This document shows positions 1 through 37,707 of a stretch of 37,707 bases of DNA, in pieces. The translations under genes were made by a program, and so were the position numbers. How positions within the stretch are numbered: the first letter of the stretch is position 1; the number at the start of each line of letters is the position of its first letter. The notes below the pieces were generated by a model. It saw only the letters and a list, made by a program, of their open reading frames with translations. It did not search any database and was not told where the DNA came from. Source of the stretch: Verrucomicrobiota bacterium (GTDB taxonomy: Bacteria > Verrucomicrobiota > Verrucomicrobiia > Opitutales > UBA953); assembly GCA_030831965.1 (NCBI GenBank), contig JAURJZ010000087.1, forward strand, positions 1 through 37,707. The letters run 5' to 3'.

Positions 1-1
1 G

Positions 2-388
2 AGCTACCACGCCGGGCGCGTCGCCCTCTGCGGCGACGCCGCCCATGGGATGAGCCCGGCGGGAGGGCAGGGCATGAACACCGGTTTCGCGGACGCGGAG
101 TTCCTCGCCGAGGTCCTTGCCTCCCCCGATCCCCGAGCCCTGCTCCCCGCCTACACGCGCTATCGGCGCCGCGCCGCCTCCGCCGCCATCTTCCGCGCCG
201 GCTGGGGCATGAGCCTCGGCACCTGGACCGGACGGCCGCTCTCCGTCCTGCGCGACGGCATCCTTCGCCACGTGCTTTGCCGCGGGCCAATCGGCCGTCG
301 GATGGGTTCCTTCTACGCCATGCTCACCATTCCCTTCAACACCCTCGCCGCCGTCCCCGCCCGGGCGCTGCGCGCCGACGCCGCCTGA
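2..388 (+). CDS. FAD-dependent monooxygenase, C-terminal part (5' end outside window)
   Basis: The reading frame is already open at the left edge and ends at a TGA, so only the last 128 residues are visible. The first residues contain GRVALCGDAAHGMSPAGGQG, the second FAD-binding (GD) motif of the UbiH/PHBH-type aromatic hydroxylases, in which the Asp contacts the ribityl chain of FAD and the following Pro-Ala-Gly-Gly-Gln-Gly segment closes over the flavin. The internal ATG at position 50 lies inside this motif and is not the start. The stop is 2 bases before a methyltransferase start, so the two are likely co-transcribed. The family hydroxylates aromatic, quinone or polyketide rings using NAD(P)H and O2; the substrate here is unknown. 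A geranylgeranyl-reductase-like member of the same fold is an alternative. Confidence 0.85.
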   Translation, partial: SYHAGRVALCGDAAHGMSPAGGQGMNTGFADAEFLAEVLASPDPRALLPAYTRYRRRAASAAIFRAGWGMSLGTWTGRPLSVLRDGILRHVLCRGPIGRRMGSFYAMLTIPFNTLAAVPARALRADAA

Positions 389-390
389 CC

Positions 391-1233
391 ATGTCGCAAG
401 CCTACGTGCCCACCGTGGAGGGCGCCGCCTCCCATTACGACGACCTCGACGCCTTTTACCGCGAGATCTGGGGCGAGCACGTCCACCACGGCGTCTGGGA
501 GGAGGGCGACGAGTCGGACAGGGAGGCGGCGGAGAAGCTCGTCCGCATCCTCGCCGACCTCGGCGGCATCCGCTCCGGGGACAAGGTCTGCGACATCGGC
601 TGCGGCTACGGCGCCACCTCGCGGATTCTCGCCGAGCGCCTCGGCGCCGAGATGACCGGCCTGACCATCTCCGCCACCCAGCTCGCCTACGCCAAGGCCA
701 ACAACGCCGTGCCCGGCCGCACCGAGTTCCTGCTCCGCGACTGGTACGACAACCGCCTGCCCGCCAGGAGCTTCGACGTGGCCCTGACCGTCGAGAGCCT
801 CGAGCACATGCCCGACCTCCCCGGCTTCTTCCGCGAGTGCCACCGCGTGCTCAGGCCCGGCGGGCGCCTCGTCGGCTCCGCCTGGATGTCCTGCGAGAAG
901 CCCGGCGCCTTCGCCCGCCGCCACCTGATCGACGCCATCACGCGCGAGGCCCAGATCGCGGGCATCCGGCCCGAGAGCGAGTTCCGCGCCGCCATCGAGG
1001 CCGCCGGTTTCACCGGCTACACCTTCGAGGACAGGGCCGACCAGGTGAAGCGCACCTGGCCCCTCTGCGCCTGGCGCACCCTCAAGGGGCTCCTCACCAA
1101 GCCGCATTACCGCAGCTTCATCCTCGGCTCGCGCAACCCCAACCGCATCTTCGCCCTCACCCTCTTCCGCATCTGGGCGGCCTACGAGCTCGGCGTCCAG
1201 CGCTACGGGATCTTCGGCGCGTCCAAGGCCTGA
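391..1233 (+). CDS. class I SAM-dependent methyltransferase
   Basis: This 280-residue cytoplasmic protein has the glycine-rich SAM motif I (VCDIGCGYGATS, about residues 67-78), an acidic motif around LLRDWYDNRLP, and the post-II/III segment FRECHRVLRPGGRLV. The N-terminal HHGVW segment is typical of the tocopherol/RebM/sarcosine-type small-molecule methyltransferases. The ATG at 391 was chosen because it follows the upstream stop by 2 bases and precedes the fold; a longer frame from 277 only reads through the upstream gene. No Shine-Dalgarno sequence is seen, which suggests translational coupling. Together with the upstream monooxygenase it may modify a phenolic or quinone product; O-, N- or C-methylation cannot be decided. 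The gene ends 3 bases from the convergent FG-GAP gene. Confidence 0.88.
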   Translation: MSQAYVPTVEGAASHYDDLDAFYREIWGEHVHHGVWEEGDESDREAAEKLVRILADLGGIRSGDKVCDIGCGYGATSRILAERLGAEMTGLTISATQLAYAKANNAVPGRTEFLLRDWYDNRLPARSFDVALTVESLEHMPDLPGFFRECHRVLRPGGRLVGSAWMSCEKPGAFARRHLIDAITREAQIAGIRPESEFRAAIEAAGFTGYTFEDRADQVKRTWPLCAWRTLKGLLTKPHYRSFILGSRNPNRIFALTLFRIWAAYELGVQRYGIFGASKA

Positions 1234-1236
1234 GCC

Positions 1237-2445
1237 TCAGCGCCGGAGGAAGAGGAAGACGCCGTGCTTGTTGGCGAGGGCGAGGTCGGGGCGCGCGTCG
1301 CCGTCGATCCTGCCCGTCCAGAACTGCGTTCCCACGCCGCTGTCGCCGTCGATCTTGTGCGGCTGGTAGGAGGCCCCGCCCTTGCCGTCGCGCTTCAGCA
1401 CGAAGCCGTAGAGCACGGGCGCGGCCATGGGCTCGGGGTCGTTCTTGGTGCCGTGGGCCCACTTGCGCTTGCCGGTGACGATGTCGAGCAGGCCGTCGCC
1501 GTCGAGGTCGACCAGCTCGACGGCGTGGGGCTGGCTGAAGGAGACGCCGTTGAGGACCTCCTGGGCCGAGGCGCCGAGGATGCGGTGCTCGCGGAAGGCG
1601 CCGTCGGGCGATTGCTCGAACCAGGCGAGGCCGTAGCCGTGGGCCTGGAGGGCGGTGATGACATCGGGACGCTTGTCGCCGTTGACGTCCATGACGTGCA
1701 TCTGGGCGCCGCCCGCGCCGAGCTTGGCGGGATGGAATTTCCAGGCGGCCTCGGATGTCCGGTCGGCCGGCTGCTCGTACCAGCCGTCCTTCACGAGGAT
1801 GTCGGCCCTGCCGTCGGCGTTGACGTCCCCGGCGCCGTAGCCGTGCGTGTACTTGTGGGCCTGCCGGGTGGGTTCGCTGACGGCCCGGAACCGCGCCTTG
1901 GCGAGGGGGTTCTTGCCGTCGATTTGGAAATAGCCGAAGCGGCCGCCCTTTTCCCCTGGGAGGGTGGTGTGGACGAGGATCTCGGGCCAGCCGTCGCCGT
2001 CGATGTCCGCAAGCGCGGGCGACTCGCCGTCGGCGACGTCGACCAGCGCGTGCCGAGCCCAGTCGCCCGGCTTGCCGGCGGGATTGACGAAGAGCAGGGC
2101 GGGCTCGCCCGGCAGGCCGAAGACGAGCAGGTCGGGCCAGCCGTCGCCGGTGAGGTCGCGCGCGAACTGCAGGAAGTAGTCGGAGTAGCCGGTCTCCGGG
2201 TTGTAGGGCGTCTTGGTCATGCCGCCCTTGTTGTCCCGCTCCGGCGCGTAGGCGACGCGCTGGGCGAAGTCCGGCCCCTGCCAGATGAAGCGGCCGGCGG
2301 CGACATCCGGGTGGCCGTCGCGGTTGAAGTCCGCCACCGCGCAGCCCTCCGCGACGAACTCCCTGGTCAGCGTCCGCTTCTCGAAGCGAATCTCCTCGGC
2401 CAGGACGAGGCAGGGCAGGAGCAGGAGGGCGGGGGCGGCGCGCAT
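1237..2445 (-). CDS. exported FG-GAP/VCBS repeat beta-propeller protein
   Basis: The 402-residue product begins with a short signal peptide (MRAAPALLLLPCLVLA). The rest is built of about seven FG-GAP/VCBS units, each with a calcium-loop signature such as DFNRDGHPDV, DLTGDGWPDL, DIDGDGWPEI, DVNADGRADI, DVNGDKRPDV, DLDGDGLLDI and RIDGDARPDL. Seven units are what one expects for a seven-bladed, calcium-stabilised propeller like an integrin alpha head. Such proteins are very common in Planctomycetes and Verrucomicrobiota and are thought to bind ligands or partners outside the cytoplasm; no catalytic motif is visible. The gene stands alone on this strand, convergent with the methyltransferase (3-base gap) and divergent from the GNAT gene (80 bases). 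Confidence 0.85.
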   Translation of the reverse strand: MRAAPALLLLPCLVLAEEIRFEKRTLTREFVAEGCAVADFNRDGHPDVAAGRFIWQGPDFAQRVAYAPERDNKGGMTKTPYNPETGYSDYFLQFARDLTGDGWPDLLVFGLPGEPALLFVNPAGKPGDWARHALVDVADGESPALADIDGDGWPEILVHTTLPGEKGGRFGYFQIDGKNPLAKARFRAVSEPTRQAHKYTHGYGAGDVNADGRADILVKDGWYEQPADRTSEAAWKFHPAKLGAGGAQMHVMDVNGDKRPDVITALQAHGYGLAWFEQSPDGAFREHRILGASAQEVLNGVSFSQPHAVELVDLDGDGLLDIVTGKRKWAHGTKNDPEPMAAPVLYGFVLKRDGKGGASYQPHKIDGDSGVGTQFWTGRIDGDARPDLALANKHGVFLFLRR

Positions 2446-2525
2446 GGCGGGATGCTCGCCCCGGGGCCGAGGCGGTCAAGCCGACTCGGAGTTGCCAAGG
2501 CCCGGCCGCGCCCCAGCCTGCCCGC

Positions 2526-3125
2526 ATGGAGCAGCCGCGCCTGACCGAGGTCGCCGGGCCCGATCTCGGCCCCTGGGTCGACGCGCTCGGGGCGCTGCGG
2601 ATCGCGGTGTTCCGCGAGTATCCCTACCTTTACGAGGGCGACCTCGACTACGAGCGGCGCTACCTCTCGGTCTACCTCGGATGCCCGAGGGCCCGCGCGG
2701 TCCTTGTCCAGGATGCGACGGGCGCATTGGTCGGCGCCACCACCTGCCTGCCCCTGGCGGACGAGGACGAGGCGTTCCGCGAGCCGTTTGCGCGAGCCGG
2801 GCATGATCCCGCCGATTGGCTTTACCTGGGGGAAAGCCTCCTCCTCCCGGCTTGGAGGGGCAGGGGATTGGGCAAGCTGTTCTTCGACCGCCGGGAAGCC
2901 CACGCCGCGCGGCTGGGGCTGCGACGGGCAACCTTCTGCGCGGTGGCGCGACCCGACAGCCACCCGCTGCGCCCCGCCTCCCACCGCCCGCTGCGGCCGT
3001 TCTGGGAGTCGCGCGGCTACGCCGAGCAAACCGGCCTCCAGGCGATTTATCGCTGGAAGGATATTGGCGAGGCCGCCGAGACGCCCAAGGCTCTGACCTT
3101 CTGGACCAAGACATGGACCGCCTGA
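2526..3125 (+). CDS. GNAT family N-acetyltransferase
   Basis: This 199-residue protein has the GNAT acetyl-CoA motif A: a beta strand LGESLLLP followed by AWRGRGLGKLFF (residues about 105-118), matching R-x-x-G-x-G/A, which holds the CoA pyrophosphate. The C-terminal FWESRGYAE segment resembles the conserved motif B tail. It would transfer an acyl group from CoA to an amine; the acceptor is unknown. The start is the first ATG of the frame, with no Shine-Dalgarno sequence. The last 13 bases overlap the nitrilase gene in another frame. GNAT and carbon-nitrogen hydrolase domains are known as a single fused protein in some nitrilase-superfamily members, so the two probably act as partners. Confidence 0.85.
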   Translation: MEQPRLTEVAGPDLGPWVDALGALRIAVFREYPYLYEGDLDYERRYLSVYLGCPRARAVLVQDATGALVGATTCLPLADEDEAFREPFARAGHDPADWLYLGESLLLPAWRGRGLGKLFFDRREAHAARLGLRRATFCAVARPDSHPLRPASHRPLRPFWESRGYAEQTGLQAIYRWKDIGEAAETPKALTFWTKTWTA

Positions 3126-3967
3126 CCCTCGAGCTTCAGACCTTCGACGTCGCCGCCCCCGAGGCGGCCTCCGCCCGGGAATTCGCGGACTTGGTCGGTC
3201 GACGCGTTGCCGAGGCCTGGGACGACGGGGCGGATGCGGTCCTGCTGCCCGAGCTCCTCTGGATGGGGCTGGCCCGCTTCGTCGACGGCGCCGACTCGAC
3301 CCGCGCGGTCGCCGAGCTCTTCCGCGGGGAGCTTTGGCCCCGGCTTTCGGAATCCCTCCGACGCCCGGGCAAGGCGGCCGTCCTCGGCACCGTCCCCTGG
3401 GCGGTGGACGGCGGCGTCCTGCTCAACCGCGCCCCGATTGTCAGCGACGGCCGCGAGCTTCACCAGGACAAGCTCAACCTCACCCCGTGGGAAACCGGCC
3501 TGCGGGGCGGCGACACCCTCCGGATCTGGGATTTCGGAGGCGTGCGCTGCGCCGTCGTCATCTGCCTCGACATCGAGGTGCCCGAGATCTCGGCGGCCCT
3601 GCGCGGCCAGGCGGTCGACCTCGTCCTCGTGCCGAGCGCCACCGAGAACATCCTCGGCGTGGAGCGCGTCGGGCGCTGCGCCGACGCGCGCGCGGTCGAG
3701 CTCTGCTGCCACGTGGGCCTGACGCACCTCGTGGGGGACATCAACTCGAGCCTGGTCGACGCCAACGTGGGCCGTCTCGGCGTGTTCTCCCCCTCCCAGT
3801 CCGCCTTCGGCGCCTCCCCCCGGCAGCGCGTCTCGGAGGTCGTGTCCAGCGGCTTCCACCGCCTCCGCGTCGAGCTCGACATCGCCGCCTTGCGCCGTCA
3901 GCGCGACCTCGCCCTCGAGACCAACCCCGCGCGGCTGCGCCCGGGCGCCCCCCGCGTCGAGGCGTGA
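3113..3967 (+). CDS. carbon-nitrogen hydrolase (nitrilase superfamily)
   Basis: The 284-residue product shows the full Glu-Lys-Cys catalytic triad of the nitrilase superfamily: E47 in LLPELLW, K120 in HQDKLNLTPWE and C151 in AVVICLDIEVPE. These enzymes hydrolyse or condense amides through a thioester on Cys. The ATG at 3113 lies inside the end of the GNAT gene (13-base overlap) and gives an N terminus that enters the fold directly; an open frame reaching back to 2816 is only a shadow of the GNAT gene. In relatives the GNAT domain is fused N-terminally, so here the fusion seems to be split into two coupled genes. The substrate is probably an amine- or amide-containing small molecule, which is inference. 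The next gene follows after 9 bases. Confidence 0.87.
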   Translation: MDRLTLELQTFDVAAPEAASAREFADLVGRRVAEAWDDGADAVLLPELLWMGLARFVDGADSTRAVAELFRGELWPRLSESLRRPGKAAVLGTVPWAVDGGVLLNRAPIVSDGRELHQDKLNLTPWETGLRGGDTLRIWDFGGVRCAVVICLDIEVPEISAALRGQAVDLVLVPSATENILGVERVGRCADARAVELCCHVGLTHLVGDINSSLVDANVGRLGVFSPSQSAFGASPRQRVSEVVSSGFHRLRVELDIAALRRQRDLALETNPARLRPGAPRVEA

Positions 3968-3976
3968 CCTTTTCCC

Positions 3977-4372
3977 ATGACCGACCTCATCCGCTCCTAC
4001 TATCAGGCCTTCAACTCCGGCGACCGCGAGGCCCTGCTGGCCTTGCTCCATCCCGACATCGTCCACGAGATCAACGAGGGCGGCGTCGAGGTCGGCCTCC
4101 CCGCCTTCCGGGCCTTCCTTGGGCGGATGGACCGCTCGTACCAGGAAACCGTCGAGGACCTCGTGGTCTTCGCCGGCGACCGTCCGGGCCGCTTCGCCGC
4201 CGAGTTCTTCATCCGCGGCACGTACCTCCGCACCGACGAGGGCCTACCCGAGGCCAAGGGCCAGGAATACCGGCTGAGGGTCGGCGCCTTCCTTGAAGTG
4301 AGGGATGGCAAGGTCGCCCGGGTCACCAATCTCTACAATCTCGCGGCATGGACGCGGATGGTCTGCGGATAG
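3977..4372 (+). CDS. ketosteroid isomerase-related protein (NTF2-like fold)
   Basis: This 131-residue protein resembles the TIGR02096 group of steroid delta-isomerase-related proteins. Recognisable positions are YYQAFNSGDREALLALL near the N terminus, HPDIVHEINEGG, EFFIRGTYL, DEGLPEAKGQEY and RVTNLYNLAAW. It forms a small cone-shaped alpha+beta barrel used either as an enzyme pocket or a binding module; polar residues of the pocket are present but the reaction is unknown. It is the third gene of the GNAT-nitrilase set with a 9-base spacing, and I recall the same combination in proteobacteria. The stop codon sits in an 11-base tandem duplication. Confidence 0.82.
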   Translation: MTDLIRSYYQAFNSGDREALLALLHPDIVHEINEGGVEVGLPAFRAFLGRMDRSYQETVEDLVVFAGDRPGRFAAEFFIRGTYLRTDEGLPEAKGQEYRLRVGAFLEVRDGKVARVTNLYNLAAWTRMVCG

Positions 4373-4382
4373 TCTGCGGATA
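4361..4382 (+). repeat. 11-bp perfect tandem duplication across a stop codon
   Basis: The unit gtctgcggata occurs twice head to tail (4361-4371 and 4372-4382). The stop codon TAG of the ketosteroid-isomerase-related gene (4370-4372) spans the junction. The shorter word gcggat also occurs just upstream at 4354. It looks like a replication-slippage duplication and leaves the protein sequence essentially unchanged. Confidence 0.85.
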
Positions 4383-4497
4383 GTCCGAATCTTCTGTAAC
4401 CTTAGCAGGTTTCGGCGTCCAAGCGAACCCCGCGAAAATCCATCGCATGCTTGCCAATCCCTCAAGCCAAGCCATGTTGGAAAACTCTCCCACACCA
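4383..4497 (+). promoter_or_regulatory. intergenic leader upstream of the coiled-coil protein gene
   Basis: This stretch is less GC-rich than its surroundings and probably carries the promoter of the gene at 4498. It contains a small inverted repeat, aacct-tagc-aggtt (4398-4411), that could be an operator or a short hairpin. I cannot assign convincing -35 and -10 hexamers. Two upstream in-frame ATGs (4447, 4474) lie inside it. Confidence 0.3.
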
Positions 4498-5343
4498 ATG
4501 TCACAGCTCCAACGCCTCCTCGCGATTCTCGGCCTCGCCGCCTTGGTCGCCCTCCCTGTCCGTGCCAGCTGGGATGATGATGACTATGAGGATCTCGACG
4601 ACGATGTCAGCCTCACCTCCGAGCAGCGCCTGACCGAGGCCCAAAAGAACGCGCTGAAGGCCGCCGAGCGCGCCGCCAAGCTCGCCGCCGCAACGGCCGA
4701 GCGCGCCGCCAAGGTCGTCGCCGCCGCCGCCGAGCGCGCCGCCCGTGCCAGTTCCAAGCCTGTTCGCGACGCGGTCAAGGCCGAGGGCAAGTACAACGTC
4801 GAGACGGCCAAGCTCGCCGAGGAGCAGGGCGTGCTGAACTCCCTCATCGCCCTCGCGAACGAGCTCGGCACCGACCTGAGCGGTCTGCCCACCCTGCAGG
4901 AAATCCTCATCGCCCAGCAGGTCGCCGAGACCGAGGATGCCGCCTTCTATCGCAGCCTCATCCCGATGACGTCGACCGAGCGAGCCGCCGCCCTCGCCGC
5001 TCGGTCGGTCTCCGACGACGACGAGGAGGACGAGTTCGAGGATGGTCTCACTGGAATTGACGAGCTGCAGATGATGGTGATCGAGGCCACCGTCGAGTAC
5101 GCCGAGGAGCTTGGCGATGTCGCCGAGGCCTACGCCGCCTGGCAGGACAAGCTCGCGCTCTCCCTCCTCTCGCCCGCCGACTATGCCGCCGAGATCGCCC
5201 GCCGAGTCGCCGCCGAGCGCGCCCGCAAGGCCGAGCTGATGGCCCTGCCTCGCGCGTCGCAGGTCTGGCTGCGCAAGGCCTGGAGCGCCGAGGAGGATGC
5301 CGCCGAGGCCGCCGCCGCCCTCGCCTTCGTGCTTCCGCGCTGA
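4498..5343 (+). CDS. exported acidic, alanine-rich coiled-coil protein of unknown function
   Basis: I do not recognise a family. The ATG at 4498 was chosen because it gives a classical signal peptide (MSQLQRLLAILGLAALVALP then VRA) with likely cleavage before SWDDDD; starts at 4447 or 4474 would add 17 or 8 residues in front. The mature protein opens with an Asp/Glu-rich patch, then has three 11-residue repeats beginning AERAA (about residues 56-88), a second acidic patch (DDDEEDEFED) and a further Ala/Glu/Arg-rich helical tail. The composition suggests a long right-handed coiled coil in the periplasm or on the surface, perhaps binding cations or acting as a spacer. It is monocistronic, with its own leader and an intrinsic terminator. 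Confidence 0.7.
   Translation: MSQLQRLLAILGLAALVALPVRASWDDDDYEDLDDDVSLTSEQRLTEAQKNALKAAERAAKLAAATAERAAKVVAAAAERAARASSKPVRDAVKAEGKYNVETAKLAEEQGVLNSLIALANELGTDLSGLPTLQEILIAQQVAETEDAAFYRSLIPMTSTERAAALAARSVSDDDEEDEFEDGLTGIDELQMMVIEATVEYAEELGDVAEAYAAWQDKLALSLLSPADYAAEIARRVAAERARKAELMALPRASQVWLRKAWSAEEDAAEAAAALAFVLPR
4663..4761 (+). repeat. 33-bp in-frame tandem repeat, three units
   Basis: Three consecutive 33-base units start at 4663, 4696 and 4729, each beginning gccgagcgcgccgcc. They encode 11-residue units AERAAKLAAAT, AERAAKVVAAA and AERAARASSKP. The 11-residue period matches hendecad coiled coils, so the repeat probably encodes one continuous alpha helix. Confidence 0.85.
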
Positions 5344-5365
5344 GTCGTCCCTCCGCTAGCACCGG

Positions 5366-5392
5366 GCCCGGCGAAAGCCGGGCTCTTTTTTT
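5366..5392 (+). terminator. intrinsic (rho-independent) terminator
   Basis: A perfect 7-bp stem gcccggc/gccgggc (5366-5372 and 5377-5383) is closed by a GAAA tetraloop and followed by tc and seven T residues (5386-5392). It lies 23 bases after the stop of the coiled-coil protein gene. This is the only textbook intrinsic terminator in the window. Confidence 0.92.
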
Positions 5393-5443
5393 GCCCCTTG
5401 CCTTGAATAAGGGTGGAGCGTGGGCCGGTCTCGGCCCAATCTG

Positions 5444-6391
5444 ATGCCCGTGTCGGCGGCAGCGCGAGGTCCCCTCATCGTCCGGTTGAGAAACTGGGTG
5501 GGAGATGTCGTCCTCTCGGTGCCGACCCTCCGCCGGCTTGAGCAGGCTGGCCATGAGCTTCATCTCGTCGGCAAGGGGTGGGCTGCCGATCTCCTGGGAG
5601 GGTATGGATGGGCGATCCATCGCCTGGCCGCGGACAGGCTTGGGGTGGTTCGGCAACTGGGGCGGTTGCGACGGGATCTAGGCCGGGACACCCCTTTGCT
5701 GCTTTTCCCCTACTCCTTCGGCTCGGCCCTCGAGGCTCGTGCGGCCGGATTCTCCGCGGTGGGTTTCGCCGGCCAGGGCCGCGGCTGGCTGCTTGGCCGC
5801 GCGGTTCCCCAGCGACGCGACCTCCATACCCGCGAGGAATACTGGTCGCTCGGACAGGCTTTCCTGGGGCTCGACGAGCCTGCGCCCGACCTGGACGCAC
5901 CCTGGGTCTTCGCCGCCCAGGCCGAGGCCGAGGCCGAGGCGCTCGCCCGGCGCCATGGGCTGGGTGGGGATCACGTGGTTCTTTGCCCTTTCGCGGGCGG
6001 CAAGGTCGACGAGCAGCTGAAGCGCTGGGCCCACTTCCCCGATTTCGCGCGCCAGCTCGCCCGCGAGGGCAGGCTCACGGTGGTCTTCCCCGGCAGCCCG
6101 CGCGAGGAGGCGATCGCCCGCGCCGAGTACCCCGATGCCAAGGTCCTTCCCGGCGTGGGCATGTCGGCCTACGGGGTCCTGATGCGCCGGGCCGCCTTGG
6201 TCGTCGCCAACGACACGGGCCCCGGCCACCTCGCCGCCGCGGCCGGAGCCAGGGTCCTCTCGGTCTTCGGCCCCACCCCGCCGGAACGCTGGCGCACGCG
6301 CGGGCCGCGCGCCGAGTTTCTCCAGGGCTGGCCGGAATGGCCGGCCGCCTGCGAGGTGCTCGCGAGGTCGCGCTCGCTTCTGGGCGGCTGA
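5444..6391 (+). CDS. glycosyltransferase family 9 (heptosyltransferase-like)
   Basis: The 315-residue protein has the two-domain GT-B layout of ADP-heptose:LPS heptosyltransferases. The N-terminal domain opens with LIVRLRNWVGDVVLSVPTL, where the GD-V-(L/V)-xxP motif is typical of GT9. The C-terminal nucleotide-sugar half has LCPFAGGKVDEQLKRW and the donor-binding VVANDTGPGHLAAAAG motif. It would add a heptose or similar sugar to lipopolysaccharide core or another cell-surface glycan at the inner membrane face. The ATG at 5444 was preferred; a GTG at 5420 would add 8 residues and neither has a good Shine-Dalgarno sequence. It is followed after 18 bases by a DUF4254 gene, a pairing I recall from other phyla. 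Confidence 0.85.
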   Translation: MPVSAAARGPLIVRLRNWVGDVVLSVPTLRRLEQAGHELHLVGKGWAADLLGGYGWAIHRLAADRLGVVRQLGRLRRDLGRDTPLLLFPYSFGSALEARAAGFSAVGFAGQGRGWLLGRAVPQRRDLHTREEYWSLGQAFLGLDEPAPDLDAPWVFAAQAEAEAEALARRHGLGGDHVVLCPFAGGKVDEQLKRWAHFPDFARQLAREGRLTVVFPGSPREEAIARAEYPDAKVLPGVGMSAYGVLMRRAALVVANDTGPGHLAAAAGARVLSVFGPTPPERWRTRGPRAEFLQGWPEWPAACEVLARSRSLLGG

Positions 6392-6409
6392 TCGGCCACG
6401 CTGGTCGCC

Positions 6410-7081
6410 ATGTCCGGCCTTCCCTCCCGCCTCTCCGCCCTTGTCATCGCCGAGCACGACCGGCTGCTCGCCGACTCGGCCTGGCCGCCCGCCGGGGAGC
6501 CGGCCGAGGGCCGGTCCGAGCCGCTATGGGACTGGATTCGCGCCAACCACCGGTTCAACACCCTGCTCTGGCGCGAGGAGGATCTCGCCCGGCGCACCCA
6601 GGCGGCGGACGCCGAGATCGTCGCCAACAAGCGGGCCATCGACCGGTTCAACCAGCGGCGCAACGACGCCACGGAGCGGGTCGACGAGATCCTCCTCGTT
6701 TCCCTCGGGCTGGTCGATCCCGCCACGGCCGCCTCCGACGCGCCGGTCGCCCGGGTCGCCCCCGGTTCCCGCCTCAACAGCGAGACCGCAGGCAGCATGG
6801 TCGACCGCATGTCCATCCTCGCGCTCAAGGTTCGCGCGATGGAGGCCCAGACCCGGCGGACCGACACCGACGCCGCCGCGCTCGAGTCCAGCCGCCGGAA
6901 GCTCGACCAGCTCCGGCTGCAGCGCCAGGACCTCGGGTCCTGCCTCGACCAGCTGCTGGCCGAGGCCCGCGACGGCCGGGCCCACTTCAAGGTCTACCGC
7001 CAGTTCAAGATGTACAACGATCCCCGCCTCAACCCCGCCCTCGTGGCCGAGGCCAAGGGCGGGCAGGGCGGGGACCGCTGA
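6410..7081 (+). CDS. DUF4254 domain protein
   Basis: This 223-residue, mostly helical cytoplasmic protein matches DUF4254. Conserved positions include [17 protein letters not shown] (about 43-59), [17 protein letters not shown] (about 68-84) and [15 protein letters not shown] (about 127-141), the last typical of the central helix. Charged helices suggest coiled-coil contacts. The biochemical role is unknown; members often sit beside GT9 glycosyltransferases, as here, which suggests a part in glycan assembly. The stop codon is shared with an 18-base palindrome that also holds the stop of the convergent gene. Confidence 0.83.
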
Positions 7082-7096
7082 GCCGCCGGCGGCTCA
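7079..7096. terminator. 18-bp perfect palindrome containing both stop codons of convergent genes
   Basis: tgagccgccggcggctca is its own reverse complement. Its left TGA is the stop of the DUF4254 gene and its right end is the TGA stop of the convergent oxidoreductase gene. In RNA each strand could fold into a 7-bp stem with a CCGG loop. No T-run follows on either side, so intrinsic termination is not assured; it may act as a bidirectional pause or RNA 3'-end stabiliser. Confidence 0.45.
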
Positions 7097-8356
7097 GGCC
7101 TTGCCGGGGACCGGGGGTTTCTCCTCGGGCAGCGTGACCGCGCCCTTCTCGAAGTCCTCGGCGCTCGGCTTGCAGGCCAGGCCGTAGTAGGGCGACTTCT
7201 CGTTCTTCAGCAGGTCGTCCCAGCGGACGATGTCCCCGGTGTAGGCGGAGATGCGGGCCATGATGGCGGCGAGGGTCGACTCGGTCACGGCCTGGGTCTC
7301 GTTGAGGGGCTTGCCCGCGAGGACCGACTTGATGAGGGCGACGTGCTCCTGGACGTAGGGGTTGTCGGACTCGAGCTTGACCTCGGGCACGTCGACCTTG
7401 GTCCCGGCGACGCGTCCGCCGCCGAAGGCCTCGCCGGTGGCGCCGGTGAACTGCTCGCCGACCCGGCTCCAGGTCCCGGTGATCTGCCGGCACTGGCTGT
7501 GGATGTGCACGCCCTGCCCGAAGTCGAAGTCGACGCTGAAGAAGTCGAACATGTTGCCGGTCTCGCGCCGGGCGCGGGCGCCGTAGCCGACGGCCGAGAT
7601 GGGCGGGCGCCCGATGAACCAGAGGGCCACGTCGATGTTGTGCACGTGCTGCTCGACGATGTGGTCGCCGGAGATCTCGGTGAAGTTCAGCCAGTTGCGG
7701 GCGAGGTACGAGGCGTCCGACTCCCCTTGGTTGCGGCGCTTGATCCAAGGCACGGTGCCGTTCCAGTGCACGGTGCCGCCGCGGATCGGCCCGATGGCGC
7801 CGGCGTCGATGCGGGCCTTGTTCAGCAGGTAGGCGGCCTGGTGGCGACGCTGGGTGCCGGCGACCACGCCCAGGCCCTTCGCCTTGGCCTTCTCGCCGCT
7901 CGCCAGCATGGCGCGGGCGCCGACGGGGTCGACGCAGACGGGCTTCTCGATGAAGCAGTGCTTGCCCGCCTCGACCGCCGCCGCGAAGTGAAGGGGGCGG
8001 AAGGCCGGCGGGGTCGCCATGACGACGAAGTCGCAGCCGCTGGCGATCACCTTGCGGTAATTGTCGAAGCCGCCGAAGGCCCGGTCGGCCGGCAGGCCCA
8101 GGCCCTGGGCGGTGCGCTTGGCCGCGTCCTCGAAGGCGTCGCCCACCGCGGTCACCTCGACGGGGATGCCGAGGATCTTGGCCGCGGCCTGGAAGTCGCG
8201 GATGGCCCCGTTGCCCCGGCCGCCGCAGCCGACGAGCCCGACCTTCAGGGTGGCGGGGCGCTTGCCCGCCTCGAGGCCGAGGGCGGGGGCGGCGGCGAGG
8301 GCGGCGCCGGCGAGCGCGGCGGTGGCGAGGAACTGGCGGCGGGGTTGGGTTTCCAT
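7094..8356 (-). CDS. Tat-exported Gfo/Idh/MocA family oxidoreductase
   Basis: The 420-residue product begins with a twin-arginine signal (RRQFLATAALAGAALAAAPA), so it is exported folded, probably with its nucleotide bound, as known for Zymomonas glucose-fructose oxidoreductase. The Rossmann motif is VGLVGCGGRGNGAI (about 39-52) and the catalytic-lysine motif is EKPVCVDPVGAR (about 137-148). The C-terminal half carries DHIVEQHVHNIDVALWF, the conserved helix with the substrate-contacting His. It would oxidise or reduce a sugar or sugar derivative in the periplasm. The gene follows the kelch gene on the same strand after 63 bases, suggesting one transcript. The stop is embedded in the palindrome with the convergent DUF4254 gene. 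Confidence 0.88.
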   Translation of the reverse strand: METQPRRQFLATAALAGAALAAAPALGLEAGKRPATLKVGLVGCGGRGNGAIRDFQAAAKILGIPVEVTAVGDAFEDAAKRTAQGLGLPADRAFGGFDNYRKVIASGCDFVVMATPPAFRPLHFAAAVEAGKHCFIEKPVCVDPVGARAMLASGEKAKAKGLGVVAGTQRRHQAAYLLNKARIDAGAIGPIRGGTVHWNGTVPWIKRRNQGESDASYLARNWLNFTEISGDHIVEQHVHNIDVALWFIGRPPISAVGYGARARRETGNMFDFFSVDFDFGQGVHIHSQCRQITGTWSRVGEQFTGATGEAFGGGRVAGTKVDVPEVKLESDNPYVQEHVALIKSVLAGKPLNETQAVTESTLAAIMARISAYTGDIVRWDDLLKNEKSPYYGLACKPSAEDFEKGAVTLPEEKPPVPGKA

Positions 8357-8419
8357 GGTTGCGAGGATTGTCCCCCGAACGATGCCGAAGGTTCCCGATT
8401 TGTCACGCCCGCCCCGCCA

Positions 8420-9601
8420 TCAGCCCTCGCCGCTCGCCCAGCGTCGCCGCAGGAGGTGCCCGCCAATGGCGACCAGGACGGCCAGGGCGGCGGCGAGGAG
8501 GGTCCATTCGGCTCCGGAGAGAGGGGGTTCCGCGCGGGTCTCCCTCAGCGCCAGCACCTGGGTGGTCCGGACGGCTGGCCGCTGCTCGCCTCCCGGAATG
8601 AGCCACGCGCCTTTCCAGTCCACCGCGGTGGTGACAACCGGGGCGCGCGCGTCCGTGGGAATCGAGGCCGCCTCCGCCCAGGTGTCGGTCGCGGTGTCGT
8701 ACCGCAGGATGTCGCGCGCGAATCCCGGATGGCTGGCGGGCGGCTGGAATCCGACCCTCGTGCCGTCGTCGCCCCCGATCACCAGGATCCGGCCGCCGTC
8801 GAGGACCGGGGCGGGCGAGGGCGCGGCCACGGCGGCGCGGGGCAGGTCGGCCAGCCGCCGCCATCCCTTTCCCGGCCGGTAGCTCCAGGCGTCCCTCAGG
8901 TAGGTTCGCGCCGGCTTGCCATCGGGGCCCGGGGCGAGCGAGGCGCCCGAGAACACGAACAGCTCGCCGTCATGCGCGGCGACAACCGGGAGGATGCGCC
9001 CCGGGGCGGGAATCGGCTCGAGGCTCTCCCAGCCGCGTCCCGGGTCGGCGAGGTCGAAAACCAGCAGCTCGGCGGACGCCTGGGTGGCGTCGGGCCGGAC
9101 CGTGCCCCCGATGACGTGGACCTTCTCGCCGATCCGCGCCGCGGCGGCGTAGGCGAGCGGGTGGGGCAGGGGGGTGAGCTCCTCGAAGGCGAGCAGCTGC
9201 TCCCTCGTGACCAGCTGCCCGCGCCGGCGCAGCAGGAAGACGTCGGCGTAATGGCGTTCCCCATCCGCTCCCCCGATGCAGAGCACGCCGCGGCCCGTGC
9301 TGGCCTGGGTGCCGTGCCCGATGGGGCGGGGCAGCCGGCCGATCCTCTCCCATTTTCCCTCCGGGTGCTGGAGGAAGCGCACCTCGTCGTGCCAGGCCTT
9401 CGCGCCTCCCTGCCAAGGGGGACCTTCGGGAAAATTCGTGCCGCCGGCGAAGACCACCCCTCCCTCGGCGATGCCCACGAAGGCGGCGGCTCGCCCGTGC
9501 TCGATCGGCATGTCCGCGAGCCGGGTCATCTCGATGGCCGCGCCGAGGCGGCCGGCGAGGAGGAAGGCGGCGAGCGTCGCCGCGCCGGTGAGCCGGGTCA
9601 T
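8420..9601 (-). CDS. NanM-like kelch-repeat mutarotase with C-terminal membrane anchor
   Basis: The 393-residue protein has a signal peptide (MTRLTGAATLAAFLLAGRLG then AA), a six-bladed kelch propeller and one C-terminal membrane span ending in RRRW. Sequence marks such as FAGGTNFPEGPPWQGG, VHVIGGTVRP, LFVFSGASLAP and ILVIGGDDGTRVG match the cyclically permuted mutarotase group related to N-acetylneuraminate epimerase (NanM). The family interconverts anomers of a sugar such as sialic acid. The ATG at 9601 was chosen because it starts the signal peptide; an upstream extension in the frame is not coding. The terminal segment (SGAEWTLLAAALAV...) resembles the first helix of sodium:solute symporters, to which such kelch domains can be fused. 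It is the first gene of a two-gene operon with the exported oxidoreductase. Confidence 0.8.
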   Translation of the reverse strand: MTRLTGAATLAAFLLAGRLGAAIEMTRLADMPIEHGRAAAFVGIAEGGVVFAGGTNFPEGPPWQGGAKAWHDEVRFLQHPEGKWERIGRLPRPIGHGTQASTGRGVLCIGGADGERHYADVFLLRRRGQLVTREQLLAFEELTPLPHPLAYAAAARIGEKVHVIGGTVRPDATQASAELLVFDLADPGRGWESLEPIPAPGRILPVVAAHDGELFVFSGASLAPGPDGKPARTYLRDAWSYRPGKGWRRLADLPRAAVAAPSPAPVLDGGRILVIGGDDGTRVGFQPPASHPGFARDILRYDTATDTWAEAASIPTDARAPVVTTAVDWKGAWLIPGGEQRPAVRTTQVLALRETRAEPPLSGAEWTLLAAALAVLVAIGGHLLRRRWASGEG

Positions 9602-9747
9602 GGCGCGAACTGTTCCGAACTCGCGGCGGCATGCAACCGGGCATTGCCGCCTCGTCGGTTGGGGGCGTGCTCGGCGCCCCATCCCAGGCCGAACCCCCTC
9701 CCCGAGGAACCCCGCCGAGGCCGGGGTGTCGCACGTGCAGCCTTCCC
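9602..9747. promoter_or_regulatory. divergent intergenic region between two exported-enzyme operons
   Basis: This 146-base region must hold the promoters of the kelch operon (-) and of the oxidoreductase-lactonase-PSCyt-DUF1501 operon (+). I see an inverted repeat accccg/cggggt at 9709-9727, about 20 bases before the plus-strand start. No confident -35/-10 pair is visible. No Shine-Dalgarno sequence precedes either start. Confidence 0.35.
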
Positions 9748-11127
9748 ATGTCCCTCCCCCTGACCCGACGAGGTTTCCTTCGGTCGGCCGGCCTTGCGGC
9801 CGCCGGCGCCGCTGTCCTCCGCCCGCTCGCCGCCTCGGCCAAGGAGCCCGGTCCCGGCGCGGGTCTCCGCGTCGCCGGCGTCGGCGTGGGGGGCATGGGC
9901 GGGGCCAACATCCGGGCCTGCGCCGCGGCTGGCGCGACCATCGGCGCGCTCTGCGATGTCGACCTCGGCCGTTGCGGCGGCCTGCTCAAGGAGTTTCCCG
10001 GCGCGCCCGCCTTCACCGACTTCCGCCAGATGCTGGAGAAGAGGGGCTCGGAGATCGACGCCGTCGTGATCGCCACGCCCGACCACACGCATGCCTGGAT
10101 CGCCATGGCCTGCATGCGCGCCGGCAAGCACGTCTACGTCCAGAAACCCATGGCCTACGACGTGGTCGAGGCCCGACGGCTGCGCGACGCCGCCCGTGAG
10201 CTGGGGGTCGCCACCCAGATGGGCAACCAGGGACACTCGGGCGAGGGCCTCAGGCTGATCGCCGAGTGGATCGGCGCCGGGCTCATCGGGGAGGTCCGCG
10301 AGGTTCACGCCTGGACAAACCGGCCCACGTGGCCCCAGGACAGCTCGATGGAGCGGCCCAAGGACGCGCCCGCCGCCCCCCCCGGCTTGGATTGGGACCT
10401 CTGGCTGGGACCCGCGCCGCTGCGCGCCTACCACCCTGCCTATCACCCGTGGAAGTGGCGGGGTTGGTGGGATTTCGGCACGGGATCGCTCGGCGACATG
10501 GGTTGCCATATCCTCGACCCGGTCGTCTTCGCCCTGCGCCTGGGCAATCCCTCGTCCGTCGAGGCCTCGGTGCCGACCTATTATGAGTCCCGCGGCGGCT
10601 TGCAGCGCTCCCTCGGCGAGTGCTACCCCCGATCGTCCATCGTGCGCTACCGTTTCCCCGCGCGCGCGGAGATGCCCCCGGTCGACCTCACCTGGTGGGA
10701 TGGCGGCCTGATGCCCGCCCGGCCGGCGGAGCTCGAGGATGACCTGCCCTTCGGCGATGGCGATGGCGGGTGCCTCTTCGTCGGCACCAAGGGCAAGCTG
10801 GTCTGCGGCTGCTACGGATCGAAGCCCCGGCTTCTCACGCGCGAGCTCCGCGAGGCGGCCAAGTCGGTCGCCCGGTCGCTGCCCCGCATCCCCGGCAACA
10901 CCGCCGGCCACGAGGCCGACTGGCTGCGGGCGTGCAAGGGCGGGGCGCCCGCGTCCTCCAGCTTCGAGGTCGCCGGCCCCCTCTCGGAGACCGTCCTCAT
11001 GGGCAACCTCGCCCTCCGTTTCCCCGGTCGTCGGCTGGCCTGGGACGGCGAGCGCATGCAGGTGACCAACGATGCCGAGGCGAATCGCCTCGTCCATCGC
11101 CCCTACCGCGAGGGCTTCCGCCTCTGA
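9748..11127 (+). CDS. Tat-exported Gfo/Idh/MocA family oxidoreductase
   Basis: The 459-residue protein starts with a twin-arginine signal (LTRRGFLRSAGLAAAGAA). The dinucleotide-binding motif is VAGVGVGGMGG (about 42-52). The usual EKP motif is QKP here (132-134), a common variant in Planctomycetes-Verrucomicrobiota members; the catalytic Lys is kept. The segment WWDFGTGSLGDMGCHILDPV is the hallmark of the long exported subfamily. It probably oxidises a sugar with tightly bound NAD(P) outside the cytoplasm. The ATG at 9748 fits the signal peptide; the frame is open further upstream but that part is not coding. It is the first gene of an operon with a lactonase 8 bases downstream, which would suit a lactone as its product; that link is inference. 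Confidence 0.88.
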   Translation: MSLPLTRRGFLRSAGLAAAGAAVLRPLAASAKEPGPGAGLRVAGVGVGGMGGANIRACAAAGATIGALCDVDLGRCGGLLKEFPGAPAFTDFRQMLEKRGSEIDAVVIATPDHTHAWIAMACMRAGKHVYVQKPMAYDVVEARRLRDAARELGVATQMGNQGHSGEGLRLIAEWIGAGLIGEVREVHAWTNRPTWPQDSSMERPKDAPAAPPGLDWDLWLGPAPLRAYHPAYHPWKWRGWWDFGTGSLGDMGCHILDPVVFALRLGNPSSVEASVPTYYESRGGLQRSLGECYPRSSIVRYRFPARAEMPPVDLTWWDGGLMPARPAELEDDLPFGDGDGGCLFVGTKGKLVCGCYGSKPRLLTRELREAAKSVARSLPRIPGNTAGHEADWLRACKGGAPASSSFEVAGPLSETVLMGNLALRFPGRRLAWDGERMQVTNDAEANRLVHRPYREGFRL

Positions 11128-11135
11128 TTCCCGCC

Positions 11136-12242
11136 ATGAATTCCCCCGCAACCCTCCTCCTCGCCCTCCTCGCCGGCTCGCTCGGCGCCGGCGAGGCCAC
11201 CTGGACCGCCTACGTCGGCACCTCCGGCCCCGGGGCCCTCGGCGTGCACGCGGTCTCCCTCGGCCGCGCCACCGGCAAGCTCGGCGAGCCTCGCCTGCTG
11301 GCCGAGGCCAAGGGCGCCTCGTGGGTGACGCCCCATCCCAACGGCCGCGTGGTTTACGCGACGGCCGAGGGCAGGGAGGGGCGGGTCCTCGCCCTCCGGC
11401 TGCTCGGCGACGGCAAGGCCGAGCTGATCAACGCCGAGTCGTCGGGCGGCGCCGGCCCCTGCCACCTGGCCGTCGACCCCAGCGGACGCGTGTTGTTGGT
11501 CGCCAATTACAGCGCGGGCTCGGTCGCCAGCCTGCCCCTCCGCCCCGACGGCTCCCTCGGCCCCGCCGCCTCCGTCATCCGCCACCAAGGCTCGGGTCCC
11601 AACGCCCAGCGGCAGAAGGGTCCCCATGCCCACGGCGTCCACCTCGACCGCGCCGGACGCGTGCACGTGCCCGACCTCGGCGCCGACCGGATCTTCGTCC
11701 ACGGCCTCGACCCCGCCACCGCCCGCCTCGCCCAGGATGCCGCCCCGGCCGCCCTCGCCGCCCCCGGCGCCGGCCCCCGCCACCTCGACTTCCATCCCTC
11801 CGGCCGGTTCGCCTATGCCTGCAACGAGCTCGACATGACCGTCACCGCCTACGCGGCGGACTCGGCCTCCGGGGCCCTCGTCGCCCTGCAGAGCCTGCCG
11901 ACGCTGCCCGCGGGGGCCTCGCCCGCGGGCGCCTCGACCGCCGAGATCCTCGTCCATCCCTCGGGGAAATTCCTCTACGTCAGCAACCGGGGGCACGACT
12001 CGCTCGCCGCCTTCGCCCTGGGCGGGGACGGTCGGATGAGCCTCCTCCAGCACCAGCCCGGGGTCCCCGCCACCCCCCGCGGCTTCGGCATCAGCCCCTG
12101 CGGCCGCTGGCTGGTCTGCGCCGGCCAGAAGTCCGGCTCGCTCCGGACATACGCCATCGGGGCCGACGGGCGGCTCGCCGACACCGGACACGAGGTGGCC
12201 ATCGCCGCCGCGGCTTGCATTCTCTTCGCTCCCGGCCAATAG
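11136..12242 (+). CDS. exported lactonase, seven-bladed beta-propeller (Pgl/YbhE type)
   Basis: The 368-residue product has a signal peptide (MNSPATLLLALLAGSLGAG then EA) and the propeller signatures of the PF10282 lactonase family: GPHAHGVHLDRAGRVHVPDL (about 167-186), GPRHLDFHPSGRFAYACNEL and LYVSNRGHDSLAAF. The conserved His, Glu (in NEL) and Arg (in NRGHDS) that line the central pocket are present. E. coli YbhE is a cytoplasmic 6-phosphogluconolactonase; an exported version cannot easily see sugar phosphates, so a free aldonolactone is more likely. The ATG at 11136 follows the upstream stop by 8 bases. The TAG stop lies next to the Shine-Dalgarno sequence of the next gene. Confidence 0.87.
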   Translation: MNSPATLLLALLAGSLGAGEATWTAYVGTSGPGALGVHAVSLGRATGKLGEPRLLAEAKGASWVTPHPNGRVVYATAEGREGRVLALRLLGDGKAELINAESSGGAGPCHLAVDPSGRVLLVANYSAGSVASLPLRPDGSLGPAASVIRHQGSGPNAQRQKGPHAHGVHLDRAGRVHVPDLGADRIFVHGLDPATARLAQDAAPAALAAPGAGPRHLDFHPSGRFAYACNELDMTVTAYAADSASGALVALQSLPTLPAGASPAGASTAEILVHPSGKFLYVSNRGHDSLAAFALGGDGRMSLLQHQPGVPATPRGFGISPCGRWLVCAGQKSGSLRTYAIGADGRLADTGHEVAIAAAACILFAPGQ

Positions 12243-12246
12243 GTGG
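12241..12246 (+). promoter_or_regulatory. Shine-Dalgarno sequence AGGTGG
   Basis: AGGTGG lies 5 bases before the ATG at 12252 and overlaps the stop codon of the lactonase gene. It decides for the ATG at 12252 over the GTG at 12243 and is one of the few clear ribosome binding sites in the window. Confidence 0.7.
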
Positions 12247-12251
12247 CTTCC

Positions 12252-14630
12252 ATGCGCGCCCATCTGCTCGTGCTCGCCCCCTTGGCGGCCGCCGCCGCCC
12301 CGGTCGACTTCGCCCACGAGGTCGTCCCCGTCCTGCGCAAGCACTGCGCCGAGTGCCACACCGGCGAGAAGAAGAAGGGCGGGCTCTCCATGAACACCCT
12401 GGCCGAGCTGCTCGAGGGAGGCGAGAACGGCCCCGTGCTCGTCCCGGGCAAGCCCGATGAGTCCAAGCTCGTGACGGTCGTGGTCGCCCCTGCCGACAGC
12501 GAGGAGCGCATGCCGCCCAAGGGCAAGGGCCTGGATGCCAGGGAGGCCGACCTCCTCCGGCGCTGGGTCGCCGAGGGCGCTCCCTGGACCCCGGGTTTCG
12601 CCTTCAAGGCCCCGGCCTACGAGCCGCCGCTGCGTCCCCGCCGGCCCGCCCTGCCCGAGGCCGTCGAAGGCCGGACCCACGCGGTCGACCGGGTGCTCGA
12701 CGCCTGGCTCCGCGCCCGCAGGCAGCCCATTCCCGCCGCGGCCGACGACTCCGCCTTCCTGCGCCGCGCCCACCTCGATCTCATCGGCGTCCTGCCCACC
12801 GCCGAGGAGGCCAGGGCCTTCCTGGCCGACGCCTCGCCCGACAAGCGCGACCGGCTGGTCCGCTCCCTGCTCGTCCGGAACGTCGACTATGCCGACCACT
12901 GGATGACCTTCTGGAACGACCTCCTGCGCAACGACTACGCGGGCACGGGTTACATCGACGGCGGCCGCCGGCAGATCACCCGTTGGCTGCATCGCTCGCT
13001 GCTTGAGAACCGCCCCTACGACCGGATGGTCCGGGAGCTCGTCAACCCCGTGCCCGGCAGCGAGGGCTTCGCGCAGGGCATCATCTGGCGCGGCAGCGTG
13101 AGCGTCGCCCAGGGCCGGGAGCTCCAGTACTCCCAGTCGGTCTCGCAGGTTCTGCTCGGCATCAACATGAAGTGCGCCTCGTGCCACGACAGCTTCACCG
13201 ACCGGTGGAAGCTGCGCGACGCCTACGGCCTCGCCGCCATCTTCGGGGAGAAGCCGCTCGAGCTCGTCCGCTGTGACGTGCCGACCGGGCGCGCGGCGGT
13301 CGCCGCCTGGCCCTTCCCCGAGCTCGGCCAGGTCGATCCCGCCGCGCCCCGCGCCGAGCGCCTTCGCCAGCTGGCCGACCTCATGGTCCACCCGGACAAC
13401 GGCCGGCTGCGCCGCACGGTCGCCAACCGCATCTGGCACCGGCTGATGGGCCGCGGCCTGGTCCATCCGGTCGACGCGATGGAGACGCCGCCCTGGAGCG
13501 AGGAGCTGCTGGACGTCCTCGCCAACCGCCTCGCCGACAACGGGCACGACCTGCGCGACCTGATCGCCTTCATCGCCACCTCCCAGGCCTACAAGTCCCG
13601 CGCGGAGGTGCTCGCCCCGTCGGCCGCCGAGGCCGCCGCGTACGTCTACCGGGGTCCGCGCGCGCGGCGGCTCACCGCCGAGCAGTTCGTCGACGCGCTC
13701 TGGCGCCTGACCGACACCGCGCCGCAGAAGTTTGACGCCGAGCTGGATCCGCCCGCCGCGGCGGCGTCCGCGCCCCGTCTCGCCGCCAAGGCCATCTGGT
13801 CCGACGACACCCCGGCGGGCGCCCTGCCCGCCGCCGGCGAGTCGCGCGTCCTCCGCCGCGTCTTCCCGCTCTCGAAGCCGCCTTCCCGCGCCCTCGCCAC
13901 CGTCACCTGCGACAACGCCTTCGAGCTGGTCGTCAACGGCCGCTCCGTCGGACGCGGCGGGGAATGGTGGGAGCCGCGCATCCTCGACCTCACCCCGCAT
14001 CTCCGGGTCGGGTCAAACGAGATCCGCCTCCTGGCCCGCAACGGGGGCGAGGGTCCCAACGCGGCCGCGGCCTGGCTCCAGGCCCACCTGCGCTTCCCGG
14101 GCGGCGAGACGATGTCCCTGGCCACCGACGCCGGCTGGGAGTGGTCACCGAGGGGCGAGCCCGGCGCCGCCTGGCGCCCGGTGCGGGTTCTCGACGACAC
14201 CGCGGTCTGGGAGCGCGGTGAGCGCGCCCTGGCCGAGCAGCTGGCGCAGCTGCAAGGCTTCCCCCGCCTCGCCGCCCGCGCCTCGCTCGTCAAGGCGGAC
14301 CTTCTCCAGCGCTCGCTGGGCCGGCCCAACCGCGAGCAGGTCGTGAGCGAGCGGCCGAACGACCTGAGCACCCTCGAGGCCATCGACCTCTCCAACGGCC
14401 CCGCGCTCGCCGGAATCCTCGCCCAGGGAGCCCGCAACCTGCTCGCCCGCGACTGGAAGTCGCCCGGCGAGATGGTCGACTGGATCTGGCTCTCCGCCCT
14501 TTGCCGGCCTCCGACCGCGACCGAGCGGCGCATCGCCATCGGGCTCCTCGGCGAGCAACCCGGCGAGCAGTCGGTCGCCGACCTCGTGTGGTCCGTCCTC
14601 ATGCTTCCCGAATTCGCAACCGTGCGCTGA
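12252..14630 (+). CDS. PSCyt1-DUF1549-DUF1553 protein, putative diheme, with inserted beta-sandwich domain
   Basis: The 792-residue protein has a short signal peptide (MRAHLLVLAPLAAAAA). The PSCyt1 cytochrome-like domain follows (about 20-112) with heme motif CAECH at 32-36. DUF1549/PSCyt2 spans about 143-330 with a second CxxCH, CASCH at 308-312. DUF1553 starts near 375 (LRRTVANRIWHRLMG) and ends with LGRPNREQVVSER and STLEAIDLSNGPALA. Between the DUF1553 halves, about 530-655 look like a galactose-binding-type beta-sandwich (CDNAFELVVNGRSVGRGGEW, LRVGSNEIRLLARN). Covalent heme is expected from the motifs but has not been shown. Such proteins are very common in Planctomycetes and Verrucomicrobiota and have no established reaction. 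The gene is third in an operon and is followed after 2 bases by a DUF1501 gene. Confidence 0.88.
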   Translation: MRAHLLVLAPLAAAAAPVDFAHEVVPVLRKHCAECHTGEKKKGGLSMNTLAELLEGGENGPVLVPGKPDESKLVTVVVAPADSEERMPPKGKGLDAREADLLRRWVAEGAPWTPGFAFKAPAYEPPLRPRRPALPEAVEGRTHAVDRVLDAWLRARRQPIPAAADDSAFLRRAHLDLIGVLPTAEEARAFLADASPDKRDRLVRSLLVRNVDYADHWMTFWNDLLRNDYAGTGYIDGGRRQITRWLHRSLLENRPYDRMVRELVNPVPGSEGFAQGIIWRGSVSVAQGRELQYSQSVSQVLLGINMKCASCHDSFTDRWKLRDAYGLAAIFGEKPLELVRCDVPTGRAAVAAWPFPELGQVDPAAPRAERLRQLADLMVHPDNGRLRRTVANRIWHRLMGRGLVHPVDAMETPPWSEELLDVLANRLADNGHDLRDLIAFIATSQAYKSRAEVLAPSAAEAAAYVYRGPRARRLTAEQFVDALWRLTDTAPQKFDAELDPPAAAASAPRLAAKAIWSDDTPAGALPAAGESRVLRRVFPLSKPPSRALATVTCDNAFELVVNGRSVGRGGEWWEPRILDLTPHLRVGSNEIRLLARNGGEGPNAAAAWLQAHLRFPGGETMSLATDAGWEWSPRGEPGAAWRPVRVLDDTAVWERGERALAEQLAQLQGFPRLAARASLVKADLLQRSLGRPNREQVVSERPNDLSTLEAIDLSNGPALAGILAQGARNLLARDWKSPGEMVDWIWLSALCRPPTATERRIAIGLLGEQPGEQSVADLVWSVLMLPEFATVR

Positions 14631-14632
14631 CC

Positions 14633-16087
14633 ATGAACCCCCTGCCCCTCGATCCCTCCCTGCCCGCCCCCCTGGCGCGCCGCGAGTTCCTCCGGCTGCT
14701 CGGCGCGGCCGGTCTCGCCACGCTCGCCCTGCCCGCGCCCCGTCTCCGGGCCGAGCCCGCGGCGAAGCCGGCGCATCCGCCGGCCCGCGCGGACGCCTGC
14801 ATCCTCGTCTGGCTGGCCGGCGGGATGGCCGCGCCCGAGACCTTCGATCCCAAGCGATACGCCCCCTACGAGAAAGGCCTGCCCTACAGCAAGCTGCTGA
14901 GCACCTTCCCCTCGATCCCGACCGCGGTGGACGGCCTGCGCTTCTGCCAGGGCCTGGAATCCATCGCCTCCGTGATGGACCGGGGCGCCATCATCCGCTC
15001 GGCCGTCCAACCCGACCTCGGCAACATCCTCCACTCCCGCCACCAGTACCACTGGCACACCGGCTACGTCCCGCCCCAGACCGTGCACTGCCCGCACATC
15101 GGCGCCTGGATGGCCAAGGTGCTCGGTCCGCGCAACCCCGTGATGCCCGCCTTCGTCAATGTCGGCCAGCGGTTGGAGGGTGTCGGCGAGAGCGAGGAGC
15201 TGAAGGCCTTCACCACCGCCGGCTTCTTTGGCGGCGAGTTCGGCCCGATGAACCTTCCCTATCCCGACCAGGCCGCGGCGGCGGTGCGCCCGCCCAAGGG
15301 CATGGACGCGGGGCGGTTCGCCAGCCGCGAGCGGGAATTCCGCCGCCTGGTCGACGCCTCGCCCGACCGGGAGCGGTTGTCCGACCACCACCAGCAGTCG
15401 ATGCTCCGCGCGATGGACAACGCGCACCGTCTCCTCAGCGCCAAGGAGCGCGCCTCCTTCGACCTCTCGCTCGAGGACGCGGACTCGCGCCGGGCCTATG
15501 GCGACTCGCGCTTCGCCCAGGGCTGCCTCCTCGCCCGGCGCCTCGTCGAGGCCGGCACCCGCTTCGTCGAGGTGACCACCGAGTACGTCCCCTTCCTCCA
15601 TTGGGACACCCACGGCAAGGGACACGAGACCGTGGCCCGCATGCACCGCGAGATTGATCGCCCCATCGCCCAGCTCATCCTCGACCTCGAATCCCGCGGC
15701 ATGCTCGACCGGACGCTGGTCATCGTGGCAAGCGAGTTCAGCCGCGACGCCATGATCGAGGGCCGGGTCGGCTCCACGGCCGGCGACCAGTCCCACCACA
15801 GGGGGGCCACGATCGAGCACCCGGACCATTACGGCCTTCATCGCCACTTCACCGGGGGGACCAGCGTGCTCCTCTTCGGCGGCGGTGTCCGCCGGGGGCT
15901 CATTCACGGGGCCACCGCGGAGGAGCGGCCCTTGGTCGCCACGCGCGACCCCGTCTCCGTGGAGGACCTCCACGCCACCATCTTCACCGCGATGGGAATA
16001 AGCCCCAAGACGGCCTACGACATCGAGGGGCGGCCTTTCTACGCGACCATCGACGGCAAGGGCGTGGCCGCGCCCATCCTGCGCTGA
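14633..16087 (+). CDS. Tat-exported DUF1501 protein
   Basis: The 484-residue protein carries a twin-arginine signal (LARREFLRLLGAAGLATLAL). DUF1501 belongs to the alkaline phosphatase/sulfatase clan. Visible marks are ILVWLAGGMAAPETFDPK (about 54-71), HWDTHGKGHETVARMH, MLDRTLVIVASEF and the C-terminal VEDLHATIFTAMGI. The first motif is usually GGPSxxDTFDPKP; here it is GGMAAPETFDPK, so the Ser and the first Asp of the consensus are replaced. No reaction is established for the family. The ATG is 2 bases after the PSCyt gene stop, and DUF1501 genes nearly always follow PSCyt/DUF1549/DUF1553 genes, so the two products probably work together outside the cytoplasm. It is the last gene of its operon. 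Confidence 0.87.
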   Translation: MNPLPLDPSLPAPLARREFLRLLGAAGLATLALPAPRLRAEPAAKPAHPPARADACILVWLAGGMAAPETFDPKRYAPYEKGLPYSKLLSTFPSIPTAVDGLRFCQGLESIASVMDRGAIIRSAVQPDLGNILHSRHQYHWHTGYVPPQTVHCPHIGAWMAKVLGPRNPVMPAFVNVGQRLEGVGESEELKAFTTAGFFGGEFGPMNLPYPDQAAAAVRPPKGMDAGRFASREREFRRLVDASPDRERLSDHHQQSMLRAMDNAHRLLSAKERASFDLSLEDADSRRAYGDSRFAQGCLLARRLVEAGTRFVEVTTEYVPFLHWDTHGKGHETVARMHREIDRPIAQLILDLESRGMLDRTLVIVASEFSRDAMIEGRVGSTAGDQSHHRGATIEHPDHYGLHRHFTGGTSVLLFGGGVRRGLIHGATAEERPLVATRDPVSVEDLHATIFTAMGISPKTAYDIEGRPFYATIDGKGVAAPILR

Positions 16088-16148
16088 GGCCGCGGCGTCA
16101 ATTTTAGGTAGAAAACCTCGGTTTAGGCCCCACAATGGAGTGATGGGC
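16088..16148 (+). promoter_or_regulatory. AT-rich intergenic leader with small inverted and direct repeats
   Basis: An AT-rich patch (about 16101-16127) in otherwise very GC-rich DNA marks a likely promoter for the genes at 16149-25291. It holds the inverted repeat aaacc-tc-ggttt (16113-16124) and two TTTAGG words (16103 and 16122). GGAG at 16137-16140 is 8 bases before the ATG at 16149 and is the probable ribosome binding site, which favours 16149 over the ATG at 16143. Confidence 0.4.
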
Positions 16149-19100
16149 ATGCCCCTTGCCTCCGCGCAGCTTTCCCGACGCCCCGGCTTCGCCCTGGTGC
16201 TGTCGCTCGTGGTCATGTCGTTGGTGGTCCTGGTGGTCCTCAGCTTGGCCGGCTTCCTCCGCATCGAGAGCGGCTTGGCCTCCCTTCGCCAAGCCGAGCT
16301 TTACGCCCGTCTCAACGCCCTCGCCTCCCTGCGCCTGGCCCAGGGCGCCATCCAGGAGCGCTTTGGTCCGGACACGCGCGTCTCCGCCCCCGCCACCATC
16401 TTCGACAGCCCGACGGTGAGCTCGGCCACGACCCCGGGCGCCGACCCCTTCGAGTACCCCTTGCTCGGCTCCTGGCGCAGCTGGGAGGGGCACGACCATG
16501 ACCGGCGGCCGGGGAGCCGTTACGGCGGAAGGCCCCAGGCGCCCAATTATGTCTCCAAGCTCCGCGCCTACGCGGAGGCCACCCCGGCCGCCGGCCGTTT
16601 CCTGGGTTGGATGACCTCCGCCGGTTGGGGTTACGGCCCCCCGGCGGCGAGCGCGCCCTGGACCTCGACGACCACCCCGCCCCCGCCCGTGGCGCCGATC
16701 ATCTCCGCCTCGAGCTCAACCGTCCCCCTTGTCGGCTCCGCCTCCTCCGCGTCGGCCACCCAGCAGGTCCACCTCGTGCCGAGCTCGATCGGCGACGGGC
16801 GGTCCATGGCCGCGGTGGCCGATTCGCCCGACCAGTCCCTGGGGACCTTCGCCTGGTGGGTCGGCGGGGAGAACCAGAAGGTGAGGCTCAGCGTCCCGAC
16901 CGTGGCTCCGCCCACCACCGGGACGGCCCTGCAGTGGGCGGAGAGGACAAAGACCTTCGGGCTTCCGGACTTCGAGGCCATCGGGTTCGCGGACAACCTG
17001 GCCGGCCTGCCCGCCGCCGCCTTCCCCGATCCCGCGACCCGCGCCAGCATCGACCTCTTTCCCGCCTCGGCCGAGCCCTCGCGCCTGAGCACGTCGCTCT
17101 CCGGCGCCTCGCCCCCGCTGACCCGCGGCGGGTTCCATGACGTCAGCCTCCACGCCGAGGGGCTGCTCACGAATGTCGCGACGGGCGGTTTTCGCAAGGA
17201 CCTCTCGCTCTTCAGCGAGACCTGGGATTGGATGAACGATCTTGATCCCGGACGCGTCGGCAAGATGCCGCTTTTCCGGGTCAAGCCCGCCGTCACCCGC
17301 CGCAACTCGGGCGATCCCGACCATGACCTGACCTTTCTCCGGCCCCTGCCGGACTCGATGCTGCCCGCGGGCGGCGTGGGCAACCGACGGCGCAACGCCC
17401 TCCTCTATTGGTGGGCCGATTACGGCTCCCTGGCCGGCACCTCGGCCGGCGTCGCCTCGGACGGCGGCACGGTGTTCGGCGGCTACGGGGGCGGCCTGTC
17501 CTCCTTCCCGCCCATCCGCAGCTGGGCCTATCTCGTCGACCACATCCTCCATTACCGCAGATATGTCACCGCCTCCGACCCCTCCCTCGGGGGCGAGATC
17601 CAGATGGTGCCGCCCCAGCCGGTCGGCGCGACCCATGGCGGCGACCTCTACAGCTATTACGAGAGGGTCCATCGTCACCCGGTCATCGCCCGCTTCCAGT
17701 TCGTCTTCGCCACGGGCTCCATCGGCTCGACGCCCGCCGTGCTGGCCCAGCCCGTGGTCACCCTCTGGAACCCCCACAATGTCCGGCTCAACGTCCCCTC
17801 CTTCGGCGGCTGGTACATGTGGTACACCATCCCCATCGGGTTCGAGATCACCGACACCGCCGGGTTCTACCCCACGACGCGTCGCCTGACCCGGGATTGG
17901 CGCGGCGGGCTCTGGATGAACTTCGGATCCGACACCATCAACCTCGGACCCGGCCAGACCCGCGTCTTCTCCATGCCCGGGAACACGCCCCTGGACGTCA
18001 ACCTCGGCGCCTCGATGCCCGGGGTGACGCTCCAGCCGGGTTACGTGGCCGGGACGCGCGCGGGCCTGATGCTCGGCATGGGCGGATCCGCCGACCCCCG
18101 TTCGGTGCTGCGCTACCGGCTCTTCAAGCTCCTCGACGGCGCCAATGCCCGGGACGGCATCTACCTCGACTACTACCCCGTCAACCTCAAGTACTCGCCG
18201 GTGCGGTACAGCTTCGTCGGCACGACCGACGAGCAGTTCCGGCTGCTCTACGGCCAGGACGGGCCGGCTGCCTTCGACCAGGCCTTCCCCGACCTCCAAG
18301 CCTCGCCGCGGGCGTTCTCGACCTTCTCCTTCGGCCTGAGGCTCTCCAACGACGGGCTGGCCCAGAACAACGAGCGCACCGGCGTCCGCACCGCGTCCAA
18401 GGGCTTCGCCCAGTCCAACCCCTTCACCACCTACACCGAGCTCGGCGGCAAGTGCGCCATCCTGCTCGTTCCCTATCGCTACGCCTCGTCCGACATCACC
18501 AACACCTCCGGGATCGCCGTCGGCGCCTACACCGAGCCCGGCACCGGCGTGCAGTACTCGGGGGCCTGGAGCCTGGTCAACGCGCCCTACGACATGTACT
18601 TCCACCCGCTGACCGACTTCGCGGGCACCAACGCCCCCCAGTGCGACCCGCTGACCGGCAACGGCTTCGTGCTCACCGGCCTCGACCCCGCCAACGGCCT
18701 CGGCCGGGCCGTGGTCTGCGAGTATCCCATCAAGCCCATCCAATCCCTTTCCAACCTCCAGTCCTGCGACGTCCGCGCGACCAACCCGATCCCGCCGTTC
18801 CACTACAACCTCATCGGGAACGGCGACGCCTCTCCCGTCCTGCCCCCCGACGACGCCGTCGGGCGTTGGACCGAGAACAACGGCGTCGTCCAGTCGCGGG
18901 ACATGCTGCCTCCCTCGTGGATGCAGTACGACGACAGCTATTGCCTGAACCATCTCCTCTTCGACGACTGGTTTGTCTCCTCGCTCGCCCCGCGCCCGCA
19001 GGATTGGCCCGCCCTCCGCCCGGGTCCCGGGCAGGAGTATGTCTGGAACAACGCCGTCCTCGTCAGCCTCCGCGCCCGCTGGACGGAATTCGTCGCCGGC

Positions 19101-20099
19101 CAGCCCCTGCCCAACTCCTCCTACCAGCCCCGCGCGGGCGCCGCCGCCTTCGATCCCGGCGTGACGGGATCGGTCTACGCCGGCAATCCGGCCCTGCCGG
19201 CCGGCTACCAGCGCGTCGCCGCCCATCTCCGCGTGCCCGGCCAGTTCAACGTCAACAGCACCTCGGTGCCCGCCTGGCGCGCCATCCTCGGCAACCTGCG
19301 CGACCGCAAGGTGCCCATCCTGCGTCCCGGCGCGACCTCCGTCACCGAGACGGCCGCCCAGAATCCCCTCTCCCGCATGAGCGTCTCCCCCGAGGGGCCG
19401 AGCTCCGGTGGCGGCAATTCCGGCGCGGTGCTCGGGTTCGCCTCCCTGACCGACGAGCAGCTCGACCTCATGGCGACCGAGATCGTGCGCCAGGTCAAAA
19501 TCCGCGGACCCTTCCTGTCCCTCTCCGAGTTCGTCAACCGCCGCCTCGCCCCCGCCGACGGCACCGACACCGACCCCAGCGTGTCCGGCGCCCTCGGCAT
19601 GGCCCTGCGCGCCCTGGAGAGGACCTCCGGGCGCCACCCCGCTCCCCGCGCGGCGGCCCTGGGCAAGGCGGTCGCCCGCGCGAGCGACTTCCCCGCCGGC
19701 ATCCTCCCCCGCCTCTCGCTCGGCGATTGGAACTCCCCCACCGGCGACTACAGCCATCCCAAGGCGGCCGAGGGAAGCTCGAACTTCGGCATGCCCGCCT
19801 GGCCTCGCCAGGCGGATGTCCTCAACACCCTGGCGCCGGTGATCGCCGCGCGCGACGACACCTTTGTCGTGCGCGCCTTCGGCAGCGCCCCCACGGGCCG
19901 TGGATCCTCGGCGCGCGCCTGGTGCGAGGCCGTCTACCAGCGGCTGCCCGATTACATCGATCCCTCGGTCGCCCCCCACGAGCCGCCGCTCGGCGAGGTC
20001 ACCCCGCCCGTCGGCTCGCTCACCCGCGCGCCCAACGTCGCCCTCGGTCGCCGCTTCCGCATGGTCTCCTTCCGCTGGCTGAACCCCTCCGAACTCTGA
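16149..20099 (+). CDS. Verru_Chthon cassette protein A-like giant prepilin/GspK-like protein
   Basis: This 1316-residue protein begins with a prepilin-like N terminus: RRPG then FALVLSLVVMSLVVLVVL, with the possible prepilin peptidase cut after G13. Glu5 of classical pilins is missing, as in GspK-type minor pseudopilins. After the single membrane helix comes LRQAELYARLNALASLRLAQG, like the start of GspK. The C-terminal part has GQFNVNSTSVPAWRAIL and GPFLSLSEFVNRRL, which I recognise from the Verru_Chthon cassette protein A family (TIGR02600). The large middle part is beta-rich with many Gly, Pro and aromatic residues and no known domain. It is probably anchored in the inner membrane and extends outward, assembled or exported by a type II/IV pilus-like system. 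Cassette proteins B, C and D are not in this window. Confidence 0.82.
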   Translation: MPLASAQLSRRPGFALVLSLVVMSLVVLVVLSLAGFLRIESGLASLRQAELYARLNALASLRLAQGAIQERFGPDTRVSAPATIFDSPTVSSATTPGADPFEYPLLGSWRSWEGHDHDRRPGSRYGGRPQAPNYVSKLRAYAEATPAAGRFLGWMTSAGWGYGPPAASAPWTSTTTPPPPVAPIISASSSTVPLVGSASSASATQQVHLVPSSIGDGRSMAAVADSPDQSLGTFAWWVGGENQKVRLSVPTVAPPTTGTALQWAERTKTFGLPDFEAIGFADNLAGLPAAAFPDPATRASIDLFPASAEPSRLSTSLSGASPPLTRGGFHDVSLHAEGLLTNVATGGFRKDLSLFSETWDWMNDLDPGRVGKMPLFRVKPAVTRRNSGDPDHDLTFLRPLPDSMLPAGGVGNRRRNALLYWWADYGSLAGTSAGVASDGGTVFGGYGGGLSSFPPIRSWAYLVDHILHYRRYVTASDPSLGGEIQMVPPQPVGATHGGDLYSYYERVHRHPVIARFQFVFATGSIGSTPAVLAQPVVTLWNPHNVRLNVPSFGGWYMWYTIPIGFEITDTAGFYPTTRRLTRDWRGGLWMNFGSDTINLGPGQTRVFSMPGNTPLDVNLGASMPGVTLQPGYVAGTRAGLMLGMGGSADPRSVLRYRLFKLLDGANARDGIYLDYYPVNLKYSPVRYSFVGTTDEQFRLLYGQDGPAAFDQAFPDLQASPRAFSTFSFGLRLSNDGLAQNNERTGVRTASKGFAQSNPFTTYTELGGKCAILLVPYRYASSDITNTSGIAVGAYTEPGTGVQYSGAWSLVNAPYDMYFHPLTDFAGTNAPQCDPLTGNGFVLTGLDPANGLGRAVVCEYPIKPIQSLSNLQSCDVRATNPIPPFHYNLIGNGDASPVLPPDDAVGRWTENNGVVQSRDMLPPSWMQYDDSYCLNHLLFDDWFVSSLAPRPQDWPALRPGPGQEYVWNNAVLVSLRARWTEFVAGQPLPNSSYQPRAGAAAFDPGVTGSVYAGNPALPAGYQRVAAHLRVPGQFNVNSTSVPAWRAILGNLRDRKVPILRPGATSVTETAAQNPLSRMSVSPEGPSSGGGNSGAVLGFASLTDEQLDLMATEIVRQVKIRGPFLSLSEFVNRRLAPADGTDTDPSVSGALGMALRALERTSGRHPAPRAAALGKAVARASDFPAGILPRLSLGDWNSPTGDYSHPKAAEGSSNFGMPAWPRQADVLNTLAPVIAARDDTFVVRAFGSAPTGRGSSARAWCEAVYQRLPDYIDPSVAPHEPPLGEVTPPVGSLTRAPNVALGRRFRMVSFRWLNPSEL

Positions 20100-20803
20100 T
20101 GCGCTCCGTCTGGTTGCTCCTTTTCCTGGGTTTGTCGGCGAGCATCCCGGCCCGCACGGTCCGGCTGCTTTACCTCGAGGCTCCCGAGGACGCGCCCGGC
20201 GCCCTCCACCTGGTGGCCGGCAAGGAGGTCGCCAAGGTCGACGTGCCCCGGCTCGCCATCTCCTCCGGGCAGGCCCAGGTCCCGTCCGCCGCGGTCCGCA
20301 TCCACCTGGCGGAGAAGGCTCCCACCCGCGAGCACCCGCTGCCGGCGGACGCCCCGGCCGTCGACCTTCCCGCGGGCGACCAGGACCTTCTCCTCGTCCT
20401 CTTTCCCACGGGCAAGACCGGTCCGCTCGGCTTCGGCGCGCAGGCCATCGATTTCTCGTCGGCCCGGATTCCGGACGGCGGCATTCTTTGGCTGAATCTC
20501 AGCCGTCGAACCCTCCAGGTCCGCCTCGGGTCGGCGGTCATGGCCGTCCCCCAGGGCCAGACCCGCGCGATGGCGCCCGGTGTCGCTCCCGGCGGCAGCT
20601 ATCCCGTGCTCGTGGATCTGGCGCCCCTCGATTCCAGGGAGGAGCCCCTTCCCCTGATCAGGGCCACCTGGATGCGGGAGCCCGGCCGTCGCCAGCTCCT
20701 CTTCGTGCTCGACGACCCCAGCCGCCTCGTCCCCCGGGTGGTCGCGGTTCCCCATCGCCTGCCGCCCCCGCCCGAGGCCGCGGCCAAGCCCCCGGCGCGC
20801 TAG
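20099..20803 (+). CDS. exported protein of unknown function, coupled to cassette protein A
   Basis: The start ATG shares its A with the TGA stop of the prepilin-like gene, so translation is coupled. The 234-residue product has a signal peptide (MRSVWLLLFLGLSASIPARA-like, ending near residue 20) and no other membrane span. The mature part is beta-rich, with LLLVLFPTGKTGPLGFG and ILWLNLSRRTLQVRLG segments suggesting an immunoglobulin-like or sandwich fold, and ends in a Pro/Ala/Lys tail. I do not recognise a family. Position suggests that it assists or binds the prepilin-like protein. The next gene starts 32 bases downstream. Confidence 0.72.
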   Translation: MRSVWLLLFLGLSASIPARTVRLLYLEAPEDAPGALHLVAGKEVAKVDVPRLAISSGQAQVPSAAVRIHLAEKAPTREHPLPADAPAVDLPAGDQDLLLVLFPTGKTGPLGFGAQAIDFSSARIPDGGILWLNLSRRTLQVRLGSAVMAVPQGQTRAMAPGVAPGGSYPVLVDLAPLDSREEPLPLIRATWMREPGRRQLLFVLDDPSRLVPRVVAVPHRLPPPPEAAAKPPAR

Positions 20804-20835
20804 CCCGCGCCGGCCGTTCGGCAGGAACCGTCCCC

Positions 20836-23800
20836 ATGCCGGGACTGTCCCAGTCGATAATGCCCCTCGGCCTCCGGCCTCTTGCCTTCCTCGCGCTCTC
20901 CCAGTCCGTCATGCCGGCCTGGGCCGAAGGACCCGTCGGCTTCAACCGCGACATCCGGCCGATCATGTCGGACACCTGCTTCCATTGCCATGGGTTCGAC
21001 GCCAAGACGCGCGAGGGCGGGCTGCGCCTCGACATCCGCGAGGAGGCGCTCAAGGCCGGCGAGAGCGGCCTCCCTGCCATCGTCCCCGGAAAGCCCGAGA
21101 AGAGCGAGATCATCGCCCGCATCCTCTCCGCCGACCCGGACGACGTGATGCCGGCGGCAAAGTCCCACAAGACCCTCACCCCGGCGCAGAAGGATCTCCT
21201 CCGCCGATGGGTCGCCGAGGGCGCGCCCTACGAGCCCCATTGGGCCTACGCTTCCCTGAGCCCCGGCAAGGTCCCGCCCGTTCCCGAGGGGGGCAATCCC
21301 ATCGACGGCTATGTCCTGGCGAAGCTCGACGCCAAGGGTGTCAAGCCCTCGCCCGAGGCCCCGCGCGAGCGCCTGCTCCGCCGGCTGTCGCTCGACCTCA
21401 CCGGCCTGCCCCCGACTCCCGAGGAGACCGCTGCGTTTCTGGCCGACGCCAGGCCGGGCGCCTACGAGCGCCAGGTCGACCGCCTCCTCGCCTCGCCCCG
21501 CTTCGGCGAGCGCATGGCGGTCTGGTGGCTCGATGTCGCCCGCTTCGCCGACACCGTCGGCTTCCATGGCGACCAGAACCAGCGCATCTTCCCCTATCGC
21601 GACTACGTCATCTCGGCCTTCAACGCCAACAAGCCGTTCGACACCTTCACGCGCGAGCAGCTGGCGGGCGACCTCCTCCCCAACCCGACCCCCGAGCAGC
21701 TCGTCGCCTCCGGCTACAACCGCCTCAACATGATGACCCGCGAGGGCGGCGCCCAGCCCGGCGAGTACCTCGCCAAGTACGGCGCCGAGCGCGTCCGGTC
21801 CGTCTCCGCCGCCTGGCTCGGCTCCACCTTCGGATGCGCCGAGTGCCACGACCACAAGTTCGACCCCATCCCCGCCCGGGATTTCTACACCCTAAAGGCC
21901 TTCTTCGCCGACGTGAGGCAGTGGGGGGTGTACTCGAGTTACAATTACTCCCCCGAGCCCGAGCTGGCCGGCTTCAGCAACGACCATCCCTTCCCCCCGG
22001 AGATCCAGGTCGAAAGCCCCTATCTCGCCCGGCGGGCCGAGCGCCTGCGCGGCGAGCTCGCCGCCGCCCTCGCCGCCGCGGTCGCCAAGGATCCCGCGCG
22101 CGAGGCGGCCTTCGCCGGCTGGCATGCCCGCCTCCGCCCCTTCCTCGCCGCCCACCCCTCGGGCTGGGTCGAGCCGGCGGCGCGCCCCGCGGCGCCCCCT
22201 GCGCCCGATCCCAAGGCCAAGGTCGACCCCAAGGCCAAGCCTGCGCCCAAGGCCCCCGCCGGGCTCGAGCTGCGGCCTGGGGAGCTCTCGCTCGGGGCCA
22301 TCCGCCTCGCCGTCCCGGCCGCCGCCGCCAAGCCCGGCGCGCGCCTCAGCCTGAAGCCGACCTTCCACGTCCGCTCGGCCGACGGCCGGGAGCGCCGGCT
22401 GGCCGTCTCGCATGCCGAGGCCGACGCCAAGGTGTTCCGCTACGCCGGGGGCCGCGAGCAGCTCGGCATTCCCGAGACCTGGGAGCTCGCGATGCCGCCG
22501 GGCGGCGCCCGGGCGGTCTTTCTCCTGGCGGAGCGCGCCGAGCTGGCGCCGACCGACACCCTCGTCGTCGGGCTCGGGGCCGACCTTCCCGTCCGCATCG
22601 GGCTCTCGCCGCTCGCGGGGCCCGAGCCCCTGCGCGTCGGCGCCGCGCCCGCCGACGCCGACGCCGCCCGGGCCGCCTTCGCCTACCCGCTCCTCGCGGC
22701 GGCGGAGCCCGCCAAGTCGGCCATCGCCGCGATCCGCGAGGCCCGCGACGGCAAGGCCTGGACCATGGTCACGCAGCCCATGAAACCCCTGCCGGTCCGC
22801 GTCCTCGCCCGGGGCAACTGGCAGGACGAGTCCGGCCAGCTCGTCCTCCCCGCCACCCCCTCCTTCCTTCCCGGATTCAGGTCCAGCACCGACCAGCGCC
22901 GCCTCACCCGCCTCGACCTCGCCGACTGGATCGTCTCCCGGGACAATCCCCTCACGTCCCGCACCGTCATGAACCGGCTCTGGGCCGCGTTCCTCGGCAC
23001 GGGGCTCAGCGCCTCGCTCGACGACCTTGGCTCCCAGGGCGAGCCCCCCTCGCACCCCGAGCTCCTCGACTGGCTGGCGGCCGAGTTCCGCGACAAGGGC
23101 TGGGACACCAAGCGCATGGTCCGCCTCATCGTCACCAGCCGGACCTACCGGCAATCAAGCAACCACCGACCCGAGCTGAGGGACCTCGACCCCGCCAACC
23201 GCCTGCTCGCGGCCCAGAATCCCCGCCGGCTCGAGGCCGAGTTCGTGCGCGACAACGCCCTGGCCATCGCCGGCCTGCTCAACCTGCGGGACATCGGGGG
23301 GCCGAGCGCCAAGCCCTACCAACCCGACGGCTATTACGAGGCCCTCCAGTTTCCCGACCGGAAATACGTCCCCAGCCGGGACGATGAGCAGTGGCGCCGA
23401 GGCCTCTATATGCACTGGCAGCGGACCTTCCTCCACCCGATGCTGGCCAACTTCGACGCGCCCTCCCGCGACGAGTGCGCCGCCAACCGCACCGTCAGCA
23501 ACACCCCGCAGCAGGCCCTGACCCTGCTCAACGACCCGAGCTTCGTCGAGGCCGCCCGCGTCCTCGCGCACCGCGTCGCCCGCGAGCGGCCCGACACCGA
23601 CGGCCGCCTCGACCGCGCCTTCCGCCTGGCCGTCGGCCGCGCTCCCCGCTCCGGCGAGCTCGAGGGCCTGCGCGCCCTCCTCGGGCGCCAGCTCGAGCGC
23701 TACCGCGCCGCGCCGGCCGACGCCGCCAAGCTGCTCAGGGTCGGGCTCGCCCCGACCCCCACCGACCACCCCGAGGAGCTCGCCGCCTGGACGCAGGTCT

Positions 23801-23844
23801 GCCGCGCCCTGCTCAACACCCAGGAGGTCGTCACCCGCTACTGA
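20836..23844 (+). CDS. PSCyt1-DUF1549-DUF1553 protein, putative diheme
   Basis: The 1002-residue protein has a signal peptide ending near PAWA (residue 30), PSCyt1 with heme motif CFHCH at 48-52, DUF1549/PSCyt2 (about 155-365) with LRRLSLDLTGLPPTPEE, ERMAVWWLDVARFADT and a second heme motif CAECH at 334-338, then a Pro/Lys linker (457-475), an extra beta-rich segment (about 480-620) and DUF1553 (about 670-1002; ADWIVSRDNPLTSRTVMNRLW, SNTPQQALTLLNDPSF). AGGAA at 20823-20827 precedes the ATG by 8 bases; an ATG at 20860 is a possible shorter start. It is closer to the common family form than the paralogue at 12252. The function is unknown, but the domain set suggests periplasmic electron transfer linked to polymer or sugar processing. 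A DUF1501 gene follows after 1 base. Confidence 0.9.
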   Translation: MPGLSQSIMPLGLRPLAFLALSQSVMPAWAEGPVGFNRDIRPIMSDTCFHCHGFDAKTREGGLRLDIREEALKAGESGLPAIVPGKPEKSEIIARILSADPDDVMPAAKSHKTLTPAQKDLLRRWVAEGAPYEPHWAYASLSPGKVPPVPEGGNPIDGYVLAKLDAKGVKPSPEAPRERLLRRLSLDLTGLPPTPEETAAFLADARPGAYERQVDRLLASPRFGERMAVWWLDVARFADTVGFHGDQNQRIFPYRDYVISAFNANKPFDTFTREQLAGDLLPNPTPEQLVASGYNRLNMMTREGGAQPGEYLAKYGAERVRSVSAAWLGSTFGCAECHDHKFDPIPARDFYTLKAFFADVRQWGVYSSYNYSPEPELAGFSNDHPFPPEIQVESPYLARRAERLRGELAAALAAAVAKDPAREAAFAGWHARLRPFLAAHPSGWVEPAARPAAPPAPDPKAKVDPKAKPAPKAPAGLELRPGELSLGAIRLAVPAAAAKPGARLSLKPTFHVRSADGRERRLAVSHAEADAKVFRYAGGREQLGIPETWELAMPPGGARAVFLLAERAELAPTDTLVVGLGADLPVRIGLSPLAGPEPLRVGAAPADADAARAAFAYPLLAAAEPAKSAIAAIREARDGKAWTMVTQPMKPLPVRVLARGNWQDESGQLVLPATPSFLPGFRSSTDQRRLTRLDLADWIVSRDNPLTSRTVMNRLWAAFLGTGLSASLDDLGSQGEPPSHPELLDWLAAEFRDKGWDTKRMVRLIVTSRTYRQSSNHRPELRDLDPANRLLAAQNPRRLEAEFVRDNALAIAGLLNLRDIGGPSAKPYQPDGYYEALQFPDRKYVPSRDDEQWRRGLYMHWQRTFLHPMLANFDAPSRDECAANRTVSNTPQQALTLLNDPSFVEAARVLAHRVARERPDTDGRLDRAFRLAVGRAPRSGELEGLRALLGRQLERYRAAPADAAKLLRVGLAPTPTDHPEELAAWTQVCRALLNTQEVVTRY
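22204..22260 (+). repeat. low-complexity Pro-Lys-Ala linker repeat
   Basis: The codons cccaaggccaag recur with small changes, giving PDPKAKVDPKAKPAPKAPAG. It forms a flexible, basic linker between the DUF1549 part and the following beta-rich segment of the PSCyt protein. It is absent from the paralogue at 12252-14630. Confidence 0.75.
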
Positions 23845-23845
23845 G

Positions 23846-25291
<1,446 letters not shown>

Positions 25292-25315
25292 GGCCGGCGT
25301 TGCCCGAAAAGGAAA

Positions 25316-25339
25316 GGGGCGGGCCTGGCGGCCCGCCCC
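25316..25339 (-). terminator. strong hairpin with T-rich tail on the minus strand
   Basis: A perfect 10-bp GC stem (ggggcgggcc/ggcccgcccc, 25316-25325 and 25330-25339) with a 4-base loop lies between two convergent operons. Read on the minus strand it is followed by TTTCCTTTT, so it should end the sugar-conversion operon, whose last stop is 22 bases upstream. On the plus strand no T-run follows, though the hairpin may still stabilise that transcript's end. Confidence 0.7.
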
Positions 25340-25360
25340 TCGCGTCGCGCCAGCGCGCGC

Positions 25361-26521
25361 TCAGGCCTTCTTGACCTTCACCCACTGCCGGGTCCGGGCG
25401 GACTCCAGGACGGCGTCGCAGACGTGCTGCGTGCCGAGGGCGTGGCGGAAGTCGGGGAAGGCCTTGGGCGCCTTGGGGTCGTCGAGCGACCTGAGGAACT
25501 CGGCCAGGCCGTGGGTGAACGAGTGCTCGTAGCCCAGGCAGAGGCCGGGCACCCACCAGTTGCCGGCGTAGGGATGGTCGCCGTCGGTGACGTGGATGCT
25601 GCTCCAGCCCCGCCGGTCGCCGGGGACGCCGTGGTCGAAGTAGCTCAGGCGGTTGAGGTCGTGCAGGTCCCACTGGAGCGACTTCTTCTCGCCGTTGATC
25701 TCGAACGTGTAGAGGGCCTTGTGGCCGCGGGCGTAGCGGGTGGACTCGAACTGGGCGAGGGAGCCGTTCTCGAACCGGCAGAGGAAGAGACAGGCGTCGT
25801 CGATGGTGACGGCCTGCTTCTTGCCGCTGGCGGTGTGGACGCGCTCCTTGATGAAGGTCTCGGTCAGGGCGCAGACCTCCGTGATGTCGCCGTTGATCCA
25901 GCGGGCGGTGTCGATGCAGTGGGCAAGCAGGTCGCCGGTCACGCCCGATCCGGCGGCGGCCGCGTCGAGGCGCCAGAGCCCGGCCCCGCCCTGGGGCAGC
26001 TCGGCCGAGATGGTCCAATCCTGGAGGAAGTTGGCGCGATAATGGAAGACCCGGCCCAGCTCGCCGGCGGCCACGATGTTCTTGGCCAGGGTGACGGCGG
26101 GCAGGAAGCGGTAGTTGTACCAGACGAGGTTGGGCAGGCCGGCCTTCTCGACCGCGGCGACCATGGCCTCGCCCTGGGCGCCGTTGAGGGCGAGGGGCTT
26201 CTCGCAGAGGATCATCTTCCCGTGCTTGACGCACTCGAGGGCGATCTCGGCGTGGGAGTCGTTGGGCGTGCAGATGTCGACCGCGTCGATGTCGGGCCGG
26301 GCGACCAGCTTGCGCCAGTCGGTCTCATGGGACGCGAAGCCCCACTTGGCGGCGAAGGCCTTGACCTTGGCCTCGTCGCGGCCGCAGACGGCCTGGCGGA
26401 CGACCTCGCGCGGGGCGGGGGAGTCCTTGGGGAAGAAGTGGCCGACCTGGGAGTAGGCGTTCGAGTGGGTCCGGCCCATGAAGCCGTAGCCGATGAGGCC
26501 GATGCGGAGGGGTTTTGCCAT
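25361..26521 (-). CDS. cytoplasmic Gfo/Idh/MocA family oxidoreductase
   Basis: The 386-residue protein has no signal peptide and starts directly with the Rossmann strand [14 protein letters not shown] (residues 6-19). EKP is at 107-109 ([10 protein letters not shown]) and the substrate-side motif [16 protein letters not shown] carries the conserved His. It would oxidise or reduce a sugar, inositol or keto-sugar with NAD(P)(H). It is the last of four genes on this strand, 33 bases after the TIM-barrel epimerase gene, and the set suggests an inside-the-cell route for an uncommon sugar. The C terminus differs from the two exported paralogues at 7094 and 9748, so recent duplication is unlikely. 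A terminator follows. Confidence 0.88.
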
Positions 26522-26554
26522 GTGCGTGATTGCGGGGTTGGTTTGCGGTTGGGT

Positions 26555-27556
26555 TCAGAGGGCTTTGCGGACCTTGTCCATCGCGCCGAGGATGGTGTTC
26601 CAGGTCCTCGGGTTCTCGAGGGTGGCGTTGGGGAACATGCAGCCGTCCCAGCAGATGTGGCGGATGCCGCGCTCGGCCGCGCCCTCGAGCCAGAGCTTGG
26701 AGCACGCGGTGATGTCGAGCTTGCCCTTGGGGTCGTCGGCCGGGCAGTGGCGCCCCGTCTTGTCGTGCGAGCCGGTGCCGTGCACGGTGCCGTCGTTCTG
26801 CGCCACGTGGAAGTCGATGGTCCAGGGGCGGAGGGCGGCGATCAGCTTGGCATAGGCCTTGTCGAACTGCGCCTGGCTGTAGCCGGGCTTGAGCAGCGCG
26901 GTCTTCGGCGAGTTGACCCCGAGCAGGTAGAGGTAGGTGTGGGCGAGGTCGGCCTGGAAGCCGACGGTGCCGGGAAGGTCGACCGCCTCCAGCAGGCCGA
27001 CCATGGCCTTCCAGGAGTGCATGCCGGCCCAGCAGACCTCGCCCTCGGCGGCGAGCCGCTCGCCGTGCCCGGCGGCGACCATGCCCGCCTCGCGGAAGGT
27101 CGCGGCGATGGCCTTGATGGCGGCCGACTCCGACTTGGCCGCGGCCTTGGTGCCCGTGGCGCTGTCGATGCGGATGACGCCGTAGCGGCGGACGCCGTGC
27201 TCGTTGAGGAGCCGGGCGATGCGGCAGGCCTTGCGGACGGCGTCGACGAACTTGCGGCGCTGCTCAACCGTGCCCATGGCGGAGTCGCCGACCGTTCCCG
27301 GCCAGACGGGCGCGACGAGGGAGCCGACGGCCAGGCCCTTGGCGGCGATCTTGTCGGCCATCGCCTTCAGGGCGTCGTCGGAGATGTCCGGGTCGGTGTG
27401 GGGGTGGAAGAGGAAGAGGTCGACGCCGTCGAACTTGCGCCCGTCGACCTTGGCGTTGGCGGTCAGCTCGAGCATGCGGTCGAGCGAGATCGGGGGGTGG
27501 TCGGTGCCGGGCTCCTTGCCGACGAGGCCGGGCCACATTGCGTTGTGCAGTTTCAT
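26555..27556 (-). CDS. sugar phosphate isomerase/epimerase-like TIM barrel protein
   Basis: The 333-residue protein resembles the AP-endonuclease-2/xylose-isomerase-like TIM barrels. Candidate metal ligands are in [16 protein letters not shown] and [15 protein letters not shown], and the segment [20 protein letters not shown] matches the conserved late loop that closes the active site. Members epimerise or isomerise keto-sugars, inosose or related compounds with a divalent metal. No signal peptide is present. The gene lies between the mannose-6-phosphate-isomerase-like and dehydrogenase genes (36 and 33 bases), a typical pairing in which the dehydrogenase makes a keto-sugar that the epimerase rearranges. 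The exact substrate is unknown. Confidence 0.83.
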
Positions 27557-27592
27557 GGGGTGCGTGGGGTTGGGAGGAGGGTCGCCGGGGGT

Positions 27593-28867
27593 TCAGCGCT
27601 TGCCGCCCTTGCGCTTGTGGGCGCCGATGGCGGGGGCGTCGGGATTGACCTCGGGGCCGAAGTACCGTAGGCAGACGAGCGGCTCGGTCGCGGAGGTGTT
27701 GCGGAAGGTCACGCCGGCCTTGGCGCCGGCCTCGGTGCAGAAGTACTCGTCCTCGGTCAGCTCGTGGAAGCGGATGAGCTTGGGGCTGTTGAGGGGCTCG
27801 CCGTTGATCGTGCCCGTGCCCTGGACGCAGATCAGGCCGTAGGCCCCCTTGTCGCGGATGACGCACTCGGCGCCCGGCTCGACGGTGAGCTCCTTGGCGG
27901 TGAAGTACTGGAACCTGTCGATCGTGCCGTAGACGATCCACTTGTCGGCGAACCCCTTGCCCTGGGTGGCGACGACGGGCTCGAGGTAGTGGTTGTCCTT
28001 GAAGTTGGGGTCGACGTTCTTCTCCCAGTTCAGCTGGTCGACGATGAAGTCGATGTCCTGGTGGCGCCGCTTGGGCATGTCCTTGACCAGCAGGGACCAG
28101 GGCACCTCGCGGCCCTCGACGAGGTTCTGGTACATGCCGAAGACGTCCGAGCCCCACTGCGGCTCGTAGGTGCAGAGCGAGCCCGGGGCGTGCAGCACGC
28201 ACGGGTCGATCAGCCAGCCCGTGCCCGGCTCCAGCTTGTAGGCCTTCGACAGGGCGAGGATCTTGTTGTCGCCCTTGTTCCAGTTGGCGATGCACTCGCG
28301 GACCTGCGCCTTGGTCGTGCCGGGCTCGAAGCCCATGAAGGTGTAGGGGAAGTTGTTGCCCACGTTGTTGTGCTGGGGCGGGAAGTAGTAGGACTCGGGC
28401 TTGCCCTCCTGGCCGACCAGGCGGGCCTGGCGGGCGTCCTGGTGCATGTGGTGGGGGATGGGCCCCATGTTGTCGAAGAACTTGGAGTAGACGGGCCACT
28501 TGCGGTACTTGGACCAGATGCGCTTGCCGATCAGCTCGGCGCCCAGCTCCTTGACCGCCTGCAGCAGCGTGAAGCGGTTGCGGCCCACCACGACGTAGGA
28601 CAGGCCCTCGTCGGGGGTGCGGTTCTCGTTGGCGGCCTCGGTCGTCGAGGCGAACCAGCGCTCGTCGATCCCGCCCCGGTTCAGGCCGAAGGCGTAGAGG
28701 TCGTCCGGGTGGAGCTTCAGCCGCTTGCCGGGCTGGAGGAAGGACCGCGGGACCCAGCAGGGGGCGAGGCGCAGCAGCCCACCGGTGCGGGCGAGCTCGG
28801 CGCGGGCGAGGCCGGAGACGCCGGTCTTGCGGGTCGAGAGTTCGTGGGTGGTCTTGGGGTGGGACAT
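27593..28867 (-). CDS. type I mannose-6-phosphate isomerase-like cupin protein
   Basis: The 424-residue protein has the layout of type I phosphomannose isomerases. Likely zinc ligands are in GPIPHHMHQDARQ (His 139, 140, 142), the GKPESYY segment (KPE at 156-158) and VLHAPGS (H226); the C-terminal half is a second cupin-like domain containing VQGTGTINGEP. In phosphomannose isomerase the equivalent QxHP, KPE and HA motifs bind zinc, but the spacing here is atypical, so the substrate may be another sugar or sugar acid. No signal peptide is seen. It lies 23 bases after the mutarotase-like gene and 36 bases before the epimerase gene. A longer shadow frame over 27264-28958 is not coding. Confidence 0.72.
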   Translation of the reverse strand: MSHPKTTHELSTRKTGVSGLARAELARTGGLLRLAPCWVPRSFLQPGKRLKLHPDDLYAFGLNRGGIDERWFASTTEAANENRTPDEGLSYVVVGRNRFTLLQAVKELGAELIGKRIWSKYRKWPVYSKFFDNMGPIPHHMHQDARQARLVGQEGKPESYYFPPQHNNVGNNFPYTFMGFEPGTTKAQVRECIANWNKGDNKILALSKAYKLEPGTGWLIDPCVLHAPGSLCTYEPQWGSDVFGMYQNLVEGREVPWSLLVKDMPKRRHQDIDFIVDQLNWEKNVDPNFKDNHYLEPVVATQGKGFADKWIVYGTIDRFQYFTAKELTVEPGAECVIRDKGAYGLICVQGTGTINGEPLNSPKLIRFHELTEDEYFCTEAGAKAGVTFRNTSATEPLVCLRYFGPEVNPDAPAIGAHKRKGGKR

Positions 28868-28890
28868 GGCGGGTGGGTGGGGGAGGAGGG

Positions 28891-29988
28891 TTAGCGGAGC
28901 AGGAAGTTCCAGTCGAGACGGGAGACGACGGTTTGACCCCGGTCATCGGCGATGGCAACCATGGTGTCGCCGCGGGGCTCGACCGTCGCGACCCGGCCGA
29001 ACCCCTCCGGGGTGGCGGCCGCCAGCTGGACTAGGGGCAGGCGGGTCGTCTCCCCCTTTCGGAAGGTCCGGGCGGTCGGGATGCCCAGGGAGGCCAGCCG
29101 GTCCTCGCGCGCCACGTCGACGCCGTCGCAGAAGTGCGACCAGACCTCCTCCAGGCCCAGCCGGCCGAGATGTCGACCTTCCCACGGGTGCGCCGTGCGG
29201 CCGCCATGGGACATCCAAATCAGGGAGGAGGGGAAGTCCGCGAGCCGCTTGAGCTGGATCCAGGCGTAGCCCGGAAGGCTGGCCGCGGTCCATCCATAGG
29301 CGGCCCCGGCGGGGTCGCCCGAGACCATGACCAGGTCGTCGTTGCCGCGACGGGCGGGATAACGGGTGAGGTCCGCCTTGGCGCCGTCCTTCCGCGGCAC
29401 CTCGGCCAGGCTGGTGAAACGACCCCCGGGCAGCAGGCAGCCCGTGGCGCCCTCGGCGGCCGGTGAGAACTCGCCCGGGTAGACCGAGCCGAAGCGGAAT
29501 CGCGACGTCGACACGCGGGCGGCGCCCTCAGGGATGCCCGAGAGGTCGAGGATGGCGTGGGTGCCGTAGTTCCATGCCCCCTCAAGACCCTCGATGAGGT
29601 GCTCGGCGTAGAGGGCATGGTGACCCTCGGCCAGCCGCAGGCGCTTGGTCACCTTGGCGCCGCTGTCCTTGGCCTGGATCACCAGCTCCAGCTGGCGTTC
29701 CGACCGCGAGGCGAGGGTCCATTCCCCGTTGGCGGTCTCGCCGTGCGGAGGTCCGCTCGCCTGGCCGCCGAAGGGCAGGCAGAGGAAGTCGCCGCGCAGC
29801 TCCGTCAGCAGCCGGGGCAGGGAAGGGTCGACTTCCGACGGCAGCCAGGGGGCGAGCGCCAGCGGCGAGGCGTCCAGGCCGGGCAGGTGGTAGGTCAGCG
29901 GCGCCAGATGGCCGCCGGTGCGCGTCACGGCGAGGGAAACCTCGGGGGTTCGAAGGGTGAAGGAAGGTGAACCGTGGAGGGTCTCCAT
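28891..29988 (-). CDS. galactose-mutarotase-like protein
   Basis: The 365-residue, beta-rich protein looks like the aldose 1-epimerase/galactose mutarotase superfold: VSLAVTRTGGHLAPLTY at the N terminus, an EGHHALYAEHLIEGL strand-loop segment and WIQLKRLADFPSSLIWMSHGG near the middle. I cannot point to the canonical His-His-Glu catalytic set with certainty. It would equilibrate sugar anomers ahead of the isomerase and dehydrogenase steps. The ATG at 29988 was chosen, with CGGGA 10 bases upstream; a TTG at 30012 would add 8 residues. It is the first gene of the four-gene operon. Confidence 0.6.
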   Translation of the reverse strand: METLHGSPSFTLRTPEVSLAVTRTGGHLAPLTYHLPGLDASPLALAPWLPSEVDPSLPRLLTELRGDFLCLPFGGQASGPPHGETANGEWTLASRSERQLELVIQAKDSGAKVTKRLRLAEGHHALYAEHLIEGLEGAWNYGTHAILDLSGIPEGAARVSTSRFRFGSVYPGEFSPAAEGATGCLLPGGRFTSLAEVPRKDGAKADLTRYPARRGNDDLVMVSGDPAGAAYGWTAASLPGYAWIQLKRLADFPSSLIWMSHGGRTAHPWEGRHLGRLGLEEVWSHFCDGVDVAREDRLASLGIPTARTFRKGETTRLPLVQLAAATPEGFGRVATVEPRGDTMVAIADDRGQTVVSRLDWNFLLR

Positions 29989-30002
29989 GGCGTGGATTCC
30001 CG

Positions 30003-30031
30003 ATGCTTCCAAACGACTTGGCGCGAGTCAA
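30003..30031 (-). promoter_or_regulatory. candidate promoter of the sugar-conversion operon
   Basis: Reading the minus strand, TTGACT (30031-30026) is a 5-of-6 match to the -35 consensus. A weak -10, AAGCAT (30008-30003), follows at exactly 17 bases. Transcription would start just before the ATG at 29988 with a short leader. The -10 matches only 3 of 6 positions. Confidence 0.3.
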
Positions 30032-30091
30032 TGGGCCAAACGCGTGAATTTGCTATTTTCTTTCCTCGCCGAACCCTATCCTCCCCTCCCC

Positions 30092-31051
30092 GTGTCTCCC
30101 TTCCTCGACCCGGCCATCCTGTTCTTCGGGGTCGGCCTTTTTGCCGGGCTGGTGAGGTCGAACCTCGAGATGCCCCAGCAGGTCTCGAGGTTCCTCTCGC
30201 TCTACCTCCTGATGGCCCTCGGCCTGAAAGGGGGTTTCGCCCTGGCCAGGTCCGGCCTCACCCAGGAGGTGGCCTCGGGTCTGGTCGCGGCGGTCCTGCT
30301 CGCCGTGGTCGTGCCCTTGATCGGTTACGCCGTCCTCCGTCGCTTCGCCAGCGGCTTCGACGCCGCCGCCCTCGCCGCGACCTACGGCTCGGTCAGCGCG
30401 GTCACCTTCATCACCGCCACCCAGCACCTGGAGACCCACGGCGTCGCCTTCGGCGGCCACATGGCGGCGGCCATGGCCCTGATGGAGTCGCCCGCGATCC
30501 TCATCGCCGTGGCCATGGCCAACCGCCTGCGTCGCGACGTGCCGGGCGCGTCCCCGCCGTCCGGCATCGGCGCCCTCCTCCGCGAGTCCTTCACCGAGGG
30601 TGCCCAGTTGCTCCTTCTCGGCGCCATGGTCGTCGGCTTGCTCTCGGGCGATGCCGGCGAGGCGGCGATGAAGCCGTTCGCAGGCGACCTATTCAAGGGC
30701 CTGCTCGCCTTCTTCCTCCTCGACATGGGCCTGCAGGCGGCGCGCAACCTCCCCGAGGTCAGGGGCAAATCCCCCGCCATCCTGGCGTACGCCGTGGTCG
30801 CGCCCCTTGCCCACGCGTCGCTCGCCCTCGGCCTCGCCGCCGCGCTCGGGCTGTCGGTGGGCGACGGGGCCCTGCTCATGGTGCTCGCCGCCAGCGCCTC
30901 CTACATCGCCGTTCCCGCCGTGCTTCGCCACGCCATGCCCGAGGCCAATCCCTCGGTCTACTTCGGCCTGTCCCTCGGGGTGACCTTCCCGCTCAACCTG
31001 CTGCTGGGAATACCCCTCTATTCCCACCTCGCCCAGCGCGTCCTCGGCTGA
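30092..31051 (+). CDS. SbtA/DUF897-type sodium-dependent bicarbonate transporter family protein
   Basis: The 319-residue protein is almost entirely hydrophobic with about ten predicted membrane helices in two halves. It matches the SbtA/DUF897 family: DPAILFFGVGLFAGLVRSNLEMP at the start (residues 4-26 or so), LYLLMALGLKGGFALA, TYGSVSAVTFITATQ (first half core) and AASASYIAVPAVLRHAMPEANPS (second half core). SbtA of cyanobacteria imports bicarbonate with sodium; other DUF897 proteins have no tested substrate. The GTG at 30092 was chosen because it starts just ahead of the first helix; GTG at 30044 is an alternative. No PII-like SbtB gene is adjacent. It is divergent from the sugar operon and convergent with the NTF2-like gene, 5 bases away. 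Confidence 0.83.
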   Translation: MSPFLDPAILFFGVGLFAGLVRSNLEMPQQVSRFLSLYLLMALGLKGGFALARSGLTQEVASGLVAAVLLAVVVPLIGYAVLRRFASGFDAAALAATYGSVSAVTFITATQHLETHGVAFGGHMAAAMALMESPAILIAVAMANRLRRDVPGASPPSGIGALLRESFTEGAQLLLLGAMVVGLLSGDAGEAAMKPFAGDLFKGLLAFFLLDMGLQAARNLPEVRGKSPAILAYAVVAPLAHASLALGLAAALGLSVGDGALLMVLAASASYIAVPAVLRHAMPEANPSVYFGLSLGVTFPLNLLLGIPLYSHLAQRVLG

Positions 31052-31062
31052 GCGACTCAGCC
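31046..31062. terminator. hairpin spanning both stop codons of convergent genes
   Basis: ggctgag-cga-ctcagcc forms a perfect 7-bp stem with a 3-base loop. The left arm contains the TGA stop of the SbtA-like gene (31049-31051) and the right arm holds the TGA stop of the convergent NTF2-like gene (31057-31059 on the minus strand). There is no T-run. It mirrors the palindrome at 7079-7096. Confidence 0.45.
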
Positions 31063-31536
31063 CTTGCCGCGAGCGGAGGGTTTTGCCCTGGGGGCGGGCC
31101 CTCGGGTGCTCGCCGGCGGGAATTCGGGACGGGGCTTGAGGGAGAAGTGCGTGTGGACCGATTTCCAACCTGAGGCGTCCTTGGCCAGGATCACCGTGCA
31201 CCGTCCGCGCCTACGGGCGGCCTTGCCCTTGGGCCGCGCGGCCATCGAGGTCCATTCGGCTAGCACGCAGGCCAGCATGCCGTCGGCTGAGGCAATCACC
31301 CGCATGCCTCCCTTGGCGAAGGCGAACCCGCGGGTTCGCGGCCAAACCCTGGACCATTGCCTGGACCGGAGGGCGCCGACGCCGTCAGCCCGGTGCACCG
31401 AGGTGCCGAAGCCGACCAATTCCGGGGCGACCAACACGAGTCCGGCGTCGAGGTCGCGCCCCCGGACCGCCTCGGCGAAGGCATCCATCCAAGCCAGGGG
31501 CGAGCCGACCCCGACGGTTTTTTCCGACTTTGCCAT
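31057..31536 (-). CDS. NTF2-like (SnoaL/DUF4440-type) small protein
   Basis: The 159-residue protein has an NTF2-like pattern: WMDAFAEAVRGRDLDAGLVLVAPELVGFGTS as the two N-terminal helices and first strand, then VIASADGMLACVLAEW, RGRCTVILAKDASGWKSVHTHFS as the final strands. The conserved W-K-x-x-H-x-H-x-S end is typical of DUF4440-like members. The tail is rich in Pro, Arg and Lys. No catalytic assignment is possible. It lies 53 bases after the glycerate kinase gene on the same strand and is probably the last gene of that operon. Confidence 0.72.
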   Translation of the reverse strand: MAKSEKTVGVGSPLAWMDAFAEAVRGRDLDAGLVLVAPELVGFGTSVHRADGVGALRSRQWSRVWPRTRGFAFAKGGMRVIASADGMLACVLAEWTSMAARPKGKAARRRGRCTVILAKDASGWKSVHTHFSLKPRPEFPPASTRGPAPRAKPSARGKG

Positions 31537-31589
31537 GGGACCTTATCTTGCCGCATCCGCCCCCTGCCGCAACACCGAGTTCAACCGGC

Positions 31590-32696
31590 TCAACCCCGGG
31601 CGAGCAGGCGGATTTCCCCCGCGTGGGATTCCGCGCTGGCGCGGAGCCGCTCGCCGGCGCGCCGCATCGACTCGGCGACGTCGTCCCCGCCGGAGCTGAT
31701 CGGCACGGCCAGGTCGAAGAGGGTCGCGGCCGAGGGTTCGACGGAGCCGGCGAAGGCGACCACCGGCTTGCCAAGGCGCCTCGCCATCCCGGCCACGCCC
31801 CCGGGGCCCTTGCCGCTCAGGCTTTGCCGGTCGAGGCGACCCTCGCCGGTGATGACGAGGTCGGCCTCGCGCAGCCTAGCCTCCAGGTCCAGGGCGCCGG
31901 CCACGAGGCCGAAGCCCGGGCAGAGGCTCGCGCGGGCGAAGGCCATCAGGCCGAAGCCCAGTCCGCCCGCCGCGCCGGCGCCGGGAATATCCCTGAGGTC
32001 CCTGCCAAGGTGGTCCCGGGCAAGGTCGGCGAGATGCTCCAGGCGCGCCTCGAACCAGGCGAAGTCCCGCACGCCTTTCTGCGGCCCGTAAACCCGGGTC
32101 GCTCCGCGAGGGCCGAGCAGGGGGTTGTCGACGTCGCAGGCCACGCGGATCGCGGGCAGGGGCCGCGCCGGCGGCGCGAGCCGGGCCGCCTCGGTCACGT
32201 TCGCCAGCGCGGGCCGGAAGGGCGTCCCGTCGGCCCTCAGGAAAGTCCAACCCAGGGCGAGCGCCATGCCGAGCCCGCCGTCGTTGGTCGCGCTTCCGCC
32301 GATGCCCAGCACGACCTCGTCCGCGCCCTCGGCCGCCGCGAGGAGAAGCTCGCCGGTGCCGAGGGTGGAGGCCTGGGCGGGGTCGGGGGGTAGGTCGGCG
32401 ACCAGGGCGAGGCCGCTGGCCGCGCTCATCTCGAGGATGGCGAGGCGCCGCGCCCCCACCCAGCCGTGGCGGGCGAGGAGGGGGCGTCCGCGCGCGTCGG
32501 TCACCCGGGTCTCGCGCCACTCGCCCCCGAGCGCCGCGACGAGCGCGGCGGTGGTGCCCTCGCCGCCGTCCGCGATGGGGCAGAGGTCGACGTCCGCCTC
32601 GGGCAGCGCCGCGGCCAGCCCGTCGCGGATGGCGCGGCAAGCCTCGTCCGCGCGGAGCGAGCCCTTGAACTTGTCGCTGGCGACCAGGAGCCGCAC
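31590..32696 (-). CDS. glycerate kinase (GlxK/GarK family)
   Basis: The 368-residue protein is a full-length type I glycerate kinase. Marks are LLVASDKFKGSLRADEACRA (residues 3-22), CPIADGGEGTTAALVAALGG (about 39-58), VVLGIGGSATNDGGLGMA (about 127-144), GAAGGLGFGLMAF and DLVITGEGRLDRQSLSGKGP (about 280-299). It phosphorylates D-glycerate with ATP, usually giving 2-phosphoglycerate, and so feeds glycerate from sugar-acid or glyoxylate breakdown into glycolysis. The start codon is GTG. Only 3 bases separate it from the sulfatase gene, so the two are co-transcribed. Confidence 0.93.
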   Translation of the reverse strand: MRLLVASDKFKGSLRADEACRAIRDGLAAALPEADVDLCPIADGGEGTTAALVAALGGEWRETRVTDARGRPLLARHGWVGARRLAILEMSAASGLALVADLPPDPAQASTLGTGELLLAAAEGADEVVLGIGGSATNDGGLGMALALGWTFLRADGTPFRPALANVTEAARLAPPARPLPAIRVACDVDNPLLGPRGATRVYGPQKGVRDFAWFEARLEHLADLARDHLGRDLRDIPGAGAAGGLGFGLMAFARASLCPGFGLVAGALDLEARLREADLVITGEGRLDRQSLSGKGPGGVAGMARRLGKPVVAFAGSVEPSAATLFDLAVPISSGGDDVAESMRRAGERLRASAESHAGEIRLLARG

Positions 32697-32699
32697 CTG

Positions 32700-34115
32700 T
32701 CAGAGCGTCCGCCCGAGCGCGGCGAGGTCGAGCTTGTCCCCGTGCTGCCGCTGCAGTTCCTGCAGCCTGCGGAAGAGCTGGCGCCTGCGGTCGGCGTGGG
32801 CCGGGTCCGCGGCGAGGTCGCGCGTCTCGAGCGGGTCCTCGGCCAGGTTGTAGAGCCTGACGACCCCGGCCTTGGGGTAGGCGATGAGCTTCCATTCCCG
32901 CAGGACCACGGCCCGCTGCAGGTTCATGTACGAGCCGATCAGGGCCTCCCGCGCGCTCGACTCGTCTCCGCGCAACAGCGGGAGGAGGCTGCGGAAACCC
33001 GTTGCAGGATCGGCGCCGGCTAGCTCCAGGGCGGTGGGCACAACGTCGAAGATGTGGACCGGCACGCCGACGCGCCCGCCGGCCGGGACGCCGGGACCCG
33101 CGAGGATGAGGGGCATGCGCAGGCTGTGCTCATGGAGGCTCTGCTTTCCCATCAGGCCGTGCTGTCCGACGGCCAGGCCGTTGTCCGAGCTGAAGATGAC
33201 GAGGGTGCGGTCGGCGCGCCCGGATTTCTCCAGCGCGTCCAGGATCCGGCCAATCTGGGCGTCGAGGTGCGCGATGATGGCGTAATACTCGCCGCGGTGG
33301 AGGCGGACCGCCTCCCGGGTGCGCGGGAACGGCGCCAGCTGCTCGTCGCGCAGCGACTTGCCGCACCCGATGGCCTCGGCGTTTGGGTAGGCCGGGAGGA
33401 AGTTGGCCGGCACCGAGACCTTGCCCGGAGGGTATTGCTCCACGAACTCCCTCGGGGACTGGCGGGGGTCGTGGGGGGCGTTGAAGGCGACCAGGAGGAA
33501 CCGTGGCCGGTCATCCGGCTCGCGTCGCGCGACACGGGCGGCGGCCTCGTCGGCGGTCACCTCGGTCCAGTGCCGCCCGCCCTCCCAGTGGCCTCCCTTG
33601 GCGGGATCGGAGGGGCTCCAGCGCTCGCCCGGGGCGCCCGCCCGTTGGTAGGCGTCCTTGCCCGCGCTCGGCATGCCCCTGTCGCGCACGGTGCCGGTCT
33701 CGTCGAAGATGGCCGCCGGCTTGCCTGTGTTGTGCCATTTGCCGGCGAAGTAGGTTCGGTAGCCTGCCGCCGCCATGCGCTGCGGCCAGAGCCGTCCCTT
33801 GTCCGCGTCCGCCTTGACCGACCTGCCGTCGTCGCAATCCCAAAGGGTGCGTCCCGTCAGGAGCATCGCCCGGCTGGCGACGCAGATGGCGCCGCCCCAC
33901 CCGCCCATGCCGTAGGCCCGGTCGAAGCTGGTGCCGCGGGCGACGAGGCGGTCGAGGTTCGGGGTGCGGATCTCCGGGTTGCCGAGGGCGGCGATCGTGT
34001 CGGGGGCGAGGTCGTCCGCGAACAGGACCAGGATGTCCGGGCGGACACCCGTCGCGCCGCCGGGCGAGGCGACGGCCAAGGTCAGCGCCAGGGCGAGCGC
34101 GGGGAATCGGGGCAT
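32700..34115 (-). CDS. exported sulfatase (type I, formylglycine-dependent)
   Basis: The 471-residue protein has a signal peptide (MPRFPALALALTLAVASPGG), the metal-binding N-terminal DILVLFADDLAPDT, and the active-site signature CVASRAMLLTGR with C78 as the residue to be converted to formylglycine (C-x-A-x-R form). LIFSSDNGLAVGQHG-like text (VIFSSDNGLAVGQHGLMGKQ) is the conserved second metal-site region. It would hydrolyse a sulfate ester outside the cytoplasm, often on algal or host polysaccharides or on choline- or phosphonate-like small molecules; the substrate is unknown. No maturation enzyme (FGE or anSME) is encoded in the window. It sits between the DUF1801 gene (4 bases) and the glycerate kinase gene (3 bases). 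Confidence 0.9.
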   Translation of the reverse strand: MPRFPALALALTLAVASPGGATGVRPDILVLFADDLAPDTIAALGNPEIRTPNLDRLVARGTSFDRAYGMGGWGGAICVASRAMLLTGRTLWDCDDGRSVKADADKGRLWPQRMAAAGYRTYFAGKWHNTGKPAAIFDETGTVRDRGMPSAGKDAYQRAGAPGERWSPSDPAKGGHWEGGRHWTEVTADEAAARVARREPDDRPRFLLVAFNAPHDPRQSPREFVEQYPPGKVSVPANFLPAYPNAEAIGCGKSLRDEQLAPFPRTREAVRLHRGEYYAIIAHLDAQIGRILDALEKSGRADRTLVIFSSDNGLAVGQHGLMGKQSLHEHSLRMPLILAGPGVPAGGRVGVPVHIFDVVPTALELAGADPATGFRSLLPLLRGDESSAREALIGSYMNLQRAVVLREWKLIAYPKAGVVRLYNLAEDPLETRDLAADPAHADRRRQLFRRLQELQRQHGDKLDLAALGRTL

Positions 34116-34119
34116 GCCC

Positions 34120-34554
34120 CTAGATGGGGCGCGGGCGTCGCCGAGGCAAACCCTTGGATTTGCCAGCCGGCGACTTTTTGGCGGCTGTCGGCCTGGCGGC
34201 CGCCAATTCGGCCAGCCGGGCCCGGATGAGCGAGCGGAGCAGCGGGCGGTCGAGCGCCCAGCCCGGCGGGATGCGAATCAGGTTGGGGGTCGAATCGAGG
34301 TCGCCCAGCCGGCCTCGGTGGGCGGCGAGAACCGCGGCGCTCCAAGGCGAGAACGCGAGGTGGTTTCGGGCGGCTGACATGCCCGCCACATGGCCGCCGC
34401 CGAGGGTCGCGTGGGGAACGTTCCAGGCGAGGCGAAGGACGAGGGCGGGGAATTCGGCGGCGACGAACCCCAGGATTTCGCGGAGAGTGCCCTCGAGCTC
34501 CGGCCTGAGTCTCGCGAGGTAGCCCTCGATGTCGGCCGGCAGGCGCTTGGCCAT
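34120..34554 (-). CDS. DUF1801 (YdhG-like) protein
   Basis: The 144-residue cytoplasmic protein matches DUF1801: an N-terminal helix pair with LRPELEGTLREILGFV, then LRLAWNVPHATLGGGHVAGMSAARNHLAFSPW-type core strands (about 40-72) and a Lys/Arg-rich tail (AAKKSPAGKSKG). Members form a small alpha/beta fold; YdhG-like proteins have been suggested to act as iron chaperones, without firm proof. It lies 9 bases after the MuiA-like gene and 4 before the sulfatase gene. The basic tail may bind nucleic acid, which is inference. Confidence 0.75.
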   Translation of the reverse strand: MAKRLPADIEGYLARLRPELEGTLREILGFVAAEFPALVLRLAWNVPHATLGGGHVAGMSAARNHLAFSPWSAAVLAAHRGRLGDLDSTPNLIRIPPGWALDRPLLRSLIRARLAELAAARPTAAKKSPAGKSKGLPRRRPRPI

Positions 34555-34563
34555 GCGGCCGCG

Positions 34564-36210
34564 TCAGAGACCCTCGACCATGAGGTCCTCGGGGCGCTCG
34601 ACGGTGAAGCGGAACGGCAGGTCGCGCTTCTCGCCCGGCTTGAGGTCGACGCGCCACTCGAGGCGCTTCTGGTCGTCCATGCGGAGGTCCGCGGTGTCCT
34701 TTTTGTATTCGGGCTGCTCGAGTCCGACCTTGATCGCCTCGTGGTTCGACATCGGGACCTGGTCCCAGATGACGAGCTCGACGGGGGTGGGCTTGCCGTT
34801 GGCCAGCTTGAAGACGTGATCGCGCACGGTGGAGACGGTCTTCTTGCCGATGAGGCCCGAGACCTCGGTGCGGTCGGCGAGGATGCGGCGCTCCACCTTC
34901 ACCGCGGCGTCGGCGCCGAGGTAGGTCCAGAATTCCTGGCCGGCGGGGACGAGGTCCATGTCGGCGTTGGCCACGAAGGAGCCGTCGACGAAGACGGCGC
35001 TCGGCCCGGGCAGGTACGGCAGCTCCGTCTTGTTGATCGCCTTGGCCTTGAGGTAGGTGTGCGGGGAGAGCTTGGGCACGCAGGTGTGTCGGAAGGCGGC
35101 GGGGAAGGTGTCGCGCGAGAGCGAGGCGCGGACCGGCTTGTTGTCCGAGGCGATGTCGGCCGGCCGTTCCACGGCGAAGACCGCGGCCACGCCGCCGGGG
35201 ATCACCCGGGCGACCGCCGCCCCGGCGGGAACCGTGGCGTCGGCGGCGGCGGCGGTCAGGGCGAATTCGTTGAACATCTGGGCCTTCGGCGCTGCCCGCG
35301 TCTCGACGAGCCGCGCGTCCGATCGCGCCGACTTCGAGACAATCGGCTCGGCCTTGCGCACGAACCAGGGGTCGAGCTCGGGCTCGCGGCCGTGGACGGA
35401 CGGCTGGGCGGTGGAGAGGCGGAGGGCGACGCCCTTCCAGTCCTCGCCGGTCGACTGGCGCACGGTGGCGAAGTAGGCGACCTCCACGGTCTTGGCCGCC
35501 ACGTCGGCCCGGATGTCGTAGCTCGGCTCCCAGGACGGGCCGCCCACGACGTAGGACAGGTCGATGAGGGCTTCCGTGGCGGCGGAAGCCTCGAGGGTCA
35601 GGCGGGCCACCTGTCGGACCTTGCGCGAGCCGGCCTGCAGGGCGGCCAGCTCGCGCCGGACCTGGTCGGCGTCCTTCGCCACATCCTTCCCCTTGTCTCT
35701 CAGGCCGAGCGACTCCTCGTCGAGCTTGGCGAGGGCGCCGGCGTGGAAGTCGATGAAGCCGGACCACTTCGCGGGATCCATCTCGGGCCCGGGCGAGTCC
35801 TTGCCCGCGGTGGTCAGGCGGTCGAGCACCTTGGCCAGGGCCTGGCGGCGCGACTCGACGCGCCCCTCGGCCCGCTTCTGCTCCTCGGCCTGGCGCTCCA
35901 GGCCCCGGAGGCGCTCGGCGAGGGCGGCGACCTTCTCGTTGGCGACCTCGGCGGTCTGGACGGTGTCCGGCCGGATGTCGACCAGGGTGAACCCTCCCTT
36001 GCCCGTCGCGCGGAGCGACCCGGTGTCGACGTTGGCGGGCAGCCGGTCGAAGACCACGGTGTGCGAGCCGGGCTCGAGGCGGAGGCGGGCCTGGCGGGTG
36101 ACCTCGGCCCGGTCGGCGTAGACCGTGACCGCGGTGACGCGCCCCTCGGCGGTGATCTCGGCGGCTTCGGGCGTGGAGGCGAGGGCCAGGAGGAGCAGGG
36201 CGGCGCGCAT
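34564..36210 (-). CDS. MuiA family exported protein (DUF4140/DUF4139)
   Basis: The 548-residue product has a signal peptide (MRAALLLLALASTPEAA) and the two domains of the mucoidy inhibitor MuiA family (TIGR02231). DUF4140 begins at EGRVTAVTVYADRAEVTRQA (about 22-41); a coiled coil rich in Glu, Arg and Lys spans about 90-200; DUF4139 follows with LSYVVGGPSWEPSYDIRA, STGEDWKGVALRLSTAQP and the C-terminal EWRVDLKPGEKRDLPFRF. The family name comes from a loss of mucoid phenotype and no biochemical function is settled. It is the first gene of the five-gene minus-strand operon and is divergent from the zinc-ribbon gene. The ATG at 36210 is 3 bases from a TATA-like patch and lacks a Shine-Dalgarno sequence. 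Confidence 0.85.
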   Translation of the reverse strand: MRAALLLLALASTPEAAEITAEGRVTAVTVYADRAEVTRQARLRLEPGSHTVVFDRLPANVDTGSLRATGKGGFTLVDIRPDTVQTAEVANEKVAALAERLRGLERQAEEQKRAEGRVESRRQALAKVLDRLTTAGKDSPGPEMDPAKWSGFIDFHAGALAKLDEESLGLRDKGKDVAKDADQVRRELAALQAGSRKVRQVARLTLEASAATEALIDLSYVVGGPSWEPSYDIRADVAAKTVEVAYFATVRQSTGEDWKGVALRLSTAQPSVHGREPELDPWFVRKAEPIVSKSARSDARLVETRAAPKAQMFNEFALTAAAADATVPAGAAVARVIPGGVAAVFAVERPADIASDNKPVRASLSRDTFPAAFRHTCVPKLSPHTYLKAKAINKTELPYLPGPSAVFVDGSFVANADMDLVPAGQEFWTYLGADAAVKVERRILADRTEVSGLIGKKTVSTVRDHVFKLANGKPTPVELVIWDQVPMSNHEAIKVGLEQPEYKKDTADLRMDDQKRLEWRVDLKPGEKRDLPFRFTVERPEDLMVEGL

Positions 36211-36337
36211 GGGTATATGCCAGCCTAGCGCCGCCGGACCGGCTGTCTATCTGTAAGAAAGACGGGCGGCCCGCCCGCCGGGGATCCGGCCCATTCCCCT
36301 TGCCCGCCGATTTTTTTCTGCAAGCATTCCACAAAGC
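36211..36337. promoter_or_regulatory. divergent intergenic region
   Basis: This 127-base region separates the MuiA operon (-) from the zinc-ribbon gene (+). It contains TATA-like text next to the MuiA start (36214-36218), a 6-bp hairpin cgggcg/cgcccg at 36263-36277 and a run of seven T residues near 36310. No promoter pair is convincing on either strand. Confidence 0.3.
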
Positions 36338-36757
36338 ATGGCCAAGGTCCACATCGCGCGCGACGGCAAGATCCTCGGCTCGCACGACGAGCACGCGGTG
36401 CCCGCCCTCATCGCCCTGGGCGAGATCCGCCGCACCGACCACTGGTGGCGCCGGGGGATGGGGTCGTGGGAGCGGGTCGGGCGCAGCTTCGATCCTCCCG
36501 CCCCGGCCCCCTCCGCCGCCGCCCCGGCGGCCCAGCCCGTGCCCCGGCCCCAGGGCCATGTCCGGTTCACTTGCCTGCGCTGCGGCAACCGCTTCAACGA
36601 GCCCAAGGAGGTCAAGACCGGCAGCTTCCTGACCGAGCTGTTCTACTGGGCGATCAGCCCCGTGGCCGGCGGCCTTTACACCGCGGGCCGGGCGCTGAGC
36701 ACGCGCCGCTGCTGCCCGCGGTGCGATTCCGAGCAGATCAACGACGAGCCTTGGTGA
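36338..36757 (+). CDS. small GYF_2-like plus zinc-ribbon protein
   Basis: The 139-residue protein has two parts. Residues 1-45 (VHIARDGKILGSHDEHAV..., then DHWWRRGMGSWERVG) resemble the GYF_2-type domain found at the start of many bacterial membrane or zinc-ribbon proteins, which binds short proline-rich segments. A Pro/Ala linker follows, then a zinc ribbon with CLRC (about residues 79-82) and CCPRC (about 126-130). The hydrophobic stretch between the knuckles (FLTELFYWAISPVAGGLYTA) may be a membrane-associated helix. No function is known. It stands alone between two transcription units. Confidence 0.65.
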   Translation: MAKVHIARDGKILGSHDEHAVPALIALGEIRRTDHWWRRGMGSWERVGRSFDPPAPAPSAAAPAAQPVPRPQGHVRFTCLRCGNRFNEPKEVKTGSFLTELFYWAISPVAGGLYTAGRALSTRRCCPRCDSEQINDEPW

Positions 36758-36849
36758 CCGGCGGGCGCGCCGCGGGCGACCTTTCGTCTTGTTTCCCGGG
36801 GTGGGGCTGGGTAAGCCCCTCCCTCCGCCCCATCGGGGGCGTTCCCCCC

Positions 36850-37707
36850 ATGAAGCGCACGCACACCTGCAACGCCCTCCGTCCCGGCGACGCCGGCCAG
36901 ACCGTCACCCTCGTCGGCTGGGTCGACACCAAGCGCGACCTGGGCGGCGTGACCTTCGTCGACCTTCGCGACCGCGAGGGCGTGACCCAGGTCGTCTTCA
37001 ATCCCGGCGCCTCCGGCATCCAGGAGCTCGCCCAGCGCCTCAAGACCGAGTCCGTCATCGAGGTGACCGGCCAGGTGCGCGCCCGCACGGCCGAGACGGC
37101 CAACCCGAGGATCGCCACCGGCTCCGTCGAGGTGGCCGCCACGGCCCTCGCCGTCCTCAACACCTGCGCCGACCTGCCGTTCCCGATGGACGACGACAAG
37201 GCGGATAAGGTCAACGAGGACCTCCGCCTCGAGTACCGCTTCCTCGACCTTCGCCGCCCGCGCAACCTCGGCCTGCTCAAGCTCCGCGCCCAGGCCGCCC
37301 GCGCCATCCGGGCCGAGCTCGACGGCCAGGGCTTCCTCGAGATCGAGACGCCCACCCTCTTCAAGAGCACGCCCGAGGGCGCGCGCGAGTTCCTCGTGCC
37401 CAGCCGCGCCAATCCCGGCCAGTTCTACGCCCTCACCCAGTCGCCCCAGCAGTACAAGCAGATGCTGATGGTGGCGGGCGTCGAGCGCTACTACCAGATG
37501 GCGCGCTGCTACCGCGACGAGGACCTGCGCGCCGACCGCCAGCCGGAGTTCACCCAGGTCGACCTCGAGATGTCGTTCATCGACCGCGAGGACATGTACC
37601 GCCTGATCGAGGGCGTCCTCCGCCGCACCTGGAAGGAGACCCTCGGGGTCGACCTGCCCACCCCCTTCCCCCGCATGACCTACCGCGAGGCGATGGACCG
37701 CTTCGGC
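36850..37707 (+). CDS. aspS: aspartyl-tRNA synthetase, N-terminal part (3' end outside window)
   Basis: The frame runs off the right edge after 286 of the usual 580-600 residues. The N-terminal OB-fold anticodon domain has LVGWVDTKRDLGGVTFVDLRDREGVTQVVF (about 22-51). The class II catalytic part follows with motif 1 region GFLEIETPTLFKSTPEGAREF and motif 2 YYQMARCYRDEDLRADRQPEFTQVD. Aspartate is activated with ATP and joined to tRNA-Asp in the cytoplasm. The Leu in KRDLGG is the residue found in E. coli AspRS, whereas several non-discriminating bacterial enzymes have His there; this hints at tRNA-Asp specificity but is not decisive. The ATG at 36850 matches the family start; no Shine-Dalgarno sequence is visible. 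Confidence 0.97.
   Translation, partial: MKRTHTCNALRPGDAGQTVTLVGWVDTKRDLGGVTFVDLRDREGVTQVVFNPGASGIQELAQRLKTESVIEVTGQVRARTAETANPRIATGSVEVAATALAVLNTCADLPFPMDDDKADKVNEDLRLEYRFLDLRRPRNLGLLKLRAQAARAIRAELDGQGFLEIETPTLFKSTPEGAREFLVPSRANPGQFYALTQSPQQYKQMLMVAGVERYYQMARCYRDEDLRADRQPEFTQVDLEMSFIDREDMYRLIEGVLRRTWKETLGVDLPTPFPRMTYREAMDRFG

Follow-up and report, generated by a model that had tools for sequence, protein, structure and literature searches.

The perfect palindrome that covers both stop codons of a convergent gene pair in the 37,707-nucleotide stretch of Verrucomicrobiota DNA analysed here (the window) is probably the work of chance, at a junction where two genes nearly overlap and each ends in the C-TGA-G context usual for this genome. 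A two-way end signal does not seem to be needed to explain the site, which appears to be a fortunate outlier of the way in which genes are ordinarily packed here.

The palindrome and its gene pair

A perfect 18-bp palindrome had been described at 7079-7096 (TGAGCCGCCGGCGGCTCA) by the first-pass annotation. It is real, and extends by one base on each side to 20 bp, which makes it the longest found in a palindrome scan of the whole window (Table 1). Both stops of the convergent pair do lie inside it, one TGA in each arm. We class the genes as a near-overlapping convergent pair on the 12-nt gap between their stops and on the Pfam family match of each protein. Relatives of the DUF4254 protein were found in 3 of the 38 genomes searched, its own genome included. 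Among the 80 loci retained of the 172 matching the oxidoreductase, the top match is 79% identical and comes from an uncultured Opitutae, and nearly all are titled Opitutae or other Verrucomicrobiota. On this one gene, the lineage is likely to be Opitutae-like. The window's second-longest perfect palindrome (18 bp, 31322-31339, GCGAACCCGCGGGTTCGC) lies within a SnoaL-like gene.

Two sites that the annotation had cited alongside, at 31046-31062 and 1230-1240, proved to be junctions of the same kind. At the former, 7-bp arms enclose a 3-nt loop and the stops belong to an Sbt_1 gene and a SnoaL_3 gene; at the latter, they belong to a methyltransferase gene and an FG-GAP gene.

Table 1. Positions of the palindrome, its genes and the sites compared with it
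Feature	Position	Strand	Details
Palindrome CTGAGCCGCCGGCGGCTCAG	7078-7097		Alone folds into an 8-bp stem with a CCGG loop, -13.3 kcal/mol
TGA stop, DUF4254 gene	7079-7081	+	Inside the palindrome
TGA stop (TCA on +), Gfo/Idh/MocA oxidoreductase gene	7094-7096	-	Inside the palindrome
DUF4254 protein gene, 223 aa	6410-7081	+	PF14063, E 1.6e-43
Gfo/Idh/MocA family oxidoreductase gene, 420 aa	7094-8356	-	PF01408, E 3.5e-12
Weak terminator-like site	7099-7116	+	5 pairs (3 G-C), loop 8, tail GTTTCTCCTC
Contrast: typical intrinsic terminator with a T tail, downstream of a + gene	5364-5395	+	9-bp stem, GAAA loop, TTTTTTT tail
Contrast: strong hairpin with T-rich tail	25314-25341	-	12 pairs, tail TCCTTTTCGG
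Second site, GGCTGAG-CGA-CTCAGCC	31046-31062		TGA 31049-31051 (+), TCA 31057-31059 (-), gap 5
Third site, CTGAG-C-CTCAG	1230-1240		TGA 1231-1233 (+), TCA 1237-1239 (-), gap 3

Stop context and pairing at convergent junctions

The origin that we favour for the site is a simple one. Two genes whose ends are separated by 12 nt, and which both have the C-TGA-G customary in this genome, would automatically read CTGAG...CTCAG where they face one another. This gives the palindrome five of its base pairs, and chance symmetry in the GC-rich spacer of 12 nt would have done the rest. The site would then act only as two back-to-back translation stops, with no further function.

An excess of inverted repeats at convergent stops across the genome had been put forward as the mark of a signal, and at face value there is one. 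In the genome from which the window comes (G000; 1.85 Mb in 96 contigs, 98% complete), CTGAG(N0-12)CTCAG occurs 46 times, against 10 for a reversed control. This excess varies even inside the genus, the counts of motif and control in genus-mates G001-G005 being 22/6, 15/11, 13/11, 11/12 and 22/8. For a closer view we used a sample of 656,094 unmasked bases (35% of the genome, with a GC content of about 72%), in which the gene calls came from our own script based on codon usage. This sample holds 22 of the 46 copies and is enriched for them, its large contigs having been picked with the list of motif hits in view; 20 of the 22 cover the two stops of a convergent pair, another covers a single stop and the last is elsewhere, while the control pattern occurs twice.

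Convergent genes in this sample are tightly packed. The 84 pairs have a median gap of 6 nt, with 34 at gaps of 0-7 and 13 overlapping. TGA accounts for 497 of 579 stops, and the CTGAG context is found at 78% of the 63 TGA stops in convergent pairs with gaps of 2-14, compared with 49% in convergent pairs with gaps above 14, 50% in tandem pairs above 40, 50% in overlapping convergent pairs and 27% in tandem pairs at 0-40. The recurrence of CTGAG...CTCAG is thus accounted for by tight convergent packing multiplied by a one-sided C-TGA-G stop context.

There are two other ways of explaining this recurrence. The first is that the motif is a mobile or binding-site repeat, such as an uptake sequence or a protein site, inserted at gene ends, as the 46 copies and the placement of 21 of the 22 sampled ones at gene ends would allow. 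We consider this extremely improbable, given that the spacing varies from 0 to 12 nt, that matching across flank positions -1 to -8 is close to what permutation yields (1 of 8 positions at p=0.03, gaps 0-7), and that the 18-mer has one other match in the genome at up to 2 mismatches. The second, which refines the chance reading rather than excluding it, is that tight pairs need efficient translation stops: read-through would run far into the neighbour's antisense frame, TGAG would be preferred to TGAC, which would be the leakier stop context, and the palindrome would be a by-product. The median read-through extension is indeed 209 codons in tight pairs (gap 0-14), against 64.5 in convergent pairs above 14 and 109.5 in tandem pairs above 40. 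Tight pairs use TGA 73 times, TAG 3 times and TAA never, against 170, 22 and 19 among other stops, and G at +1 reaches 86% in tight pairs and is less frequent in spacious ones (Fisher p=0.0003). However, within classes G at +1 hardly tracks the extension: it stands at 6 of 8 (30 codons or fewer) and 47 of 54 (more) in tight pairs, and at 27 of 50 and 75 of 116 for the same divisions in the others. The direction agrees with a cost of read-through, but these counts do not establish it as the cause. The G+1 excess in tight pairs itself counts against the chance reading, and we hold the idea of efficient stops as a conjecture, somewhat less likely than not to be part of the story.

The two ends of a tight pair are not coupled, as is expected of the chance palindrome. 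Both ends carry CTGAG in 20 of 33 pairs, where independence predicts 18.2. Partner bases at +1 are equal in 25 of 30 TGA/TCA pairs, compared with 23.7 by random pairing (p=0.32), and those at +2 in 12 of 21, compared with 12.1 (p=0.64). Selection for pairing should favour TGAC...GTCA equally, yet of the six pairs with C at +1, five face G at +1. We also compared folding energies before and after exchanging junction halves between pairs, with 60 swaps per class. Folding at gaps of 0-7 was not weakened by the exchange (z -0.04, n=34), in a test that is blind to any motif common to all halves. At gaps above 40 the same test gave z -5.82 (n=27), which indicates that it is able to detect real terminators, and at gaps above 7 in Rho-positive relatives it gave -7.1 (G008) and -5.9 (G007). 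The remaining classes of the genome gave -0.42 for overlaps (n=13) and -0.85 for gaps of 8-40 (n=9), and tight pairs of other genomes gave -1.13 (G010, n=8), -0.54 (G016, n=8) and +0.15 (G033, n=9).

Other measures do show a residual excess. Against dinucleotide shuffles, junctions with gaps of 0-7 have a mean folding z of -0.63 (n=34, p=0.015 versus coding sequence) and those of 8-20 a mean of -1.26 (p=0.012, for 8 junctions only), whereas tandem stops show no excess (-0.13, n=145). The centres of spacers longer than 20 nt, which in many cases contain genuine terminators, lie little below the tight junctions (-0.87, n=29, p=0.06). Mean window energy is -10.0 kcal/mol at tight junctions and -8.7 in coding sequence. 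The interiors of gaps of 2-60 are symmetrical at 130 of 289 positions, where letter shuffles predict 109.7 (p=0.004, or 0.011 once the 7078-7097 site is removed), while swaps of halves between junctions of the same gap gave p=0.036 for gaps of 2-60, 0.11 for 2-7 and 0.24 for 8-60, the last from 4 pairs only. An earlier permutation of interiors (gaps 2-40, p=0.002) mixed gap classes and is not relied on. We read this excess as weak and as coming mostly from the shared stop context, though it counts as evidence against chance. Selection on the arms for pairing, which the letter shuffles would favour, was rejected on the negative coupling at +1 and +2.

How surprising is the site itself? With a gap of 12 nt, the probability that the interior is perfect is about 0.004, and over the eight sampled gaps of 8-20 nt we expect 0.029 perfect interiors, at match rates that include the 7078-7097 site. 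Palindromes of at least 20 bp number 10 in the 656,094 bases (two of them overlapping in one tract), and 5, 9, 9, 7 and 5 in order-3 Markov simulations, from which it is not clear that palindromes this long are in excess in the sample. The claim that such a palindrome is unlikely by chance is thus borne out, mildly, for its position on two stops, but not clearly for its length. We regard the perfect symmetry as a modest coincidence, met by scanning a whole window.

Nor does the palindrome recur behind related oxidoreductase genes, being absent from all 21 informative loci. For this comparison we took 24 of the 80 fetched loci, 70 bases past the stop; of the uninformative ones, L061 ends 1 base after the stop, and in L064 and L067 the stop lies far beyond the match. 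GGC-AA(A/G)-GC(N)-stop is shared by 14 of the 24, which indicates that the flank beyond the TCA is set by coding.

Transcript ends, Rho and gene packing

The bare 20-mer folds with z -3.4, as expected for a palindrome; in a 30-nt context z is -1.4 and -1.6, and in a 58-nt context -0.47 and +0.26, no better than shuffles. The stem has no U-tract after it on either strand, the bases past the arms being GCCTTGCC (+) and CGGTCCCC (-). A terminator scan of the window placed no site on the palindrome and a weak one just behind it, at 7099-7116, which is probably a chance match: the 19-kb half of the window that holds it contains 5 terminator-like sites, against 6.4 from shuffles. T-tailed hairpins accompany 1 of 47 pairs at gaps of at most 7, 1 of 9 at 8-40 and 11 of 28 above 40, where longer stretches were scanned, and are found in 6 of 475 random coding windows. 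The hairpins at 5364-5395 and 25314-25341 suggest that intrinsic termination is used where space allows.

It is nevertheless conceivable that 7078-7097 works in both directions, as a U-less ("I-shaped") terminator or as a stabiliser of 3' ends, and that its 8-bp hairpin would pause RNA polymerase on either strand or shield mRNA 3' ends from exonucleases. The hairpin, at -13.3 kcal/mol, can form on both strands, tight junctions show the weak folding excess described above, and no Rho is detectable that could do the job. Hairpin ends without a U-tract, as well as two-way ends that overlap, are also described in GC-rich Streptomyces, in the available part of PMC8269248. We think this unlikely, however, in view of the folding in context, of partner bases that are uncoupled and halves that can be exchanged without loss of folding, and of the commonest convergent gap in the sample, 3 nt as at 1230-1240 (10 pairs), where CTGAGCCTCAG permits no stem longer than 4 bp, around a 3-nt loop. 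Furthermore, an E. coli terminator that worked at about 90% fell to below 10% once the stop codon had been brought from 28 to 5 bp away, an effect of the ribosome blocking the hairpin (PMC4824070, from the portion available), and by analogy a ribosome terminating as near as this would be expected to block the hairpin here. The proposal of a two-way 3'-end signal therefore survives in part: the excess of inverted repeats on convergent stops (46 against 10, and 20 of 22) and the weak folding excess remain, while the uncoupled ends, the half-swaps, the missing U-tract and the expected ribosome blocking stand against it.

If the palindrome is a chance one, transcription from either side most likely carries on into the facing gene or has diffuse ends. 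In a Rho-less cyanobacterium, according to the available part of PMC13289151, most transcription units are not ended by known pathways.

Rho appears to have been lost by whole genera of the family. Its RNA-binding domain (PF07497) was found in none of 61 genomes of the window's own genus (6) and a second genus (55), many of which are incomplete, down to 61%, and in all 18 genomes of three other genera of the family. No PF07497 match was detected in the 98% complete G000, with control rings positive in 9 of 14. The best TIGR00767 match there scores 22.5 bits (E 2.2e-5), against a cut-off of 509; weak matches of this kind, seen in every genome searched with TIGR00767, are taken for related ATPases.

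Convergent packing follows the same division within the family, where the median gap in sampled stretches is 5-6 nt in four Rho-negative genomes (GC 53-72%) and 42-158 nt in three Rho-positive genera, one genome each. With both genes of at least 300 nt, the medians are 4-13 and 42-209; the filter takes G005 from 5 to 13. Outside the family, the median is 20 in G033, whose Rho-negative assignment comes from TIGR00767 (78 bits, below the cut-off), and 39, 52 and 11.5 in the Rho-positive G036, G030 and G034. Gaps of at most 20, under the same length filter, make up 94 of 144 pairs in five Rho-negative genomes and 27 of 87 in six Rho-positive ones. We rejected loss of Rho as an established cause of tight packing: only two or three losses are represented, tandem gaps are shorter too, and in the Rho-positive G034 7 of 10 pairs are tight. 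The link between gap and Rho may reflect compaction rather than Rho.

The gaps also keep a register. In the genome sample, multiples of three are preferred among non-overlapping gaps of 0-14 (23:9:6, chi-square p=0.0015), whereas few overlaps fall in that register (2 of 13, Fisher p=0.009). Restricting the pairs to those in which both genes reach 300 nt leaves 22:8:5 and 2 of 12. Other Rho-negative genomes gave 1:3:1 (G005), 4:2:3 (G016), 6:0:1 (G010) and 3:0:0 (G033). In the multiple-of-three register the open frame past the stop has a median length of 337.5 codons. We infer that genes in this register stall at small positive gaps, because overlap there would need a long tail, and that other registers decay into short overlaps.

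A bolder idea is that in a Rho-less Opitutae lineage convergent genes have collapsed together, and that CTGAG...CTCAG is a minimal U-less, stop-embedded, two-strand end signal replacing Rho-dependent termination. Such a signal would tie the end of the transcript to that of translation on either strand, but we give the idea very little credence. Our conclusion is that the palindrome itself matters little. Rho-negative and Rho-positive genera with contrasting gaps within one family make the question of packing testable, though general compaction is not separated from loss of Rho.

Relation to known systems

Models of near-overlap are said to have been put forward by Kingsford and colleagues, and bidirectional intrinsic terminators are reportedly the subject of Ju et al. 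2019. In the literature surveyed we found no account of palindromes formed by the stops of convergent genes, and we do not claim that none is in print. Like a bidirectional intrinsic terminator, the site is an inverted repeat between convergent genes that is readable on both strands; unlike one, it has no T-tract on either side, carries the stops in its arms and has no spacing from the ribosome. It shares with the I-shaped terminators, as they appear in the available part of PMC8269248, a GC-rich hairpin with no U-tract in a GC-rich genome, but it is no stabler than its shuffled 58-nt context and lies on the stops rather than downstream of them.

In Rickettsia prowazekii, transcripts of convergent pairs run on into the facing gene or end without a sharp site, in the part of PMC3027695 available to us, and convergent genes lacking a specific end site, with antisense run-on into the neighbour, are what we would expect here; the ends there were mapped by RNase protection on pairs with gaps of 137-1910 bp, whereas ours are predicted from sequence. 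The closest likeness is to the near-overlapping and overlapping convergent prokaryotic pairs of PMC2174442, whose stops abut or overlap as they do here. The available part of that paper deals with the phases of overlaps and with those of 4 nt (CTAG and similar sequences), and gives stop-codon mutation as the likely origin. Compared with those pairs, the packing of this genome is extreme, with its median gap of 6 nt, and its preference for gaps in multiples of three (23:9:6) has no counterpart in that part of the paper.
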